Assembly (NCBI GenBank): GCA_903910555.1
Contig: CAIVZZ010000001.1
Location: 124,001-188,000 of the forward strand
DNA: 64,000 bases
Reading direction: 5' to 3'
Origin: an uncultured Gemmatimonadota bacterium
GTDB taxonomy: Bacteria > Gemmatimonadota > Gemmatimonadetes > Gemmatimonadales > Gemmatimonadaceae
Shown: positions 1 through 64,000 of the stretch, piece after piece
How the letters are laid out: every line of letters begins with the position of its first letter
Numbering within the stretch: the stretch's first letter is position 1
The notes under the pieces: generated by a model
The model's input: the letters and a program-made list of their open reading frames with translations, nothing else
What the model was told of the DNA's origin: nothing
The model's database searches: none
Program-made: the position numbers and the translations under genes

Positions 1-577
1 TCGCCGGCACGGGCTCGTAATGTGTTGTCATCTGGATGAGCGCTTCGTCGCGCCCGCCGGGCAACTGCTGATCGCGCGGCAGCATGACCTTCTGTCCGAG
101 CGCTTCGATCGGTTCGTCGTATGCGTATCCAGGTCCGGCCGTCGCAATCTCCAGCACCTGTCCGTCGGGATCGCGGAAGTAGAGCGACGTGAAGTATCCG
201 CGCGGCATCGGTCCGCTGACCGTCACGCCCCGATCCGTCAGAAAGCGCTTCCATTTCAGCTGCGCGGCATACGTTCCAACGCCGAGCGCGAGATGGTGCA
301 CGCCGCCGACTCCATAGCGGCCACGCGCAGCCGCCGGCCGTTCGACGAACGTGATCAGTGTGCCGGGTGTGCCGGCATCATCGCCGAGATACAGCCTGTA
401 TGCGTTCGGGTCGTTCGATTTTCCATTGTCCTTCACCACGGCCAGCCCAAGCAGGTCGCGGTAGAACGCCAGCGTTCGCGGCGCGCTCCCCGACACCAGC
501 GTGATGTGGTGAAATCCGAGAGTGGTCAGCGTTTTTGTCGTGCTCGCGGTGTGCATGGTGTCTGTTTTCGTTTTCAT
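1..577 (-). CDS. MhqO/MhqA-type ring-cleaving dioxygenase (VOC family), 3' end outside window
   Basis: The first 192 residues are visible and the frame runs open through the left edge. The N-terminal part has the vicinal-oxygen-chelate pattern: a GFHHITLVSG metal-binding strand, FYRDLLGL, an NDPNAYRLYLGD block and PGTLITF, followed by a second VOC repeat at VHHLALGV and YFRDPDGQVLEIAT. This matches the MhqO/LinE-like ring-cleaving dioxygenases, Fe(II) enzymes usually linked to quinone or hydroquinone detoxification. The ATG at 577 is preceded by GTGAGGAAAT, a good ribosome site. A palindrome at 596-611 sits just upstream and recurs at the start of the neighbouring MarR gene, so MarR repression is likely. 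A plain glyoxalase is the alternative, but the block after the first strand favours the MhqO group. Confidence 0.85.
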   Translation of the reverse strand, partial: MKTKTDTMHTASTTKTLTTLGFHHITLVSGSAPRTLAFYRDLLGLAVVKDNGKSNDPNAYRLYLGDDAGTPGTLITFVERPAAARGRYGVGGVHHLALGVGTYAAQLKWKRFLTDRGVTVSGPMPRGYFTSLYFRDPDGQVLEIATAGPGYAYDEPIEALGQKVMLPRDQQLPGGRDEALIQMTTHYEPVPA

Positions 578-595
578 ATTTCCTCACTTATGTAA

Positions 596-611
596 CTCTC
601 ACTACTGAGAT
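596..611. promoter_or_regulatory. Putative MarR operator upstream of the dioxygenase gene
   Basis: CTCTCA-CTAC-TGAGAT is an inverted repeat (5 of 6 arm bases pair) 18 bp upstream of the dioxygenase start. It matches the site at 1218-1233 at 13 of 16 positions when that site is read on the other strand. In gene orientation it reads TATCTC-N6-GAGAG, close to my recollection of the MhqR box (TATCTC-N6-GAGATA) of Bacillus. Confidence 0.55.
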
Positions 612-670
612 ACTAATGGTTCCTCAACGCCGTGTCAATCGCCCGATTGGATCAGACGCTCACGGCGCCC

Positions 671-1219
671 TTACTCCTGCTCGGCCATCGCCGCCTTGCA
701 GGCGGGCGTTTCGGCCGCGAGGCGCCCTGCTTCCTTTCCCAGCGTCTTCAGCAGCGCCGTCAGCTCGCGCTGCTCCGACTGCTTCAGCCCTTTCATCGCC
801 TTGTGAATCACCGCGGCGTGCTCGGGAAAGATCGACTGCATCAGCTTATCGCCCTTTTTCGTGAGCGCAGCGTAGCGCGCGCGGCGGTCGGACTGACAGT
901 TCTGACGCTCCGCCAGTCCGCGCTTAGCGAGCCGGTCTACCAGAAAGGTCATGCCGCCGCTCGAGACGAGGATCCGCTTCTGGATCTCGCCGAGCAGCTG
1001 CGGCCCTTTGTGGTACAGCGCCTCCATCACCGCGAACTCGGCGATCGTGAGATCGTGCCGGTCAATATCCGCCTTGAGCACTTCCACGATCGCGTCGTGC
1101 GACCGTGCAAGTACGACCCACAACTTCAGCGCCGTCGCAGTGGGAAGATCCGCTGTGACAGCAGCTCCGCCCTTCACCGGGCCGTGCTCTTTGGAGGTGG
1201 CGCGCTTTGGAGAATTCAT
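671..1219 (-). CDS. MarR-family transcriptional regulator
   Basis: A 182-residue winged-helix regulator. Helices around ALKLWVVLARSHDAIVEVLK are followed by the recognition region (LTIAEFAVMEALYHKGPQLLGEIQKRILVSSG, read in pieces) and a wing with DRLAKRGLAERQNCQSDRRARYAALT, the usual MarR pattern with the conserved D-x-R-x-x-x-x-x-L-T. I chose the ATG at 1219; an in-frame TTG at 1252 is less likely. No ribosome site is visible before 1219, and the putative operator at 1218-1233 overlaps the start codon, so the message may be leaderless and autorepressed. It is downstream of, and co-directional with, the S9 peptidase but separated from it by a hairpin at 1269-1303. The likely target is the dioxygenase that follows it. 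Confidence 0.88.
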   Translation of the reverse strand: MNSPKRATSKEHGPVKGGAAVTADLPTATALKLWVVLARSHDAIVEVLKADIDRHDLTIAEFAVMEALYHKGPQLLGEIQKRILVSSGGMTFLVDRLAKRGLAERQNCQSDRRARYAALTKKGDKLMQSIFPEHAAVIHKAMKGLKQSEQRELTALLKTLGKEAGRLAAETPACKAAMAEQE

Positions 1220-1233
1220 CTTAGTAGTAAGAT
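1218..1233. promoter_or_regulatory. Putative MarR operator overlapping the marR start codon
   Basis: ATCTTA-GTAG-TAAGAT is a perfect 6-bp inverted repeat with a 4-bp spacer. It covers the ATG at 1217-1219 and is the sister of the site at 596-611. A bound repressor would block both transcription and initiation, fitting autoregulation. Confidence 0.6.
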
Positions 1234-1268
1234 AATGCGTTTGCAGGCACAATTCAACCGGTATACGA

Positions 1269-1303
1269 CAACGGGGCGCAACCGACTCGATTGCGCCCCG
1301 TTG
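1269..1303 (-). terminator. 13-bp perfect stem-loop after the S9 peptidase gene
   Basis: CAACGGGGCGCAA (1269-1281) and TTGCGCCCCGTTG (1291-1303) pair perfectly around a 9-nt loop. It lies 27 bp past the stop codon of the peptidase and before marR. No U-run follows on either strand, so termination is inferred from position and stem strength. Confidence 0.55.
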
Positions 1304-1329
1304 ATTGTCTCTTATCTCACGCCCTCTCG

Positions 1330-3654
1330 CTAGGGCTGAGTTTTCTTCGGTCCGCCCTGAATCAGCCAGTAGTCAAACCACTGACGGATGCGCCCGAGCC
1401 GGTCGACCAGGAGCCACGGCTCGCCCGAACGTGAGAGCTCGTGCGTCGACCGCGGGTAGCGCACGAATTCGGCCTGCACACCCTGCGTTCTGAGCGCGGT
1501 ATACCAGAGATCCGCGTTCCCCATCGGCGTGCGGAAGTCGTCTTCGGACTGCACCATGAGCGTCGGTGTCTTCACGTTCTTCACATGGCGGATCGGCGAA
1601 AGCGAATCGTACATCGCCTGGTTTTCCCACGGGCGTCCGAAGAACTCGCCGTTCGTGAGCCCCTGCGCATCCGATGCGCCCCACCAGTAGGTCCACTCGC
1701 TGATCATGCGATCCGTTTCAGCGGCCTTGAAGCGGTTCGTCTTCGTCGTGATCCATGCGGTCATGAATCCGCCGTATGACCCACCGGTCACGCCCATCTT
1801 CGTCGAGTCGACATCAGCACGCGCAGCGGCCCAGTCGACGCCTTTCATGAGGTCGATGTAATCCTTACCGCCCCAGTCGCCACGGCTCGCATTCGTGAAC
1901 GCACCGTTCGTCCCGCTCGAGCCGCGCGGATTCGTGAACAGCACGAACACGCCGCCGCCCGCGAGGCTCTGGAACTCGTCGAACCATCCCTCGTTGTAAT
2001 CCGAGTGCGGTCCACCGTGGATGTACAGCACAACGGGATATTTCTTCCCCGGCTGATATCCGTACGGCTTCATCAGCCACCCTTCGATCTCGAGATTGTC
2101 GACCGACTTATACGTGAAACGTTCGGCGTCCGAAAACGCGACTTCCTTTTGCAGCGCGTCGTTGAACGTCGTGAGCTTCCTTTCGTTCTGCCCGTTGATG
2201 TCCGACGTGTAATACTCGGCGAGATGCGACACATCCGTCGACGTATAGACGAGTTTCGTCTGCGCCTTGTCCATCACGAGATCGCCAACGACGCGGCGCC
2301 CGCCGAGAATCGGCGAGATGACTTTCGTCGCCGGATCAACCTGCCAGAGTCCGGCAGATCCGCCGGTGGTGGTGGTCATGCGAATCTTTCCATCCTTAAA
2401 CCACTCGATCTGACCCGGCTCGTATTTCCATGTGCCGAGCAGATCGACCGCTTTGCCGCCGTCGATCGTGGCGAGCATGAGGCGTGAGCTGCTGAACTGT
2501 CCTGGGCGGCCGACGAACGCGAACTGCTTATTGTCCGGGCCCCAGATGATGTTCGTTTCGGAACCGAAGTATTCGACCTTCTTCGGTTTGCACGCTGCGG
2601 CGTTTCCGGCTTCGCACTCCGCGACCGGCAGGATGTAGAGATCCGTCTCGTTGCGATCGGCATCATCGCGTACATGATTCGGCGGCAGCTTCGCGATCGA
2701 GTCGCGCTCGCGCGCGACGAGCGAGTCAGAGCGGAGCTTTGCGTCCGCGCTGAACACCACCCATTTGCCATCGGGCGAAACGCTCGGCGCGAAATGTGTG
2801 TAGTTCGTGCTGGTGAGCGATTTGCGGTCGCCGGTGCCGTGCTGAATGAAGAGCTGAAGCGGAGCGATCCCCGCGGCCGGCAAGAATGCGCCGCGTCCAC
2901 CGCGACCGCCGCCCAATGCTGCGAGCGTATCGGGGCGGCCTGTGCTCGGTACGAAGCCAAGATCGTTGTTGCGCGTGCGCTCGTCGATGAACTGACGGCC
3001 GTCAAATCGCGCTGCGTTGAGCGGCTTCGTTATCGATCCCTGCGGCGGACGTGCGAGCGGACCCATCTTCCCGTACGGATCGTTGAGATTGATCGTCGTC
3101 GGGTCCGCTGCGTCGCCGCGGCCACCGCGACCGCCGCGGCCTGCGCCCGGCGCAGCACCGGCGCCGGCCGTGATCGTGAAGCTCTTGTCAGAAGGTTGAG
3201 TTGCCGCAGCACCGCCGCGACCACCGCGGCCGCCACGACCGCCGGCCGCAGCGCCACCGGGGCCGGCTTCGGCGGGAACTGCTTCACCGCCCTCGTCCAT
3301 GCGAATCGCCCACGTATTTCCGCGGCTGCCCGGGCGCGTCGAGGTGAAGTACAGCGTCTTACCATCGTCCGACCAGCGCGGCGCGGTGCTCTCGAACGCC
3401 GGCGCGGTCATCCGTCGCGCTTGGCCGCCCGAAACCGGCTGCAGCCAGACTTCGGTATGCCGAATGTCCTTGTCCTCGAGGACCGTGGTCACGGTGAACG
3501 CGAGCATGTTGCCATCGGGCGAGAGACTTCCGCCGCCGACGCGCGCGATCTTATACCAGTCTTCAGGTGTGAATGCGCGGCCGGTCGATTGCGCGGTGAG
3601 CGCCGTCGATGCGAGCATCGCGAGCGCGAGCGCGCGAGTCAGAGCTGTCTTCAT
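1330..3654 (-). CDS. Exported S9-family prolyl oligopeptidase-type peptidase
   Basis: A 774-residue serine peptidase. A signal peptide (LTRALALAMLASTALTAQ) is followed by a WD40-like beta-propeller with LSPDGN, WSDDGKTLYFTS and VSPDGKWVVFSAD repeats, then the C-terminal alpha/beta-hydrolase domain. The catalytic triad is visible: Ser626 in GGSYGGF, Asp706 in SEDDFRTP and His738 in RSTHELS. Predicted to cut oligopeptides after proline or similar residues in the periplasm or outside the cell. A Gly-Arg-rich tract (GGRGGRGGRGG) is inserted in the propeller, encoded at about 3110-3250, and is unlike standard family members. The start at 3654 was chosen because it gives a clean signal peptide; an upstream in-frame ATG would add 17 residues. 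Confidence 0.9.
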   Translation of the reverse strand: MKTALTRALALAMLASTALTAQSTGRAFTPEDWYKIARVGGGSLSPDGNMLAFTVTTVLEDKDIRHTEVWLQPVSGGQARRMTAPAFESTAPRWSDDGKTLYFTSTRPGSRGNTWAIRMDEGGEAVPAEAGPGGAAAGGRGGRGGRGGAAATQPSDKSFTITAGAGAAPGAGRGGRGGRGDAADPTTINLNDPYGKMGPLARPPQGSITKPLNAARFDGRQFIDERTRNNDLGFVPSTGRPDTLAALGGGRGGRGAFLPAAGIAPLQLFIQHGTGDRKSLTSTNYTHFAPSVSPDGKWVVFSADAKLRSDSLVARERDSIAKLPPNHVRDDADRNETDLYILPVAECEAGNAAACKPKKVEYFGSETNIIWGPDNKQFAFVGRPGQFSSSRLMLATIDGGKAVDLLGTWKYEPGQIEWFKDGKIRMTTTTGGSAGLWQVDPATKVISPILGGRRVVGDLVMDKAQTKLVYTSTDVSHLAEYYTSDINGQNERKLTTFNDALQKEVAFSDAERFTYKSVDNLEIEGWLMKPYGYQPGKKYPVVLYIHGGPHSDYNEGWFDEFQSLAGGGVFVLFTNPRGSSGTNGAFTNASRGDWGGKDYIDLMKGVDWAAARADVDSTKMGVTGGSYGGFMTAWITTKTNRFKAAETDRMISEWTYWWGASDAQGLTNGEFFGRPWENQAMYDSLSPIRHVKNVKTPTLMVQSEDDFRTPMGNADLWYTALRTQGVQAEFVRYPRSTHELSRSGEPWLLVDRLGRIRQWFDYWLIQGGPKKTQP

Positions 3655-3762
3655 AAGGAAGGGATTCCCAAGCGTTGGAGGCGTTGACACGGTACTGACA
3701 TCCAAATCTACGCGTCAAGGCGTCCGTCCGCTCACGAACCAATTGCTCCGCTTATCGGCGGC

Positions 3763-6264
3763 TCACCCCGCCCTGAGCGCCTCCGTCGGCTGCACACGCG
3801 ACGCCCTCCGCGCCGGGATCCAGCTCGCGACGGCCGCAGCGAGAGCGAGCAGCACTACAATAGAGACATACGTCGCCGGATCGCCCGGCGTGATGTCGAA
3901 CAACATCGAACTCAGCGCACGCGTGAGCGCAAACGCCGCGACCACGCCGACAATCGTTCCCGCTGCCGCGAGCCACAGCCCTTCCCTGATCACCAGGCGC
4001 TGGACCTGCGCACGGTCCGCGCCGAGCGCCATGCGAATTCCAATTTCGCGCGTGCGCTGCACCACCATGAACGACATGACTCCGTAGATCCCGATCACCG
4101 CGAGTGCGAGCGCGGTCACTGCGAACATTCCAAGCAGTACCGCACTGAACCGCGCCTGCGCTGTCGCGACCGCGGTGCGCGACGCCATTGTTTTGATGTC
4201 GAACACCGGTGTGCCAGGAACGAGCGCACTGACCGTCCTGCGCGCCGCTGCGGCAAGTGCGAGCGGATCGCGCGATGTTCTCACGAAAATCATCATGCGC
4301 GACGCCGGTGATTGCGCGTACGGCAGGTACACGTCGGGATGCGGCAGCGAATCGATCGTGTGATAACGCACATCTCCGATCACGCCGACGACAGTCGCGC
4401 CGTCTTCGAACCCGCCTTGAAAAATTCCGGCGTGTTTTCCGATCGGATCTTCGCCGGGCCAAAATTTGTTCGCCGCCGTCTCGCTGATCACGATCGCCTT
4501 CGCCGCGCCCACGCGATCGTCGTCGTTGAACAGGCGCCCACGCTTCAGCGGAACCCGCATCACGCTGAACCACGAAGGCGTGATCCAATGCACTCCGATC
4601 TCGGGCGATTCGCTTTGCGGCACCGGCGGCCGGTCCGGGAACGTAATGATCGTGCCATTTCCGCCGCCGGCGAGCGGCGGACTATCCGCGAGCGCGACAC
4701 CGGTGGCACCAGGGAGCGCGCTGAGCTGCGTGGTCAGCCGGTCGTAGAACGCGGGGAGCGAATCGCGGACGATTGTGCCGCGCGACATCGTCAGGCGCAG
4801 CGTGAGCAAACCGTCGGAATCGAATCCAGGGTTTACCTGCAGCAGTTTTCCCAGACTGCGCAGCATCAGTCCCGATCCAGCGAGCAACACGATCGCGAGC
4901 GCAACTTCTGTGACGACGAGCGCGTGACGACTCGTGATGAAATGACGGCCGCCGCCCGCGCGACCGGATGATGCACCGCTCTTCATATCGTGCGCCATCG
5001 ACGGCCGCGTCGCCTGTAACGCCGGCACAAGGCCGAACATCAAGCCGACGACCACCGACACCAACAGTGTGAAAACCAAAGCAGTGAGATCGAGATGAAT
5101 CGACGAAAACCCCGCAACACCAAGCCCGGAAATTTTTTGAACGCGGAGTGTCTCGGCGGGATTCGCCGCAGCGAGCGCGCGCGTCCCCATGAGTGCGACC
5201 GCCACACTCGCCGTGCCGCCGAGCATCGCGAGCAGCAAACTCTCGGTCATGAGCAGTTGCATCAGTCGGGCGCGCGTCGCGCCAAGCGCGAGACGAATGG
5301 AAATTTCCTGTCGCCGCGCCGCAGCGCGTCCGAGCAGCAGGTTCGCGAGATTCACGCACGCAATGAGCAAGACGAGCCCGACCGCGCCGAGCAGAACGAA
5401 TAGTGAGCGGCGAACCACCGGCGATACGCGTCCGGCGTCGAGCGGAGCGACCCTGACGTCGCGCATGATTCCCGGCTCGGGAGCTGGCCACGCTTCCATG
5501 ATGGATTTCGCCCAGACCGGCGCCGCCGCAACAGCCTGTTCGGCCGGCACACCGGCCTTCAGCCGCGCGACCAATTGGAATTCATGCGACCACGCGTTTC
5601 TCGCGCCAAGGTCACCCTCGACGCGTGTCGTGATTGGCACGAAGATCTCGCCGAGGCCAGACAGACCGTTGAAGCCCGGCGGCAACACTCCCACGATCTC
5701 GAACTGTTTGAAGTCAACCGGAATCATCTTGCCGACGATCTTCGGATCTGCGTTGAACCGCCGATTCCAGAACTCGTCAGAAATCACGACGATTTTTCGC
5801 GTGTCGTAACCGTCATCACCATCGGCGTCAAATCCGCGGCCCATGGTCGGCGTCACGCCGAGCGTGGTGAGGTAGTGTGAACTGATCCACTCGCCGTTTA
5901 GCCGCTCCGCGTCGTCGCCGGTCATGTTGAAGTTGCCCTGTGCCCAGACCGCGTGCGTCTGAAACTGTTGCTGCACGCTGGTGAACGTGCGGTACTTCAT
6001 CCACGACCAGGGCAGACCCGTGCGCGCGGGATGACCATTCTGTGCAGGAGCTTCCGCGCTGACGTTCATCAGCTGCTCCGGATCTCGAAACGGCAGCGGC
6101 CGGAACATCAGTGCGTTCACCGCGCTGAAGATCGCCGTGTTCGCGCCGATCCCGACCGCGAGCGTCAGAATCGCAATCGTCGTGAACCCCGGCCTGCGCA
6201 CGAGTCCGCGCGCGGCGTAGCGAACATCCTGCACCAGTTCTTCGATTCGTTCGTGCATGGCCAT
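3763..6264 (-). CDS. ADOP-type ABC permease (MacB/FtsX fold, duplicated)
   Basis: An 833-residue membrane protein with the two-part architecture of the 'acidobacterial duplicated orphan permease' group. After a short cytosolic leader (DVRYAARGLVRRPGF) comes TM1 (TIAILTLAVGIGANTAIFSA), a periplasmic MacB-like domain, then three helices around 280-410 (GLVLLIACVNLANLLLGRAA, ESLLLAMLGGTASVAVA, VFTLLVSVVVGLMFG). The second half repeats the plan: a helix at VVTEVALAIVLLAGSGLM, a second periplasmic domain, and three C-terminal helices ending WIPARRASRVQPTEALR. No ATPase gene lies next to it. The function is probably mechanotransmission or export of an unknown envelope substrate. The first in-frame ATG (6264) and a second ATG two codons later are both possible starts. 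Confidence 0.88.
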   Translation of the reverse strand: MAMHERIEELVQDVRYAARGLVRRPGFTTIAILTLAVGIGANTAIFSAVNALMFRPLPFRDPEQLMNVSAEAPAQNGHPARTGLPWSWMKYRTFTSVQQQFQTHAVWAQGNFNMTGDDAERLNGEWISSHYLTTLGVTPTMGRGFDADGDDGYDTRKIVVISDEFWNRRFNADPKIVGKMIPVDFKQFEIVGVLPPGFNGLSGLGEIFVPITTRVEGDLGARNAWSHEFQLVARLKAGVPAEQAVAAAPVWAKSIMEAWPAPEPGIMRDVRVAPLDAGRVSPVVRRSLFVLLGAVGLVLLIACVNLANLLLGRAAARRQEISIRLALGATRARLMQLLMTESLLLAMLGGTASVAVALMGTRALAAANPAETLRVQKISGLGVAGFSSIHLDLTALVFTLLVSVVVGLMFGLVPALQATRPSMAHDMKSGASSGRAGGGRHFITSRHALVVTEVALAIVLLAGSGLMLRSLGKLLQVNPGFDSDGLLTLRLTMSRGTIVRDSLPAFYDRLTTQLSALPGATGVALADSPPLAGGGNGTIITFPDRPPVPQSESPEIGVHWITPSWFSVMRVPLKRGRLFNDDDRVGAAKAIVISETAANKFWPGEDPIGKHAGIFQGGFEDGATVVGVIGDVRYHTIDSLPHPDVYLPYAQSPASRMMIFVRTSRDPLALAAAARRTVSALVPGTPVFDIKTMASRTAVATAQARFSAVLLGMFAVTALALAVIGIYGVMSFMVVQRTREIGIRMALGADRAQVQRLVIREGLWLAAAGTIVGVVAAFALTRALSSMLFDITPGDPATYVSIVVLLALAAAVASWIPARRASRVQPTEALRAG

Positions 6265-6316
6265 GGCTCGCTCTCAGAGTCCGGGGGTTGGACACCGAAG
6301 CGGCAAAAAGCGTTGG

Positions 6317-6700
6317 CTACTGCATTTCGTCGATCACGCGGCGCAGCTCGGCATGCAGTTCGGCCGCCGAAAACGGCTTCTGCAGATACCCGATGCCGGC
6401 GTCGCCCGGCTTCCGGCCGATCAAGTCTTCCGGCAGCGGATACGCGGTCGCGACGATAATCGGCAGCGTCGGGGCGAACTGCGAGAGCATCGCCAGTGTG
6501 GTGCGGCCGTTCGTCGTCGGCATCTCGAGGTCGAGAGTGACGGCCGTGATCGACCTGGAATGGTCGGCGAAAATATGAATGGCTTCCGACCCGTCGCGGG
6601 CTTCGAGAGTCTCGAAGCCCGCTTTGTTCAGCAGGCGCACCATGCCACGGCGCACCGCGTCGTCATCGTCAATCACGAGAATCGTCTCTTTACCTGCCAT
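6317..6700 (-). CDS. Single-domain response regulator (CheY-like receiver)
   Basis: A 127-residue protein consisting only of a receiver domain. Acidic pocket residues are at D11-D14 in ILVIDDDDAVR, the phospho-acceptor is Asp57 in LDLEMPTTNGR, the switch Thr85/Tyr87 is in VATAYP, and the conserved Lys108 is in QKPFSAAEL. There is no output domain, so it must act by protein contact or as a phosphate relay. No histidine kinase is in the window. It lies between an ADOP permease gene and a BNR-repeat gene on the same strand, with a 52-bp gap to the former. Confidence 0.92.
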   Translation of the reverse strand: MAGKETILVIDDDDAVRRGMVRLLNKAGFETLEARDGSEAIHIFADHSRSITAVTLDLEMPTTNGRTTLAMLSQFAPTLPIIVATAYPLPEDLIGRKPGDAGIGYLQKPFSAAELHAELRRVIDEMQ

Positions 6701-6763
6701 GATCGACGCTAGGTCATAAACGCCGCCATAGCAAGAGCAGCGACGTTTTTGCGCCGTGCGCTC

Positions 6764-9700
6764 TTACATGGCCACGTTCGGTTTGGGCGGCCCCTCCACC
6801 GTCGTTGGCACGATCGGCGGCAATCCTGCCGCCTTCAGCATCGTGTTGATCTTGTCGAGATAGAGCTTCACCGATTTGTCGTACCGTCCCAACTGCGTAT
6901 CCAGTTTCGGCGATACCGTCTCGAATACTTGATACGCCTGTGGCGGCGGACGCCGGTCACCGCTTTGCACGAAGCCCAACAGCGCCGCGATCTGATTGTT
7001 CAATCGCACGGGGAAGTTGAGCGGGTCTTCACCGCTCTTATTTCTCGTCTGGTACACGGAATCCTCGACGCTGCCGAGGCTGTCCGTGAGGCTCTTCGAC
7101 AGCATGGCGAAATCCTTGACGTTCGCCATCTTCGGCGCGCGCTCGTCGAGCTGCTCTTTCACGCTGCGAATTTTCTTCACGGCGTCGTCGGCTTCCGTCA
7201 TGCGATCGCGAAGTTGCAGCGCAAACTTTGTTTGTGCGATAAGATCTGCGTCGGTCGCACTCGAACGCGGATCGCGCCGCACGATGAGCGTCTCGGAAAT
7301 CGGCTTGTCGCTGCCAACGGTGAGACGAACCGTGTACTTGCCTGGTGCGATTGTCGGTCCCTGCACTCCGCCGGCCCACAGAATCATTCCGCGGAAGTTC
7401 GACGCATCGGGGTAGCGCATGTCCCATCGATACGTGTTCACGCCAACGCGGTTCGTGACTTGCGGCGGTCCGCCGAACCCACCGCGGCCACCACCACCGC
7501 CGCGACCTTCGGGCGGCGTGGGCTGCGTGTCGGTTGACGCGAATTTCTTGATTGTCTTTCCTGCGGCATCCGCGAACTCGAGCGTCACGATCTGATTCGG
7601 CTGCGCGAGACGGTACATCACCGTCGCCGACGCGCCGCCCACGCGAGTTACCGGCGCCGGCTTGTAGAAGAAGCTGCCGGCCGATGCCTTTGCAACTTCA
7701 GGTGCTTCACGCAGCGGCGTGAGATTCTCCATCGCCCAGAACGCGCGGCCATGTGTGGCGATCACCATATCGTCGTCGCGCAGCGCGATGTCATGCACCG
7801 GTACCGGCGGCAGGTTGCGCGCGAGACTCTGCCAGTGCGCGCCCGCATCGTATGAGAGCCACATGCTGCGCTCAGTGGCCGCATACAGCATGCCGGGGCG
7901 CTGCAGATCTTCGCGAATCGCACGCGTGAACTCGGTCGGCACGATCCCGTCCGTGATCTTCGTCCACGTCGCGCCGTAGTCGGTGGTCTTGTACAGATAC
8001 GGCGCCATGTCATCGAGCTGGTACCGGTTGCCGGCAACCCACGCCGTCCCCGGATTGTGCGGTGAGGGGTCGATGATCGACACGCGCATCCACTCGGGCC
8101 ACTTCGGCGTCACGTTCTTCCAGGTCTTGCCACCGTCGCGTGTAATGTGAATCAGTCCGTCATCCGATCCCGCCCAGAGGAGTCCCGGTGTGATCGGCGA
8201 TTCCTGCAGCGCGAATACTGTCCCATAGTATTCGACGGACGTCTGGTCTTTTGTGATCGGTCCGCCCGAGCTGCCGAGCGTTTTCGGATCATGCCGCGTG
8301 AGATCCGGCGAGATGATCGACCAGGTCTTTCCGTCGTCGAGCGATTTGAACACGACGTTCGATCCGACGTACAGCACGTGCGGATTGAACGGAGAGTTCA
8401 TGATCGGATAGGTCCACTGGAAGCGGTACTTCGAATCGTACGCATCGTGTCCCATCGGGTTGAGCGGCCACGGATCTAGGCGCTCGGTGAGCCCGGTCTT
8501 CCGATCGATCACCTGCAGCACACCGCTGTAGTTGCCGCCGTAGATGATGTCGGGGTCGATCGGGTTCGACGCGATGTAACCGCTCTCGCCTCCGGCAACT
8601 CCATAAAACTCCGAGTACACCGGTCCGGCCGGCGCGCCGCGTCCACCACCGCCGCCGCCGCCTCCGCCGTTGCCACGTCCGCCGCCCGCGACGCGAACAG
8701 GTCCGCAATTCGGACCCGCGTCCTGTTTCGATCCGCACACGTGATACGGATAGTGATTCGTGAGATGCACGTGATAGAACTGTCCGGTCGGCGTCGCAAC
8801 GTTGATGCGCGTCGTTCCGCCGTCGGTCGTAATCACGGCGCCGTTGTCATGCACCCACACCGTGCGCTTCGAATCATCGCTTGCCCACCAAACATCGTGG
8901 TTGTCGCCCGCACCGAAGCCGCCCGACCACGTCATGCCGCCGTCCTTCGACCACTCGGCGCCGACCTGCGGTGCCGCGAGCACGTTCGTATCCTTCGGAT
9001 CGGCGTAGATGTTCGAGTAGTACCACGCGCGCTGGCGGAGATCGCGCGAACCGCTCAAAAATTTCCACGTCGCGCCCGCGTCATCCGAGCGATACACGCC
9101 TCCCGCCGGTTCATTTTCAATGAGCGCCCAGACCTTGGACGGCTTCACCGGCGAGATCGCAATTCCCATTCTGCCGAGCAGACCGGTTGGCAAACCCTGA
9201 TTGCGCGAGATCTCGGTCCAGTGATCGCCGCCGTCCGTCGTCTTGAAAATTCCACTTCCTGCGCCGCCACTCGAGAACGTCCATGGCGCGCGATACGCCT
9301 GCCACATCGTGGCATAGAGCACGTTCGGGTTGCCCGGCTCCATGATGAGATCGGCCACACCCGTTGAATCGTTTCGATATAAAATTTTCTTCCACGTCTT
9401 GCCACCGTCCGTGGTCTTGAACACTCCGCGTTCGGTGTTCGGACCGAACACGTGGCCAAGCGCGCCGACATATGCGATGTCAGGATTTGTCGGATGGATG
9501 CGGATGCGCGAGATGTACTGAGTCTCTCGCAGTCCCATCGACGTCCACGTCTTTCCGCCGTCGGTGGTCTTCCACACGCCATCGCCATACGAAACGTTTC
9601 CGCGAATCTGCGTTTCACCGCCGCCCGCATACACGACGTCAGGATTGCTCTCGCTCTGCGCGAGCGCACCGACGCTGCCTCCGAAGTATTTGTCCGTAAC

Positions 9701-10009
9701 AGGAACGACCGTGGTGCCGCCGTCAGTGGTCTTCCAAACGCCGCCGCCCGTCGTGCCGAAATAATATTCCTTCGGTCGCGCGACCGACCCCGCGACCGAG
9801 ACCATTCGGCCTGCGCTATTCGGCCCGATATTTCGCCACTGCACGCTGCCCCAGTACGTCGTGTCGACTGGACCGGAGAGCGCGACACTTTGCAGAACCG
9901 GAAGCGGCGACGCCGGTCGAACTGGCGCCGGCGTCCGTTGCGCGGACAGCATGGCCGGAACGGCGATCAGGAGCGAAAGGGCACGGGCAGACACAAGCGT
10001 TTTCTTCAC
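6764..10009 (-). CDS. Large exported BNR/VPS10-like beta-propeller protein (glycosyl hydrolase-like)
   Basis: 1081 residues. A signal peptide (LSLLIAVPAMLSAQ) precedes a long run of sortilin/BNR propeller blades, recognisable as repeated KTTDGGKTW-type Asp-boxes (VWKTTDGGTT, VWKTTDGGKTW, VFKTTDGGKTW, IFKTTDGGDHW, LYKTTDYGATW). The C-terminal third holds a beta-sandwich-like part with a Gly-Arg insert (GRGGGGGRGGFGG) and an alpha-helical tail. Such proteins are often labelled VPS10 or glycosyl hydrolase family proteins; no catalytic residues can be assigned. The start is GTG at 10009, with GAGG seven bases upstream. A second Gly-rich tract is encoded at about 8635-8700. It is divergent from the gene at 10070. 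A similar protein lies at 23984-27460. Confidence 0.85.
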   Translation of the reverse strand: MKKTLVSARALSLLIAVPAMLSAQRTPAPVRPASPLPVLQSVALSGPVDTTYWGSVQWRNIGPNSAGRMVSVAGSVARPKEYYFGTTGGGVWKTTDGGTTVVPVTDKYFGGSVGALAQSESNPDVVYAGGGETQIRGNVSYGDGVWKTTDGGKTWTSMGLRETQYISRIRIHPTNPDIAYVGALGHVFGPNTERGVFKTTDGGKTWKKILYRNDSTGVADLIMEPGNPNVLYATMWQAYRAPWTFSSGGAGSGIFKTTDGGDHWTEISRNQGLPTGLLGRMGIAISPVKPSKVWALIENEPAGGVYRSDDAGATWKFLSGSRDLRQRAWYYSNIYADPKDTNVLAAPQVGAEWSKDGGMTWSGGFGAGDNHDVWWASDDSKRTVWVHDNGAVITTDGGTTRINVATPTGQFYHVHLTNHYPYHVCGSKQDAGPNCGPVRVAGGGRGNGGGGGGGGGRGAPAGPVYSEFYGVAGGESGYIASNPIDPDIIYGGNYSGVLQVIDRKTGLTERLDPWPLNPMGHDAYDSKYRFQWTYPIMNSPFNPHVLYVGSNVVFKSLDDGKTWSIISPDLTRHDPKTLGSSGGPITKDQTSVEYYGTVFALQESPITPGLLWAGSDDGLIHITRDGGKTWKNVTPKWPEWMRVSIIDPSPHNPGTAWVAGNRYQLDDMAPYLYKTTDYGATWTKITDGIVPTEFTRAIREDLQRPGMLYAATERSMWLSYDAGAHWQSLARNLPPVPVHDIALRDDDMVIATHGRAFWAMENLTPLREAPEVAKASAGSFFYKPAPVTRVGGASATVMYRLAQPNQIVTLEFADAAGKTIKKFASTDTQPTPPEGRGGGGGRGGFGGPPQVTNRVGVNTYRWDMRYPDASNFRGMILWAGGVQGPTIAPGKYTVRLTVGSDKPISETLIVRRDPRSSATDADLIAQTKFALQLRDRMTEADDAVKKIRSVKEQLDERAPKMANVKDFAMLSKSLTDSLGSVEDSVYQTRNKSGEDPLNFPVRLNNQIAALLGFVQSGDRRPPPQAYQVFETVSPKLDTQLGRYDKSVKLYLDKINTMLKAAGLPPIVPTTVEGPPKPNVAM

Positions 10010-10069
10010 GAGTATTCCTCTTCTATAGAATGTGCTTCTGGTTGGTTCTGGTCTGATGCATACTTGGGC

Positions 10070-11200
10070 ATGACTCTCTCACTACGATTCTCGCAAAACA
10101 TCATGACAGCAGGATGTCAGCGAGCATTCGCGCTTCTCTCGGTGTTCGCTACGACCGCCGCAGCCCAGGAAATTCCCACCCGCCTCGCCGACACGACGTA
10201 TTGGCGAATGGTCACCGATTTTTCCGAGCCAAGCGGCAATTTCCCGAGCGACAATCTCCTCTCGAACGAGACGTCGCTTCAATACGTCATACCTGAACTG
10301 CAGCGCAGCACGAAGCCTGGCGGAGTTTACCTGGGTGTCGCGCCCGAACAGAATTTTACTCTGCTCGCGGCGATAAAGCCGAAAATCGCGTTCATCGTGG
10401 ACATCCGTCACGATAACTCGATGCTGCTGCTCGTCTATAAGGCACTATTTGAGCTCTCGGCCGATCGTGCCGATTTCACAAGCCGCCTCTTCTCGCGACC
10501 ACGGCCGGCCGGACTCGATACGGCGGCGACGATCGAACAGCTCATGCAGGCCTATTCGGCCGCGGCGCCTGACAGCGTGCTCTTCACCAAGAATCTCGCG
10601 GCCGTCAAAGAGAAGCTCGTCAAAGCCCACGGCTTCCCGCTGACCACCGACGAACTCTCCAGCGTCGACTACGTGTATTCATGGTTCTACCACGCCGGAC
10701 CGAATCTCAGCTACAACATGAACACGGTCGGATTCGGCAGCCGCTTTCCGACGTACGCCGCGATCATGCTCGAGACGGACGGGACATCGCATCGCAGCTA
10801 TCTCGCGAGTGAATCGAACTATCGGTTCATCAAGGAGATGGAAACGAACAACCTGATCATCGGAGTCACCGGCGATTTCACGGGGCCGAAAGCGCTGCGC
10901 GCGGTGGGCAACTACGTGCGCGATCGCCACGCGACCATCACGGCATTTTACGTCTCGAACGTCGAGTTTTATCTCTTCCGGCAGGGCGACGACTGGAAGC
11001 GCTTCTTTGCGAACGTCGCGACGCTGCCGCTCGACGAGTCGAGCACGTTCATTCGATCGCTCTCGCAGGGAAACGGATTTCGGCCCGCAAGTCCGAACGG
11101 TCGGCAGGTTGAGCTGCTCTGCTCGATGCAGGGATTACTCAAAGCGTACGCAGACGGAAAAATCCTCGGCTACATGGACATGATCAACTTGTCCAAGTAG
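10070..11200 (+). CDS. Exported protein of unknown function, possibly LIC_10091-like
   Basis: 376 residues with an N-terminal signal (CQRAFALLSVFATTAAAQ). The core motif GVAPEQNFTLLAAIKPKIAF followed by IVDIRHDNSMLLLVYKALFE looks like a Rossmann-type strand-loop-helix ending in an acidic residue, and from memory it resembles the uncharacterised LIC_10091 family, some of whose members fold like SAM methyltransferases. I cannot name the activity. The ATG at 10070 was chosen; another ATG at 10103 would give a shorter signal peptide. It is divergent from the BNR gene across a 60-bp gap that contains the 10-bp palindrome TTCTATAGAA at 10021-10030. It converges on the methyltransferase gene, leaving 8 bp. 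Confidence 0.7.
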   Translation: MTLSLRFSQNIMTAGCQRAFALLSVFATTAAAQEIPTRLADTTYWRMVTDFSEPSGNFPSDNLLSNETSLQYVIPELQRSTKPGGVYLGVAPEQNFTLLAAIKPKIAFIVDIRHDNSMLLLVYKALFELSADRADFTSRLFSRPRPAGLDTAATIEQLMQAYSAAAPDSVLFTKNLAAVKEKLVKAHGFPLTTDELSSVDYVYSWFYHAGPNLSYNMNTVGFGSRFPTYAAIMLETDGTSHRSYLASESNYRFIKEMETNNLIIGVTGDFTGPKALRAVGNYVRDRHATITAFYVSNVEFYLFRQGDDWKRFFANVATLPLDESSTFIRSLSQGNGFRPASPNGRQVELLCSMQGLLKAYADGKILGYMDMINLSK

Positions 11201-11208
11201 CCGAAGCT

Positions 11209-12060
11209 CTACGTTCGTTCAAAAAGAACAGTTCCGGAAAACCTCTTAAAGATTTCCTGCTGCTTTTTCGACCGCAGTTTCGCCAGAAATCCCCAAAACC
11301 ACATTCCGGCCATTTCGCGCTTGAGACGGCGAGCCTCTTCCATGCTCGCGCGAAATGATTTCTCGCGCCAGCCGAGCGGAAGAAAAAATCCCGTGCCCTC
11401 TTCCGGTGCGAAGAGAAACGGTGCATTCCCGCCGGACACGTTCTTCCCCCACATCTTCGTCATCATCTGCAAGAGCTGCGGGTGCGCGATATCGATCACC
11501 CACCAGCGGAACGACTGTTGCGCATGCAGCGCGCGCGCGAGTTTGCTCACGTCGTCAGGAGTGAGATAGATCAACAGCCCTTCCGAAATCACCAGCGCAC
11601 GTTGCGCGCCGGCGCCGAGCCGGGCGAACAACGCCGTGCGCGCGCGTTCATCCGTAAGATCCGTCGCGATCGCCTCATAACGGCAGACCGGCTTCTCGTT
11701 CTTCATGACTTCGGTCTTGTAGTCGATCATCACCGGGAAATCGACATCGACCCAGCGAAGATCTGCGGGGACGTCGAGCCGCCACGCGCGCGCATCGAGG
11801 CCGCACGCAAGGTTGATCACCAGATCGACCTTCTCGCGCTTGATGACGTCGAGAATGATTTCATCGAATACCGCCGTGCGCACGATCATCGCCCACGCCA
11901 TCGAGCGGCCGTGCTTCATTTCATTGACGATGGCCTCACCGCGGTCACCCGCGAGGCGGCGCGCGAACGGATCTTTGAAGATCGCGTCCGGCCGCTCGGT
12001 TTCCATCGCGCGATAGACAGCCACCCAGCGGGCCGTATCGGAAACATGTTCGATCGCCAT
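11209..12060 (-). CDS. Class I SAM-dependent methyltransferase, LCMT/PPM1-like (TIGR00027 type)
   Basis: A 283-residue cytosolic protein. The leucine-carboxyl-methyltransferase pattern is clear: an N-terminal SDTARWVAVYRAMET and DPFARRLAG, the SAM-binding VINLACGLDARAWRL, then VDVDFPVMIDYKT, and a late EGLLIYLTPDDV. These enzymes methylate carboxyl groups of small molecules or polyketide-like compounds; the substrate is unknown here. The ATG at 12060 sits about six bases after AGGAGA and is preferred to the GTG two codons earlier. It is 21 bp downstream of the LpxR-like gene and probably the last gene of the M14-S9-LpxR transcript. Confidence 0.87.
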   Translation of the reverse strand: MAIEHVSDTARWVAVYRAMETERPDAIFKDPFARRLAGDRGEAIVNEMKHGRSMAWAMIVRTAVFDEIILDVIKREKVDLVINLACGLDARAWRLDVPADLRWVDVDFPVMIDYKTEVMKNEKPVCRYEAIATDLTDERARTALFARLGAGAQRALVISEGLLIYLTPDDVSKLARALHAQQSFRWWVIDIAHPQLLQMMTKMWGKNVSGGNAPFLFAPEEGTGFFLPLGWREKSFRASMEEARRLKREMAGMWFWGFLAKLRSKKQQEIFKRFSGTVLFERT

Positions 12061-12081
12061 TTCCACTCTCCTCTCAGAACG

Positions 12082-13074
12082 TCATCGTTCTATTCGCCAT
12101 TCGGCACCGAGCCGTGACCAAGTATGTCCGGTCGGTCGCGTCACATACTCTGAAGCCGTGCGCTCAAAGCTGTAGGTAATCGTGAGACGCTGCCACCGCA
12201 CATTCATCCCGGCCTGATATTCCGGTACGAACGGCCGCTCCTCAACGTGAGGGCTCGATCGGAACATCGTCCCCGCGAGAAATTCGTTGCGCGCGACGGC
12301 GTGCATCGTGCCATCTATAAAGAACGAAATCTCCGGCTTCGAACTCTCCGGCACCGCCTTCCACGGATGCTGGAGGTTGAATCCCTCCCGCACGCGGATG
12401 CCCGCTCTCGCCTCGGTCAGAATATTACCAAGCGACGCGCCGGCGTGCGGCTCTACATCGCCTCCAAAAACACTCCCTTCGCCATGCACCAGAATTCGCT
12501 GTGTGCGATCGTATGCAAGCACCAAACCGGGCTCAAAAGGGATCTGCACGCTCCAATCAATCGGCCGGTTGAAATTCGGCGCGATGCTGTGAATGAAACT
12601 CTGCGTGCTCTCGCCGAGTGCGGGCGGCCCCGTAACGCCGAGCGTAATGCTCGTCTCGTTGAGATGGTCCGCCGTGAAAACGCGCGACGACTCCTGAACG
12701 TAGAGCCATCCCGCGTTCGGCCGCGTACCCGGTACGTGTGTCGTGTCGCCGGGCACGAGCTGGCCGGTGTACATGTCCTGGCCGAACGAGTAGCTGCGCG
12801 TCGCGCACCGCGATGCCGCTGATCCACACGACGCCGCCCGTTTATGCAGCACCGCCTCCCACCACGCGCCGCCCGCATACGTGAGTGTGCCGCGAACGCC
12901 GCTCGTGTATTCCTCGTCCGGCCTGTTGTACGCCGCGAGCCAGAAATTAAACGCGTCGTTATCGGCCCGCGCACTTACCGAGAGAAGCTGCTGCTCCTGC
13001 CCCGACGCGCTCGCGGCGGTCGTCGCGGATGCTATCGCGATGACCGCCGCGGCACAAAATCGCAGGCGCGTCAA
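12082..13074 (-). CDS. LpxR-like outer-membrane lipid A deacylase (DUF2219)
   Basis: 330 residues with a signal peptide and a beta-barrel composition. The N-terminal block ARADNDAFNFW...DEEYTSGVRG matches the LpxR active-site region: Asn and Asp in DND, and Thr in YTSG. LpxR enzymes remove the 3'-acyloxyacyl group from lipid A in the outer membrane. The start is an unusual TTG at 13074 overlapping the upstream TGA stop as TTGA, so translation is probably coupled to the S9 peptidase gene. The C-terminus ends ...EWRIER, without the common terminal aromatic barrel signal. Assignment is by motif only; an uncharacterised DUF2219 barrel is possible. Confidence 0.75.
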   Translation of the reverse strand: MTRLRFCAAAVIAIASATTAASASGQEQQLLSVSARADNDAFNFWLAAYNRPDEEYTSGVRGTLTYAGGAWWEAVLHKRAASCGSAASRCATRSYSFGQDMYTGQLVPGDTTHVPGTRPNAGWLYVQESSRVFTADHLNETSITLGVTGPPALGESTQSFIHSIAPNFNRPIDWSVQIPFEPGLVLAYDRTQRILVHGEGSVFGGDVEPHAGASLGNILTEARAGIRVREGFNLQHPWKAVPESSKPEISFFIDGTMHAVARNEFLAGTMFRSSPHVEERPFVPEYQAGMNVRWQRLTITYSFERTASEYVTRPTGHTWSRLGAEWRIER

Positions 13075-15380
13075 TTCCCGGATGGCGTCTGCTTCTCCCA
13101 GACGAAGCGATGCAGAAAGTCACCCATCGCGCCGAAGGTCTTCACCCAATTCGAGTGGATCATCGACTCGTGCTGATCGTCGGGAATAACGGTCAGCTCG
13201 TAGTACACGCCGTGCGCGCGCAGCAGATCGACGAGACCGATCATCTGCGAGAAATCAACATTCCGGTCGTCATCGCCCTGAAGCAGAAACACGGGCGACT
13301 TCCACGTATCAATCGCCGAGATCGCCGACGACTTGTACGACAGCGACGAATCGGCGAGCGACTGTCCATAGAGATGCACACCGGCAAGATCGACACCGGC
13401 GACGAAAATATCCGAGTTGCGTGCAAGCGCCTGCGAGGTGAGTAGACCGCCGTACGAAAGTCCCCAGATGCCAAGACGTGTGGCGTCGACATCAGGGCGC
13501 GACTGCAGGTAGTGCGCGCCGGCCAGCACGTCCTGATACTCGGAGTTTCCACGAGCCTCGGTGTTCGGCGCCTGGCGGAACGATCTCCCGTAGCCAACAC
13601 CGCTCCGATAGTTGATCGACATAACGATGTAGCCCTGATCGGCGAGCCACTGGTTGAACGCATACGCCCAGTGATAGAACTGCATGTAGTGGTACGCCGG
13701 GAGCATCTCTCGCGCCGGGCCGCCATGCACGAAGATCATCGTCGGCCGCTTTTCACCCGGCTTCAGATCTTTCGGCAGGAAGAGCTGGTTGTGGATCTCA
13801 AGTCCGTCCGCCGCTTTCGTAAGAATGATCTGCGGCGTCACGTGTGCTGCTGCCGGGAAGTCTTTCCCGAGCTTCGGATAGATCACACTCGGCGCGCCGC
13901 CATCGACATTCACCGTCGCGACCGAAGCCGGAACCGCCGCATTGAAATACAACACGGCGAGCTTCTTCCCGGATGCGAGCGGAACGGGATCACGCTCCAC
14001 ACCGTCGCCGGTCGAGATCTGTCGCGGTGCACCACCCGACGTCGACACCGCCCAGATGTGGCGGCGCTCGATGTCATTCGCGTTCGTGCAGTAGTAGAGC
14101 GTCTTGCCGTCCGGCGACAGCGAGACCGACGTCGCGTCTTCAATCAGGCCGTTGGTCGTGGTCAGCTGCACCGGCGCCGAGTTCGTGCCGGCAATGTTGA
14201 TCGCGTAGTACCGGTCCCATTCATCGTTCGGCACGACGAGCGGGAAGATCACGCTCTCACCGGCCCAGCGAATGTTCGCAATGCCGGAATACAAACGATC
14301 GTTCGGTTCGTTGTGCCAGAACTCGCGAAGCTTTCCGGTCGCGATATCAGCAACCATGAGCGAAAGTGTGTAGCCGCCCTTGAGCGTCGCAGTGAACAAC
14401 CCCGCGCGTTCGGCCGGTGCCGCACCACCGCCCGCGCCTGCACCACCTCGCCCACCGCGACCACCACCACCGCCGCCGCCACCGCCGCCAGCGCCGCCAC
14501 GCCCGCCGATGCCGGCGCATCCAGCTCCGCCCGCGCCCCCGCGGCCTGCCGCCGCCGCTGATGCCGGCCCTCCCGGATTACCAATGCCGCCATTGCCCTG
14601 CTGCGCCTGCAACCCGAACGGTGTGCCCGGACGACGCATGAACGCGATCTGCTTCGAATCCGCCGACCACGTCGGACTCCCATCGCAATCCACACTCGGC
14701 GACACATACGTCACCTTGCGAGTCTTCACATCGTACAAGCCGATGAACGAATGATTCTCGCGCGCGCTGACGAACGCGATTTTCGAACCGTCGGGTGACC
14801 AGCGCGGCTGGCCGTTGCTTCCCCACAGCTTGATGAACGGAATGCCGCCGGTGTCCATGCGAGTCGGCGGCGCCTCTTTCGTTGTGCGCGCACGAAAGAT
14901 CTGATTGTCCTTGGTGTACAGAACCCATTTGCCATCCGGCGAAACCGTCGGCGCCTGACCTTCGGCAACGCGAATCGCGGGTGCGCCGCCCGCGGTGCGC
15001 ACCGCCCAGATAGCGCGATCGCCGCCGTCGGGATCATGTCCCGGATCGGCGATCCATCCCTGCCGGTTCGCTGCGCCGCCGCGTACGAATACCGCTGTCG
15101 AACCGTCTGCCGAGAGCGACACCGCCGTCATGTCGACGCCGTTGTCCTCCATGAAGTTCGTGAGGCGCACCGGTTTGAAGTCTGGTGCCGCCGCCGTATA
15201 GACGTTGCGCATGCCGCGGTCGTATGCGACCCACGCAATGCGATCGGTCTTGAGCGCAGACACGACCTCGAGTGGCTCCGACGTCCCGATGTACTGCGCG
15301 ATGGTCGCCTTGGCCGCCGACTGCGCGCCGAGCGGCAGCGCGATCGCCGCCGTCAGCGCGAAGAGAAATCTATTTCGCAT
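13071..15380 (-). CDS. Exported S9-family (DPP IV/acylaminoacyl-type) peptidase
   Basis: 769 residues: a signal peptide (RFLFALTAAIALPLGAQ), a propeller with VSPDGKWVLYTK, WSPDGSKIAFVS and WSADSKQIAF repeats, and a C-terminal hydrolase domain with Ser642 in GLSYGGL, an Asp in QGDDDRNV near 704, and His737 in DDQHES. Within the propeller (encoded at about 14415-14590) lies a very long Gly/Arg/Ala tract that includes a run of ten glycines. The start at 15380 has GGAGAAAAGTCG in front of it and overlaps the upstream M14 gene by 11 bp. It likely works with that carboxypeptidase on extracellular peptides. Confidence 0.9.
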   Translation of the reverse strand: MRNRFLFALTAAIALPLGAQSAAKATIAQYIGTSEPLEVVSALKTDRIAWVAYDRGMRNVYTAAAPDFKPVRLTNFMEDNGVDMTAVSLSADGSTAVFVRGGAANRQGWIADPGHDPDGGDRAIWAVRTAGGAPAIRVAEGQAPTVSPDGKWVLYTKDNQIFRARTTKEAPPTRMDTGGIPFIKLWGSNGQPRWSPDGSKIAFVSARENHSFIGLYDVKTRKVTYVSPSVDCDGSPTWSADSKQIAFMRRPGTPFGLQAQQGNGGIGNPGGPASAAAAGRGGAGGAGCAGIGGRGGAGGGGGGGGGGRGGRGGAGAGGGAAPAERAGLFTATLKGGYTLSLMVADIATGKLREFWHNEPNDRLYSGIANIRWAGESVIFPLVVPNDEWDRYYAINIAGTNSAPVQLTTTNGLIEDATSVSLSPDGKTLYYCTNANDIERRHIWAVSTSGGAPRQISTGDGVERDPVPLASGKKLAVLYFNAAVPASVATVNVDGGAPSVIYPKLGKDFPAAAHVTPQIILTKAADGLEIHNQLFLPKDLKPGEKRPTMIFVHGGPAREMLPAYHYMQFYHWAYAFNQWLADQGYIVMSINYRSGVGYGRSFRQAPNTEARGNSEYQDVLAGAHYLQSRPDVDATRLGIWGLSYGGLLTSQALARNSDIFVAGVDLAGVHLYGQSLADSSLSYKSSAISAIDTWKSPVFLLQGDDDRNVDFSQMIGLVDLLRAHGVYYELTVIPDDQHESMIHSNWVKTFGAMGDFLHRFVWEKQTPSGN

Positions 15381-18300
15381 CGACTTTTCTCCCGGCATTC
15401 AGGTTGTCGAACTGAAGAATCGTATTGAACACGAGGAAATAACTTCCGATTGTTTCGCCACGGTATACCGGATTCGTGCCGAACAGCACCACATGTCCTT
15501 TCTCCAGCGGCGAGTCCACCACCACCGGACGCTGCGCGATATCAGCGCCGCCGTCGAGCAGGCCGGACACCAGCAAGTCTCGCTGTTCACCGAAACGCAC
15601 GATCACGCGCGGACGCTGATCCGGCGGGATGATGTTGAGCGGATTGCGCAGCTGGTCGTCCGTCACCGGCGCGTACTGCCACGGCTGCACTGCAACGCGC
15701 GGCACCGGCAGAAAGCGCGCGTCAAGCTGCGGGAAACCCTGAACCTGATCGGCATCGTCCTGCGTGCCGCGTCCGGTCGCGCGCGTCGCGCCGCCCGCGC
15801 CGCCGCGTCCACCGCCGCCGCCACGACCACCGCGTGACGAGCTCACGTTGAAGCTTTCGCCGCTGTTGCTGTACATCGCGAGATTGTCGCTCACGCCGTA
15901 CGCGATCGGGCTCGCGTCATCCACAATTCGCGTGCGCAGGAAACTGCCGACGACTTCGCCACGGCGTGGAGCGTTGCTGCTCACGCCGTTTGACAACCCA
16001 AACTGATTCGCGAAATCGGCGGTGTTCGTCACACCGACCATCACGCCGCCGCGCTTCACGAAGTTCTGCAGATTCTCGAGGCCAACATAGCCGAGCCCCG
16101 GACGCATGTCGTCCGTCTGCGCCCACGTGCCGATGTTCGGCGTTTCGGCGGAGTTCTTCCACGGCATCGGGTTGCGCCACATCGGCATCCCGTCAATGAT
16201 CGCCTGTCCGCCGCCGCCCGCCGGCGGGAAGAGAATAACGTCGTATTTGGAATTCAGATTCGCGTCCTTCGCGACATCCTGCGTGCTGATGTACGTGTAC
16301 GGGATCTGGAGCTGGTCGAATGCCTGGCGCCACCATCCTTCGGTCTGCGTCCCCTGCCACGTGTGGAGGATCGCAATCCGCGACGCGTGCAACGGATGCA
16401 TTTTCACCGACGGCGCGGACGCAAGCGCCGTGACCTTGAGACCGAGTTCCTTCGTGAGTTTGTCGAGATCACCCGATGCGACATTGCGAATGACGAACGA
16501 GCCGCGGTTGAAGTGCGCACCGCCTGCGTCGAATGCTTCTTCGGCCGCCTGGAAATCCGCGTCCTTCAGCTTGTAGCGGAGTGTTGCGAGCGCGTTGTCG
16601 CCGTTGTGGTTGATGGCGAACACCGATCCCGCACCGGCGACACCGCCTGGCGCAGTGATCGTGCCTGTCACCGGCTGCATCGCGGCGCTCAACACTTTCA
16701 CGTCCGTGACACGAACCGCCTGGATGTTGAAGCCTTCCGGGAACGTCCAGCCGGTATCGTCGTACGGTGTTTTCTGCGGATCGCTCGGGCTCCAAAACTG
16801 ATAGTCCAAGAGCGCATCGGCGATGCGCGAGTATGGCTGGTCCATACGAACGATGTAGCTGCCCGCTGGAAACTCACGCGTTTCAGTTGCAGGCGCGCCG
16901 CTCACGACATCTGTCGCCGGTGCTGCTGCGCCACGCCCCCCACGCCCACCTGCGCCCGCCACCGCACGCTTCACCGGAATCGTAACGGAGAACGGCGCGG
17001 TCGCGCGCGAAATCTCAACGGCCTGCATTTGCAGGATGCGAAGCACGTCGGCCTGCGCGCCCAAACGCGGATCATTGGCGCTGAACACGTACGCGGCCGG
17101 TCCTTCGACCTTCGGTTTCGTAATTGAACGCTTGCTCTTCTCGTAAAAATTATTGAGCAGGAGATGCCGGTTGTTGGCGATGTAGCCGAGCGAGACGAGC
17201 AGGCCGGTCTGCTCGTAGTTGTTGTTGTTGCGCAGCGACCACTTCACGCGCGGGAGCGCCGGGTTCTGCTTGAACCAGCTGCGCTCATAGTCGGACGGCG
17301 AGAGCGTGCGGTCGACCGTTTCGGCGGTACCGCCATTTCCAAATGTCTCGTACAGGCGGCTGATCCCGTTGTGTGTCGCGGCGATAAACATGAGATAGCC
17401 CGGCGACCAGGTATCGAAGTCACCGTGCGCGAACACGCCGGGCATGCCGAAGCGCGTCATCTCCTGCACGTTGTTCCAGCCGATCATCTGCCACTCATTG
17501 GTGAGCAGCGGATCGAGCCACGCGTTGTACGGTCCGTCACCAATCGTGTTGTCGTACATAAACGCGACCGACTCGTGCAGGTCGTGCAGCACCTGCGCCT
17601 TCCAGTCGACGTATGTCTTGAGAACGTTCTGCGTGAGCTTCAGCGTCATTCCCATCGCATCGCGATTGTTGTCATGCGCGACGTAATGGCCCCAGTACGC
17701 GAGCGGCGGCGCGACGTCGTTGGGATGCTTAACGTGCCAGTTGTACATGTCGACCGTGCGATCGCGTCCGTCGACCTCAACAATCGGCGTGATCAGCGTG
17801 ATCACGTGCTCGCGGATGTTCTTGATGTACGGGCTTTCGTCTACGGCGAGTCTATAGGCAAGCTCCATCAGTGCCGTCGGCGCGCCGGCTTCCGTCGAGT
17901 GGATCGTGCCGGTGATGTAATAAACCGGCGCCGCCGTCGCTGCGATTTTATCAGCCTCGGCGTCGTTGAAATTGATCGTCCGCGGGTCGGCGAGCTTCGC
18001 GAGCTGCGCTTTGTTCGCGTCGAGTTTCGACATCAGCGCTTCGGACGCGATGGCGACCGCGATCATCTCACGTCCTTCCTCGGTCGTGCCGATCGAAAAG
18101 ACCCGGACACGCGGCGACGCCTTCGCGAGCGACCGCATGTACTCGTAGACTTCCTTCGAATAAGGAAGCTTTGTGGGCGCGCCGGCGATATCGCCAAGCG
18201 TGGCCTTCGGCGTCGGAACCGTCTTTGAGGCCGGGAGATAGTCGACGAGCGGCGACAGAAAGAACGGCTCCGTCGTGTACTCGCGGATTTTCTTCGTGTA

Positions 18301-18438
18301 TTCCTCATCGATCGCCTGCTTTGGATCGCGACCGGGCTTTACCGCCGCGGCGTCACCCTGTGAAAGGGCCGCGCGAGCCGGAATGAGTGCGAGCAGGAGG
18401 GCGAGAGCGAACCCCGACGTGAAGGAACGACGCTTCAT
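15370..18438 (-). CDS. Exported M14-family zinc carboxypeptidase, large
   Basis: 1022 residues with a signal peptide (LALLLALIPARAALSQ). Zinc ligands His180 and Glu183 lie in TGTIHSTEAG, the substrate-binding Asn-Arg in HDNNRDAMG (257-259), and the third ligand in LHDLHES near 285-288. The remaining 700 residues form extra domains, including a class I glutamine amidotransferase-like stretch (near 800-930) seen in other long M14 proteins, and a Gly-Arg insert (RGGRGGGGGRGG) near the end. The start at 18438 is preceded by GAGGATTGAA. It is the first gene of a minus-strand set with the S9 peptidase and the LpxR-like gene, each overlapping the next. Confidence 0.87.
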   Translation of the reverse strand: MKRRSFTSGFALALLLALIPARAALSQGDAAAVKPGRDPKQAIDEEYTKKIREYTTEPFFLSPLVDYLPASKTVPTPKATLGDIAGAPTKLPYSKEVYEYMRSLAKASPRVRVFSIGTTEEGREMIAVAIASEALMSKLDANKAQLAKLADPRTINFNDAEADKIAATAAPVYYITGTIHSTEAGAPTALMELAYRLAVDESPYIKNIREHVITLITPIVEVDGRDRTVDMYNWHVKHPNDVAPPLAYWGHYVAHDNNRDAMGMTLKLTQNVLKTYVDWKAQVLHDLHESVAFMYDNTIGDGPYNAWLDPLLTNEWQMIGWNNVQEMTRFGMPGVFAHGDFDTWSPGYLMFIAATHNGISRLYETFGNGGTAETVDRTLSPSDYERSWFKQNPALPRVKWSLRNNNNYEQTGLLVSLGYIANNRHLLLNNFYEKSKRSITKPKVEGPAAYVFSANDPRLGAQADVLRILQMQAVEISRATAPFSVTIPVKRAVAGAGGRGGRGAAAPATDVVSGAPATETREFPAGSYIVRMDQPYSRIADALLDYQFWSPSDPQKTPYDDTGWTFPEGFNIQAVRVTDVKVLSAAMQPVTGTITAPGGVAGAGSVFAINHNGDNALATLRYKLKDADFQAAEEAFDAGGAHFNRGSFVIRNVASGDLDKLTKELGLKVTALASAPSVKMHPLHASRIAILHTWQGTQTEGWWRQAFDQLQIPYTYISTQDVAKDANLNSKYDVILFPPAGGGGQAIIDGMPMWRNPMPWKNSAETPNIGTWAQTDDMRPGLGYVGLENLQNFVKRGGVMVGVTNTADFANQFGLSNGVSSNAPRRGEVVGSFLRTRIVDDASPIAYGVSDNLAMYSNSGESFNVSSSRGGRGGGGGRGGAGGATRATGRGTQDDADQVQGFPQLDARFLPVPRVAVQPWQYAPVTDDQLRNPLNIIPPDQRPRVIVRFGEQRDLLVSGLLDGGADIAQRPVVVDSPLEKGHVVLFGTNPVYRGETIGSYFLVFNTILQFDNLNAGRKVDAK

Positions 18439-18666
18439 TTCAATCCTCTTCAACGATGATAGTGACCTGCGTGACGTGCAGAGCTGGCGCGACCGGCCCG
18501 GAGAGTGCCGAAATCGGCGTTTTTCCGCCTTTTTGCCGTGCATGACGATGGCAGGAATCGCAGCCGCTGGCAACGCCGCTATATCATAGAAGGGGGATGC
18601 AACTTGTGGGCGGCATGCAGGGTATGGCAGGTTGACGCGTTTGGCACGATCAGCCGAGGAGGCGCG

Positions 18667-19461
18667 ATGAAGCCGGGAACGAGGACGTTCACGAGGCGCG
18701 AGTTGATCGGGATGGGGGTCGCCGGTGTCGGCGCCTCGCTCATCCCGGGCTGCGGCCAATTCCACCAGCCCACCGGACCCGCCGAGCAAGCACTGAACGA
18801 TCCGATTCTATTTACCCGCGTCGCAGCGCCAAAAAATTCGGCGACCAAGGGAACGACAATCCCGTACTCGGACACACCGCGCGATGCGGTTATGTACGTA
18901 CCGCACACCTATCAGCCATCATCCGCCGCGCCCTTCGTACTCATGCTCGACGGCGAGAGCTCGACCGCAAGCGCATCGCTCAGCCTGTTCCAGCCTTATG
19001 CGGACGCGAACGGTTTGGTGCTGCTCGCGATCGAATCAGCATTGCCTACGTGGGATATCGTCGAGGGCGGGGCATACGGTCCCGACATCGCGTTCATCAA
19101 TGCCGCGCTTGCCGCCGCGTTCAACGAAGTGAACGTGGATCCGGCACGAGTGAGTATCGAAGGTTTTTCAGACGGCGCGTCGTACGCACTCGCGGTCGGT
19201 CTCACGAACGGCGCACTTTTTTCACGCGTGATCGCGTTCTCGCCAAAATTTCTCGCACCGTACACGCCCGCCGGCGCGAAACCGAAGTTTTTCCTTTCCG
19301 GTGGCATCAGCGATACCGTCATCGACATTACCGACGGGACCGATTTTATCAACTCGACGCTCGTCGGCCGTGGATATGCCGTGGACTACGTTCGGTTCAA
19401 CGGCGTCCACGAAATTCCGGATGCAGTCGTGCAGCAGTCGATTGCGTGGATGGCGACGTGA
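18667..19461 (+). CDS. Exported lipoprotein alpha/beta hydrolase (esterase/phospholipase-like)
   Basis: 264 residues. The N-terminus has a twin-arginine signal (TFTRRELIGMGVAG) and a lipobox ending in Cys (LIPGC), so it is probably exported folded and then lipidated. The hydrolase core includes VPHTYQPSSAAPFVLMLDGE and the nucleophile elbow GFSDGAS; a late His is in GVHEIPD. This resembles predicted esterase or phospholipase/carboxylesterase proteins. The start is strongly supported by GAGGAGGCGCG just before the ATG. It is divergent from the M14 peptidase gene across a 228-bp spacer and converges on an ADOP gene, leaving 4 bp. Confidence 0.82.
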   Translation: MKPGTRTFTRRELIGMGVAGVGASLIPGCGQFHQPTGPAEQALNDPILFTRVAAPKNSATKGTTIPYSDTPRDAVMYVPHTYQPSSAAPFVLMLDGESSTASASLSLFQPYADANGLVLLAIESALPTWDIVEGGAYGPDIAFINAALAAAFNEVNVDPARVSIEGFSDGASYALAVGLTNGALFSRVIAFSPKFLAPYTPAGAKPKFFLSGGISDTVIDITDGTDFINSTLVGRGYAVDYVRFNGVHEIPDAVVQQSIAWMAT

Positions 19462-19465
19462 CGCC

Positions 19466-22132
19466 TTAGTCAGCCCGCATCGCGATCGCCGGATCGATGT
19501 GCGCGGCACGCGATGCCGGCACAGAAGACGCGATCAGGGCGACCACTCCGAGCAGAATCGTAACGGCGGCATATGTGACGGGATCCGTCGCCTTCACATT
19601 GAATAGCAGTGCGCCCATCAGCTGCGTGAGCGCGAGCGCTCCGGCGATGCCGACGCCGACGCCAACTGCGACCATCGCCACGCCCTCCCGAACGACCATC
19701 TGTACCAGGCGCGATGGCGTCGCGCCGAGGGCCATGCGGATTCCGAGTTCGCGCGACCGCTGACTCACGAGATACGCGATAACTCCGTAGATCCCGATCG
19801 CAGAGAGCACAATCGCGACAATCGAAAACGCCGTGAGAAGCACCATATAAAAGCGCGGTTGCGCCACCGATTCGGCGAGCACGGCATCGAGCGTTTTGAT
19901 CTGCGCCACGGCAAGATCGGGATCAAGCTGCTTGATCGCACTGCGCGCGTCTGCCACCACGGCCTGCGGATCGCGGGTCGTGTGCAGCACGACGTTCATG
20001 TTCGACATCGGCCATTGATCGTATGGCGCCCAGAACTGCGGCAGCGTGGCGTTGGCGAGCGACGATTGTTTTACATCCGCGACGATTCCGACGATGTCGC
20101 CCTCGAGCGGACCTGCTTCGCGGTTCACGCCGAAGATGACGTGTTTGCCAATCGGGTCCTCGCCCGGGAAAAACTTCTTCGCTGCGGTTTCGGTGAGCAG
20201 CAGAACCTTCGCGCCGCCCGCGCGATCGAGATCGGTGAAGCCGCGCCCTTTCACAATTCTGATTCCCATCGTCGGGAAATAATCGGGCGTCGCAACGCGG
20301 AGCTCTGCGTCCGGCTCATCTGACGGCTTGAGCGGCGGACGGCCTGCAATAGTGAATCTGAATCCGAAGCCGAAGTTCGTGAGCGGCATGCCAAAGCCGG
20401 CACCTGCCGATTGCACGCCCGGCAATGCGCGCATCCGTTCCATTACGCGGTTCAAGAACGCTGCCTGCAGCGCCGGCGTCTGATACTTGGCCGTCGGGAG
20501 GCTCAGCGCGAACGAAATCGAGCTCTCTGTGCGGAAACCGGGGTCCACGGACATCAACGAGTTGAAACTGCGAATGAGCAAACCCGCGCCGGCAAGCAGC
20601 ATCACACTCAGCGCGACTTCCGCCACCACCAGCACCCGCCGCGCCGCATGACTGCCCGCGCGCTGTCCGCCGCTCCGGCCGGCTTCGCGCAGCGTTTTCG
20701 CAATGTCCGGACGAACCATCTGATACGCCGGCACCAATCCGAAGATCGCACCAGTGACGGTCGCGATCACCAGCGTGAACGCGAGAACCGTCGCGTCGAC
20801 ATGAATTGCGTCGAGGCGCGGAATGCTCGCCGGCGCTGCCGCAACCAGCAGCCGCGTCCCGACGATCGCGAGCAAGAATCCCGCAGCGCCGCCGAGCAGT
20901 GAAAGCACCATACTCTCCGTCACCAACTGACGGATCAACCGGCCGCGCCCCGCGCCGAGTGCCGTGCGGACCGCGAGTTCGCCCGCGCGCGCCACACCGC
21001 GAACGAGCAGGAGGTTCGCAACATTCGCGCATGCGATGAGCAACACGAATGCAACACCGCCGAGGAGAATCAACAGCGGACGACGCAAACTGCCGGTGAT
21101 CCATTCCTGAAGCGGCACGACGACGGCGCCGACTTTATCGTTGACGTTCGGATAGTCTTTCGCGAGACGCGCCGCAATCGTACTCATGTCCGCGCTCGCG
21201 GTTGCGAGCGTCACGTCGGGCTTCAGTCGCGCGACGACATTCAGATAGACCGCACCGCGACTCTGCGCGAGTTTTGCCGGATCGAAGGTGAAGGGATACC
21301 AGAGCAGTGAGTTCGCGGGCCACGATGACGCGGCGGGAATAATTCCCGCGACGAGATACCGCTCGTTGTCGAGCGTGATCATCCTGCCGACGAGCGCGGT
21401 GTCGCTGCCGAATCGCGTACGCCAGAGCGTTTCGCTCATCAGCACCGATTTCGTTCCTTGCCAAACGGAATCCTCTGGCGTGAACGCCGACCGTCCGTGG
21501 AGCGCCTTCACGCCGAGGATGGAAAAGAAGTCCGCGCCCACATCAAATCCGCGGATTTTCTCGGGATCGCCGGATCCGGTGAGCACGGCGGAGTGTCCGG
21601 AGACGACGGACATCGAAGTGAACGATTTGTTCTGCGCGCGCCAATCGTAGGCGTTGGCCGGCGATGTCGGGCTGGGTTTCGGATTTCCGTACGTCGCCGC
21701 AACCATCACGACGCGATCAGGCTGGGCGAACGGCAATGGCAAGAGCAGGATTCCGCGCACGACGCTGAAGATCGCGGTGTTTGCGCCAATTCCCAGAGCG
21801 AGCGTGAGGATCGCCACCATTGCGAAGCCGGGCGCTTTGCGCAGGCTGCGCAGTGCGTAAGCGATGTCCTGCATGAGTTCCGTCCAGAAATCGCTGCGCA
21901 TGATTCGTTTCTCGCGCCGCTCGTCGGTGCGGCGGCAATAAGTTTGCGCGTCATCGACATCGCCGAACTGCCGGCGGGCCTCGGCGCGCGCTGCTTCAGG
22001 ATCCCATCCGCGCGCGATCAACTCGCTCGCGCGCATGTCCAGGTGAAACGCAAACTCCTCCTCGACGCCGGCGGCCGCCCTTTTGAACAGCGGAAGGCGG
22101 AACGCCCGGCGAAACGCGGAGTTACCGGACAC
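19466..22132 (-). CDS. ADOP-type ABC permease, PadR-linked
   Basis: About 888 residues. It has the extra N-terminal cytosolic helical domain typical of PadR-linked ADOPs (VEEEFAFHLDMRASELIARG, EARRQFGDVDDAQTYC), then MQDIAYALRSLRKAPGF and TM1. The two MacB/FtsX halves follow, ending SVPASRAAHIDPAIAMR. I place the start at GTG 22132, one base after the PadR stop; an ATG at 22177 would overlap the padR gene by 44 bp and is the alternative. The membrane topology should match the other ADOPs here. The PadR protein probably represses both genes. The transported substrate or sensed signal is not known. Confidence 0.85.
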   Translation of the reverse strand: MSGNSAFRRAFRLPLFKRAAAGVEEEFAFHLDMRASELIARGWDPEAARAEARRQFGDVDDAQTYCRRTDERREKRIMRSDFWTELMQDIAYALRSLRKAPGFAMVAILTLALGIGANTAIFSVVRGILLLPLPFAQPDRVVMVAATYGNPKPSPTSPANAYDWRAQNKSFTSMSVVSGHSAVLTGSGDPEKIRGFDVGADFFSILGVKALHGRSAFTPEDSVWQGTKSVLMSETLWRTRFGSDTALVGRMITLDNERYLVAGIIPAASSWPANSLLWYPFTFDPAKLAQSRGAVYLNVVARLKPDVTLATASADMSTIAARLAKDYPNVNDKVGAVVVPLQEWITGSLRRPLLILLGGVAFVLLIACANVANLLLVRGVARAGELAVRTALGAGRGRLIRQLVTESMVLSLLGGAAGFLLAIVGTRLLVAAAPASIPRLDAIHVDATVLAFTLVIATVTGAIFGLVPAYQMVRPDIAKTLREAGRSGGQRAGSHAARRVLVVAEVALSVMLLAGAGLLIRSFNSLMSVDPGFRTESSISFALSLPTAKYQTPALQAAFLNRVMERMRALPGVQSAGAGFGMPLTNFGFGFRFTIAGRPPLKPSDEPDAELRVATPDYFPTMGIRIVKGRGFTDLDRAGGAKVLLLTETAAKKFFPGEDPIGKHVIFGVNREAGPLEGDIVGIVADVKQSSLANATLPQFWAPYDQWPMSNMNVVLHTTRDPQAVVADARSAIKQLDPDLAVAQIKTLDAVLAESVAQPRFYMVLLTAFSIVAIVLSAIGIYGVIAYLVSQRSRELGIRMALGATPSRLVQMVVREGVAMVAVGVGVGIAGALALTQLMGALLFNVKATDPVTYAAVTILLGVVALIASSVPASRAAHIDPAIAMRAD

Positions 22133-22133
22133 T

Positions 22134-22466
22134 TTAGACGGTCCGGAGCACGCGGGTGACCGCAAGCGCGAAATCATGGAACGCCGCGCGTTCGTCGCGG
22201 AGCTGGCGGCGGCCGATCGTGGTCAGACGGTAGTACTTCGCGCGGCGGTTATTTTCGGACATTCCCCACTCGCTCTCGATCGCGCCCTGCTCTTCAAGCC
22301 GGTGCAGCGATTTATAGAGCGCCGCGTCGTCGATCGTGAGCGTGCCGCCGGAGCGATCGCGGAGCCAGTTGGAAATGGCATAGCCGTGCATCGGCTTCCA
22401 GGTGAGCGTCTTCAGGACGAGGACGTTCAGCGTGCCGTAGATGAGGTCCGACGGAGTTTTTGTCAT
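22134..22466 (-). CDS. PadR-family transcriptional regulator
   Basis: A 110-residue winged-helix protein. The family signature is clear: LIYGTLNVLVLKTLTWKPMHGYAI, then DDAALYKSLHRLEEQGAIESEW and NRRAKYYRLTTIGRRQL. It belongs to the short PadR class that accompanies ADOP permeases. Its stop is immediately before the ADOP gene, so they are co-transcribed. Two palindromes lie just upstream of its ATG (22469-22496 and 22500-22521) and are good candidates for an autoregulatory operator. Confidence 0.93.
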   Translation of the reverse strand: MTKTPSDLIYGTLNVLVLKTLTWKPMHGYAISNWLRDRSGGTLTIDDAALYKSLHRLEEQGAIESEWGMSENNRRAKYYRLTTIGRRQLRDERAAFHDFALAVTRVLRTV

Positions 22467-22468
22467 CG

Positions 22469-22496
22469 CCTATTCGACACCGGGGGTGCGAATAGG
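22469..22496. promoter_or_regulatory. Stem-loop directly upstream of padR
   Basis: CCTATTCG / CGAATAGG form an 8-bp stem which continues as CACC / GGTG after one bulged A, closing on a 3-nt loop. It ends two bases before the padR ATG, so in RNA it would occlude the start region. It may be an operator, a translational control hairpin, or a terminator of the upstream M20 gene. Confidence 0.45.
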
Positions 22497-22499
22497 GTT

Positions 22500-22521
22500 T
22501 ACCTGTTCCACTGAACAGGTA
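22500..22521. promoter_or_regulatory. 22-bp palindrome, candidate PadR operator
   Basis: TACCTGTTC-CACT-GAACAGGTA is a perfect 9-bp inverted repeat with a 4-bp spacer, 33 bp upstream of padR and 7 bp past the M20 peptidase stop. It does not match the classical ATGT-N8-ACAT PadR site, but its symmetry and place suggest a protein-binding site. Confidence 0.5.
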
Positions 22522-22528
22522 GGTGGAG

Positions 22529-23881
22529 CTATGGCGTTGTCGTCTTCTGCTGCGACAGGCGGAGCATCAAAAGTGCAGCCCGCTTCGTCTGCGACGGCAG
22601 CATCCGGAGATCCGCCGTTTCCTTCTCACTATGGTCGTCGTGGCCGGAGAGACCGATGCCATCGATCACCATCGGTACGATGTTCGCGATAAAGGCCACA
22701 TCTGCGGCGCCCGCCTTCGACGGGTCGACCGCCGTTACCGCGCCCGCACCAAGATCACGGCTCGCCTGATCGTACATGGCGAGAATCCTGCGGTTGCCAT
22801 CCGTTGGCGCCATCGGCGGATAGCCATCGTCGAATGTGATTTCGCCGCCGGTCTTCGGCAGGTGGTGCGAAACAATGTCGCGCATCGCCTTCTCCGTTTT
22901 CGCGAGCTGCTCCGGCGACAGCGTCCGCATGTCGCCGGTCACGGTCATCTTGCCGGCGATCACATTGTTCTTTCCGCTCGCGGAGCCGGCTGTGTTGGTG
23001 CTGTCTGCATTGACGAGCGTTCCGCCGAGCGCGAGGCCGGGGCTAAATGCGAGATACGGCTCACCCGAAAGCTTCTGATAAAACTCGGTGAGAATTCTGG
23101 ACATCTCGAAAATCGCGCCCGCTCCGATATCGTCGTGAAAAATCTGCGACGCGTGCCCGGGATAGCCCGTCGTCGTGAGTTTCCATTCGGTGGCAGAGCG
23201 GCGCGAGATCACCGCCGATTTTGGATCGCCCGCGCCATCTTCGAATCCCATAGCAGCGCTCGCGCCTGCCGCTGCGTCAATTAACGCTTTGCGTGAGAGT
23301 GCGAGCGGACGGCCGGCATCTTCCTCATCGCCGTCGAACACGGCGGTCACGTTCATTTTCTCCAGCTGCCCCGCGTCTTTCAGCGCGCGCAGTGCGAAGA
23401 GCATCACCACATCCCCGCCCTTCATGTCGATGACCGCAGGACCCGTCGCCGTCGAATCATTGAGGCGAATAAACTTCTGAAACGGACTCGACGGTTCGAA
23501 CACGGTGTCGAGGTGGCCGATCAGCAAAATCTTCGGACCGGGCCCCGCATGCTCGGCAATCAGGTGACCCGCGCGCTTGAACGACGCGCCATCCGCCCAT
23601 CGAACCTTGAATCCGAGCGCCTCCAGCTGAGGTCGCAGCACATCCGCCACTGCGCGAACGCCCGCGAGATTCATGGTGCCGCTGTTGATGTTCACAATCC
23701 GCTCGAGTAGTGCCAGCGCCTCAGCGTTGTGCGAGTCAACAGCGCGAACCGCCGCTCGTTCGGCAGCGGCAAGCGGCAGCGCCGGCGACCCCTGTGCAAC
23801 AGCGATAGCCGGGCGCGCGTATCCAGTCGCGAGCAGGGCACACGCAGATATGAATCGTGCCGATCGAAATGAAAGAATCAT
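22529..23881 (-). CDS. Exported M20-family metallopeptidase (glutamate carboxypeptidase-like)
   Basis: 450 residues with a signal peptide. The dinuclear zinc-site motifs are present in order: GHLDTVFE (first His and Asp), IDMKGGD (bridging Asp), DGDEEDAG (catalytic Glu and zinc Glu), and a late His in GHDDHSEKE. A dimerisation domain lies between them (GYPGHASQIF). It resembles CPG2-type carboxypeptidases that release C-terminal glutamate or other residues. It fits the window's other exported peptidases. The gene is divergent from the large BNR gene at 23984 across 102 bp. No convincing ribosome site was seen before the ATG at 23881. Confidence 0.9.
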   Translation of the reverse strand: MILSFRSARFISACALLATGYARPAIAVAQGSPALPLAAAERAAVRAVDSHNAEALALLERIVNINSGTMNLAGVRAVADVLRPQLEALGFKVRWADGASFKRAGHLIAEHAGPGPKILLIGHLDTVFEPSSPFQKFIRLNDSTATGPAVIDMKGGDVVMLFALRALKDAGQLEKMNVTAVFDGDEEDAGRPLALSRKALIDAAAGASAAMGFEDGAGDPKSAVISRRSATEWKLTTTGYPGHASQIFHDDIGAGAIFEMSRILTEFYQKLSGEPYLAFSPGLALGGTLVNADSTNTAGSASGKNNVIAGKMTVTGDMRTLSPEQLAKTEKAMRDIVSHHLPKTGGEITFDDGYPPMAPTDGNRRILAMYDQASRDLGAGAVTAVDPSKAGAADVAFIANIVPMVIDGIGLSGHDDHSEKETADLRMLPSQTKRAALLMLRLSQQKTTTP

Positions 23882-23983
23882 GTCAATGAACCTGCTCGCG
23901 GGTTTGCTTGTGTCGTTGCTTGCTCGAATGTGTCAGGAGAATAACATTCCAGCTTCGATTCGTCCTCCTTTTCGCTCTATATA

Positions 23984-26900
23984 ATGAATTCGTCGCTCCG
24001 CCCCCTGCTCCTCGCGCTGCTGGCTGTGACGCCGGTCGCCGCAACGGCCCAACACGCGCCGCTTCCGGATTCTTTGCTCGTCCGCGCGCTGACGTTCCGC
24101 TCGATCGGCCCCGCTTCGATGGGCGGACGAATCGTGGATATCGCAGTCGCAGAGAATCCACCGCTCGTCCGCGGCGGGCGGCTCGGCAACGTGCTCTATA
24201 TCGCCGCCGCGACGGGCGGAATTTTCAAATCCACCAACGCCGGGCAGAGCTGGACGCCGGTGTTCGATTCGGTGCGCACTGGCTCTATTGGCGCCGTCGC
24301 GGTCGCGCCGTCGAACTCGGAAATTGTTTGGGTCGGCACCGGCGAAGCGAACAACATGCGCAGTTCCTCGTGGGGAACCGGCGCGTACAAATCGACGGAC
24401 GGCGGCAAGACTTGGTCTGGCGCTATGTTGCCGAAGACGCAGCACATCGCCCGCATCGTGATCGATCCACGCGATCCGAATGTCGTCTACGTCGCGGCGA
24501 TGGGACCGCTCTGGTCGAGCGGAGGTGATCGCGGCCTCTACAAGACGACCGATGGCGGAAAAACTTGGACGAACACCAAACAGATCAGCGCGCACACGGG
24601 CTTCACCGAAGTGGTGATCGATCCGTCGAATCCCGACGTACTCTACGCAGCATCGCTCGAACGTGAGCGCCGCGAGTATGGTTTTCTGCCTGCCGGAACC
24701 GAGAGCGCGATCTACAAGACGCGCGACGCGGGAAAAACGTGGACGCAGCTCACGACGGGGCTTCCGACAGGTGAACTCGGTCGTATAGGTCTTGCCGTCT
24801 GCCGCTCGAAACCGTCCACGCTCTACGCCGTCATTCACGCGAAGGGTGCGGCGAATGGCATCTACCGCTCCGACGATACGGGCTCGACCTGGCGCCAGGT
24901 GAACGGCGTCAACGGCACCGCGTGGTATTACAGCCAGATTCGCTGCGATCCCGCCGATCCGGAACACGTGATCAGTCTCAGCGCCGCATCGCGCGAATCG
25001 ATCGACGGCGGAAAGACATGGACGCCGTTTGCGCAGGGCGGCCCCGTGCACAGCGACCATCACGTGCTATGGATCAATCCGGAAGCGCCGGAGCAGATGA
25101 TCCTCGGCGGCGACGGTGGGCTCAACACGACGTCGGATCGCGGCCGCACGTGGGGCCACTCGGAAAATTTTGTCGCCGCGCAGTTTTATGCGATCGCCGT
25201 CGACGACGCGCAGCCATTCTACAACGTGTACGGCGGCCTTCAGGACAATCAGCAGTGGGGCGGACCCAACCGCACGCGCACCACGTTCGGACCGTCGAAC
25301 GCCGACTGGTTCCGCATGCATGGCGGCGACGGATTCTACGCGGTGCCGGATCCGCTCGATTACAACCTCGTGTATGCCGAGATGCAGGGCGGCGGCGTGG
25401 TGCGCTACGACCAGCGCACGGGTCAGGCGAAGAACATCAAGCCGGTGCCGCCGGAGAAGGTGACGCATCGCTACAACTGGAGCGCGCCGATTGTGCCGTC
25501 GCGGCACGACGCGAAAGTCGTGTACATGGCTGCGAATTATTTATTCCGCAGCAACGATCGCGGCGACAGCTGGACCACGATCAGCCCCGATCTCACGCGC
25601 GGGATCGACCGCAACAAACTCCCGATGCGCGGCGCCGTTCCGGATTCGCTTGCGCTCGGCCGCAACGAGGGAACCGCCGAGTTCAGCAACATCTCGACTG
25701 TTGACGAGTCGCCGATGAAAGCGGGGTTGCTCGTCGTTGGAACAGACGATGGCCTGATTCAGGTCACGCGCGACGGTGGAAAAAACTGGACGAAGACCGA
25801 TCATTTCCCCGGCGTCCCCGACACGACATATGTGAGTCGCGTCGTGTTCTCGAAGGCGAGCGAAGGCACGATCTACGCGACGCTCGACGGACACCGCAGC
25901 AACGATTTCAAACCGTACGTGATGAAGAGCGTCGATTTTGGAAAGACGTGGGCCTCGATCGCGGCCGATCTTCCCGACGGCGGGAGCGTGCAGGTCATTC
26001 GTGAACATCCGCGTCAGCCGAATCTGCTTTTCGTAGGCACCGAGTTCGGGGTGTACTTCACCGTCGATGGCGGCGGACACTGGACGCAGCTCAAAAGCGG
26101 AATTCCAGGGGTGCCTGTTCACGATCTTCAGATTCAGGCGCGCATGAACGATCTCGTGGTCGGTACGCACGGCCGCGGCGCGTACATTCTCGACGATCTC
26201 GCGCCGCTCGAGCATCTCGCGCAGGCGAAGGAAGCCGCAGTCGCCTACATGTTTCCGATTCGCGACGAGCTAGAGATCCAGCCAAATGCAACGCGTAACT
26301 CTGGAATGGGAACGAGCGGGTTCACGGGTCAGAATCCGGAACTCGGCGCTCGTATCGCGTACGAGTTGAATTCCATTCCGAGCGACGCAAAGGCGACGAT
26401 CACGATTCTCGACGCGAGTGGGACAGTGATCAGGCAGATGGCGGCAAACAACAAGCAGGGGCTGTTCCGGCAGTATTGGGATATGCGCGTTGGTCCGCCG
26501 CTGACGGGGACGGTGACTGACACGCTGCCACCGGGAACGGTGGTTGCCGGCGGTCGCGGCGGTCGTGGTGGTGGCGCGGGCGGCGGTGGCGGTGGCGGTG
26601 GCGGCGGAGCCGGTGGTCCGGGCGGCGGACGCGGCGCGGCCGGTGACGCGCTGTTCCCCGCGCTTCCGGGCACGTACAAAGCGCGACTGACGATCACGTC
26701 TGCGACGGGCGCGCCAACTGTGCTCGAGCAGTCGTTCACGCTGCGCAAAGACCCGATGGTGATTCTCGCAGAGTCGGAGCTCAAGCAGCTGTACGCGTTT
26801 CGACTGAGCGTCGCATCGTTCCAAAAATCACTGCGTGCAAAGCAGGCGCAGACTGACACGACGCAGCGGAAGTTTGCGGAGATTCGCCGGACAGCGGATT

Positions 26901-27460
26901 CGTCTGCAGCGAAACTCACACCTGATGCGAAAGCGAAACTCGCTGCACTTACGAAAGAAATGGCGGAGATCGTTGCGCAGATTGGCGCGCCACCTGGAGC
27001 GGGTCGCGGCGGGTTTGGCGGCGGTGGTGGAGGTGCTGGCGGTGCTGGTGGCGCTGGCGGTGCCGGTGGTGGCCGTGGCGGACGCGGTGGCGGCGGACGT
27101 GCCGGTGGCGGGCGCGGCGCAGCGGCGCCTGCTGACACGACGGCGGGTGCGGCAACAGCGGCACCTGCAGGCGGCGGCGCGCCAGCGGGCGGCGCAGGCG
27201 GTGGCGGGATCGACGATCAAAACGCGCTCCCAGCAGCGCCGTCCGTGGTCACCGTGCAGGCGAGATTCAACGCGCTCACTGAAATGCTGAACATTTCGTT
27301 CGCGGTGAGCGACGAACAGCGCAAGACGCTCCAGGCGCTCCCTGCGGATCTTCAAAAGCAGATGGATCGCGTGACCAAGGTGGTGAACGAAGAGCTTCCA
27401 GCGCTTATCAAGGCGCTGAACGATGCTGGGATTCAGGTCAAGGCAGCAGGAAGCAATTGA
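23984..27460 (+). CDS. Large exported BNR/VPS10-like beta-propeller protein
   Basis: 1158 residues, a paralogue of the protein at 6764-10009. A signal peptide (LRPLLLALLAVTPVAATAQ) is followed by repeated Asp-box blades (IFKSTNAGQSW, AYKSTDGGKTW, LYKTTDGGKTW, IYKTRDAGKTW, LIQVTRDGGKNW). The C-terminal third contains two long Gly-rich inserts encoded at about 26550-26640 and 27000-27115, then a helical end. No enzyme activity can be assigned from residues alone. The leader is AT-rich (CTCTATATA) with no ribosome site. A short hairpin (27474-27494) follows the gene. Confidence 0.85.
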   Translation: MNSSLRPLLLALLAVTPVAATAQHAPLPDSLLVRALTFRSIGPASMGGRIVDIAVAENPPLVRGGRLGNVLYIAAATGGIFKSTNAGQSWTPVFDSVRTGSIGAVAVAPSNSEIVWVGTGEANNMRSSSWGTGAYKSTDGGKTWSGAMLPKTQHIARIVIDPRDPNVVYVAAMGPLWSSGGDRGLYKTTDGGKTWTNTKQISAHTGFTEVVIDPSNPDVLYAASLERERREYGFLPAGTESAIYKTRDAGKTWTQLTTGLPTGELGRIGLAVCRSKPSTLYAVIHAKGAANGIYRSDDTGSTWRQVNGVNGTAWYYSQIRCDPADPEHVISLSAASRESIDGGKTWTPFAQGGPVHSDHHVLWINPEAPEQMILGGDGGLNTTSDRGRTWGHSENFVAAQFYAIAVDDAQPFYNVYGGLQDNQQWGGPNRTRTTFGPSNADWFRMHGGDGFYAVPDPLDYNLVYAEMQGGGVVRYDQRTGQAKNIKPVPPEKVTHRYNWSAPIVPSRHDAKVVYMAANYLFRSNDRGDSWTTISPDLTRGIDRNKLPMRGAVPDSLALGRNEGTAEFSNISTVDESPMKAGLLVVGTDDGLIQVTRDGGKNWTKTDHFPGVPDTTYVSRVVFSKASEGTIYATLDGHRSNDFKPYVMKSVDFGKTWASIAADLPDGGSVQVIREHPRQPNLLFVGTEFGVYFTVDGGGHWTQLKSGIPGVPVHDLQIQARMNDLVVGTHGRGAYILDDLAPLEHLAQAKEAAVAYMFPIRDELEIQPNATRNSGMGTSGFTGQNPELGARIAYELNSIPSDAKATITILDASGTVIRQMAANNKQGLFRQYWDMRVGPPLTGTVTDTLPPGTVVAGGRGGRGGGAGGGGGGGGGGAGGPGGGRGAAGDALFPALPGTYKARLTITSATGAPTVLEQSFTLRKDPMVILAESELKQLYAFRLSVASFQKSLRAKQAQTDTTQRKFAEIRRTADSSAAKLTPDAKAKLAALTKEMAEIVAQIGAPPGAGRGGFGGGGGGAGGAGGAGGAGGGRGGRGGGGRAGGGRGAAAPADTTAGAATAAPAGGGAPAGGAGGGGIDDQNALPAAPSVVTVQARFNALTEMLNISFAVSDEQRKTLQALPADLQKQMDRVTKVVNEELPALIKALNDAGIQVKAAGSN

Positions 27461-27473
27461 ACTGGAATGATTC

Positions 27474-27494
27474 GCGGCAATCACCGGTTGCCGC
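27474..27494 (+). terminator. Short stem-loop after the BNR gene
   Basis: GCGGCAA and TTGCCGC form a perfect 7-bp stem around a 7-nt loop, 13 bp past the stop codon. No U-run follows; a weak terminator or processing hairpin. Confidence 0.35.
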
Positions 27495-27506
27495 CACATT
27501 CTCCTC

Positions 27507-28088
27507 ATGGATGATCTTCACACGGCAGAATCTCCGGCGAGAATAGTCGCCAGATTCGGCGCGTTCGTCGGCGGGATCGCGGTTTTGTACTGGGCGATGA
27601 AGGCGACGTTTGGTTTGGTATTTTTCGCGCCCGTTGGCATCTGGGCTGTGAGTCGGATCCATCGCTCGCGCGGGCGTCGCGTTGACGGCTTCGGCAGCTT
27701 CGCGAGCGCGGTCGGCAGCGTGATGATTGTACTCAGTCTCATCGGTGTCGTCGTCGCGAGCATCGCACCGACGGGATCGATGGATGCAGCGCGACGCCGC
27801 GCCGATTCAACAGCTGCCGTGGCAGCGAAGCAGCCACCGCCCGCGTGGCTGGACCGCCTCTCGCCGGGACTTGCAGAACGTGCAGCAGCTCAGCGATCAA
27901 GTAGCGGCGCGCCAATCAACGCATCCACCATGGTTATCGGAGCCGTAGTACTGATAGGCTTTGTCGGGAGTTTTGTCGGTACTATCGGCTGGATAGGCGC
28001 GGCGCTGCTCGTGTTCTCGGTCAAAGGCCGCTGGCTTCATGAACGGTCGCCGGTTCCGGATGGAGCAGAAACATCGGTGCCGTTGTGA
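27507..28088 (+). CDS. Small integral membrane protein, function unknown
   Basis: 193 residues with about four hydrophobic segments: FGAFVGGIAVLYWAMKATFG, LVFFAPVGIWAVS, FASAVGSVMIVLSLIGVVVA, and a C-terminal pair around MVIGAVVLIGFVGSFVG and GWIGAALLVFSV. A soluble loop (about 91-135) is Ala/Arg-rich. I do not recognise a family. Its stop overlaps the GTG start of the following VOC gene by 4 bp, so the two are probably co-translated. Confidence 0.65.
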   Translation: MDDLHTAESPARIVARFGAFVGGIAVLYWAMKATFGLVFFAPVGIWAVSRIHRSRGRRVDGFGSFASAVGSVMIVLSLIGVVVASIAPTGSMDAARRRADSTAAVAAKQPPPAWLDRLSPGLAERAAAQRSSSGAPINASTMVIGAVVLIGFVGSFVGTIGWIGAALLVFSVKGRWLHERSPVPDGAETSVPL

Positions 28089-28477
28089 CCGCACTTTATG
28101 CGAGAGCCGTCTTCTTCGTTTCCGACGTCGAGCGCTCCACTAGCTTCTATGCGGAACAGCTCGGCTTCGCCCTCGGCTGGGACTCTGACGACGGCGTGGT
28201 GCAGGTCGGTCTCCTTGGCTTCGAGCTGATCCTCAATCAAACCCGGGCGGATGCGCCGACACGCGTCGGCAACGGCCGGGTTTTTATCGGCCTCGACGAC
28301 GATCAGGAATCGACATTCCGAGAGCATTTACGCGTGCGGGGGATACGACCGCGCCGCACGGAGTGGGGCCGCCCGACGCTCGTGATCACCGACCCCGACG
28401 GGAACGAACTGTTCTTCTGGATGCCGCACGACGACTTCACCGGCATCGTTTTCGAGGAAGATTCGACGGGCCGCTAA
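28085..28477 (+). CDS. VOC-family protein (glyoxalase/bleomycin-resistance type)
   Basis: A 130-residue single VOC module. The pattern ARAVFFVSDVERSTSFYAEQLGFA, then FELILNQ, then TLVITDPDGNELFFW is that of the small glyoxalase/bleomycin-resistance proteins. It could bind a divalent metal or sequester a hydrophobic compound; the usual first metal His is not obvious in the first strand (AVFF), so metal use is uncertain. The GTG start overlaps the previous stop as GTGA. It lies just before the operon that begins at 28539. Confidence 0.8.
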   Translation: MTALYARAVFFVSDVERSTSFYAEQLGFALGWDSDDGVVQVGLLGFELILNQTRADAPTRVGNGRVFIGLDDDQESTFREHLRVRGIRPRRTEWGRPTLVITDPDGNELFFWMPHDDFTGIVFEEDSTGR

Positions 28478-28501
28478 TGCTTTGGCGCGGCGAGCTGTCA
28501 G

Positions 28502-28524
28502 GTTCGGTGAGGCCCCTACCGAAC
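28502..28524. promoter_or_regulatory. Inverted repeat upstream of the YHYH-SCO1-sigma operon
   Basis: GTTCGGT and ACCGAAC pair perfectly (7 bp) around a 9-bp spacer, ending 14 bp before the YHYH-protein start. It could be an operator for the operon or a 3' hairpin of the VOC gene. Confidence 0.35.
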
Positions 28525-28538
28525 TGAGGACAGCACCA

Positions 28539-29309
28539 ATGCGCCAATTCGCCGTAACTGCGTTCGCGCTCGCCGCCACGCTCGCGTGTGCCAGCGGGTC
28601 GACCACGCCGACCGCCGCCACCACTACGACCACCGGAACGAACACGACCGGCACGACCAACACCGGCGGCTCAACCACGCCGTCGCTGCCATCCGGCTAC
28701 GAGAAATTTACCAACGGCACGTCGGTGCAAATCTCCGGCAACTTTGTCGTCGTCTCGACCACCGACGTCCCGAATCACAAGAGTCCGTACTTTGGCGTCG
28801 GCAACGCGAACTACGTCGCGCCAACCGCGGGGATCGTGCTCAACCCGAGCCACATCGCCGCGCAGTCCTACGTCCTGCGCATCCCGATCGCACCGGCCGC
28901 GGCAGCAAGCCCGGGCGACACGCCTCTCGACGCCATCGGTGTCGCGCTCAATGGCGTCGTCTTCTTCAATCAGTACGCTGCCGGGCGCGTGCCGCTCACG
29001 ACGGAAATCGTTTCGTTCGATCAGTACAATGGCCATCCGGCGATGCAAAACAACTATCACTACCATTTCGAGCCGCTCTATCTAACCGCGGCCACGAAGT
29101 CGGCGCTGATCGGCTTCATCCTCGACGGCTATCCGATTTACGGCCCCCAGGAGACCAGCGGCAGCGCGCCCACCGGCCTCGACGCGTGCAACGGCCACAC
29201 GCACGCGACGCTCGAATATCCGAACGGCATCTATCACTACCATGTCGTGTCGTCGCCGCCGTATCTCGTGGGATGTTTCCATGGGACGGCCGGCACCGTC
29301 ACGAACTGA
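28539..29309 (+). CDS. YHYH-domain lipoprotein
   Basis: 256 residues. A short signal ends in a lipobox-like LAATLAC (Cys17), followed by a Thr/Gly-rich linker to about residue 52, then the YHYH domain. Two diagnostic motifs are visible, NYHYHFEP and IYHYHVVS, plus DGYPIYGP and NGHTHATLEY. YHYH proteins are secreted, common in environmental bacteria and uncharacterised; the clustered His residues suggest metal binding, which is inference. The ATG at 28539 has GAGGA upstream. It is the first gene of a six-gene unit with SCO1 and an ECF sigma factor. Confidence 0.85.
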   Translation: MRQFAVTAFALAATLACASGSTTPTAATTTTTGTNTTGTTNTGGSTTPSLPSGYEKFTNGTSVQISGNFVVVSTTDVPNHKSPYFGVGNANYVAPTAGIVLNPSHIAAQSYVLRIPIAPAAAASPGDTPLDAIGVALNGVVFFNQYAAGRVPLTTEIVSFDQYNGHPAMQNNYHYHFEPLYLTAATKSALIGFILDGYPIYGPQETSGSAPTGLDACNGHTHATLEYPNGIYHYHVVSSPPYLVGCFHGTAGTVTN

Positions 29310-29320
29310 GCGTGACCGTC

Positions 29321-29728
29321 ATGCGAACAGTCGTGCTCGTCCTTGTTGTCGCGATCGCCGCAGCGTGCGACGGCAACGCGGCCGTTACCGTGACGAAGCA
29401 GTACGACAACGGACGCATCTCCGAATCGCGCATGTACGTACGCGGTGTGAAGACCGGCGTCCATCGCGGGTGGTGGCCGAACGGCATGCCGCGCTTCGAG
29501 TGCCGCTTCAGGGATGGACTCTCAGACGGTACCTGCCGCGAATGGTACGACAACGGGCAGCTCGCAACTGTACATCGCTTTCGCGACGGCGTTGAGGCAG
29601 GTTTGCAGCAGGGATGGAGCGCTGCAGGCGCGCCGCAGTTCAGCTACGAATTTCGCGACGGGCGCCGTTACGGCCTGCTCGGCGCGCTCAACTGCAAAAC
29701 CGGCGCGCGCACTCCGGGAGCGATCTGA
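29321..29728 (+). CDS. MORN/YwqK-like repeat lipoprotein
   Basis: 135 residues. The signal MRTVVLVLVVAIAAAC has a lipobox with Cys16. The rest is a series of MORN-variant repeats: KQYDNGRISES, GWWPNGMPRFEC, EWYDNGQLATV and GWSAAGAPQFSY. Such repeats form beta-hairpins and are often labelled YwqK-family antitoxin; no toxin partner is visible, so that label is not used. Its TGA stop shares its last base with the SCO1 ATG. It starts 11 bp after the YHYH gene. Confidence 0.72.
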   Translation: MRTVVLVLVVAIAAACDGNAAVTVTKQYDNGRISESRMYVRGVKTGVHRGWWPNGMPRFECRFRDGLSDGTCREWYDNGQLATVHRFRDGVEAGLQQGWSAAGAPQFSYEFRDGRRYGLLGALNCKTGARTPGAI

Positions 29729-30432
29729 TGCAAACTCCACGTTTTTCGAAAAACGACTTCACGCGTTTCGTCGTACGCAGCGGCGTTTTTCTTGGGGTCG
29801 CGGTCGCCGCGTTCACATTTATCGCGTTGAACGGCTCGCACCGCGGCAGCACGGTTCCTGCACTTCCCTTCTTTTCCGATTCGACGCTCACACCGGTGTG
29901 GACAGCTGACACCGCGGGCTTGCATCGCATCGGCGCGTTCTCGCTCGTCGATCAGCGATCGCGTGCGACGAGCGAAGTGAACCTGAATGGCCGCGTTACC
30001 GTCGTGACGTTTTTCTATGCGACCTGCAAGGATCTCTGCCCGCGCCTCCAGAGCAAGCTCGCCGCGGTGCATTCGAAATTTCGCGACGAGCCGCGCGTGC
30101 AGCTGCTCTCGATTTCAGTAGCACCCGAACACGATACGGCTCCGGTACTCGCGGCGTACGCGGAGGCAAATCATATCGCGACGCCGGACTGGCTCCTGCT
30201 CACCGGCGCACGCAGCGAGGTCGAACGCGTCGAGCGTGAGTCCTTCTTTGGAAACTCGCTCATCATACACGCTGCGGGCGCGACGCACGGCGAAACGATC
30301 TGGCTGCTCGATGCATCGCGGCGGATCCGGGGGGTGTACAACGGCACGATGCCGCTCGACACGGAACGGATCGAGGCAGACATAGCGACGCTCCTGGCCA
30401 AAGAAACCCAAATCGCCGCGCGTGGCGCCTGA
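29728..30432 (+). CDS. SCO1/SenC/PrrC-family copper chaperone
   Basis: 234 residues with an N-terminal membrane anchor (about 14-33) and a thioredoxin-fold domain outside. The copper/thiol site is complete: Cys100 and Cys104 in CKDLC, preceded by VVTFFYAT, and a distal His181 in LIIHAAG. SCO proteins deliver Cu to the CuA site of cytochrome oxidase or act as thiol redox sensors. The ATG overlaps the previous stop by one base, and the end overlaps the sigma factor start by 11 bp. No oxidase gene is in the window. Confidence 0.9.
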   Translation: MQTPRFSKNDFTRFVVRSGVFLGVAVAAFTFIALNGSHRGSTVPALPFFSDSTLTPVWTADTAGLHRIGAFSLVDQRSRATSEVNLNGRVTVVTFFYATCKDLCPRLQSKLAAVHSKFRDEPRVQLLSISVAPEHDTAPVLAAYAEANHIATPDWLLLTGARSEVERVERESFFGNSLIIHAAGATHGETIWLLDASRRIRGVYNGTMPLDTERIEADIATLLAKETQIAARGA

Positions 30433-30970
30433 GGCGACCGATGCCCAACTCGTTGCACGCTGCCGCGCAGGTGATGCCGCGGCGTTCGAGGCGCTCGTGC
30501 GCCGCCACTATCGCGCGACGTACGCCGTCGCCTTTGCAGTGATGCGCAATCAGATGGACGCCGAAGACGTCTGTCAGGATGCCATGATCCGCGCGCTCGA
30601 GCGCATGGAAGAATGCCGCGATCCCGAACGCTTCGGCGCGTGGCTCGGCCAGATCGCGCGCCGCCGCGCGTTCAACGCGCGCGATGCGCGGCGTGTGCGC
30701 GAGACCGACGATCTCACTCCCGAAACCACCGCCGGCGCCGACGATCCCGCTCGCGCAACGGAGAACGAAGAGCTGAAAGCGAGACTCCTCGCCGCGCTCG
30801 ATTCACTGAGCGCAGTGCAGCGCGCCGTCGTCCTGCTCCACGATCACGATGGGCGCACGCACAGAGAGATCGGCGAAATCGTTGGATGCTCGGAAGGAAT
30901 GTCACAGCAACATCTGTTCGCGGCGCGGAAACTTCTGCGCCGTAACCTGGGAGATATGCGCGATGGATGA
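30422..30970 (+). CDS. ECF-type RNA polymerase sigma factor
   Basis: 182 residues. Region 2 is recognisable at FEALVRRHYRATYAVAFAVM...DAEDVCQDAMIRALE and GAWLGQIARRRAFN; region 4 at LDSLSAVQRAVVLLHDHDGR...IGEIVGCSEGMSQQHLFAARK. The GTG start at 30422 lies inside the SCO1 gene. The next gene encodes a one-TM protein whose start lies inside this one, typical of sigma/anti-sigma pairs. Its likely targets include its own operon. No promoter consensus could be identified by eye. Confidence 0.93.
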   Translation: MAPEATDAQLVARCRAGDAAAFEALVRRHYRATYAVAFAVMRNQMDAEDVCQDAMIRALERMEECRDPERFGAWLGQIARRRAFNARDARRVRETDDLTPETTAGADDPARATENEELKARLLAALDSLSAVQRAVVLLHDHDGRTHREIGEIVGCSEGMSQQHLFAARKLLRRNLGDMRDG

Positions 30971-31340
30971 TCAGACAAGCGAACAGACACCACTCGATTT
31001 CTCAGCGCTCGGCGCGTCGCTTCCCGCAGCGCGCTTCGATGCGCTTGTCGCTGCCGTGGCGCGACGCGGTGAAGATGAACTTCAGCGCCGCCGCGGTGCA
31101 GTGGCCGTTGTGCGCGTTGTTATCGCGTGGCGCCGCCCGCTTCTCGCGGTCTCAGGACTGGCGGCCGCCGCGGCGATCATGCTCTTCGTGCGCGCGGCGC
31201 CCGTTACGAGCGCGATTGCAACAACCGAATCCGCAACGGCAGGAAGTGTTGCCGAAGCACTCGGCGTTCCTGCCGCATACGCAGAATCAGTCGAAGGACG
31301 CACCGCGGGTGCGGCAACAGGAGGGTCGGAGAAACAATGA
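30963..31340 (+). CDS. One-TM protein, probable anti-sigma factor (CnrY-like)
   Basis: 125 residues: an N-terminal cytosolic segment of about 58 residues with a helix-prone ARFDALVAAVARRGEDELQRR, one TM segment (about 59-76, PLLAVSGLAAAAAIMLFV) and a short periplasmic tail. There is no HxxxCxxC zinc-binding anti-sigma motif. Position directly after and overlapping the sigma gene by 8 bp makes an anti-sigma role likely. The build (short cytosolic sigma-binding arm, one TM) is like CnrY. Sequence alone does not prove the function. Confidence 0.62.
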   Translation: MDDQTSEQTPLDFSALGASLPAARFDALVAAVARRGEDELQRRRGAVAVVRVVIAWRRPLLAVSGLAAAAAIMLFVRAAPVTSAIATTESATAGSVAEALGVPAAYAESVEGRTAGAATGGSEKQ

Positions 31341-31909
31341 CGAACGCGATTCGCACACTCGGCCGGATGGAATGGCAGGCGACACTGCTGCTGGTGGTAG
31401 TGTTTGGCACCGGCGCTGCGGTCGGCGCGGCGATCGATCGCTCACGCACGGCGGCTCCGCCGCCTGCCGCGCCCGCACCGCCGGCACGCCCAGGTCGGTT
31501 GCCGCCGTATCTCGAGCGTATGGACCTCACGCAGGAGCAGCATGCGAAGATCAAAACGATCCTCGACGCGCAGCGGCCGAAGGTCGACACGGTGATGAGT
31601 ATGGTTCTGCCGCGATTGCAGGCGCTGAGCGATTCCACTTTTGCGCAGATTCGCGGAGTACTGACGCCAGAACAGCAGACGCGGTTCGATCACGACCGGC
31701 CGCGTCGCGATCTCGCGCCTGGAATGCCCGGAGCGGGTGGCCGCGGCGGTCGCGAAGATGGCGGTGGTCCGCCGCCCGAGCGACGCCCGCCACCTCCAAG
31801 AGATGGGCGCGGCCCGCCGCCGCCGCGGGACGGTCGTGGTCCGCCACCTGACGGTCGTGGCCCGCCGCCCGACGGCCGGGGACCGCCACCGCCTCGCCCG
31901 CCGGTCTAA
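31337..31909 (+). CDS. Periplasmic LTxxQ (Spy/CnrX-like) metal or stress sensor
   Basis: 190 residues: a signal anchor (ATLLLVVVFGTGAAVGAAI), a Pro-rich linker, then a helical hairpin with two LTxxQ-type motifs (LTQEQ at 64-68, LTPEQ at 109-113). This is the fold of Spy, CpxP and CnrX (heavy-metal resistance family). The only His residues are His69 and His119, both next to these motifs. The last 50 residues are a repeated DGRGPPP low-complexity tail. Its ATG overlaps the stop of the anti-sigma gene as ATGA. It may act as the periplasmic sensor that controls the anti-sigma protein. Confidence 0.75.
   Translation: MTNAIRTLGRMEWQATLLLVVVFGTGAAVGAAIDRSRTAAPPPAAPAPPARPGRLPPYLERMDLTQEQHAKIKTILDAQRPKVDTVMSMVLPRLQALSDSTFAQIRGVLTPEQQTRFDHDRPRRDLAPGMPGAGGRGGREDGGGPPPERRPPPPRDGRGPPPPRDGRGPPPDGRGPPPDGRGPPPPRPPV
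31802..31891 (+). repeat. In-frame 21-bp tandem repeat in the Spy-like gene
   Basis: A 27-bp unit (31802-31828) is followed by three 21-bp units at 31829, 31850 and 31871, each encoding DGRGPPP (the first DGRGPPPPR). Unit-to-unit identity at DNA level is high, so copy number could vary by slippage. Confidence 0.8.
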
Positions 31910-31981
31910 ATCATGAGCGCGGGGGTAGTACCAAGCATAGCTTCATCGTTCCTCAGAACGTTCCCCGCGCAACAAAGGCTC

Positions 31982-32224
31982 GTGAGTAACGACGACGAAA
32001 ATCTGGACGATGAGTTTCCCGAAGGTGATGGCACCGCGCAAACCGAAGCGACGGTGCTCTGCCCGTATTGCGGCGAAGAAGTAGAAATCTCGATCGACCC
32101 GGGAAGTGGGCCGGCGCAGGAATACGTCGAAGACTGCGAGATCTGCTGCCAGCCGTGGCGCGTGAACGTCGGCTACGACGAAGCGGGACAAGCCGAGGTC
32201 GTCGTCACGCCGCTGGACGAATAG
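31982..32224 (+). CDS. CPxCG zinc-ribbon protein
   Basis: A small cytosolic protein, about 80 residues from the GTG at 31982 or 103 residues from an ATG at 31913. It has two cysteine pairs: CPYCGEE and DCEICCQPW, the hallmark of the CPXCG-motif Cys-rich family, followed by an acidic C-terminus. A structural zinc site is likely; the cellular role is unknown. I prefer GTG because family members begin shortly before an acidic stretch like NDDENLDDEF and a weak AAAGG lies upstream. It ends 7 bp from the stop of the convergent CaiB gene. Confidence 0.78.
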   Translation: MSNDDENLDDEFPEGDGTAQTEATVLCPYCGEEVEISIDPGSGPAQEYVEDCEICCQPWRVNVGYDEAGQAEVVVTPLDE

Positions 32225-32231
32225 TCCGCGG

Positions 32232-33377
32232 TCAGACGGATTTCAGCTCGGCGAGAATTTCACCGGTGTGTTCGCCGAGCGCCGGCACTGCACCCATTCG
32301 CGGCGGCGCGCCGTGCAGATTGTGCGGCGGGAGCAGCGCTGAAAACTCTCCGCCCTCTGAATCGACGTTGACCCAGCGTCCGCGCGCCGCGAGCTGTGGA
32401 TGCGCGGCGACGGCGGCGATGTCGTTCATCGCGCCTGTGGGAATGTCCGCCGCCTCGAGCAGCGCGATCACCTGTGTGCGTGTGTGTCTTGAGAAATGCG
32501 CGTCGATCAACGCTTCGAGCGCCGTGCGGTTTTGAACGCGGAGTTCGTTGCTCACGAAACGCGGATCGTCTGCGAGCGCTGGTGAGTCGAGCGCGGTTGT
32601 GCAGAGTCGGCGCCATTCGCGATCTGTTTGAACGGCGAGCATAACGTCGCCGTCGGCACAGTGATACGCGCCATAGGGCACCACCATGTTGTGGCGCACG
32701 CCTGCGCGCTGCGGCGCTTTGCCCGTCCCCTGCCACACATTCAGCGGCGGCATCATCCACTCGGTCATGCATTCGAACATGGAAATGTCGATCCGCTCGC
32801 CGCGATTCGTCTTGGCGCGATTGAGCAGGGCCGCGAGAATCGATGAATAGGCGTAGAGTCCGCCGCCGATGTCGGCGATCGACACACCCACTTTCGCCGG
32901 TGCGTCCGCAGTGCCCGTCATTCCGATGACTCCCGCTTCGGCTTGCACGAGCATGTCGTACGCCTTCCGCTCGCGATGCGGACCGTCGGGACCATAGCCG
33001 GAAATTCCGCACCAGATCAGCCGCGGATGGCGGGCGGTAAGTTTCTCGAAGCCGAATCCGAGTCGATCGACGGCGCCGGGCGCGAGATTGTGCACGAACA
33101 CATCCGCGCCGGCGATGAGCTGTTCGCATATGTCGTGATCGTGCGAATCCTTCACATCGAGCACGATACTGCGCTTGCCGCGGTTCAGCCACGCGAAGTA
33201 CGCGGACACGCCGTTGAGTGCGCCGTCGTATGCGCGCGCGAGATCGCCGCCGCCGGGACGTTCGATCTTGATGACATCGGCGCCCATATCAGCGAGCTGC
33301 CGTGTGCAGAACGGCGCGACCACCGCCTGCTCGAGAGCGACGACTCGGATCCCGTCGAGCGGAAGCGCGTTCGTCAA
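32232..33377 (-). CDS. CaiB/BaiF-family CoA-transferase (class III)
   Basis: 381 residues of the family III CoA-transferase fold. Motifs are LDGIRVVALEQAVVAPF, MGADVIKIERPGGGD, NRGKRSIVLDVK, GYGPDGPHRERKAYDMLVQA (with the catalytic Asp in KAYDM), GGGLYAYSSILAALL and RGERIDISMFEC. Such enzymes move CoA between organic acids; the substrate is not predictable. The start is TTG at 33377, overlapping the TGA of the acyl-CoA dehydrogenase gene as TTGA. The two genes thus form a coupled unit for activation and oxidation of an acid. Confidence 0.9.
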   Translation of the reverse strand: MTNALPLDGIRVVALEQAVVAPFCTRQLADMGADVIKIERPGGGDLARAYDGALNGVSAYFAWLNRGKRSIVLDVKDSHDHDICEQLIAGADVFVHNLAPGAVDRLGFGFEKLTARHPRLIWCGISGYGPDGPHRERKAYDMLVQAEAGVIGMTGTADAPAKVGVSIADIGGGLYAYSSILAALLNRAKTNRGERIDISMFECMTEWMMPPLNVWQGTGKAPQRAGVRHNMVVPYGAYHCADGDVMLAVQTDREWRRLCTTALDSPALADDPRFVSNELRVQNRTALEALIDAHFSRHTRTQVIALLEAADIPTGAMNDIAAVAAHPQLAARGRWVNVDSEGGEFSALLPPHNLHGAPPRMGAVPALGEHTGEILAELKSV

Positions 33378-34534
33378 AACGACCTCGGCATGCCGAGCAC
33401 GTGCTCCCCGATGTACGAGAGGATCATGTTCGTGGAAATCGGTGCGACTTGGTAAAGGCGCGTCTCACGGAATTTTCGCTCGATATCGTATTCCGAAGCG
33501 AAACCAAATCCGCCAAATGTTTGCATGCATGCATTGGCCGCCTCCCAACTTGCGTCCGCGGCCAGAAGCTTCGCGAGATTCGCCTCTTCGCCGCACGGTA
33601 TCCCCGCGTCGTACAGTCGCGCGGCTTCGAACCGCATGAGATCCGCCGCGCGCACGTTCGCGTACGCACGCGCGATCGGAAACTGCACGCCCTGATTTTG
33701 TCCGATCGGCCGGTCAAACACGACACGTTCTGATGCGTACTTCCGCGACTTCTCCGTAAACCAATAACCGTCACCAATGCACTCGGCGGCAATCAGAATC
33801 CGCTCCGCGTTCATCCCGTCGAGAATGCAGCGGAATCCCTCGCCTTCAGTGCCAATGAGATTCTCCGCCGGAATCTCGAAGTCGTTGAAGAAGAGCTCGT
33901 TGGTCTCGTGGTTCACCATGTTGCGGATGCCGCGCATCGTCAGCCCGCGTTTCTCCGCACCACGAAGATCGACGAGAAAGACTGAAAGTCCGTGAGACCG
34001 CCGCGTGACGTCGGCGAGCGGCGTCGTGCGCGCAAGCAGCAGCATGAGGTCGGAATGCTGGGCGCGGGAAATCCAGACCTTCTGGCCATTCACGATGTAT
34101 CGATCGCCGTCCTTTTTGGCGACGGTTTTGATCTTGGTTGTATCGGTGCCGGTGGTCGGCTCGGTAACGGCGAACGACTGGAGCCGCAGCGCACCGGAGG
34201 CAATCTGCGGAAGATATTTCTCCTTCTGCTCCGTCGATCCGTGCCGCAACAGCGTGCCCATGATGTACATCTGCGCGTGGCACGCGCCGGAGTTTCCGCC
34301 GGCACGGTTCACTTCTTCGAGAATCACCGACGCTTCAGTGATTCCAAGTCCGCCGCCGCCATATTCGGCGGGGATAAGCGCGGCGAGCCAGCCCGAATCC
34401 GTGAGTGCTTTCACGAACTCGGTCGGATAGCCGTTCTCCCGGCTGACGCTCTGCCAGTAGTCACCGCCGAATCTGGCGCAGAGCTCGCGGACTGGTTCGC
34501 GAAACTCGAGGTATGCACGATCGTGGATAGTCAT
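33374..34534 (-). CDS. Acyl-CoA dehydrogenase
   Basis: 386 residues. The N-terminal helical domain, the middle beta domain with FAVTEPTTGTDTTKIKT and the C-terminal bundle with FDRPIGQNQGVQFPIA and QTFGGFGFASEYDIERKFRE are typical FAD-dependent acyl-CoA dehydrogenase features. At the usual catalytic Glu position (IYEGT in short-chain enzymes) the sequence reads VAPIS, so the base must lie elsewhere, as in isovaleryl-type enzymes, or the chemistry differs. It is upstream of and coupled to the CaiB gene. It is divergent from the GH18 gene, with 29 bp between starts. Confidence 0.9.
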   Translation of the reverse strand: MTIHDRAYLEFREPVRELCARFGGDYWQSVSRENGYPTEFVKALTDSGWLAALIPAEYGGGGLGITEASVILEEVNRAGGNSGACHAQMYIMGTLLRHGSTEQKEKYLPQIASGALRLQSFAVTEPTTGTDTTKIKTVAKKDGDRYIVNGQKVWISRAQHSDLMLLLARTTPLADVTRRSHGLSVFLVDLRGAEKRGLTMRGIRNMVNHETNELFFNDFEIPAENLIGTEGEGFRCILDGMNAERILIAAECIGDGYWFTEKSRKYASERVVFDRPIGQNQGVQFPIARAYANVRAADLMRFEAARLYDAGIPCGEEANLAKLLAADASWEAANACMQTFGGFGFASEYDIERKFRETRLYQVAPISTNMILSYIGEHVLGMPRSF

Positions 34535-34563
34535 CGACCAGAAAGATGTTGTACTTTCTCCCG

Positions 34564-35604
34564 ATGCGATATCTCATCCTCGCACTGCTGGCCGTACCGC
34601 TTGCAGCCTGCTCACTCCGCCAGCCCGCGCCGCAGACGCTCGAATCGGTATGGTATGCCCGCGGTGAGGAGAGCCTTCAGAGCTTTGTGGCGCACGCTGA
34701 CCAGATATCAATCGTGTCGCCACAGGTCTTCTCACTGGACAGCAACGGCATCATCACGGGCGCCATTGATCCGCGCATGGTCGCGGCGGCGCACGAGCAC
34801 CATGTGAAGCTTGTGCCGCTCGTGATGAACCCCGGATTCGATCAGCCGTCGATCCACCGCGTGCTCACTGTTCCCGATGCGCGATCGCGGGCGATTCGCA
34901 GCCTTGCGGCACTCTGCCGTGACCAACATCTCGACGGAATCCAATTCGACATCGAGAATGTGCATGTGCGCGATAAAGCCGCGTTCACCTCGTTCGCACG
35001 CGAATCGGTGGATTCAGTTCATCACGCCGGCTGCACGCTCAGCGCCGCGGTCGTCCCGCGTACAAGCGAAGATCCGGGCCCGACGAGCTATCACAAGTGG
35101 ATCTACGACAACTGGCGCGCCGTTTACGACTACAAAGCGTTGGCCGATACGCTCGATTTCATCTCGTACATGACGTATGCGCAGCACACTGGCGGATCAC
35201 CCGCGGGCCCGGTGGGCGGATACCCATGGATGAAAGCGTCGCTCGAATACGTGCTCTCGCTCGGCGTGCCGCCCGGGAAAATCTCACTCGGCATACCGGG
35301 GTATTCCGACTGGTGGTACCCGGCATACGATTCCATCGGCGGGTCGAAGATGCGCGGCAACGATATTTCGTATTCAACGGCACAAGCGATCCTCGCGAAG
35401 AGCGGCATCAAAGCTTTGTGGGATAACGTGCAGAAAGCACCGACTGCCGCGTGGAGCGAACACGATGTGTACCAATACGTATGGATGGAAGATTCGCGCG
35501 CATTCATCACGAAACTCGGACTCGTGACCAAGTACCATCTGCGCGGATATTCCGTGTGGGTACTCGGCTCGGAGGACCCCGCAACATGGAATGCTCTTAA
35601 ATGA
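34564..35604 (+). CDS. Lipoprotein glycoside hydrolase, GH18 (YaaH-like)
   Basis: 346 residues. The signal MRYLILALLAVPLAAC has a lipobox with Cys16. The TIM-barrel GH18 active-site motif DGIQFDIEN (D124-E131) is intact, with Glu131 as the acid and Asp129 next to it. Other GH18 landmarks are DFISYMTYAQH and GISLGIPGY-like KISLGIPGYS. The closest type is the bacterial YaaH/YdhD group that acts on peptidoglycan amino sugars or chitin-like chains. An ATG 18 bp upstream (34546) is possible. Its end overlaps the start of the isomerase gene by 4 bp (ATGA). Confidence 0.85.
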   Translation: MRYLILALLAVPLAACSLRQPAPQTLESVWYARGEESLQSFVAHADQISIVSPQVFSLDSNGIITGAIDPRMVAAAHEHHVKLVPLVMNPGFDQPSIHRVLTVPDARSRAIRSLAALCRDQHLDGIQFDIENVHVRDKAAFTSFARESVDSVHHAGCTLSAAVVPRTSEDPGPTSYHKWIYDNWRAVYDYKALADTLDFISYMTYAQHTGGSPAGPVGGYPWMKASLEYVLSLGVPPGKISLGIPGYSDWWYPAYDSIGGSKMRGNDISYSTAQAILAKSGIKALWDNVQKAPTAAWSEHDVYQYVWMEDSRAFITKLGLVTKYHLRGYSVWVLGSEDPATWNALK

Positions 35605-36440
35605 AACGTCGCGATTTCGTTCAAGCATTCAGCGCGACGTTCGCCGGCGCCGCATTCCTTCCGCGCATCGTTGCGCCGAAAGACCATCTCTGGCGTGTTG
35701 GGCTTGAGCTCTACTCTGTGCGAAACGCGATGAAGGCTGATCCGGAGCGTACGCTCGCCGCAGTGCGCTCGATGGGCTACGACGACGTCGAACTGCTCTG
35801 GAGTTTCGATAACTTCGGTCGCACTCCGCAGCAGGTGCATACCACTCTGAAACACGAGGGACTAAAAACGCCGTCCGGGCACATCGCGCCCGAGGCGCTG
35901 CTCGCAGATTGGGAGACGAGCCTCGCCAACGCAAAGCTCGTCGGCCATCAGTATCTGATCGTTCCGAGCCTGCCGGACGAAACAAAGACTTCACTCGACG
36001 CGTGGCGCCGCTGGGCCGATCGTTTCAATGCTGCCGGTGACCTCGCGCGCCGTGCCGGGATCTGGCTCGCGCTGCACAACGAGCCGGAGATGATGAAGCC
36101 GATCACCGGCACGATTCCATACGAGCTATTCATGGAACGCACCGATCCGTCACGTGTCCGTCTGCAGCTCGATTTCGGCAACATGGAAGTCGGCGGTGGA
36201 AGCCCGATGCGGTATCTCGGAGAGCACCACGATCGATATTACAGCTTCCATGTGAAGGACGTCGGCGACGGCGGCAAGCATGACACGGAACTCGGCGCCG
36301 GTCACACGAACTTGCACGCGCTCCTCGCCGCGATTCCGGATATTCAAAAGAAGCCGTGCTACGTGGAGCAGGAGAATCCAAAGGACGAGCTCGTGAGCGC
36401 GCGCCAGAACTACGAATACCTCAAGAAATTGGAGTTCTGA
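35601..36440 (+). CDS. Sugar phosphate isomerase/epimerase-type TIM-barrel protein, exported
   Basis: 279 residues. The N-terminus MKRRDFVQAFSATFAGAAF looks like a Tat-type signal. The xylose-isomerase-like TIM-barrel pattern follows: LELYSVRNAMKADPERTLAA, YDDVELLW, LALHNEPE, LQLDFGNMEVG, and HVKDVGDGGKH near the metal site. These proteins isomerise or epimerise sugars, or act on sugar-like compounds, with a divalent metal. Translation is coupled to the GH18 gene, so it may process the released sugar. A hairpin at 36448-36479 follows. Confidence 0.83.
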   Translation: MKRRDFVQAFSATFAGAAFLPRIVAPKDHLWRVGLELYSVRNAMKADPERTLAAVRSMGYDDVELLWSFDNFGRTPQQVHTTLKHEGLKTPSGHIAPEALLADWETSLANAKLVGHQYLIVPSLPDETKTSLDAWRRWADRFNAAGDLARRAGIWLALHNEPEMMKPITGTIPYELFMERTDPSRVRLQLDFGNMEVGGGSPMRYLGEHHDRYYSFHVKDVGDGGKHDTELGAGHTNLHALLAAIPDIQKKPCYVEQENPKDELVSARQNYEYLKKLEF

Positions 36441-36447
36441 GCCGATC

Positions 36448-36479
36448 GCACCGCTGGACTGAAACCGTGCCAGCGGCGC
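36448..36479 (+). terminator. Stem-loop after the GH18-isomerase pair
   Basis: GCACCGCTGG and CCAGCGGCGC form a 10-bp stem with one mismatch around a 12-nt loop, 7 bp past the stop. No U-tract follows, so termination is inferred. Confidence 0.4.
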
Positions 36480-36519
36480 GTCGTAGGGTTCCGGTCACCC
36501 ACACGGACCCGGCCGCGCC

Positions 36520-38940
36520 ATGCAGGCAGTTCTCCGCGATATTCGCTATGGATTCCGGTCGCTAGTAAAGAGCCCCGGGCTCACCACCGTCGCCATCGTC
36601 GCGCTGACGTTCGGGATCGGGCTGACGACCACGATGTTCAGCATCGTCTACGGCGTGATGCTGAAGGGACTTCCCTTCCCCAATGGCGATCGCATTGTCG
36701 CCGTGTATCGGAACAATCCGGTGAAGGGCAACCGGCGGATGACCGTGCCGATCTCGGATTTCGCGGACTATGCGGCGCGCCAGAACTCACTCTCGAACAT
36801 GGGCGCGTACTACACCGGGACGGTGAACATCAGCGGCGTCGGTCAGGCCGAGCGCTACGCCGGCGCGTGGATGTCGGCGTCGCTATTCAATGTTGCGAAA
36901 ACAGAGCCGTTGCTCGGCCGCGTACTCCAGCCCGGCGACAACGTACCGAACGGCCCGAAGGTTGCCGTGATCAGTTACGGAATGTGGAAGACACGCTTTG
37001 GCGGCGGGTCGAGCGTGTTGAATGAGGTATTCCGCGTAAACGGCCAACCGTTCACGATCGTCGGCGTACTGCCGGAGAAGTATGGATTTCCGGACAACGC
37101 CGATCTCTGGCTTCCGCTTCAGCTCGATCCGCTCGCGACCAAACGCGGCGAAGGACCGGGACTTCAGGTGGTCGGAATGCTCAAGCCCGGTGTGACCGTT
37201 GATGAAGCGGCGGCAGACTTTGCGTCTATCGCAGCGCATTTGCAGACGGAATACAAAGCATCGAACGAGAATGTCGGCGCACGCCTTCAGACGTTCATCG
37301 ACTTGTATATCGGACCTCAGCCACGGCAGCTGCTCTTCTCGATGCTCGGCGCGGTTTTTCTCGTACTCCTCATTGCATGTGCGAACGTCGCGAATCTCCT
37401 GCTTGATCGTGCAGCCCATAAGACGAAGGAGATCGGAATTCGCACGGCCCTCGGCGCATCGCGCGGCGCGGTGGTGCGACAATTCCTGACGGAGGCCTTC
37501 GTCCTGTCCGCGGGCGGAGCCATCGGCGGTACTGCGCTCGCTTACGCTGCGATCGGCATGTTCAATCGGGCGCTCGCCGACACCAACCCACCGTTTTTCA
37601 TGGACATCCGGCTGCATCCGCCGGTGCTCATGTTCGTGATTGCCCTGGCGCTGATTTCTACGCTCTTCTCCGGGGCGATCCCGGCGATTCAATCATCGCG
37701 CGCGGATATCAATGAAGTGTTGAAGGACGAAAATCGTGGGTCGTCGAGCTTGAAGCTGGGAAGGATGAGCCGCGCGCTCGTCGTATTCGAGATTGCGGTG
37801 AGCTGCGGACTGCTCGTGGCCAGCGGACTCATGATCAAGAGCGTCACGAAACTCAAGACAATGGATCCCGGCTTCGCAACGCAAAATGTTTTCACAGCGC
37901 GAATCGGATTCCCCGCCGGATACACAGATACAACGTCGCAAAAGCAGTTCATGGTACAGCTGCACCAGAATATCGCATCGATTCCCGGCGTACGTGCGAC
38001 CACGCTCGCGTCCGGCCTTCCCGGTACCGGTTCGGGTGGTGACGGCGGCCCGGTGATGATCGACGGCGTGTCGTATGCCGCCGAACGTGATGTCCCGAAC
38101 GTGCCGTCGAATGCGGTTTCCGATGGATTCTTCGAAACGTTCAGCGTCAAGCTCCTTGAGGGACGCGGCATCACCAGTGCGGATCGCGCCGACGCGGCAC
38201 CAGTTGCTGTTGTGAACAAGGCGTTCGCGGACAAATACTTTCCAGGAAAGGACGCGGTCGGCCAGCGCATTCGCGAAGGTGGCACCACGAGTACAAATCC
38301 GTGGATGACGATCGTCGGCGTGGTGCCGACGATGTTCAGCGGAGACGCCGAACATCCGCGGCCACCGGCATACTTCACGCCGCTCTCGCAGCACCATTCG
38401 AGTTTTGTCAGCATCGCCGTTCAAACGGCTGGTCCGCCAATGGCCGTGACGCAGCAGGTCCGCCAGGTGGTGGCTCAGCAGAATGCCGATATCCCGCTGT
38501 ACTTCGTCTACTCGATGGACGAAGCGCTCGCGCGGCCACTGTGGTACATCCGCGTGTTCGGAACGATGTTCATGATCTTCGGCGCAATCGCGCTTTTCCT
38601 TGCGGCGATCGGACTCTACGCAGTCATGTCGTTCTCCGTCAGCAGGCGCACCAAGGAAGTCGGGATCAGGATGGCGCTCGGCGCGCAGAGCGGCCAGGTG
38701 ATCCGGATGATTTTCCGACAGGGCGTCTGGCAGCTGACCGCCGGAATCACCCTCGGTCTCGTCCTCGCGATGGCGATCGGACAGGCGACATCGGCGATTC
38801 TGTTCGAAGTTCAGCCGCGCGATCCACAGGTGTTCGGCGGCGTGGTCGTTGTGCTGGCACTCACCGGAATGCTCGCGTGCCTGCTTCCTGCGCGCCGCGC
38901 CACCCACGTAGACCCACTGACAGCGTTGCGAAGCCAGTAG
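36520..38940 (+). CDS. ADOP-type ABC permease
   Basis: 806 residues with the same two-half MacB/FtsX plan as the other ADOPs: an RDIRYGFRSLVKSPGL leader, TM1 (TVAIVALTFGIGLTTTMFS), the first core helix at AVFLVLLIACANVANLLLDRA, the second-half start at ALVVFEIAVSCGLLVASGLM, and a C-terminal block ending LLPARRATHVDPLTALRSQ. This copy lacks a long cytosolic N-terminal domain and a PadR partner. It lies between sugar-related genes, which may be chance. Confidence 0.88.
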   Translation: MQAVLRDIRYGFRSLVKSPGLTTVAIVALTFGIGLTTTMFSIVYGVMLKGLPFPNGDRIVAVYRNNPVKGNRRMTVPISDFADYAARQNSLSNMGAYYTGTVNISGVGQAERYAGAWMSASLFNVAKTEPLLGRVLQPGDNVPNGPKVAVISYGMWKTRFGGGSSVLNEVFRVNGQPFTIVGVLPEKYGFPDNADLWLPLQLDPLATKRGEGPGLQVVGMLKPGVTVDEAAADFASIAAHLQTEYKASNENVGARLQTFIDLYIGPQPRQLLFSMLGAVFLVLLIACANVANLLLDRAAHKTKEIGIRTALGASRGAVVRQFLTEAFVLSAGGAIGGTALAYAAIGMFNRALADTNPPFFMDIRLHPPVLMFVIALALISTLFSGAIPAIQSSRADINEVLKDENRGSSSLKLGRMSRALVVFEIAVSCGLLVASGLMIKSVTKLKTMDPGFATQNVFTARIGFPAGYTDTTSQKQFMVQLHQNIASIPGVRATTLASGLPGTGSGGDGGPVMIDGVSYAAERDVPNVPSNAVSDGFFETFSVKLLEGRGITSADRADAAPVAVVNKAFADKYFPGKDAVGQRIREGGTTSTNPWMTIVGVVPTMFSGDAEHPRPPAYFTPLSQHHSSFVSIAVQTAGPPMAVTQQVRQVVAQQNADIPLYFVYSMDEALARPLWYIRVFGTMFMIFGAIALFLAAIGLYAVMSFSVSRRTKEVGIRMALGAQSGQVIRMIFRQGVWQLTAGITLGLVLAMAIGQATSAILFEVQPRDPQVFGGVVVVLALTGMLACLLPARRATHVDPLTALRSQ

Positions 38941-39026
38941 CGACTCACGACATTCGGTCAGCGCCCAGGTTGTCTTGAGTGGCGTCAGCTGGTTTATCGC
39001 AGTCGGCCCTGACCGCAATAATTCAA

Positions 39027-41123
39027 ATGATCGCTGCCCGTCGATTCGCTCCAGTTTTGATCGCGTTCGCCGCCGCCGCCGCACCACTGCGCGCGGCGGA
39101 CGACCCGCATCTGATCCCGAAGCCGCGCGAGACGACGGCGGGTGATCTCGTGCCGCTCACCAGATCCGTCACGATCGCCGCGACGGGCAACGACGACGAC
39201 CGGTTCGCCGCGAGAGATCTTTCGGACGTACTCAAAGAGCGCGGGGTGCACATCGCCGCCGCTGCCGAGGGAGCGTTCCGGATTTCGCTGCTGCGTCTCG
39301 ACTCGCCGGCAGCGCACCGGCTGCTCGAAGACAACAAGGTCGCGTTCAGCGATGAAATGAAAGCCGAGGGGTATGTGCTCCTCACGACGAAAGACGGCGC
39401 GGCGATCGTCGCTGCGACAGGCGCGGGAATGTTCTACGGCGCGCAGACGCTCAAGCAATTGATCCGCACCGACGGCGCTGCGCCGCGCGTGCAGCTCGCC
39501 GTGATTCGCGACTGGCCCGCTATGCGGTATCGCGGGTTCCACGACGATCTCTCTCGCGGGCCCGTACCGACGCTCGAGTTTCAGAAGAAAGAACTGCGCA
39601 CTTTCGCAGCGTACAAGATCAACGTCTACTCGCCGTACTTCGAGCACACGCTCTCGTACGATTCGAATCCGCTGATCTCGCCGCCGGGCGGCGGGATGAG
39701 TCACGACGACGTGCGCGCGCTCGTCGCGTACGCCAAGCGCTACCATATCGAGGTGGTCCCGGAGCAGGAAGCGTTCGGCCATCTCCACCACGTGCTGAAG
39801 TACGATCTCTACTCGCCGCTCGGCGAAGCAGAACATGGCCATGTGCTCGCGCCGAACGATCCCGGTTCGCTTCCGCTGATCAAATCGTGGTTCGCCGAAA
39901 TCGACTCGCTCTTTCCGTCGAAATTCGTGCACCTCGGCGCAGATGAAACGTTCGAGCTCGGACTCGGTCGCACAAAGGACCGCGTGCAACAGAACGGACT
40001 TGGTCCGGTGTACATCGACTTTCTGAAACAGATCGAAAGCGCGCTGCGCTACACCGGAAAGCGGTTCCTTTTCTGGGGCGACATCGCCCAGGGAAGTCCC
40101 GACCTCGTGAAGTCGCTCCCGAAGGACATGCTCGCCGTTGGCTGGGGCTACGGCTCAAATCCGAAGGCGGAAACGCTGCTGCGTCCGTTCATCAACGCCG
40201 GAATCGAAACGTGGGTCGCGCCGGGAGTGAACGGATGGAATCGCGTTTTTCCGAACAACGACGTGACGCTGAAGAACATTCAGGCGATGGCACGCGACGG
40301 ACAGCGACTCGGCGCGACCGGTCTGCTCAACACGAGCTGGGCGGACGACGGCGAGGCGATTCTCAATCAGCAGTGGTACGGAATTCTTTTCGGTGCCGCC
40401 GCGAGCTGGCAGGCGGGGGAATCATCGTTCGACGATTTCACGCAGAGCTACGGATTGCAGTTCCACGGTGATCCAACCGGTAAGATCGACGCGGCGCAAA
40501 TGAAACTGTCGGCCGCGCACGCGTTGCTCGCGAAAGCGGGACTCGGCGATGGCAGCGACTATCTCTACTGGGTTGATCCATTTTCCACCGAAGGTCAGCA
40601 GAGCGCACAGAAGATTCGCGGCGTCGATCGTGATTTCCGCGTGCTCGCCGAAAGTGCGATGGTGCTCGTTGCGCAGGCGCGCACCGCTGCGCACGGAAAA
40701 CTTCAGGAGAGCGACGTACTCGACGCGCTCGAGATGGGCGCCCGCCGCCTCGATTTCATCGGGATGAAGTTCGAACTCTCCGATGAGATCTCGCGGCTGT
40801 ACACGCACGCGTATGACACGGTTCAGGCCGGCGGCAGTCCCACGCACGATCTCGGCGAGATTTCATCGAACATCAATTCGCGCAGCGCCGATTTGCGCGA
40901 CGGGTACGTGCTCGGCCGCGAGCTGTACGAAAAAAGCTGGCTCGCGCAGAATAAGCCGTACTGGTTGTACAACGTTCTGAATCGCTACGATCTCGCGGCG
41001 CAGCTTTGGATTCAGCGGTCAGATAAAGTTGGCCAGGCAAGATCGGCGTACAACCGGACGAAAAAACTGGCGTCACCGGAGGAGTTGGGAATTCCGCGGT
41101 GGACTCAGCCGTTTACGCCGTAG
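39027..41123 (+). CDS. Exported GH20 beta-N-acetylhexosaminidase
   Basis: 698 residues with a signal peptide (RFAPVLIAFAAAAAPLRA). A GH20b-type N-terminal domain spans about 25-155 (ending FYGAQTLKQLI), then the TIM barrel. The catalytic Asp306-Glu307 pair is in VHLGADETFE. Barrel landmarks include YRGFHDDLSRGP, VPEQEAFGHLHH and GLLNTSWADDGE. Retaining hexosaminidases of this family cut terminal GlcNAc or GalNAc by substrate-assisted catalysis. The C-terminal 200 residues form a helical extension. The ATG at 39027 was chosen over an upstream GTG because it starts the signal peptide. A long hairpin follows the gene. Confidence 0.88.
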   Translation: MIAARRFAPVLIAFAAAAAPLRAADDPHLIPKPRETTAGDLVPLTRSVTIAATGNDDDRFAARDLSDVLKERGVHIAAAAEGAFRISLLRLDSPAAHRLLEDNKVAFSDEMKAEGYVLLTTKDGAAIVAATGAGMFYGAQTLKQLIRTDGAAPRVQLAVIRDWPAMRYRGFHDDLSRGPVPTLEFQKKELRTFAAYKINVYSPYFEHTLSYDSNPLISPPGGGMSHDDVRALVAYAKRYHIEVVPEQEAFGHLHHVLKYDLYSPLGEAEHGHVLAPNDPGSLPLIKSWFAEIDSLFPSKFVHLGADETFELGLGRTKDRVQQNGLGPVYIDFLKQIESALRYTGKRFLFWGDIAQGSPDLVKSLPKDMLAVGWGYGSNPKAETLLRPFINAGIETWVAPGVNGWNRVFPNNDVTLKNIQAMARDGQRLGATGLLNTSWADDGEAILNQQWYGILFGAAASWQAGESSFDDFTQSYGLQFHGDPTGKIDAAQMKLSAAHALLAKAGLGDGSDYLYWVDPFSTEGQQSAQKIRGVDRDFRVLAESAMVLVAQARTAAHGKLQESDVLDALEMGARRLDFIGMKFELSDEISRLYTHAYDTVQAGGSPTHDLGEISSNINSRSADLRDGYVLGRELYEKSWLAQNKPYWLYNVLNRYDLAAQLWIQRSDKVGQARSAYNRTKKLASPEELGIPRWTQPFTP

Positions 41124-41155
41124 GGTAGAGATGAGCGGCGTGGCTTAGCAGCAGA

Positions 41156-41320
41156 CGCAGAACGCAGGAGAGGAATCGGGACGCGGGGTGGAGGGGTGAG
41201 ATGGGAGTAGATATGAGAAAGGGCGCGACTCAGACTGAGTTGACGCCCTTTCTCGCCTCTCGCCGCTACTCCAACCTCACCTCTAAGCCCCGCATCCAAA
41301 TTCCTCTCCTGCGTTCTGCG
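41156..41320. repeat. 165-bp long imperfect inverted repeat between convergent genes
   Basis: The outer arms (41156-41176 and 41300-41320) are 21-bp perfect inverted copies. Inner arms pair with gaps, with a perfect 11-bp segment (GAGAAAGGGCG at 41215-41225 with CGCCCTTTCTC at 41244-41254) and a top stem ACTCA/TGAGT. It fills most of the 223-bp gap between the GH20 and ABC permease genes. It may be a bidirectional terminator or a relic of a small mobile element. No open frame within it looks real. Confidence 0.75.
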
Positions 41321-41346
41321 GCGCCGGTAAAGTCTCGCCCCGCAAC

Positions 41347-42462
41347 TCAGAGCGTCCGTTTGAAGAGGTACGTCGCCGCCGTCATACACACGACCGTGAA
41401 AATCGATAAATAGAGCAAGTCATACCCAATCGCCCCAAACCCCGTGTTCTTGAGGATCAGACACTTGATCGCGTGAACCGCGTACGTGAACGGATCGAGC
41501 ACCGCAATCACTTTCATCCATCCCGGAAACGCCTGCTGCGGATACACCGCCCCGCTCGGGAAATACAGGAAAGTGTTCAGCACGCCGAACAGCGCGCGCG
41601 GAAGCAGCGGATCGTTCATTCGCACCATGAGCAGAAACATCATGCTCACGAGTGCCATCGACGTGATCACCACCACGATCATCAGGCGCATGAGCCGCAA
41701 CGGTTCAAACGCGTTCGGAACACCTGCGATGACCGACCCGATCGTCACGACCACCACTGCGGCGATCACCGCTTTGATTGCGCCCGAAATCGTGAACCCG
41801 AGTACGAGTTCGAGTTTCGTGATCGGGGTGACGAGATACCCCTCGTGCAGGCCGCGTGATTTGTCGTCAATAAAAATAATTCCGCCGCCAATCATCACCA
41901 TCATGAAGATCGACATCACGATCGACCCGGACAGCAGATACTGGATGTAGGGGACGTAGGGATAGACTTCGACCACGTCCAGCGTCGTCGAGCCGGAAAT
42001 CCGTCGCGTGGACGTTTCGGGCATGTCGTACGCGGTGATCATGCCGCTCGCCGTCGCCGCCATCGTACCGGCCACGAAGCCGTCGGTGTTGTCTTCGATG
42101 ATCGCGACGTGGGGATCGTCCTTCGAGAGCACGCGCCGTGAAAAATCCGGCGGGATCGCGAGTACGCCGTTCAGTTCACCGTTCCTGAGTGCAGTCACCG
42201 CCGTGCCGAGGTCGGGATACGCCATCGGCACGAACGTTTTCGCATTCGAAGAAACGGCGCCCGCGAGCTCACGCATTCTTACCGCTGGCATCCCGCGATC
42301 CTGATCGACGACACCGAGTTTGAGATTCTTCACGGTGCCGCCGAACGCGTAGCCGAGTACGAGCAACTGCACGATCGGCATGACGAGCGACATGACGATG
42401 AGCATCGGGCTGCGCCGGAAACGGCGCATCTCGCGTTCGACGATGGCGAATGTGCGTTCCAT
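41347..42462 (-). CDS. ABC-2 type transporter permease
   Basis: 371 residues with the YhhJ/YbhR-type build: an N-terminal helix (SPMLIVMSLVMPIVQLLVLGY), a large periplasmic domain (about 45-175), then five helices including YLLSGSIVMSIFMMVMIGGG and MLIVVVITSMALVSMMFLLM, ending in FTVVCMTAATYLFKRTL. The ABC-2 motif region RSRGLHEGYLVTPITKLEL-like (KSRGLHEGYLVTPIT) is clear. It starts 2 bp after the ATPase stop and belongs to the HlyD-ATPase-permease export set. Only one permease gene is present, so it probably works as a homodimer. Confidence 0.9.
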   Translation of the reverse strand: MERTFAIVEREMRRFRRSPMLIVMSLVMPIVQLLVLGYAFGGTVKNLKLGVVDQDRGMPAVRMRELAGAVSSNAKTFVPMAYPDLGTAVTALRNGELNGVLAIPPDFSRRVLSKDDPHVAIIEDNTDGFVAGTMAATASGMITAYDMPETSTRRISGSTTLDVVEVYPYVPYIQYLLSGSIVMSIFMMVMIGGGIIFIDDKSRGLHEGYLVTPITKLELVLGFTISGAIKAVIAAVVVVTIGSVIAGVPNAFEPLRLMRLMIVVVITSMALVSMMFLLMVRMNDPLLPRALFGVLNTFLYFPSGAVYPQQAFPGWMKVIAVLDPFTYAVHAIKCLILKNTGFGAIGYDLLYLSIFTVVCMTAATYLFKRTL

Positions 42463-42464
42463 GG

Positions 42465-43451
42465 TCAGCGCCCCGCGGGGGCTGCGAGTTCAGGCGTCGC
42501 GGCGGACTGTTCGCCATGCAGCTGGCGGCCGGTGAAGTAGACGAACACGTCGTCGAGTGTCGTACTCTGCACGGCGAGCGTCTGCACTTTCACGCCGGCG
42601 CTCGCTGCGGCATCCAGCAGTGCCATCGTCGTCGTGGGTCCGTCCTTGGACGAGATGTGATACGCGTTTCCGTCGGACGTCACGGCCGCCACCGCCGGCA
42701 GCGCACTGACTTTCGCCTTCCAGTCGGCGGGCGCGTTGTCGAACAGCACCTCGAGCACATTGTCTCCCGGCACCGCCGCCTTGAGATGGATCGGCGAATC
42801 CAGCGCCATGAGCTTGCCATGATCGACAATGGCGATCCGGTCGCACAGGTGATCGGCTTCATCCATCATGTGCGTCGTGATGAGCACGGTCAGCTCGCGC
42901 TCCGCTTTGACCTTCTCGAGCATCGTCCAGACCGCTTTGCGCGAAACGGGATCCAGACCGGTGGTGGGTTCGTCGAGAAAAAAGATCTTCGGCTCGTGCA
43001 CGAGCCCGCGTGCGATCTCGAGGCGGCGGCGCATGCCGCCCGAAAGTTTTTTCACCTGCGCGTCGGTCCATTTCGTGAGATCCACAGCCTCGAGGAGATC
43101 GCGTATGAGCTTCTCGCGACGCTCCTTCGGCACGCCGTAGAGCTTCGCGAAAATCAGCAGATTCTCGCGGCAGCTGAGTTCCATGTCGCTCGTCATCGCC
43201 TGCGGAATCACGCCGATCGCGTGACGCACCGCATCAGGCTGAGTCACGATGTCGCACCCGTTCACAATCGCGGTTCCGGACGTCGGGAGCATCAGCGTGG
43301 TCATCATGCGGATGAGCGTCGACTTTCCCGCACCGTTCGGCCCGAGCAAGCCAAGCGTCTCTCCACGTTCGACGGAAAACGAAATCCCGTCGACCGCGGT
43401 AAAATCACCGAATCGCTTGCCGATATTTTGGACGTCGATCGCGAGAGGCAC
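42465..43451 (-). CDS. ABC exporter ATP-binding protein
   Basis: 328 residues. Walker A is GPNGAGKS, the signature is LSGGMRRRLEIARG, Walker B is IFFLDEPTTGLD, with the switch His in ITTHMMDEAD. The C-terminal DrrA-type extension (about 220-328) suggests drug or polymer export. The start is GTG at 43451 with GGAGAAACGA before it. It lies between the membrane-fusion gene and the permease gene and pairs with both. Confidence 0.93.
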   Translation of the reverse strand: MPLAIDVQNIGKRFGDFTAVDGISFSVERGETLGLLGPNGAGKSTLIRMMTTLMLPTSGTAIVNGCDIVTQPDAVRHAIGVIPQAMTSDMELSCRENLLIFAKLYGVPKERREKLIRDLLEAVDLTKWTDAQVKKLSGGMRRRLEIARGLVHEPKIFFLDEPTTGLDPVSRKAVWTMLEKVKAERELTVLITTHMMDEADHLCDRIAIVDHGKLMALDSPIHLKAAVPGDNVLEVLFDNAPADWKAKVSALPAVAAVTSDGNAYHISSKDGPTTTMALLDAAASAGVKVQTLAVQSTTLDDVFVYFTGRQLHGEQSAATPELAAPAGR

Positions 43452-43469
43452 TCGTTTCTCCCTAGGTGC

Positions 43470-44522
43470 TCATCTCGCCGTCACGCTCTTCGGCAGCACG
43501 ACATACGCCGTCATGCCTGTCGCGAGGCGGCGGTCTTTGTTGTCGAGCCGGATGCGAATCTCGAACGTCTTGATGTCGCGCTTGGTGCGGCTCACGTCGC
43601 GTTGCGTGGCAAAGCCCGCATCGACGCCGCGAAAAAACACCGCGCCCCGCTTCTCGTCGCCCGACGGGAGGCGAACCGTGAGTGAATCGCCAAGCTTAAT
43701 GGCGTCGATGTAACTCTCTTCCACATCGGCGCGCACCCACAAATTATCGGGGTCGATCAGCGTGATGATCGGCTGACCCGGCGTCACGATCTCGCCGGCG
43801 CGCGCCGCCGCCACATCCACGATCCCCGCGATTGGTGCGCGAATTTCAGAGTAGGCTAGGCGAACATCCGCTTTCGTCGTCTGTGCGGTCGCTGCGGCTT
43901 TGCCGCGCTGCGCCGCCTGCAACCCGCCCCGGCGCACCGCGATCTGTTCCGCCGCAGACTGCGCGAGCGCGAGCGCTGCGCGCGCGGACTCAACCTGTTT
44001 CGCCGTCGCGTCGACACGCGCGGTTGCAACGGCGGCATTCGTTCGCGCCTGATCGAGATCCTGATTTGAAATCGCGCCCGCCTTCAGCATCGCCTCGCTT
44101 CGCGTCAGCGATAATTTGGCGATATTGAGATTTGCCGCTGCCTCCGCCTGCTGCGCGATGTTCGTCGCCAGGTTCGCCTGCGCCTGTTTGATCTGCTCGG
44201 CGGTCTGCTGCTCCTGATATCGCAGCGCGGCCTCACTCACCGCGACTTGATCGCCAAGCCCCTTTTCGCTCTGCGCGGCGAATGCCTGATCGGCACGCAG
44301 TTCATCCGGCGACAGCACGGCGAGGAGCTGGTTCGCCTCGACCTTGTCGCCCTCTTTCACCAGAAGTTTGCTGAGCTGCGCGCTCACCTGCGGGCTGACG
44401 ATCACGTCATTTGTCGTCACGATTCCCGTGAGCACGAGCGGACCGGGACGCGTGATGATCACGGCGGCAACAATCCCGATCACGATCACGCCACCGACGA
44501 TGGCGCGTTTATTTGAAGCCAT
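43470..44522 (-). CDS. HlyD-type membrane-fusion/periplasmic adaptor
   Basis: 350 residues: an N-terminal anchor (IVGGVIVIGIVAAVIIT), a lipoyl half (VSPQVSAQLSKLLVKEGDKV), a long alpha-hairpin rich in Ala/Gln (about 75-220), the second lipoyl half (YSEIRAPIAGIVDVAAARAG) and a beta-barrel with WVRADVEESYIDAIKLG. It is the YbhG/HlyD type that links an ABC-2 exporter to an outer-membrane channel. The first gene of the three-gene set; GGAG lies eight bases before the ATG. It is divergent from the second ABC locus. Confidence 0.9.
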   Translation of the reverse strand: MASNKRAIVGGVIVIGIVAAVIITRPGPLVLTGIVTTNDVIVSPQVSAQLSKLLVKEGDKVEANQLLAVLSPDELRADQAFAAQSEKGLGDQVAVSEAALRYQEQQTAEQIKQAQANLATNIAQQAEAAANLNIAKLSLTRSEAMLKAGAISNQDLDQARTNAAVATARVDATAKQVESARAALALAQSAAEQIAVRRGGLQAAQRGKAAATAQTTKADVRLAYSEIRAPIAGIVDVAAARAGEIVTPGQPIITLIDPDNLWVRADVEESYIDAIKLGDSLTVRLPSGDEKRGAVFFRGVDAGFATQRDVSRTKRDIKTFEIRIRLDNKDRRLATGMTAYVVLPKSVTAR

Positions 44523-44652
44523 TGGAAAACTCCGGAAGCCTTCGACCGATGTTCGGGCGGTGGCGGCTGGTGGCCGAACCCGCGGCGGTGCTATTTACCC
44601 GCTGAGAGAATGATGCCTGCATGATAATCACCGCGCGATCCCCGGGACCCGC

Positions 44653-45387
44653 ATGATTGCCGTTCGCGAACTCACGAAGCTCTACGGCTCGTTCAAGGCC
44701 GTTGATTCAATCTCATTCGACGTCGGGCCCGGCGAGGTGCTTGGCCTCGTGGGACCGAATGGTGCGGGCAAAACCAGTACGCTCCGCTGCCTCGCCGGAA
44801 TCATGCGGCCTACCAATGGGACGGTTGAGATCGGCCGTTACAACATCCAAACCCAGCCTGTCGAGGCAAAGGGAAAGCTCGCCTTCATTCCTGATGAGCC
44901 GCACCTGTTCGACTATCTCACGGTGCAGGAGCATCTCCGGTTCATAGCCCGGCTCTACAATGTGGCTGATGCCGAGCAGCGGATTCCGGTATTGCTCGCC
45001 GAACTCGAACTCAGCGACAAACTCGAGACGCTGCCCGGCGCGCTCTCGCGGGGCATGAAGCAGAAGCTCGCGATCGCGTGCGGCCTCCTCCACAATCCCT
45101 CCGCGTTGATCCTCGACGAGCCGCTGACGGGCCTTGATCCCGCCGGCATTCGAAAAATGCGCCAGACGATCGCCAATCGCGCGCGCGACGGCGCCGCAGT
45201 CGTCCTGAGTTCGCATCTGCTGCATCTCGTTGAGGAGCTCTGCACAAAACTTTTCATTCTCCGGCGCGGGCAGTGCGTTGAATACGGCACGTTCAACGAG
45301 ATACTCGCGCGCCGCCCCGAACTTGCAGGCAGGTCTCTCGAAGACGTTTTCCTGACGCTGACCGCCGACGAGGCACCGGGCGCGTGA
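44653..45387 (+). CDS. ABC transporter ATP-binding protein
   Basis: 244 residues. Walker A GPNGAGKT, Walker B ALILDEPLTGLD and the switch His in SSHLLHLVEE are standard. The signature helix reads LSRGMKQKLAIACG instead of LSGGQ, a variant common in ABC-2 exporters. Its stop overlaps the GTG start of the large permease gene (GTGA), so the two make one exporter. Confidence 0.92.
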   Translation: MIAVRELTKLYGSFKAVDSISFDVGPGEVLGLVGPNGAGKTSTLRCLAGIMRPTNGTVEIGRYNIQTQPVEAKGKLAFIPDEPHLFDYLTVQEHLRFIARLYNVADAEQRIPVLLAELELSDKLETLPGALSRGMKQKLAIACGLLHNPSALILDEPLTGLDPAGIRKMRQTIANRARDGAAVVLSSHLLHLVEELCTKLFILRRGQCVEYGTFNEILARRPELAGRSLEDVFLTLTADEAPGA

Positions 45388-47114
45388 TCGCTGCGTTCGC
45401 GTACCTCCTGTTCTATACGACGCGAAACCGCGTGCAGTCGCAGCTCCGCCGGCTCCGCACGCCGCGGTACGCCGTTGGGTTCGTATTGGGACTCGGATAT
45501 TTCTGGCTGATTTTCGGGCGCCACTTTTACGGCCGCGGAGGCAGCCCGTTTGGAGCGAGTGCGGGCACGTCGATGATCACCACGTTCGAGCCGCTCGCCC
45601 CCGCGCTCTTCGCCATCGTGATCGCCGGTATTTGGATTTTCGGCGGCGACATGTCGGCGCTCGCGTTTTCAGAGGCGGAAGTGGCCATGCTGCTCACCGC
45701 GCCGGTGACGCGACGTGGTCTCGTGATGTACAAACTCGCGCAGTCGCAAATCATCATTCTGATCAATGTTCTGATTTGGACATTTCTGCTGCGTCGCGGG
45801 AATAGCGCGATCCCCGGCTTTGCTTCAGCGGCCGCGGTATGGACCATCTTCACAACGCTCAACCTGCATCGCATGGGCGCGGCGCTCACGACCGCGTCGC
45901 AAGGTGAATATCGCTCCGCGGGAAAGCGCCTCACGTGGGCTGCAAAACTGTTCGGGTTCGTTCTCGTCGCCGCCGTGATGGGCACGCTGATATCTGCGCC
46001 GATCAGTCAAATGGAAGCGCCCGACGGCAAAGATCCGCTCGGCTTCATCCGCGCGGTCTTCAATTTTTTTGCGACGCCGGGCGTGCGTAAAGCGCTATAC
46101 CCGTTTCATCTCGTCACCGCGCCATCGTTCGCGCCGGATCTGAACGCATGGGCCGTCGCGATGCTCCCCGCACTCGGTGTCGTTCTGCTGCACGCATTGT
46201 GGGTGTTGCGCTCCGACGCTGCGTTCGAGGAGGCCGCCGCATTCGCATCAACTGAGCGCGCCAAGAAACTCGAGGCCATGCGCTCGCGCCGCACAATGCA
46301 TCTCGAGCCGGACAAGAAGACCGGCGGTCGGACGCTCCCGCTCGCGCCCACCGGAATGCCGCTGATTGCCATTCTCTGGAAGAATGCGATCGCGAGCCGC
46401 CGGAACGTCAGCCCCGGCGCGCTGCTCCGGCTCCCGATTCTGATTTTCGGTGTGGCGGGATTCATCGGCTGGAAGACGGGCGAGATGGCGCAGGCGGTGT
46501 TCGCAACGTCGGCCGTGATGGCGATCATCCTGCCCCTGTTGGTGATACAGGTGCTCCGCAATGATCTCCGCACTGACATGCAGAACCTCCCGCTGCTCAA
46601 AACGCTCCCGCTGGAGGGCGGCGATCTCGTGCTCGCGGAAGTGGGGTCCGGCGCAGTCGCGATGTTCGTCGTGCAAATAGTCCTCTTCGGAATCGCGGGA
46701 ATCGCGTTCTACCTGCGCACCGAGGCTTCGCACTATCCGGCGATCATTGCGGGAATCGCCTTCGCGATGCCGGTGACACTGTTCTCACTCGATGTCGCGA
46801 TCTGCACGATCGTCAACGGATCCGCTGTGATCTTTCCAGGCTGGATCCGCCTCGGGCCGGCCGGCTCCGGCGGGGTCGAGTTGATGGGACAGGCGATCCT
46901 CTCGATGATCGCATCGGGGCTCGTCTTCCTTCTGATGATGCTGATCCCGGCCGGAGTCGGTGCGGGCATCTGGTATCTTCTGAGCAGTTCGCCGACTCTC
47001 GCGACGGCGATCGCGTGCGTCTTTGGCGCGGCGGTGCTCGGCACCGAGAGCTACTTCATGATGCAGGCGCTCGGACATGCGTTCGAGCGCGCGGAACCGC
47101 AGCAGATATCCTAA
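45384..47114 (+). CDS. Large ABC exporter permease
   Basis: 576 residues with about twelve hydrophobic helices (for example YAVGFVLGLGYFWLIFG, MSALAFSEAEVAMLLTAPVT, FVLVAAVMGTLISAPI, LVIQVLRNDLRTD, SMIASGLVFLLMMLIPAGVG). The segment FSEAEVAMLLTAPVTRRGLV is characteristic of the 'putative ABC exporter' permeases. It works with the ATPase encoded just upstream. The substrate is unknown. Its TAA stop lies in an A-run that begins the hairpin shared with the convergent cytochrome gene. Confidence 0.85.
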   Translation: MIAAFAYLLFYTTRNRVQSQLRRLRTPRYAVGFVLGLGYFWLIFGRHFYGRGGSPFGASAGTSMITTFEPLAPALFAIVIAGIWIFGGDMSALAFSEAEVAMLLTAPVTRRGLVMYKLAQSQIIILINVLIWTFLLRRGNSAIPGFASAAAVWTIFTTLNLHRMGAALTTASQGEYRSAGKRLTWAAKLFGFVLVAAVMGTLISAPISQMEAPDGKDPLGFIRAVFNFFATPGVRKALYPFHLVTAPSFAPDLNAWAVAMLPALGVVLLHALWVLRSDAAFEEAAAFASTERAKKLEAMRSRRTMHLEPDKKTGGRTLPLAPTGMPLIAILWKNAIASRRNVSPGALLRLPILIFGVAGFIGWKTGEMAQAVFATSAVMAIILPLLVIQVLRNDLRTDMQNLPLLKTLPLEGGDLVLAEVGSGAVAMFVVQIVLFGIAGIAFYLRTEASHYPAIIAGIAFAMPVTLFSLDVAICTIVNGSAVIFPGWIRLGPAGSGGVELMGQAILSMIASGLVFLLMMLIPAGVGAGIWYLLSSSPTLATAIACVFGAAVLGTESYFMMQALGHAFERAEPQQIS

Positions 47115-47234
47115 AAAAAAGGGACGTGCGAAGCATGAGGTGCAATTGAGCGAAGGGCGACGCGTGCGGAGAACTTCTCTTCGCACTTCACTCGTCGCCC
47201 TTCGCCAATTCGCCCCTCATGCTTCGCTCGTCCC
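47113..47234 (-). terminator. Long hairpin with U8 tail after the cytochrome gene
   Basis: Arms 47121-47140 and 47215-47234 pair with one mismatch, and an inner 13-bp stem (GCGAAGGGCGACG, 47150-47162, with 47193-47205) is perfect. Read on the minus strand it ends in eight U residues (A8 at 47113-47120), a strong Rho-independent layout for the cytochrome gene. On the plus strand it could act as a weaker terminator for the permease. Confidence 0.75.
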
Positions 47235-47239
47235 TGCAG

Positions 47240-47929
47240 TTACGGCATCAGCGCCTGTCCCGGTCCGCCCGGATTTCCGCGATGGCAGGTGATGCAACTG
47301 ATCCGCGCCGTCTGACCGTTGCGCGGCGGGAGCTTCGTGAGCTGCGTCGTGTTCACCGCCTCAACCAACTCCGTCATGACGCGCGCGGTCTTCTTGCGCG
47401 GCAGACTGTCGCTCGCCCACTGGTTCGCGACATGGCAATCCGTGCAGTTACGGCCAAGTCCGCGGCCGTACGTCGAATCCATGAGCGTCAGGAAACGTCC
47501 TGCCGGCATCGACTTCAACACCTGAACATTCTTGAACACAGTGCCGGCCGGTTCGGTTTCATGACCGGCGATGTCCTTCATTAGTTGTGCGGTCGTCGCG
47601 GCGCGCAGCGTCGCGAGCGAATCGCGGCGAGCCGCGCGCTGTTCTGGCGTCATCGGCGGCGGTCCGCCGCGTCCACCACCCGGCGGTCCGCCTGCGCCCG
47701 GAGCACCAGCGGCACCCGGTGCGCCGGCTGCACCAGCCGCAGTCGCGCCACGTCCCTGTGCAACCGTCCCACTCGCGGGTGCGGCGGCACCGCGTCCGGC
47801 GGGCGCTGCAGCAGTCGCTGGCCCCGAACCTGCCGCGGGCGCCGGCGCTGCAGCCGGTTTCTGTTGTGAGCACGATGCAGCCGCGATCACCAACAGCGAC
47901 GGAACGACGAAACGAAAATTGGAGCGCAT
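47240..47929 (-). CDS. Reaction-centre-type di-haem c cytochrome lipoprotein
   Basis: 229 residues. The signal ends in a lipobox (IAAASC, Cys20), followed by an Ala/Gly/Pro-rich linker of about 70 residues. The haem domain has two attachment sites, CTDCH (162-166) and CITCH (212-216). The blocks VFKNVQVLKSMPAGRFLTLM and YGRGLGRNCTDCH match the cytochrome subunit family of photosynthetic reaction centres (CytoC_RC), but with half its haems. No other photosynthesis gene is in the window, so a general electron carrier is more likely. Confidence 0.82.
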   Translation of the reverse strand: MRSNFRFVVPSLLVIAAASCSQQKPAAAPAPAAGSGPATAAAPAGRGAAAPASGTVAQGRGATAAGAAGAPGAAGAPGAGGPPGGGRGGPPPMTPEQRAARRDSLATLRAATTAQLMKDIAGHETEPAGTVFKNVQVLKSMPAGRFLTLMDSTYGRGLGRNCTDCHVANQWASDSLPRKKTARVMTELVEAVNTTQLTKLPPRNGQTARISCITCHRGNPGGPGQALMP

Positions 47930-47930
47930 A

Positions 47931-47970
47931 CGCGAAGCCTCATGATTGGCGAAGGCGATTCTCTTCGCAC
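47931..47970. repeat. Partial copy of the 47121-47234 hairpin sequence
   Basis: The segment shares GCGAAGC, ATTGGCGAAGG and the 12-mer TTCTCTTCGCAC with the hairpin on the other side of the cytochrome gene. ATTGGCGAAGG occurs there in inverted orientation and the 12-mer in the same one. Together they flank the gene. Confidence 0.4.
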
Positions 47971-47991
47971 CAACTTGCGCCCCGCCCTCCG

Positions 47992-49317
47992 CTATTTCAA
48001 GTCGCGCCCGATGAATGCCTCGATCTGCGCCTTTGCCGTGCGCGCGGTGAATCGCGCCTGAATGAGGAGAATTCGCTGTGCATCGAGCGCCGTCTGCGAA
48101 GTGAGCAGGTCGAGATACGCCGATGCGCCGAGTGCATACCGCGACTGCTGCGCCGCCAGATCTTCCTGCGCCGCCGAAATCTGCAGCTGCTGAAGTTCCA
48201 CGGTCTGGGCCGCCGTGCGAAACTGATCGATCAACTGAGCGAGGTTGGCTTTCGCGTTAAATCGCGCATCGCGCAGGGCCGCTTCAGCGTTGTCCTGCGC
48301 GACGATCGCCTGCATGTTCGCCAGTTCGCGCGAGAAATTATTGAATAGCGTGTAGTTCACCGAAAATGCGTACTGCGTTTGCGTCGATGCGGCCGGTCCG
48401 CCGCCCCAGTTGAAGTCGGGCGAGGTGAACGCACTTGCCGAGTAGCCATAAGTCACGAACACCCGCGGGACGAACTGCGAAGTGACCGTCGCGCGCCTTC
48501 CCTGCTTCGCCGCATCGAATGCCGCCACGGCCTGACGAACGTTCGGTCCGTCGTTCGCCATACGCTGGAGCGCGTCATCGTCCACGTCGATGCGGGGCAC
48601 ATCACTCGTGTCGGCGGCGACCGCCGTCACCGGCACATTCGAGGCGACGAGGCGCGTGAGTGCGGCATTCGCGTCCCGCAGCTGCGCACGCGCATTGAGC
48701 AGCGCGAGCCGCGCCGTACCAACCTGAATTACGGCGCGCAACGAGTCTGTGCGGACTACGGCGCCGATCTTTACCCGTGCCGCCGACGCGTTCAGCGCGA
48801 CGTTGGCCTGCTCGAACGCGCTCGCGCCAGCCGCTTCCAGCTCACGTGCTTGCAGTACGGTGTAATACTGCAGCTTCACGGCGGCGCCCACACCGTATCG
48901 CTGCAATGTCTCCGCTTCAGCGTTCACTTCCTGACCCGCCTGCGCCTGCTTGTAGCTGAACCACCGCTGGCCGCCGTCGAACAGCAGAAGGCTTGCGTTG
49001 TATCCCTTTCCATAGTTCCACGGATTGCCGGTGTACGGAACGACCTGGCCCTGAAAGAACTGGCCGCCGTGGAAATTCGACGCGCCGTAATTGACGCTGA
49101 GGCTCGGCAGATATTGACCGAGCGCATTCATCTCGGTCAGCTTCCCCGTGCGGAGTGCGTTGCGCGCGCCAACCGTCAGTGGCGAATTGAGCTGCGCGAG
49201 ACGAACTGCCTCATCGAGCGAGACCGGGCGTGCGGCGTCAGCACCCTGCTGCGCTGCCAACAATGCCGGCGCGGAAAGCAGGGCGAGGAGGACAAGGCGG
49301 CGGTCGAACATTTTCAT
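47992..49317 (-). CDS. TolC-family outer-membrane efflux channel
   Basis: 441 residues with a signal peptide (RLVLLALLSAPALLAAQ). The two-repeat OEP structure is seen: SLDEAVRLAQLNSP with a first coiled region (about 35-210), then a second from about 240. FNNFSRELANMQAIVAQDN and TAQTVELQQLQISAAQEDLA are typical TolC helices. The ATG at 49317 has AGGAG in good spacing. It is divergent from the NHL gene and close to the RND adaptor and pumps, the likely partners. Confidence 0.88.
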   Translation of the reverse strand: MKMFDRRLVLLALLSAPALLAAQQGADAARPVSLDEAVRLAQLNSPLTVGARNALRTGKLTEMNALGQYLPSLSVNYGASNFHGGQFFQGQVVPYTGNPWNYGKGYNASLLLFDGGQRWFSYKQAQAGQEVNAEAETLQRYGVGAAVKLQYYTVLQARELEAAGASAFEQANVALNASAARVKIGAVVRTDSLRAVIQVGTARLALLNARAQLRDANAALTRLVASNVPVTAVAADTSDVPRIDVDDDALQRMANDGPNVRQAVAAFDAAKQGRRATVTSQFVPRVFVTYGYSASAFTSPDFNWGGGPAASTQTQYAFSVNYTLFNNFSRELANMQAIVAQDNAEAALRDARFNAKANLAQLIDQFRTAAQTVELQQLQISAAQEDLAAQQSRYALGASAYLDLLTSQTALDAQRILLIQARFTARTAKAQIEAFIGRDLK

Positions 49318-49603
49318 GCTACTTCTCCTGTCTTGATGCGATGAAGGCACGTTGTCCTGAAAGGCAACTTGCGTGCCGCGGGCAACTTGGCCCAACTCTA
49401 TTGCTAACAACGAGTTACGTACGATCCTCTGCACATGATCCGGCGCGGAGCGTTCGAATTCGGGAATCGTCCGCCCGAAAGCGAACAACGGCTGGCACGT
49501 CCGGCGAATCGCGGCCGTCGTTTACGACTCGCGGCAACCCGTGGGCTCGCATAGGTTGACCCTTCGCCACGAACAGCCAAGGCTTCGCCAAGGAGTCCAT
49601 CTC

Positions 49604-50686
49604 GTGAGACGTTTTCAGGCCGTCCTGCTCTCCGTAATTCTGCTCGCCGCCGTCAATGCAGCAGCACAGTCGGTGCCCACAATTCGCTTCGACGCGACGA
49701 TCGATTTTTTGAAGCTCCCACCGGACCTGTACCTCGGTGAAGTGGCGGGCGTCGACGTGAACTCGAAAGGCCACGTCTTCATATACAGCCGCACAGGTGA
49801 GCGCTCCGATGTTCACGGCGCGACCGCCGCACAGCTGTTTGAGTTCGGACCCGATGGCGCATTCATTCGCGAGATCGGAAAAAATCTGTACGGATTTGCG
49901 TTCGCGCACACAGTCCGCATCGACAAAGACGACAACATCTGGGCGACGGACGAAGGCACGAACATGATCATCAAGTTCAATCCCGCCGGACGCGTCGTGA
50001 TGACGCTGGGCCGGCGTGAGGAAGCGTCCGAACCCGCTGCGCCGCGCCCCGCAAACGCGCCACCACTCCCCGCCGGCTGGGGATCGTTCAACCGGCCGAC
50101 CGATGTCACATGGGATCCGCAGGGGAACGCCTTCATAGCCGATGGGTACGGAAACTCGCGCGTCGTAAAAGTCGATAAGAACGGCAAATGGCTGAAGACC
50201 TGGGGCGAGCGTGGATCGGGACAGGGCCAGTTGAATACGCCCCACGCGATTGCGGCTGATTCGAAGGGCAACATCTACGTCGCCGATCGCGGCAACCGCC
50301 GCATCCAGGTGTTTGACAGCGACGGAGGGTTCCTTCGTCAGTTCACGATCGACGTTCCGTTCGCGGGCGAACCGAATATCATGCTGGGCGCGATGCCGGG
50401 CCCTCCGGGTTCGGCGCCGAGTGGTGGGGCGACGATGGCCTCCGGCGCTCCTTGGGCCATCTGCATCACACCGGGCTCAAACCAATTCCTGTATGTCGCC
50501 GACGCAGTGCCGGGGCGCATCTACAAGGTGACGCTCGAGGGCAAAGTGCTCGGGACCATCGGCGAGGCCGGCAAGCAATTGAAGCAATTCGGCTGGATTC
50601 ACGAGCTTTCGTGCCCGTCGGAGAACACCGTGTATGTTGCCGAACTGCTCAATTGGCGGCTGCAGAAGCTGACCTTGCATCCCTAG
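49604..50686 (+). CDS. Exported NHL-repeat beta-propeller protein
   Basis: 360 residues with a signal peptide (VRRFQAVLLSVILLAAVNAAAQ). NHL blades are seen: GVDVNSKGHVFIYSR, RIDKDDNIWATDEG, DVTWDPQGNAFIADGYGNSR and AIAADSKGNIYVADRGNRR. It resembles peptidyl-alpha-hydroxyglycine amidating lyase-type propellers, but no catalytic assignment is possible. The GTG start at 49604 has AAGGAG upstream. A loop (PGPPGSAPSGG) is inserted near 285. Its place ahead of the RND genes may be chance or one transcript. Confidence 0.82.
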   Translation: MRRFQAVLLSVILLAAVNAAAQSVPTIRFDATIDFLKLPPDLYLGEVAGVDVNSKGHVFIYSRTGERSDVHGATAAQLFEFGPDGAFIREIGKNLYGFAFAHTVRIDKDDNIWATDEGTNMIIKFNPAGRVVMTLGRREEASEPAAPRPANAPPLPAGWGSFNRPTDVTWDPQGNAFIADGYGNSRVVKVDKNGKWLKTWGERGSGQGQLNTPHAIAADSKGNIYVADRGNRRIQVFDSDGGFLRQFTIDVPFAGEPNIMLGAMPGPPGSAPSGGATMASGAPWAICITPGSNQFLYVADAVPGRIYKVTLEGKVLGTIGEAGKQLKQFGWIHELSCPSENTVYVAELLNWRLQKLTLHP

Positions 50687-50848
50687 GCACCGGTAACCGC
50701 CCGAAGGGTCGTTCAACGCCTTTGGCAACCCCCGGCAACGGGGAGCAAGCGACTTTAGAGAGAAGTGCGTAGAGCTAATTCGCGAAGCCGCGCCATATCG
50801 ACCCTTCAGGTGCTTCGTCTTTTCATTCCGGAAATTATTCTCTTGCAG

Positions 50849-52216
50849 ATGAATCGTTTGGCATTTTTTTCTGGCATCGGGCGCGGCGTAAACGCAGTCG
50901 CGTCGCTCGGACTCTTCGTCGGCATCGCGGCGTGCAGCAAAGCGCCGGCCAGAGCGCCACGGCCGGCGATCGCGGTCACGGTGATCCCCGTGAAACGCGC
51001 CTCGGTGCCGTACGACATCGATGCCAACGGCATCGTCACTCCGATGCAAACGGCGATCGTCTCGCCGCAGGTCGATGGCATCATCACCGACGTCGACTTC
51101 TCCGAAGGACAGGACGTGACGAAGGGACAGGTGCTCTTCCACCTCGATCCGCGTCCGTACAAAGCTGCGTTCGATCAGGCCACCGCCGCGCTCGCGCGCG
51201 ACAAGGCGACCGCCGCATACTCGGTCTCCGAAGCCGACCGTTACGAAGGTCTCGTAAAACAGGGCATCGTCACACGCGAAATGGGTGAGCAGTTGCGCGC
51301 GACGGCGCAGGCGGCCGCGGCAACAGTTCAGGCCGACCAGGCAACGCTCGACAACGCAAAGTTCAATCTCGACAACACGACCGTTCGCGCGCCGATCACC
51401 GGACGCACGGGAAGTCTGCTCGTCCGCACGGGAAACCTGGTCCACGCCGCGGGCGGCGCCGGCCTCGTCGTGATCAATCAGGTGCGTCCGATCCTGGTTC
51501 GATTCGCCGTCGCCGGTTTGCAGCTGCCAAACATCCTGAAGTACGGGCAGAAGAATGGCCAGGTGGTTCGCCTGCCGGTCACGTCGCTGCCAAGCAACCT
51601 CGTCAACTCAACAGCGCCCGCGGATACGAGCACGCCGATGGATGCAACGAGCGGCGCCGGAGCGTCGGCTGCACCGAAGCCGGTTGCTCTCGCACCAGCA
51701 GCATCCGATCCGGATTCCAAAGGCGGACTGACTTTCATCGACAACGCCGTCGACACGACCACGGCCACGGTGATGCTGAAGGCGACCTTCCCGAATAAAG
51801 GCGGCACGCTCTGGGCGGGACAGTTCGTCTCGACGACGCTGCGCCTGTATGTAGAAGACAGTGTGCTCGTTCTCCCGACGCAGGCCGTCGTTTCGGGACA
51901 GCAGGGCACATACGTATATGTCATCGACACGTCGAATACCGCGCAGCAGCGGCCGGTTGTTGTCGAACGCGCGGCCGGAGCATTGTCGGTCATCACGTCG
52001 GGCGTGTCAGAGGGTGAACGCGTCGTGACGGACGGACAGTCACGCGTAACACCAGGAGCACAGGTCACGATCGGCATGCGTGACCCCTCCGCAGCAGGAG
52101 GGGCGCAGGGCCGGGGTGGTCGCGGCGGCGGTCGCGGTGGTAAGAGCGGACGCGGTGGTCGTGGCGGCAAGGCAGGCGGCAAGGGTGACTCGACCGCAGC
52201 CAAGTCACCCAAGTAG
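50849..52216 (+). CDS. RND efflux periplasmic adaptor
   Basis: 455 residues. A lipoprotein-type signal (AVASLGLFVGIAAC) is followed by the lipoyl domain (VSPQVDGIITDVDFSEGQDV), an alpha-hairpin, a second lipoyl half (NTTVRAPITGRTGSLLV) and beta-barrel and membrane-proximal domains. It is MdtA-like. An Ala/Ser/Pro-rich loop (about 263-296) interrupts the barrel. The C-terminal 40 residues are a Gly/Arg/Lys tail (GRGGRGGGRGGKSGRGGRGG), rare in adaptors. It lies directly upstream of two RND pump genes. Confidence 0.9.
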   Translation: MNRLAFFSGIGRGVNAVASLGLFVGIAACSKAPARAPRPAIAVTVIPVKRASVPYDIDANGIVTPMQTAIVSPQVDGIITDVDFSEGQDVTKGQVLFHLDPRPYKAAFDQATAALARDKATAAYSVSEADRYEGLVKQGIVTREMGEQLRATAQAAAATVQADQATLDNAKFNLDNTTVRAPITGRTGSLLVRTGNLVHAAGGAGLVVINQVRPILVRFAVAGLQLPNILKYGQKNGQVVRLPVTSLPSNLVNSTAPADTSTPMDATSGAGASAAPKPVALAPAASDPDSKGGLTFIDNAVDTTTATVMLKATFPNKGGTLWAGQFVSTTLRLYVEDSVLVLPTQAVVSGQQGTYVYVIDTSNTAQQRPVVVERAAGALSVITSGVSEGERVVTDGQSRVTPGAQVTIGMRDPSAAGGAQGRGGRGGGRGGKSGRGGRGGKAGGKGDSTAAKSPK

Positions 52217-52244
52217 CGCACACACGTAAACGGCGGAGCGGTCC

Positions 52245-55200
52245 ATGAGTCTCACCGCCCTGTTCATCAAGCGCCCGGTCATGACGATCCTGATCATGCT
52301 CGGGATCCTGGTGTTCGGTATCGTTTCATATCGCCGGCTTCCGGTCAGCGATCTCCCGACCGTCGACTTCCCGACGCTCAGCGTCAACGCGAATCTTCCG
52401 GGCGCGAGTCCGGAAACCATGGCGGCCACAGTCGCGACGCCGCTTGAAAAAGCGTTCTCCGCGGTCGCCGGCATCGATGAAATCGTCTCGACGAGCAGCC
52501 TCGGCGGCACCAACATCACGCTGACGTTCTCGCTCGATCGCGACATCGAATCCGCGGCACAGGACGTGAACGCCGCGATTTCAAAAACGCTTCCGCTGCT
52601 CCCGCCGCAGATTCTGCCGCCGTCGTACAGAAAATCGAATCCGTCGATGGCGCCGATTCTCAACATCGCGCTGACGTCGAACGATCTCCCGCTCACCGAA
52701 CTCGACGAGTACGCCGAAACGACCATCGCGCAGCAGCTCTCGATGGTCGAGGGCGTGGCGCAGGTCAACGTGTTCGGCTCGATGAAGTACGCCGTGCGCG
52801 TGCAGCTCGATCCGTCGAAGCTTGCGAGTCTCGGCATCAGCGTCTCGCAGGTCGCGAACCAGATCGGCCTGAACAACGTGATGCTGCCGACCGGCGTGCT
52901 CTACGGCCGCGACAAGACACTCACGGTGACGGCAACCGGACAGATGTCGAACGCGGCGCAGTTCCGCACGCTGATCATCGCGTACAAGAATGGCGCGCCG
53001 GTGCGACTGGGCGATGTCGGTTCAGTGCTCGATGACATTCAGAACAACAAGAACGCTTCATGGTACGACTCGAAAGGCGTTGCCGAGCGCACCGTGAATC
53101 TGATGATCACGCGGCAGCCGGGGACGAACACGGTCGACGTCGCGAGCCGCGTGCGCACCGTGCTGGCGAACATCGAGAAGGGACTGCCGGCATCACTCAA
53201 GGTGCACATCCAGTACGACCGCTCCGATTCGATTCAGCGCGCCGTGGCGGATGTGAAGTTCTCGCTGATCGTCGCGCTCGTGCTGGTCATCGCGGTGATT
53301 TTCCTGTTCCTGCGCAGTGCGGTCGCGACGCTCATTCCGAGCCTGACGCTGCCGATGTCGATCATCGGCACGTTCTCGGTGATGTACGTGCTCGACTTCA
53401 GCATCGACAATCTCTCGCTGATGGCGCTGACGCTCGCGGTGGGATTCGTCGTCGACGATGCGATCGTGATGCTCGAAAACATCGTGCGCCACATGGAGAT
53501 GGGAAAAGCGCCGATGAAGGCGGCGTTCGAGGGCGCGCAGGAAGTCGGATTCACGATTCTCTCGATGACGCTCTCCCTCGCAGCGGTCTTCATTCCGCTG
53601 ATGTTCATGGGTGGCATTATTGGACGGCTCTTCAAGGAATTCGCGATCACGATCATGGTCGCCATTCTCGTGTCGGGCTTCGTCTCGCTGTCGCTGACGC
53701 CGATGCTTTGCAGCCGGCTGCTCAAGCCGCATAAAGATCAGGCGCACGGGCGCTTTTACAATTGGACCGAGAGCATTTTCGACGCGACGCTGCATACATA
53801 TGAGCGAAGCCTCGGCTGGGTGATGAAGCACCGTCCGGCGATGGTCGCGTTCTCGGTTTTGATTCTCGTGCTGACCGCCGGACTGTGGCAGGTAATTCCA
53901 AAGGGACTGTTTCCACCCGATGACACCGGCTCCCTCAACGGCACGACTGAAGCCGCGCAGGGGACTTCGTTCACCGAGATGGTGCGCCTGCAGAAAATTG
54001 CGATGGCACGTCTCGAGAAAGACACGAACCTCGTGTCGTTCACGTCGTCCGCGGGCGGCGGCGGCGGCTCGACCAACCAGGGCCAGCTCAACGTTACGCT
54101 CAAGCCGCTTGGCCAGCGTCCGTCGGCCGACCTGATGGTGGCCGAGCTGACGCGGCGCATGTCCGGCATCCCGGGGCTCTCGGTGTTCTTCTCGAACCCG
54201 CCGGCCATTCGTATCGGCGGACGTTCTACAAAAACGCTCTACCAGTTCACGCTTCGCGGCAGCGACATCTCAACCCTGTACTCTGAAGCGACGAAGCTGT
54301 TGTACGAGATGCAGGCCGAGCCGATGCTGACGGGCGTGACATCGGACCTGCTGAACACCAGTCCGATCCTGAACGTCAAAATCGATCGTACGCGCGCGCT
54401 CGCACTCGGCGTCTCGCCGTCGGCCATCGAAAATGCGCTGGCAAACGCGTACAACCAGCAGCAGGTCTCGACGATCTACACGCCGACCAACGAATACTGG
54501 GTGGTGATGGAGACCGTGCCGAGCGCGCAGTTGGACGCATCGGCGCTGGAGAAATTTTTCGTGCCCGGCACGAATCGCGCGATTCCGCTCTCAGATGTCG
54601 CGACGTTCGAACACATCGTGGGACCGCTGAGCATCGCGCACTCCGGGCAGATGGCGTCGGTGACGATTTCGTTCAACCTCGCGCCGAACATCTCGCTCGG
54701 TGCGGCAACGGATCAGGTAAACAAGCTCGCGCTGAAGACGCTCCCGTCGACGATCACCTACGGATTCGCGGGAACGGCGCAGGCATTCCAGCAGTCGCAG
54801 CAGGGACTCGGCATTCTGCTGCTGATCACGATCTTCATCATTTACATCATTCTCGGAATTCTGTACGAGAGCTTCATCCACCCGATAACGATTCTTACCG
54901 GCCTCCCGTTTGCGGCATTCGGCGCGCTCGGCACACTGTGGATCACGCACATCGAGCTCGGCGTATATGGCTACGTCGGGATCATCATGCTGATCGGCAT
55001 CGTGAAGAAGAACGCGATCATGATGATCGATTTTGCGATCGCACACGAACGCGAGGAGCATTCGACACCCGCCGAGGCGATCATGCAGGCCGCGAGCGTG
55101 CGGTTCCGTCCGATCATGATGACGACAGTCTCGGCCATCGCGGGAACCCTTCCAATCGCCATCGGAGTTGGTGCGAGCGCGGCGTCGCGCCGGCCACTCG

Positions 55201-55391
55201 GCATTTCGGTGGTCGGCGGTCTCGTCTTTTCGCAGATCGTAACGCTGTACGTCACCCCCGTCTTCTATACCTACCTCGACGAGTTCCAGTCGTGGTTCGG
55301 TCGGGTATCGTCGGGCAAACGGCGCGTCAAAGCGCCTGGCACGCCGGCGCTCGCCGGCGCCGGTCACGCCTCGACGATCGCCGACTCATGA
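52245..55391 (+). CDS. RND multidrug efflux pump (first of a pair, MdtB-like)
   Basis: 1048 residues with the full AcrB-family layout: TM1 (VMTILIMLGILVFGIVSY), the first porter domain, the TM2-6 block containing the proton-relay Asp-Asp in LAVGFVVDDAIVMLEN, the second porter domain and TM8-12, with the Lys in IVKKNAIMMIDFA. It is of the hydrophobe/amphiphile efflux class. Closest by arrangement to MdtB/MdtC, where two different pumps form one trimer. The ATG at 52245 follows GGAG. The next pump gene starts 16 bp after its stop. Confidence 0.93.
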   Translation: MSLTALFIKRPVMTILIMLGILVFGIVSYRRLPVSDLPTVDFPTLSVNANLPGASPETMAATVATPLEKAFSAVAGIDEIVSTSSLGGTNITLTFSLDRDIESAAQDVNAAISKTLPLLPPQILPPSYRKSNPSMAPILNIALTSNDLPLTELDEYAETTIAQQLSMVEGVAQVNVFGSMKYAVRVQLDPSKLASLGISVSQVANQIGLNNVMLPTGVLYGRDKTLTVTATGQMSNAAQFRTLIIAYKNGAPVRLGDVGSVLDDIQNNKNASWYDSKGVAERTVNLMITRQPGTNTVDVASRVRTVLANIEKGLPASLKVHIQYDRSDSIQRAVADVKFSLIVALVLVIAVIFLFLRSAVATLIPSLTLPMSIIGTFSVMYVLDFSIDNLSLMALTLAVGFVVDDAIVMLENIVRHMEMGKAPMKAAFEGAQEVGFTILSMTLSLAAVFIPLMFMGGIIGRLFKEFAITIMVAILVSGFVSLSLTPMLCSRLLKPHKDQAHGRFYNWTESIFDATLHTYERSLGWVMKHRPAMVAFSVLILVLTAGLWQVIPKGLFPPDDTGSLNGTTEAAQGTSFTEMVRLQKIAMARLEKDTNLVSFTSSAGGGGGSTNQGQLNVTLKPLGQRPSADLMVAELTRRMSGIPGLSVFFSNPPAIRIGGRSTKTLYQFTLRGSDISTLYSEATKLLYEMQAEPMLTGVTSDLLNTSPILNVKIDRTRALALGVSPSAIENALANAYNQQQVSTIYTPTNEYWVVMETVPSAQLDASALEKFFVPGTNRAIPLSDVATFEHIVGPLSIAHSGQMASVTISFNLAPNISLGAATDQVNKLALKTLPSTITYGFAGTAQAFQQSQQGLGILLLITIFIIYIILGILYESFIHPITILTGLPFAAFGALGTLWITHIELGVYGYVGIIMLIGIVKKNAIMMIDFAIAHEREEHSTPAEAIMQAASVRFRPIMMTTVSAIAGTLPIAIGVGASAASRRPLGISVVGGLVFSQIVTLYVTPVFYTYLDEFQSWFGRVSSGKRRVKAPGTPALAGAGHASTIADS

Positions 55392-55407
55392 TGAGAGTGC
55401 ATCGCGC

Positions 55408-58400
55408 ATGGATTTAACAACGCTGTTCATCCGCCGGCCGGTCATGACGACGCTCATCATGATCGCGATTCTCGTGTTCGGTATTGTGGCGTATCAGGAA
55501 TTGCCGGTGAGCGATCTCCCGAACGTCGACTTTCCGACGATCACGGTCACGGCGCTGCTCCCCGGCACCGCGCCGCAGACCATGGCGGCGACCGTCGCGA
55601 CTCCGCTGGAAAAAGCATTCTCGACGATCGCCGGCATCGACAACATGACGTCGACGTCGAGCCTCGGGCAGTCGCAGATCGTCGTGCAGTTTGCACTCGA
55701 CCGGAACATCGACGCCGCGGCGCAGGATGTGCAGGCCGCGATCGCGCAGACGCTGCGCCAGCTTCCGCTCGGCATCATTCCGCCTTCGTACCAGAAAACA
55801 AATCCCGCCGACGCGCCGATCCTCACGCTCGCGCTGACTTCGGCGCAGGAGCGGCTGTCCGTTCTGGACGAGTACGGCGAGACGACGATTGCGCAGCGCC
55901 TGTCGATGGTCGGCGGTGTCGCGCAGGTGCTCGTGTACGGCACGCAGAAATACGCCGTGCGATTGCAGATGGATCCATCCGAGCTCGCATCGCGCGGGAT
56001 CGCGTTGGAGGACGTGCTCACCGCCGTCACGAGCCAGAATGTCAATCTGCCGACCGGTGTGCTGTGGGGTCCGAAAACCGCACTGACAATTCAGGCCAGC
56101 GGTCAGCTCGACAACGCCGCGGCGTTCAAGGACATCATCGTCGCCTACCGCAACGGCGCGCCGGTGCACTTGAGCGAGCTGGGACGCATCACGGACGACG
56201 TGCAGAACAACAAGACGGCGAGCTGGTACAACGGCGAGCCGGCGATCGTGCTCGCGATTCAGCGCCAGCCGGGCACGAACACGGTCGAAGTCACGAACAA
56301 GGTGAAGGCCGCGCTCGCGAAACTGCAGACCGAAATTCCGCCGACGGTGAAAGTCGGCATTCTGTACGACCGTTCCGCCACCATCGAATCGTCCGTGGAC
56401 GACGTGAAGTTCACGCTCGTGCTGACGCTCGCGCTCGTCGTCGGCGTGATCTTCCTCTTCCTGAGAAATTTCTCAGCCACCGTCATCCCGAGCCTCGCGC
56501 TGCCGATGTCGATCATCGGCACGTTCTCGGTGATGTACATGCTGAACTACAGCCTCGACAACCTTTCGCTCATGGCGCTGACACTCGCCGTGGGCTTCGT
56601 GGTTGACGACGCGATCGTGATGCTCGAGAACATCGTGCGCCATCTCGAAATGGGAAAATCGAAGATGGACGCCGCGATCGATGGCGCGCGCGAAGTTGGA
56701 TTTACGATTCTCTCGATGACCTTTTCGCTTGCGGCGGTGTTCATCCCGTTCTTGTTCATGGGCGGCATCATCGGCAAGCTGTTCCATGAATTCGCCGTGA
56801 CGATCGGCGTTGCCATTCTCGTGTCGGGCGTCGTTTCGCTCACCCTGACGCCGATGCTCTCGAGCCGCTTCCTGCGTTCGAGCCATAACGACACGCACGG
56901 CAAACTGTTCCAGCTCTCCGAACGTTTCTTTGACGCGTGGCTCGGTGTGTACGAGCGAAGCCTCGCATGGGTCATGGACCGCCGGCCGCTGGCGCTCGCG
57001 TTCTCAGCAGTGATTCTCATCGCAACCGGGGCGCTGTTCTGGACCACGCCGAAGGGGCTTTTCCCGACGGATGACACGGGCCAGCTCCTGGTAACGACTG
57101 AAGCCGCCGAGGGCGTGTCGTACGACGCACTCGTCGCGCATCAGGCCGACGTCGCAAAGACGATTGCGAAAGATCCCGACGTGCACGCCGTGACATCGTC
57201 CGTCGGAACGACGGCCGCGGCGAACCAGGGGCAGATGACGATCGACCTCAAGCCGATCGACGAACGCCACCGCAGCGCTGATCAGATCGCGCGCGACCTT
57301 ACCGCCGCCACCGCCGGCGCGAAGGACATGACGACGTTCATTCAGAATCCACCGGCGATTTCAATCGGCGGACTCGCGACGAAGAGCTTGTATCAGTACA
57401 CGCTGCAGGGCGGCGACATCATATCGCTGAACAGCGCTGCATCACAGCTTCAGGCGCGCCTCCGCGCGCTGCCGATCCTCACCGATGTGACGAGCGATCT
57501 GCTGATTCAGAATCCGCAGGTGACCGTCGATATCAACCGCGAGGCCGCGGGCCAGCTCGGTGTATCGGCGAGCGAAATTGAGAACACACTCTACGACGCA
57601 TTCGGTCAGCGTCAGGTGTCGACGATCTACACGGCGACGAACGAGTTCTGGGTCGTGATGGAAGTGCTGCCGCAATACCAGACCGATGTCGGCTCGCTCG
57701 GATCACTGTATGTGCGGTCGACGCGCGGCCCGGTCGTGCCGCTCAGTTCAGTCGCAAAGTTCAACTACACGGTTGGCCCCGTGACGGTGAACCATTCGGG
57801 TCAGATCCCGGCGGTAAACATCTCGTTCAACCTCGCACCGGGTGTCTCGCTTGGCACCGCGGTCGACGCAGTGAAGAAGGAGGCGGCGGCGATCCTTCCG
57901 CCGACGATCGCGTCGAGTTTCTCCGGAATCGCACAAGCGTTCATGAGCACGCAGCAGGGCCTGCTCGTGCTCCTCATTCTCGCGGTGTTCGTGATTTACG
58001 TGATCCTCGGCGTGCTCTATGAGAGCTTCATTCACCCGATCACGATTCTCACCGGTTTGCCGTTCGCGGCGTTCGGTGCGCTCGTCACGCTGATTCTTGC
58101 CGGAATGGATCTCGACATGTACGGCTTCGTCGGCATCATCATGCTGATCGGCATTGTCGAGAAAAATGCGATCATGATGATCGACTTCGCTGTTGAAGCG
58201 CAGAAAAATTCCAAAAAGAATCCGACCGAAGCGATTCTCGAGGCCGCGAGCGTGCGCTTCCGTCCGATCATGATGACGACGATGGCCGCGCTCATGGGAG
58301 CGATTCCGATCGCGGTGGGCTGGGGCGCGGGCGCGGCAACGCGCCGTCCGCTCGGTGTCGCGGTGGTCGGCGGACTCGCGTTCTCGCAGCTGGTGACGCT

Positions 58401-58518
58401 GTACGTCACGCCGGTGTTCTTCACCTACTTCGAAGAACTGCAGGAGCGCTTTCAGGGCAGCCCGTCGGCTGAGCCAACGCCGCTCGCGGCTACACCGCCG
58501 CAGCCCGCCAAAGCGTAA
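55408..58518 (+). CDS. RND multidrug efflux pump (second of a pair, MdtC-like)
   Basis: 1036 residues, clearly similar to its neighbour over the whole length. The same landmarks occur: LPVSDLPNVDFPTITV, LAVGFVVDDAIVMLEN and IVEKNAIMMIDFA, where the neighbour has Lys in place of this Glu before the conserved Lys-Asn. Two tandem pumps with one adaptor suggest a heterotrimer like MdtBC. A perfect hairpin (58550-58584) follows and probably ends the transcript. Confidence 0.93.
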   Translation: MDLTTLFIRRPVMTTLIMIAILVFGIVAYQELPVSDLPNVDFPTITVTALLPGTAPQTMAATVATPLEKAFSTIAGIDNMTSTSSLGQSQIVVQFALDRNIDAAAQDVQAAIAQTLRQLPLGIIPPSYQKTNPADAPILTLALTSAQERLSVLDEYGETTIAQRLSMVGGVAQVLVYGTQKYAVRLQMDPSELASRGIALEDVLTAVTSQNVNLPTGVLWGPKTALTIQASGQLDNAAAFKDIIVAYRNGAPVHLSELGRITDDVQNNKTASWYNGEPAIVLAIQRQPGTNTVEVTNKVKAALAKLQTEIPPTVKVGILYDRSATIESSVDDVKFTLVLTLALVVGVIFLFLRNFSATVIPSLALPMSIIGTFSVMYMLNYSLDNLSLMALTLAVGFVVDDAIVMLENIVRHLEMGKSKMDAAIDGAREVGFTILSMTFSLAAVFIPFLFMGGIIGKLFHEFAVTIGVAILVSGVVSLTLTPMLSSRFLRSSHNDTHGKLFQLSERFFDAWLGVYERSLAWVMDRRPLALAFSAVILIATGALFWTTPKGLFPTDDTGQLLVTTEAAEGVSYDALVAHQADVAKTIAKDPDVHAVTSSVGTTAAANQGQMTIDLKPIDERHRSADQIARDLTAATAGAKDMTTFIQNPPAISIGGLATKSLYQYTLQGGDIISLNSAASQLQARLRALPILTDVTSDLLIQNPQVTVDINREAAGQLGVSASEIENTLYDAFGQRQVSTIYTATNEFWVVMEVLPQYQTDVGSLGSLYVRSTRGPVVPLSSVAKFNYTVGPVTVNHSGQIPAVNISFNLAPGVSLGTAVDAVKKEAAAILPPTIASSFSGIAQAFMSTQQGLLVLLILAVFVIYVILGVLYESFIHPITILTGLPFAAFGALVTLILAGMDLDMYGFVGIIMLIGIVEKNAIMMIDFAVEAQKNSKKNPTEAILEAASVRFRPIMMTTMAALMGAIPIAVGWGAGAATRRPLGVAVVGGLAFSQLVTLYVTPVFFTYFEELQERFQGSPSAEPTPLAATPPQPAKA

Positions 58519-58520
58519 CT

Positions 58521-58540
58521 CAGCGCAGCTCAGCGCAGCT
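58521..58540 (+). repeat. Two tandem copies of a 10-bp unit
   Basis: CAGCGCAGCT occurs twice in a row immediately after the RND stop codon, just before the hairpin. A slippage product is likely. Confidence 0.7.
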
Positions 58541-58549
58541 CGCCGAGTC

Positions 58550-58584
58550 GTGCGGAACTGGGACGCCCCGTCCCAGTTCCGCAC
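58550..58584 (+). terminator. 16-bp perfect stem-loop after the RND genes
   Basis: GTGCGGAACTGGGACG pairs perfectly with 58569-58584 around a CCC loop, 31 bp past the second pump. The stem is very stable, but no U-run follows; termination is inferred from strength and place. Confidence 0.6.
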
Positions 58585-58715
58585 AGCATAGTCGGCGCCG
58601 CGGTAGTCCAATCATTGATGGCAACATGACTTAGCCGCGCCGGTGCGCGGCACGTTTGATGCACATGCGTCACCCGGGAATCTGCGATCGTCGATCCAGA
58701 ATACGGGAGAACTTT

Positions 58716-61199
58716 GTGGACATCTGGCTAAAAGACTTCGCGTTCGGCATCCGAACGCTGCGCAAGAACCCGGCGTTTGCGATCACCGCGCTCGTGACGC
58801 TCGCACTCGGCATCGGCGCAAGCACCGCGATTTTCAGCGTGGTCAACGCGGTTCTGCTCAAGCCTCTCCCGTACACGCAGGCCGACCGGCTCGTGATCGT
58901 CACGTCGGACATGCACAATCGCCATGTCACGGATTTTCAGATTGCACCCGGCGATCTCAAGGACATTCGCGATCAGATCAAGGCACTCGAAAGTGTTGCG
59001 GGTGTCATCACCTTTCAGACGCCGCTCACCGGCGATGAATCGGATCCGGTGCAGGTACGGGGCGGACTCGCGACGACAAATCTTTTTTCACTGCTCGGCG
59101 TGAAAATGGCCACCGGCCGCGACTTCAACGACGATGACGCGACCCCGCCGCCGCCGCCACCCGCGGCAGTGGCCGGTGCGGTAATTATTCCGCCGGTGCC
59201 GGTGCAGGTCAGCGCGATTCTGAGCTATCAGTTCTGGCAGCGCCGCTACGGCGGCGATCCAAAAATTGTCGGCAAAATCGTGACAGTCGGCGGAAATCAC
59301 GCGTTGATTGTCGGCGTCGCCGGACCGCAATTCGAGCTGCTCTTTCCGGCGCGTATGGGCATCACGCGCATTCCGGACGTCATCACCGCGTCGCGCATCA
59401 ACCTCGACGGCGCGTCTCGAATCAATGTCATTTTTCGCCTGATCGGACGCCTCAAGCCGGGCGCGAGCGTCGGCGAGGCACAAGCGCAGCTCGATGCGCT
59501 TGGCGCCGACCTGCGCAAACAATTTCCAATCAAGCAAACCGCCGGCGTGTATTTCCGCGCGGAGCCCATGCACGAAAACCTGGTCGCGGACGTCCGGCCC
59601 ATCGTCCTCGCGCTGATGGGCGCCGTGGTGTTCGTGCTGCTGATTGCTTGCGCGAACGTCGCGAATCTGATCCTCGTGCGCACATCGCGCCGTGAACGCG
59701 AGCTCGCCGTGCGTGCCGCGCTGGGTGGCAGCCGCGGACGGCTCGTGCGCCAGATGCTCTCCGAAGCGGTCGTGCTCTCGGTCGGCGGTTCGTTGCTTGG
59801 GCTCGTACTCGCCGACGCCGGCGTGAAGATGCTGCTCTCGATCGGACCCGCGAACCTGCCGCGCGTCGAGGACGTGCAGCTCGATCCAACGGTGCTCGTG
59901 TTCACTATGCTCGCAGGTCTTGTCGCGGCTGCCGTGTTCGGCGTTGTACCCGCGCTCCGCGCGTCGCGCCCCGATTTGATTGGCATTCTTCGACAGAGCG
60001 GGCGCATGTCGGAACTCGGCGGCGGGCGCACGCTGCGCAGCGGCGTGGTGATGGCAGAAGTGGCGCTCGCATTCGTGCTGTTGATCGGAAGCGGCCTGAT
60101 GTTCCGCAGTTTCATGACACTCGCGAATACGAATCCGGGCTACGATCCGAACGGCCTGATGACGTTCAGCGTGCAGGTCACCAAGCGGCTGCCCGAGGAA
60201 CGGCAGGCGTGGGTGAACGCGATGCATCAGAAACTCGCGGCGATACCCGGCGTGACCGGCGTGACGTTTGTGTTTCCGCTGCCGCTGGATGGCACCGAGG
60301 CGAACGTGCGGTATGGCACCGAGAGCGCCGTGACCGATGCCGCCGCCTTCCAGCAGGCAAACTTGCACGTCGTGATTCCGGGTTATTTCGACGTGATGCG
60401 CACTCGCATTCTCGACGGCCGTGATTTCACCGAGGCGGACAACATTCAGGCGGGACACGCGATCATCATCGACAATCTGCTCGCGGCGAAAGCGTTTCCC
60501 GGTGAGCGTGCGGTGGGAAAACGGCTATTCATGCGCTCGCGCGCCAACGATCCCGAGTGGATGGACATCGTCGGAGTGGTCGCGCACGAGCGGCATCAGG
60601 GACTCGCGACGGATGGCCGCGAAGCCGTCTTCATGCCCGATGGTGAATTTGGATTCGGCGCCGGCGCACGCTGGGTACTGCGAACGAATGGCGATCCTCG
60701 CCAACTCGCAGCTGCCGCGCGCGCGGCGTCCGCCTCGATCGATCCGCTGGTGCCTGTCGCCGAAATGAAGCCGATGTCGGATTTCGTCGATTCCGCACGC
60801 GCACCGACACGCTTTGCGCTGATTCTCATCGGAATTTTTGCGGGTATCGCCGTCCTGCTCTCCGGCATCGGATTGTATGGCGTGCTCTCGACTGTGGTGC
60901 GTCAGCGCACAGCAGAGATCGGGGTGCGTATGGCGCTTGGGTCGTCAAAACAGGAGATCTTCCGGCTGGTCATCGGCCAGGGAATCCGATTGAGCCTTTC
61001 GGGAATCGGACTCGGACTCGCCGCGGCGTTTGCGCTCACCCGCGTGATGAGCGGCATGCTCGTGGGTGTGGCACCGACGGATCCGCTTACGTTCGGTGTG
61101 GTCGCGCTGCTGTTCTTCGCCATCGCTGCCGTGGCCTGCTGGCTTCCGGCGCGCCGCGCCGCCGGGCTCGATCCGATCGCAGCACTCCGTGATGAATAA
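58716..61199 (+). CDS. ADOP-type ABC permease
   Basis: 827 residues from the GTG at 58716, which has GGGAGAACTTT before it; upstream ATG codons near 58656 lack a site. The protein begins VDIWLKDFAFGIRTLRKNP, then TM1 and two MacB/FtsX halves: VFVLLIACANVANLILVRT in the first, GVVMAEVALAFVLLIGSGLM in the second, ending LPARRAAGLDPIAALRDE. A Pro-rich loop (PPPPPPAAVAG) sits in the first periplasmic domain. No ATPase is adjacent. Confidence 0.87.
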   Translation: MDIWLKDFAFGIRTLRKNPAFAITALVTLALGIGASTAIFSVVNAVLLKPLPYTQADRLVIVTSDMHNRHVTDFQIAPGDLKDIRDQIKALESVAGVITFQTPLTGDESDPVQVRGGLATTNLFSLLGVKMATGRDFNDDDATPPPPPPAAVAGAVIIPPVPVQVSAILSYQFWQRRYGGDPKIVGKIVTVGGNHALIVGVAGPQFELLFPARMGITRIPDVITASRINLDGASRINVIFRLIGRLKPGASVGEAQAQLDALGADLRKQFPIKQTAGVYFRAEPMHENLVADVRPIVLALMGAVVFVLLIACANVANLILVRTSRRERELAVRAALGGSRGRLVRQMLSEAVVLSVGGSLLGLVLADAGVKMLLSIGPANLPRVEDVQLDPTVLVFTMLAGLVAAAVFGVVPALRASRPDLIGILRQSGRMSELGGGRTLRSGVVMAEVALAFVLLIGSGLMFRSFMTLANTNPGYDPNGLMTFSVQVTKRLPEERQAWVNAMHQKLAAIPGVTGVTFVFPLPLDGTEANVRYGTESAVTDAAAFQQANLHVVIPGYFDVMRTRILDGRDFTEADNIQAGHAIIIDNLLAAKAFPGERAVGKRLFMRSRANDPEWMDIVGVVAHERHQGLATDGREAVFMPDGEFGFGAGARWVLRTNGDPRQLAAAARAASASIDPLVPVAEMKPMSDFVDSARAPTRFALILIGIFAGIAVLLSGIGLYGVLSTVVRQRTAEIGVRMALGSSKQEIFRLVIGQGIRLSLSGIGLGLAAAFALTRVMSGMLVGVAPTDPLTFGVVALLFFAIAAVACWLPARRAAGLDPIAALRDE

Positions 61200-61234
61200 G
61201 TGCTGTATGGGTTCCGAATAGGAGCGGGCCGGGC

Positions 61235-61243
61235 TGATATATT
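61235..61243 (+). promoter_or_regulatory. Extended -10 element before the rhomboid gene
   Basis: TGATATATT fits an extended -10 box (TG-N-TATATT). Transcription would begin about 7 bp later, at or next to the GTG at 61250, so the mRNA would be leaderless or nearly so. No good -35 box is seen, which extended -10 promoters can lack. Confidence 0.4.
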
Positions 61244-61249
61244 ACGCGG

Positions 61250-62026
61250 GTGTATATGACCCGCTGGGTAAAGAACCTGCTGATCGCGAACGTCGGGATG
61301 TACTTCGTCCAACAGACGATGCCCGGCGTGACCGAGTCGTTGATGTTCGTTCCATATCAGGCGATTTCGGCGCCGTGGACGATCATCACCTACATGTTCC
61401 TGCACGGAAGCATCACCCACATCCTGTTCAACATGCTCGGCCTCTGGTTCTTCGGCCCCCGTGTAGAACAGCGGCTCGGCTCCAGCCGGTTTCTCTGGCT
61501 CTATTTCCTGAGCGGCGTTTCCGGCGCACTGCTCTCACTCTGGCTCGCACCGCACTCCGCGCTCATCGGCGCCTCTGCTGCGATCTACGGAGTCCTGCTC
61601 GCGTTCGCGCGCTTCTGGCCGACTGACAAGATCCTCATCTGGGGAATTCTGCCGCTCGAAGCACGCTGGTTCGTAATCATCACGGTGATGTATGCGATTT
61701 ACAGCGGGCTGAACGGATCGACAGGCGGCGTCGCCGATTTTGCACACCTCGGCGGCTATGTGGGCGCGTATTTGTATTTGCGCTGGCTCGAGGAGGCGAC
61801 AGGGACCAAACGGTTCAAACAGCTCGCCGCGCAGCCCCTTCCCGACCGAAAGCTTACGAACTGGAAGCAGGTCGACATGCAGTCGATCCACGCGCTGAAC
61901 CGCGACGAAGTAAACCGCATCCTCGACAAAATCAGCGCGTCAGGACTGGCCAGTCTCACGTCGCAAGAGAAACAATTTCTCTCGAACTTTGTACCACCTG
62001 ACGACCGGGTAACACCGCCGTCGTAA
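61250..62026 (+). CDS. Rhomboid-family intramembrane serine protease
   Basis: 258 residues from GTG 61250 (256 from ATG 61256). Six TM segments fit the basic rhomboid core. The active site is complete: H52xxxxH57xxxN61 in HGSITHILFNM, Ser109 in GASAAIYG and His166 in DFAHLGGYVGA. The C-terminal 70 residues form a soluble tail, with a segment (ALNRDEVNRILDKISASGL) like the C-terminal helical motif seen in many bacterial rhomboids. It cuts membrane proteins within the bilayer; the substrate is unknown. The ADOP gene ends 50 bp upstream. Confidence 0.9.
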   Translation: MYMTRWVKNLLIANVGMYFVQQTMPGVTESLMFVPYQAISAPWTIITYMFLHGSITHILFNMLGLWFFGPRVEQRLGSSRFLWLYFLSGVSGALLSLWLAPHSALIGASAAIYGVLLAFARFWPTDKILIWGILPLEARWFVIITVMYAIYSGLNGSTGGVADFAHLGGYVGAYLYLRWLEEATGTKRFKQLAAQPLPDRKLTNWKQVDMQSIHALNRDEVNRILDKISASGLASLTSQEKQFLSNFVPPDDRVTPPS

Positions 62027-62052
62027 ACGGCATCAACATCAGGAGTTCGCCC

Positions 62053-62652
62053 ATGGCGCGCCTTTCGTTCGTTCGTGCACTCATGCTCAGCGTATTGCTC
62101 CCGCTCGCTGCGGCCGCGCAATCGCAGACTGCGGTTTTCTCCGGCGGCTGCTTCTGGGGTGTCGACGCAGTCTTCAAGCACGTCAAAGGCGTCTCGAAAG
62201 TCGTTTCCGGCTATTCCGGCGGCGAAGCCGCAACGGCTCACTACGATATCGTGAGCGAAGGAACCTCCGGCCACGCCGAATCGGTGCAGGTGACGTTCGA
62301 TCCCGCGGTCGTCAGCTACGCGACGCTGCTCAAGGTGTTTTTCTCGGTCGCGCACGATCCCACCGAGCTCAATCATCAGGGGCCCGACGACGGGACGCAG
62401 TACCGCTCGGCGATCTGGTACGCGAACGCCGATCAACAGGCTGCCGCACAAAAAGCGATCGCGGATCTCACCGCAGCGAAAGTCTACAAGAAACCGATCG
62501 TCACGCAGGTCGCGCCGCTCAAGAAGTTCTACGCGGCCGAGGATTACCACCAGAACTATCTGGCACTGCACCCGACGCAGCCATACATCGTCTACAACGA
62601 CATTCCGAAAGTCGAAAACTTGAAGGCGAAGTACCCGGACTTGTACCGCTAG
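62053..62652 (+). CDS. msrA: Exported peptide-methionine (S)-S-oxide reductase MsrA
   Basis: 199 residues. A signal peptide (VRALMLSVLLPLAAAAQ) places it outside the cytosol, unlike most MsrA. The catalytic motif GGCFWG has Cys33, with EGTSGHAESVQV and DDGTQYRSAIWY as other family blocks. No second Cys is present, so recycling must use another partner or a one-Cys mechanism. It repairs oxidised methionine in exported proteins. The ATG at 62053 follows AGGAG. It lies 26 bp after the rhomboid gene and may share its transcript. Confidence 0.93.
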   Translation: MARLSFVRALMLSVLLPLAAAAQSQTAVFSGGCFWGVDAVFKHVKGVSKVVSGYSGGEAATAHYDIVSEGTSGHAESVQVTFDPAVVSYATLLKVFFSVAHDPTELNHQGPDDGTQYRSAIWYANADQQAAAQKAIADLTAAKVYKKPIVTQVAPLKKFYAAEDYHQNYLALHPTQPYIVYNDIPKVENLKAKYPDLYR

Positions 62653-62661
62653 TAAACCAGC

Positions 62662-63930
62662 TCAGCTCCGTCCCGCCCGCGCCTCGGCGATCTCCACGAT
62701 CGCCGAGGCGCGCATGTTTTCATCGAACTCGTTTTCGCTGCGCGAGATCACAAGCGTCGCCGCACCGTTGCCGATCAGGTTCGTGATCGAACGCGCCTGG
62801 CTCATGAACCGGTCGACGCCCAGGAGCAGCGCAATGCCCTCGATGGGGACGACTTTCATGGCCGAGAGCGTGCTCGCGAGCACGATGAATCCGGATCCCG
62901 TCACACCGGCCGCTCCCTTCGACGTAATCATCAAGACCGCGAGAATCCCGAGCTGCTGGACGAGCGTGAGCGGCACGCCGTAGACCTGCGCCAGAAAGAG
63001 CGTCGCCATCGAGAGATAGATACTCGTCCCGTCGAGGTTGAACGAATACCCCGTCGGCACCACGAGCCCCACCACCGGCCGCGCGCAGCCGTAGCGCTCG
63101 AGCTTTGCCATCAGCCCCGGCAGCGCGGCTTCGGACGAACTCGTCCCGACGACAATTAGTATCTCTTCGCGAATATATTTCAGGTACTGCCACAGGCTGA
63201 ACCCGTACCAGCGCAGGACCGCATTCATCACGATGAAGATGAACAGGAACATCGTGAGATAGACGTCGAACATCAGGCGGCCGAGCGGGAGCAGCGTCTG
63301 CAGGCCGAAGGTGCCGATGGTGTACGCCATCGCACCGAACGCGCCAAGCGGCGCGACTTTCATAATGAGTTCGACGATCGCAAAAAACGCTTCGAGCGTC
63401 GACTCCAGCACACCGGTGAGTGCGTCGGCCTTCTTGCCGAGCGTTACCAGTGCAAAGCCGAACAGAATGGCGAAGAAGACAATCTGCAGGATATCGCCCT
63501 GTGCGAACGCGTCGACCGGACTCGACGGCACGATATGCGTGATGAAGTCGGCGAACTTCATCGATTGCCCCTGCGTCGCGTATTGCGACACGTCGCCCCT
63601 CGGCATCGCGTTGGCATCGAGCCCGGCGCCCGGCTTGGCAAAGTTGACCACGGTAAGCCCGATCGCGAGCGCGAACGTCGTGACCACCTCGAAATACAGG
63701 AAAGCCTTTCCCGCCACGCGTCCGATCTTCTTCACGTCGGCCACTCGCGCGATGCCCAGCACGATCGTCAGGAAGATGATCGGCCCGATCACCATCTTCA
63801 CCAATTTCACGAACGTGTCGCCGAGCGGCCGCATTTGCTTCGCGAGCGACGGGTCGAGCGCGCCGAGCGCGACGCCGACGACAACGGCGAAGATCACTTG
63901 GGCGGTAAGGTTGCGTGCGAGTCTTTTCAC
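62662..63930 (-). CDS. Dicarboxylate/amino acid:cation symporter (DctA/GltP family)
   Basis: 422 residues with eight TM helices and two re-entrant loops. Family motifs are GTSSSEAALP (HP1), FNLDGTSIY (TM7 NMDGT-type site), GSGFIVLASTLSAM (HP2 region) and GVDRFMSQARSITNLIGNG (TM8 substrate site). The RSITN stretch favours C4-dicarboxylates over glutamate. The start is GTG at 63930; no ribosome site is seen. It converges on msrA, leaving 9 bp. The 70 bp to the right edge hold no gene I can support. Confidence 0.92.
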   Translation of the reverse strand: MKRLARNLTAQVIFAVVVGVALGALDPSLAKQMRPLGDTFVKLVKMVIGPIIFLTIVLGIARVADVKKIGRVAGKAFLYFEVVTTFALAIGLTVVNFAKPGAGLDANAMPRGDVSQYATQGQSMKFADFITHIVPSSPVDAFAQGDILQIVFFAILFGFALVTLGKKADALTGVLESTLEAFFAIVELIMKVAPLGAFGAMAYTIGTFGLQTLLPLGRLMFDVYLTMFLFIFIVMNAVLRWYGFSLWQYLKYIREEILIVVGTSSSEAALPGLMAKLERYGCARPVVGLVVPTGYSFNLDGTSIYLSMATLFLAQVYGVPLTLVQQLGILAVLMITSKGAAGVTGSGFIVLASTLSAMKVVPIEGIALLLGVDRFMSQARSITNLIGNGAATLVISRSENEFDENMRASAIVEIAEARAGRS

Positions 63931-64000
63931 GACGGGAGAAGAAAGGTGTCTGTCAGGGTACGCGCAATGCCGACACAGCGCTCATTGCACCCGCGCGGCC

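Follow-up and report, generated by a model that had tools for sequence, protein, structure and literature searches.

PadR regulators and their described operators

The closest described systems are LmrR and the PadR-s2 regulators of Bacillus cereus. In the accessible sections of the respective papers these are presented as winged helix-turn-helix dimers located next to a transporter, and LmrR is autoregulated (PMC3506622, PMC4534193). As far as the available sources go, the PadR operators described so far consist of ATGT/ACAT repeats separated by approximately 8-10, whereas the element reported here is a 25-bp palindrome of another sequence. The authors of PMC3506622 modelled helix alpha3 in the major groove. 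According to the available part of that paper, the alpha3 motif is EGT(L/I)YPxLxRLE. Upon alignment to LmrR it lines up with DAALYKSLHRLE of the PadR protein analyzed in this study, and residues 47-52 of this protein correspond to the EGTLYP start of the helix. In the same text, common motifs were taken to suggest one operator for the subfamily, yet the limited conservation of alpha3 was said to indicate differing operators. Our sequence comparisons fit the latter remark.

A recognition code has been proposed for another family. In the LacI family footprinting of local sites linked two regulator residues with two operator bases, convergent cases included (PMC2978694, available part). That code, derived from local autoregulation, resembles the residue-base code proposed below but concerns LacI and not PadR proteins. 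Snowprint predicts the operators of regulators from sequence (PMC10858194), and the accessible part of that publication made no mention of PadRs linked to ADOP permeases. Our literature search, with most subscription papers outside its coverage, retrieved no operator or signal for ADOP-linked PadRs and no recognition code for the PadR family, nor, judged by paper titles, a PadR operator from Gemmatimonadetes.

Genetic composition of the padR-ADOP locus

The window, i.e. the whole stretch of 64,000 nucleotides analyzed here, belongs to a genome of 3.2 Mb in 32 contigs. Three genes on its minus strand are of concern. An M20 metallopeptidase gene (22529..23881) is located upstream of padR (22134..22466), and the gene for an ADOP permease (19466..22177) lies directly downstream, its ORF overlapping padR by 44 nt. 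The PadR protein has 110 aa and carries the helix residues D47, A48, A49, L50, Y51 and K52. Both proteins score above the cut-offs of the TIGR03433/TIGR03434 pairs of NCBIfam, PadR with 121.8 bits (TIGR03433, padR_acidobact; cut-off 101.8) and ADOP with 935.3 bits (TIGR03434; cut-off 622.3). The gap from the M20 stop codon to the padR ATG comprises 62 nt (22467-22528), and the stop codon itself (TAG, 22531-22529) has one base in common with the predicted operator described below.

The closest PadR orthologs within 179 genomes of the family were L132 (genome G036) and L133 (genome G034) with 86% and 83% identity, respectively. Both are accompanied by an ADOP of about 70% identity. A match to the M20 gene was absent from the 287 nt (L132) and 1500 nt (L133) searched before padR.

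An initial annotation had placed two adjacent palindromes between the M20 gene and padR, and both are indeed found inside the gap. The first, here named IR1, is a perfect 9-bp inverted repeat with a loop of 4 nt, TACCTGTTC-N4-GAACAGGTA (22500-22508 and 22513-22521), and is even-centred at 22510.5. The second, here referred to as stem 2, is formed by CCTATTCG and CGAATAGG on the minus strand (22469-22476 and 22489-22496) and extended inward by CACC/GGTG; it folds into 12 pairs with one bulged base and ends 2 nt before the padR ATG. It had also been stated that neither of them is a textbook PadR site. This holds true, as ATGT-N8-ACAT does not occur in the gap; with up to one mismatch allowed there were 10 matches in the window and none in 22467-22531.

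In total, 22 inverted repeats with 9 perfect pairs and a loop of 3-12 were present in the window compared to 10, 5, 6, 8 and 4 in five Markov shuffles. This is about one per 3 kb, which makes a repeat inside a 62-nt gap unusual, though not an extreme case. IR1 with its N4 loop occurred once in the window at up to three mismatches (mean of 100 shuffles 0.00).

A palindrome shifted against IR1 is conserved in the orthologs

Alignment of the upstream regions of the window, L132 and L133 revealed an unbroken block of 23 nt, GCTCCACCTACCTGTTCAGTGGA (22529-22507), which is invariant in all three. Upstream of this block the three agreed only sparsely. The arms GCTCCAC and GTGGA(A or G)C around the block constitute an odd-centred, imperfect palindrome of 25 bp, GCTCCACCTACC-T-GTTCAGTGGAAC, which spans 22505..22529 on the minus strand and is the predicted PadR operator. 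Its positions p1 to p12 correspond to 22529-22518, the centre to 22517 and the other half to 22516-22505. The predicted operator overlaps IR1 by 17 bp, with the register shifted by 6.5 bp.

Allowing up to three mismatches, the 25-mer was found in 3 of the 179 family genomes, each time in front of the orthologous padR; this ortholog group consists of three sequences only. L132 carries the 25-mer unchanged, and the single change in L133 adds one pair, giving 9 of 12 instead of 8. The symmetry of the window site itself is weak: 8 of 12 pairs are attained by 26-30% of shuffled regions, and IR1 is more symmetrical. The site scored 17.0 bits with the matrix derived from that half of the data to which it does not belong, and this half may contain its orthologs. 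Within the own genome the class pattern had two exact matches, one at this site and one ahead of the closest paralog (L012/L038), and a third place had two mismatches.

Taken from these alignments, the shifted palindrome is probably the docking site of the adjoining PadR. The initial observation is real, and the register of the 9-bp repeat was misread. What stands of the operator first suspected in IR1 is that the gap very probably contains a PadR operator of non-textbook type, with the conserved element displaced from the perfect repeat. On this reading, IR1 would result from pairing between the inner part of the operator and bases that directly flank it.

An odd-centred motif precedes ADOP-linked padR genes

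The family was analyzed in a discovery set of 199 distinct PadR genes (171 with an ADOP match directly downstream; effective size approximately 30) and in a new set of 80 further PadR genes (77 with ADOP). The latter originated from the phylum of the window, partly from genomes already used, and had a median best identity to the discovery set of 67.7%. In the discovery set, 62 of 171 upstream regions (null 5.4%) had an odd-centred 25-mer in which 9 or more of the 12 pairs were complementary, and so did 28 of 74 in the new set (null 4.1%). Even-centred ones were little or not enriched (13/171, null 5.1%; 9/74, null 7.3%). Seven of 28 PadRs without a detected ADOP had an odd-centred 25-mer as well. 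Coding segments reached the same symmetry in 28/193 and 25/199 cases, i.e. above the upstream shuffles. Compared to their own shuffles, however, coding controls showed no excess (30/246, null 11.2%; 33/279, null 11.5%), which answers the doubt raised by the palindromes in coding segments.

A palindromic matrix was then cross-validated by training on one half and application to the other. Because the halves share related paralogs, kinship still enters into this test. Sites of at least 10 bits were found in 190 of 248 ADOP-linked padR regions (null 1.0%), with the family consensus CTTCCCCTAAACAGTTTAGGGGAAG. When a single one of the two matrices was applied, the motif was absent from all 245 ADOP-coding segments and present in 11 of 31 PadRs lacking a detected ADOP, and 70 of the 248 regions held two sites of at least 8 bits. 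An earlier matrix built from 147 upstream regions had left a mainly Acidobacteriota branch without a site; when 25 nt of the gene were included, several members of this branch turned out to have the operator over the start codon. The window site agrees with the family operator, being an odd-centred 25-bp palindrome that matches the matrix and precedes the padR start.

Five of the 11 ADOP-linked PadRs of the own genome reached 8 bits and six remained below. Upstream of padR the loci L003 and L006 of this genome had long inverted repeats of another type which the family matrix does not match, namely AGGGTGTAG...CTACACCCT in L003 and a palindrome before the start, GAGGGGTATAGACAG-N20-CTGTCTATACCCCTC, in L006. 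A third locus, L013, encodes a divergent PadR (30% identical to that of the window). Here, ACTATAGCCA...TGGCTATAGT surrounds TTGACA and a -10-like TATAGT, which is another arrangement of an operator on a promoter.

The number of paralogs is high. Several genomes of the host's family contained at least 26 copies of ADOP-linked PadRs. Separately, the Gemmatimonadota genomes G117, G072 and G342 gave 62-132 PadR candidates at first look, 15 of which were scored in each, pointing to a very large set of paralogs.

Placement of the predicted operators relative to promoter-like sequence and start codon

The largest group among the 190 sites (93) ends 0-12 nt ahead of the start codon; a further 15 end at 13-30 nt, 64 at 31-60 nt and 5 beyond 60 nt, and the remaining 13 overlap the start codon. 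Judged by the surrounding sequence, most family operators would cover the -35, the -10/start region or the start codon. Among sites of at least 8 bits, TTG occupied p8-p10 in 54 of 69 sites at 31-60 nt and in none of 98 sites at 0-12 nt. The 64 aligned sites of at least 10 bits at 31-60 nt had TTGACA at p8-p13, A at p32 and T at p36, a pattern that reads as a -35/-10 pair with a spacer of 17 nt. For the 98 sites at 0-12 nt, TTGA or TTGC began 26-28 nt ahead of the operator 57 times, and a corresponding -10 would thus sit on the edge of the operator. The position-wise -10 signal was weak in this group (0.36-0.54 bits, 93 sites).

In eleven cases the site extends over the first 8 nt of the gene, and nine of the respective proteins begin with Met-Gly. 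In L072, L088, L100, L116 and others the operator TTATGGGAGA lies over ATG GGA GA, straddling the start codon. The Met-Gly start of the straddled proteins is apparently forced by the operator sequence.

The predicted operator of the window is located 38 nt before the ATG, those of the orthologs 45 and 52 nt before it. Of 20 other tabulated members of the AALYK class, 18 had the operator 2-9 nt before the ATG. A consensus sigma-70 promoter was not found at the window padR. In the promoter frame of the family the window scored 2.1 and the orthologs, at their best shift, 2.0 (L132) and 4.8 (L133), with the 95% point of shuffles at 2.5. By eye, the orthologs have -35/-10-like pairs just upstream (TTGCGT-17-TAGCTT and TTGCAA-17-TATGTT), and the matching stretch of the window is coding sequence of M20. 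The padR gene of the window may be driven either by a weak promoter inside M20 or by read-through from M20.

In L133 an in-frame ATG was noticed 48 nt before the assigned padR start and 4 nt after the operator. This is a usual distance within the family, and the true start may therefore be located there.

Covariation of helix residues and operator bases

Residues and bases were counted in half-sites of 207 sites of at least 8 bits. Residue 49 showed the clearest relation to p10, where Ala went along with A (221/246), Ser with G (117/124), Thr with G (14/14) and Pro with A (24/28). Of the 23 Ala49 half-sites with G at p10, 12 are TTG half-sites, i.e. the -35. For residue 52, p11 was C with Lys (74/78) and Gln (38/56), A with Thr (49/52), Val (18/20) and Pro (115/196), and G with Leu (7/8). 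For residue 47, p6 was A with Gly (24/24), T with Pro (12/12) and C with Glu (170/176) and Asp (122/160), 36 of the 160 Asp half-sites having A instead. Gln47 was mixed (18 C, 12 T), against the predicted T. With its preference for A or G at p10 the matrix may conceal C or T at this position; it takes no account of residue 49, however.

The three rules were fixed, with other orders and phyla in view, before new loci were fetched; they were applied to those 57 of 74 new PadRs whose site, chosen by symmetry, had at least 8 of 12 pairs. The rule for residue 49 predicted p10 in 78 of 106 half-sites (maximum over 500 shuffles 69), that for residue 52 predicted p11 in 58 of 112 (maximum 58) and that for residue 47 predicted p6 in 69 of 108 (maximum 67); these shuffles ignore relatedness. 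The new set contained no Gln or Pro at residue 47, while Pro49 gave A at p10 in 2 of 4 and Pro52 gave A at p11 in 18 of 44.

Tree-independent switches of residue 49 were concordant in 9 of 9 cases with matrix-chosen sites, and with symmetry-chosen sites 8 were concordant with one tie. For residue 52, all 5 pairs were concordant with matrix-chosen sites; with symmetry-chosen sites the single pair of K/Q vs T/V was concordant, and P vs others gave two concordant pairs and three ties at p10. Residue 47 gave three concordant pairs and one tie (matrix-chosen) or three concordant and one discordant (symmetry-chosen). Among 350 residue-position tests 49/p10 ranked first (z 3.00), closely followed by 31/p6 (z 2.83), and hence the pair test alone does not single out 49/p10. 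Wing residue 74 had come up with p2 in the first scan; it is invariant in the alignment of 18 rows and no relation is claimed.

Altogether, p10 follows helix residue 49 in these comparisons, and p11 and p6 track residues 52 and 47 less surely. The window itself agrees in part. With A49, p10 is A in both halves as predicted; with K52, for which C is expected at p11, one half has C and the other A; with D47, p6 should be C but is A in both halves, so the residue-47 rule is broken here.

Alternative explanations and possible RNA roles

A role of IR1 itself as operator, for PadR or for a different regulator, would be suggested by its perfect symmetry over 9 bp and by the uniqueness of its core, which has no second copy at up to two mismatches in the own genome (five other places have three). 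It is also nearly retained in the orthologs, with one mismatch in L133 and two in L132. All three substitutions, however, break the symmetry of the DNA. The conservation to be expected of TACCTGTTC-N4-GAACAGGTA was not seen: it was exact in 1 of 179 family genomes, with one mismatch in one more, and its five exact occurrences among 342 fetched loci are all this same locus. Considering further the scant enrichment of even-centred palindromes upstream of PadR-ADOP genes, we regard IR1 as an operator in its own right as very improbable. Alternatively, the palindromes could represent a terminator or the intergenic remnant of a repetitive mobile element, since two hairpins lie in a 62-nt gap behind M20. 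No terminator-like match was obtained in 22400-22700, though, and within the mismatches permitted neither IR1 nor stem 2 had further copies in the genome, which makes this the least likely of the explanations considered.

The three ortholog changes in IR1 are A to G opposite U, and the stem therefore still folds via G-U pairs: the same 22-nt stretch gave -10.7, -10.0 and -10.7 kcal/mol in the three orthologs, with 8 of 9 pairs formed, and all of them retain RGGT directly past the operator. Alongside the overlapping operator, IR1 might accordingly form a hairpin close to the 5' end of the padR-ADOP transcript that affects stability or access to the start. Against this speak the number of sequences (three), the location of most of the stem inside the operator and the best fold of a longer stretch in L133, which pairs the operator arms instead, so that we judge such a hairpin unlikely. 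The start-hiding role proposed for the stem nearest the ATG is doubtful too, but deserves slightly more credit. Stem 2, which would cover the padR start region in the mRNA and lower translation, is a strong hairpin in the window (-20 kcal/mol over a 61-nt stretch, z = -3.58), and the RNA stretch with both stems reached z = -4.60. On the other hand, stem 2 was not seen in L132 and L133 (z +0.61 and +1.62), is a single copy in the genome at up to three mismatches and had no Rfam match at E 1 or better. With its absence from the closest orthologs, the role is conceivable only as a feature of the lineage of the window.

Proposed model and significance

Our preferred explanation is that the gap holds the operator of the adjacent PadR, which would repress its own padR-ADOP operon by occlusion; based on sequence comparison, we consider this very likely. 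A PadR dimer would bind the palindrome at 22505-22529. Position p8 and its mirror are 10 bp apart, and two recognition helices would thus enter major grooves one turn apart. Bound PadR would occlude the promoter or the first transcribed bases and keep padR-ADOP repressed, until a signal would release PadR and derepress the operon. The explanation is based on the conservation of the element, the family-wide motif, its placement on promoter-like sequence in the family and the covariation with PadR residues; the location of the window's own promoter is one we infer.

Most likely, the operator is of a sequence type for which we found no description, and helix residues and operator bases change together across the family. 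We lean, with some reservation, towards a broader reading as well. Some Gemmatimonadota genomes carry at least two dozen ADOP-linked PadR paralogs, and these may form a natural set of separate repressor-operator pairs under an alpha3 code of 49/p10, 52/p11 and 47/p6, and the Met-Gly start of one branch may be dictated by its straddling operator. A predicted operator for each pair together with a residue-base rule opens the way to direct binding tests and to regulon prediction. These small PadR proteins would then use operators unlike the ATGT/ACAT repeats.

What the first reader, a model, noticed from the sequence alone, without database searches (positions are those of the whole stretch)
28539..31909. 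CnrYXH-like sensing cassette joined to a YHYH-MORN-SCO1 module
Six genes overlap or nearly overlap: YHYH lipoprotein, MORN lipoprotein, SCO1 copper chaperone, ECF sigma, a one-TM protein without a zinc anti-sigma motif, and an LTxxQ periplasmic protein. The last three have the same parts as the CnrH (sigma), CnrY (one-TM anti-sigma) and CnrX (periplasmic metal sensor) nickel/cobalt system. Established: CnrX belongs to the Spy-like metal-resistance fold and CnrY is a short TM anti-sigma factor. Inference: here such a cassette senses copper or redox state at the envelope and controls SCO1 and the uncharacterised His-rich YHYH protein. I know of no described system with this make-up.
Basis: partly seen in the sequence, partly recalled or inferred. 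Interest (0 to 1): 0.75.

Follow-up and report, generated by a model that had tools for sequence, protein, structure and literature searches.

The report
Envelope-stress sigma switch driving SCO1–YHYH operon
Six overlapping genes join a membrane-stress sensing switch (a sigma factor, its likely membrane inhibitor and a Spy-like periplasmic sensor) to a copper-chaperone-type protein and two uncharacterised envelope proteins, and the same six genes recur in a distant phylum in another order, which points to a real but undescribed bacterial envelope-stress system.

Summary
In detail: six overlapping + strand genes at 28539-31909 (YHYH, MORN, SCO1, ECF sigma, one-TM protein, LTxxQ protein). Two conserved modules are joined here. 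Sigma/TM/LTxxQ is a phylum-wide Gemmatimonadota cassette, found complete at nearly every related sigma gene examined. YHYH-MORN-SCO1 is a cross-phylum operon (77 of 80 named YHYH loci). They are joined in at least seven Gemmatimonadota genomes, with two sigma subgroups and two orientations, and about 28 loci, nearly all Bacteroidota, carry the same set in another order. A promoter matrix built without the window finds its second-best site in 64 kb just upstream of YHYH (28474-28499), and the best site in a second joined genome is likewise upstream of YHYH. The sigma factor very probably drives the whole operon. Metal sensing is not supported for this lineage: the LTxxQ family is Spy-like (profile E 1.3e-9; NccX 4.6) and lacks conserved His/Cys and the CnrX H119/M123 ligands. 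The Bacteroidota sensors do resemble CnrX/NccX, with two near-invariant His and a Cys. The sigma/anti-sigma clamp could not be confirmed by modelling. No paper found couples YHYH to SCO1. New variant of a known kind.

The parts
28474..28499 (+). predicted ECF promoter CTAAT-N17-TGTC (-35 at 28474-28478, -10 at 28496-28499) of the six-gene operon, 40 bp upstream of the YHYH ATG
   Evidence: PWM from 26 other loci's cassette promoters (window excluded); 14.6 bits, 2nd best site on both strands of the 64-kb window; P 0.0002 against a Markov background, 0.001 against real window pieces
28539..29309 (+). YHYH-domain lipoprotein, 256 aa
   Evidence: PF14240 E 2.9e-22; His/Asp motifs invariant in 17 homologues
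29321..29728 (+). MORN-repeat-variant lipoprotein, 135 aa (alternative GTG start 29312)
   Evidence: MORN_2 E 1.1e-5, just under cut-off; found beside YHYH and SCO1 throughout
29728..30432 (+). SCO1/SenC-family protein, 234 aa, membrane-anchored, CxxxC plus distal His
   Evidence: PF02630 E 2.3e-20; C100, C104 and H187 invariant in 15 homologues
30422..30970 (+). ECF sigma factor, 182 aa
   Evidence: Sigma70 r2 and r4 in Pfam, TIGR02937 E 1.6e-29
30963..31340 (+). one-TM protein, 125 aa: about 56-residue cytoplasmic arm, TM helix, periplasmic tail with ALGVP motif; predicted anti-sigma factor
   Evidence: present after the sigma gene in essentially all window-type loci examined; conserved arm D-F/L-S-x-L-D-P and tail motif; no Pfam match
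31337..31909 (+). membrane-anchored Spy/CpxP-like LTxxQ protein, 190 aa, with Pro/Gly/Arg-rich tail; predicted periplasmic sensor
   Evidence: family profile matches Spy 1.3e-9 and CpxP 0.016 in PDB; AF2: TM helix 8-37, helices 66-108 and 111-120

Best explanation
This is one self-regulated envelope-stress operon. At rest the one-TM protein holds the ECF sigma factor at the membrane with its short cytoplasmic arm, and the membrane-anchored Spy-like LTxxQ protein, touching the anti-sigma's periplasmic tail, keeps it in the holding state. When the LTxxQ protein is drawn off by an envelope signal (most likely damaged or misfolded periplasmic protein or a membrane-active compound, as for Spy/CpxP), the anti-sigma lets go. 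The sigma factor then transcribes the whole operon from the CTAAY-N17-TGTC promoter at 28474: YHYH protein, MORN lipoprotein and SCO1, plus its own three control genes. SCO1 (CxxxC + His), YHYH (His/Asp-rich, predicted metal-binding) and the MORN lipoprotein act together on copper and/or thiol redox state in the periplasm. Shown here: gene content, conservation of both modules, repeated joining, copper-ligand residues of SCO1, absence of CnrX ligands. Strongly inferred: promoter and autoregulation. Inferred: anti-sigma and sensor roles, topology, signal. Least certain: what YHYH-MORN-SCO1 does.
For: Cassette: sigma relatives (E<=1e-36) occur in 119 of 395 phylum genomes; TM and LTxxQ genes follow the sigma gene in nearly all of about 55 loci and in all 40 further loci read. 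Output module: YHYH, MORN and SCO1 lie together in 77 of 80 named loci from Bacteroidota, Acidobacteriota, Planctomycetota and others. Joining: window and G359/L166 co-directional; G269/L182 co-directional with another sigma subgroup; G384, G300, G199, G362 divergent; G106 and G238 divergent YHYH variants; 28 loci, nearly all Bacteroidota, with sigma 0.8-1.8 kb upstream on the same strand, 27 with a candidate sensor gene between. Promoter: consensus CTAAC-N17-TGTC in 16 of 56 sigma upstream regions against a shuffled maximum of 4-5; PWM hits upstream of YHYH in window and L166; the second sigma subgroup has its own motif, best dyad in 7 of 19 YHYH upstream regions against a shuffled maximum of 3-4. 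Sensor is Spy-like.
Against: No direct evidence of sigma/anti-sigma contact: the AF2 read-through fusion has pTM 0.43 and its sigma domains do not superpose as a whole on known closed complexes (rmsd 10 A or more over both domains); covariation between arm and sigma is only slightly above that between tail and sigma. G006, G008 and G009 in the same genus keep the two modules apart. 29 of 55 window-type sigma loci give no clear promoter hit with the matrix, and the genome-wide pattern count is near background (20 against 15 reversed). The signal is unknown.
Confidence: 0.6

Rival explanations
1. True Cnr-type metal switch: the LTxxQ protein binds Cu, Ni or Co directly and its change of shape frees the sigma factor, so that copper excess or shortage induces SCO1 and YHYH.
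For: SCO1 is a copper protein with intact ligands. The Bacteroidota counterparts have sensors that match NccX/CnrX (7e-5) with near-invariant His (aligned with CnrX H119), a second His and a Cys.
Against: In the window lineage no His/Cys set is conserved; CnrX H119 and M123 positions are Thr and Ile; the family is closer to Spy than to CnrX.
Confidence: 0.2
2. The LTxxQ protein is not the sensor but an effector: a Spy-like chaperone made by the operon, while the one-TM protein itself senses the envelope or is cut by proteases.
For: Spy and CpxP are themselves stress-induced chaperones (established knowledge); the family profile is Spy-like; a predicted extra target of the same promoter is a small secreted protein (C10:64688).
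Against: The LTxxQ gene is almost never absent after sigma and TM, is membrane-anchored rather than free, and its place in the cassette equals that of CnrX.
Confidence: 0.15
3. Two independent operons that merely lie end to end; the overlap of SCO1 and sigma genes has no regulatory meaning.
For: The modules are separate in several close relatives; overlapping genes are common in compact genomes.
Against: Repeated joining with different sigma subgroups, orders and phyla, and matching promoters upstream of YHYH.
Confidence: 0.05

Closest known systems
CnrYXH (CnrH/CnrY/CnrX) of Cupriavidus metallidurans, and NccYXH
   Same: three parts in the same roles and topology: ECF sigma, short one-TM protein without zinc anti-sigma motif, N-terminally anchored periplasmic helical protein
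   Different: sensor family is Spy-like without the CnrX ligands; sigma is nearer AlgU/RpoE/SigE than CnrH; gene order is sigma-TM-sensor and not Y-X-H; controls YHYH-MORN-SCO1 instead of an RND metal pump
Spy and CpxP periplasmic LTxxQ proteins (Bae/Cpx stress responses)
   Same: family profile and two LTxxQ motifs
   Different: anchored by an N-terminal TM helix, coupled to an ECF sigma and not to a two-component system; shorter segment between the motifs; Pro/Gly/Arg-rich tail
SCO1/SenC/PrrC copper chaperones and thiol reductases
   Same: CxxxC plus distal His, membrane anchor
   Different: not next to cytochrome oxidase genes; the genome has another, canonical SCO (C1, about 189.5-190.1 kb) and its COX2 lies on C17
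Bacteroidota sigma - TM - CnrX-like - YHYH - MORN - SCO1 loci (e.g. Runella, Emticicia, Agaribacillus; this work)
   Same: same six gene kinds next to each other
   Different: control genes come first; sensor is CnrX/NccX-like with conserved His, His, Cys

Membership tests
CnrYXH system | ECF sigma of the CnrH kind | tested here: inconclusive
   window sigma matches CnrH 4cxf_A at 6.7e-8, but AlgU, SigE and RpoE at 5e-14 to 4e-13; no ECF-group HMMs available
CnrYXH system | short one-TM anti-sigma without zinc motif, gene coupled to sigma | tested here: met
   about 56-residue arm, one TM helix, no HxxxCxxC, follows sigma in essentially all loci read; met in form only, no sequence match to CnrY
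CnrYXH system | two-helix arm clamps sigma regions 2 and 4 | tested here: inconclusive
   AF2 of an in-frame sigma-TM read-through from a relative: arm helix 212-234 confident (pLDDT about 89-93) but pTM 0.43 and no coordinates to inspect; covariation weak
CnrYXH system | periplasmic sensor with the CnrX ligands (H42, H46, E63, H119, M123; from own knowledge) | tested here: not met
   no His/Cys conserved in 52 aligned LTxxQ proteins; positions of H119 and M123 are T101 and I105
CnrYXH system | controls an RND metal-efflux operon | tested here: not met
   joined to YHYH-MORN-SCO1 here; some related cassettes in the genus do lie near RND pump genes (by eye)
Class I anti-sigma domain (ASD-I) | four-helix domain before the TM helix, with or without HxxxCxxC (PMC7406223) | tested here: not met
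   only about 56 residues precede the TM helix and there is no zinc motif; longer ASD-I-like forms occur in sister cassettes L175 and L182
Spy/CpxP LTxxQ family (PF07813) | LTxxQ motifs in a helical periplasmic protein | tested here: met
   two motifs (64-68, 109-113); single sequence 21.7 bits, just under the 24.3 cut-off, family profile to Spy 1.3e-9, relative L194 above the cut-off
SCO1/SenC | thioredoxin-like family with CxxxC and distal His | tested here: met
   PF02630 2.3e-20; C100, C104, H187 invariant
YHYH (PF14240) | profile match and YHYH / DG / GH / YHYH motifs | tested here: met
   80 bits against cut-off 25; invariant H80, D161, H174, H176, D196, H220, H233, H235

The most novel reading that the evidence does not exclude
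A cross-phylum envelope-stress system not yet described, built on one fixed effector set (YHYH-MORN-SCO1) that has been wired several times independently to ECF sigma / short anti-sigma / helical-sensor cassettes, with the sensor exchanged between a Spy-like chaperone type (Gemmatimonadota) and a CnrX-like His/His/Cys type (Bacteroidota). YHYH would then be a new periplasmic copper or redox protein working with SCO1.
Probability: 0.45. Interest if true: 0.75.

Novelty: new variant of a known kind. Interest (0 to 1): 0.62.

Why it matters
YHYH is a widespread family without known function (the only functional statement found is a predicted metal-dependent hydrolase in phage tails, PMC7824862). 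Its near-constant partnership with SCO1 and a MORN lipoprotein, and its likely control by envelope-sensing sigma cassettes in two phyla, give it a pathway, a predicted inducer class and cultured hosts (Runella, Emticicia) in which to test it. The exchange of sensor type in front of one effector set is also a neat natural experiment on how ECF signalling is rewired.

Tried and rejected
AF2 of the sigma-TM pair through an in-frame relative (L390 with TGA read through): arm helix confident, overall arrangement not, no coordinates available, so the clamp is unproven. Two earlier alignments for it (A5, A6) placed the arm against the wrong part of sigma and were dropped. Foldseek and VIA found nothing for the LTxxQ model, which is mostly one TM helix and one long helix; this does not show a new fold. 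Sigma-TM-sensor covariation with 92 trios: arm positions 25 and 28 pair with sigma 163 and 166 in a helical rhythm, but the tail scores nearly as high and subfamily history can explain it. Rfam: nothing in the window. TM profile against PDB: nothing. YHYH profile against PDB: only chance-like hits. Considered and rejected: chance adjacency, and a zinc anti-sigma factor.
Full report
Observation. The six genes are present at the stated coordinates, all on the + strand, with stop/start overlaps of the kind expected of one transcription unit. Pfam names YHYH (2.9e-22), SCO1-SenC (2.3e-20) and an ECF sigma; MORN_2 and LTXXQ fall just under their curated cut-offs, and the one-TM protein matches nothing.

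Two modules. Searching relatives with single genes separated two units. The sigma / one-TM / LTxxQ cassette: 119 of 395 genomes of the phylum hold a sigma relative at E <= 1e-36. In about 55 such loci read with family HMMs, the TM and LTxxQ genes follow the sigma gene on the same strand in nearly all (L211 has genes in between; the TM profile misses L220 and L225, where a TM gene is nevertheless visible). In 40 further loci all 40 have both. The window's own genome has a second copy at C6:167520-168932. In the genus, some cassettes lie near efflux-pump and MacB-like permease genes (read by eye), none of those near SCO1. The YHYH-MORN-SCO1 unit occurs without the cassette in G006, G008, G009 and others, and in 77 of 80 named loci from Bacteroidota, Acidobacteriota, Planctomycetota, Calditrichota and others, so it is a widespread operon in its own right.

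Joining recurs. In Gemmatimonadota the units are joined co-directionally in the window and G359 (L166), co-directionally with a different sigma subgroup in G269 (L182), and head to head in G384, G300, G199 and G362 (L174, L175, L178, L179): 7 of about 18 YHYH-MORN-SCO1 loci read. The second sigma subgroup is found in only 28 of 395 genomes; two more of its members face a YHYH-domain gene (G106, G238). In the named set, 28 loci, nearly all Bacteroidota, have an ECF sigma 0.8-1.8 kb upstream of YHYH on the same strand, with a short one-TM gene (28 of 28) and a candidate sensor gene (27, of which two picks, L315 and L372, look doubtful) between. Runella, Agaribacillus and Emticicia show the clean order sigma, TM, sensor, YHYH, MORN, SCO1. 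This repeated coupling in different orders is hard to explain without a functional link.

Promoters. Upstream regions of the stand-alone cassettes share CTAAC-N17-TGTC (16 of 56 exact, shuffled maximum 4-5). A matrix from 26 sites, none from the window, was run over both strands of the 64-kb window. Its second-best hit (14.6 bits) is 28474-28499, CTAAT-N17-TGTC, 40 bp before the YHYH start; the best hit in L166 (8.9 bits) is also just upstream of YHYH. Chance of a hit this good in such a stretch: 0.0002 and 0.001 by Markov simulation, 0.001 and 0.003 from real window pieces. The second sigma subgroup has a different motif, TGGAATG-N15-TTGTC, upstream of YHYH in L168, L174, L175, L177, L178 and L182, in part in L179, and next to several of its own sigma genes. 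So each cassette type appears to be wired to YHYH-MORN-SCO1 by its own promoter. The best window hit (18.4 bits) is 27 bp upstream of a MacB-like permease gene (3763-6264, minus). In the own genome a pattern search gave 20 hits against 15 for the reversed pattern, so most are noise, but all six with more than 13 bits lie at gene starts: a small secreted protein, the permease, the second cassette's sigma, another ECF sigma, the YHYH operon and a di-haem cytochrome c peroxidase lipoprotein. Which of the two paralogous sigmas uses each site is not known.

Sensor. The LTxxQ family profile matches Spy (1.3e-9) and CpxP (0.016), and NccX only at 4.6. No His or Cys column is conserved among 52 proteins, and the positions of CnrX H119 and M123, read off the LTPEQ anchor and the CnrX alignment, are Thr101 and Ile105. 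Metal sensing by a CnrX-type site is therefore not supported in this lineage. The Bacteroidota sensors differ: their profile matches NccX and CnrX (7e-5 to 5e-4) better than Spy (0.0035); one near-invariant His aligns with CnrX H119, and a second His and a Cys are also near-invariant. There copper or redox sensing is a fair hypothesis.

Anti-sigma. The one-TM protein has an arm of about 56 residues with a D-F/L-S-x-L-D-P motif and a predicted helix, the TM helix, and a tail with an ALGVP motif. It is too short for a class I anti-sigma domain (described in PMC7406223) and resembles CnrY (class II, two helices embracing sigma 2 and 4; PMC4598750, PMC7406223) in size only; no sequence match was found. 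A structure prediction of an in-frame sigma-TM read-through from a relative was inconclusive, as was covariation.

Effectors. SCO1 keeps CxxxC and the distal His in all 15 aligned proteins, so copper or thiol chemistry is likely; the genome has a separate canonical SCO and its oxidase genes lie elsewhere. YHYH keeps eight His/Asp positions in all 17 aligned proteins; in phages it was predicted to be a zinc-dependent hydrolase (PMC7824862). No paper in the library holds both YHYH and SCO1.

Verdict. A real, recurrent and apparently undescribed pairing of an envelope-sensing ECF cassette with a YHYH-MORN-SCO1 effector set. It works like CnrYXH in layout but is not filed as a member of that family, because the sensor ligands and the pump target were tested and not met. 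New variant of a known kind; the function of the effector set is the open part.

Noticed in passing
window 6316-6291 (-), gene 3763-6264 (-): Best match in the window (18.4 bits) to the cassette promoter motif, 27 bp upstream of a MacB-like/FtsX permease gene; similar permease genes lie near stand-alone cassettes in the genus.
   Followed up: partly
G000:C6:167520-168932 (L084): A second, paralogous sigma/TM/LTxxQ cassette in the same genome with its own promoter match (L234, 16.3 bits).
   Followed up: partly
L239 (G000:C21:4591-4616): Promoter-like match (13.4 bits) at the start of a di-haem cytochrome c peroxidase lipoprotein gene; possible further target of the same sigma type.
   Followed up: partly
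window 28502-28524: Inverted repeat GTTCGGT-N9-ACCGAAC between the -10 box and the YHYH start; not seen in the L166 upstream region; role unknown.
   Followed up: no
L166 (G359:C303) 4166-4726: SCO1 is split into two adjacent stretches in different frames (probable assembly frameshift, or a broken gene).
   Followed up: no
L175 7494-7931, L182 (minus strand): TM proteins of the second sigma subgroup carry full class I-like N-terminal helices, while sister cassettes (L174, L178, L179) keep only the last one, suggesting stepwise shortening of the anti-sigma domain.
   Followed up: no
L081, L083, L085, L089, L090: Stand-alone cassettes in the genus lie beside RND efflux operons and a conserved large membrane protein beginning ...AATEPATSRWI..., hinting at envelope-toxicant sensing.
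   Followed up: no
L211 (G147:C138): Sigma gene separated from its TM/LTxxQ genes by about 2.7 kb of minus-strand genes, a rare split of the cassette.
   Followed up: no
L297 (CALQBJ020000106.1): Record titled Bifidobacterium breve carries an Acidobacteria-like YHYH-MORN-SCO1 locus; probably a mislabelled bin.
   Followed up: no
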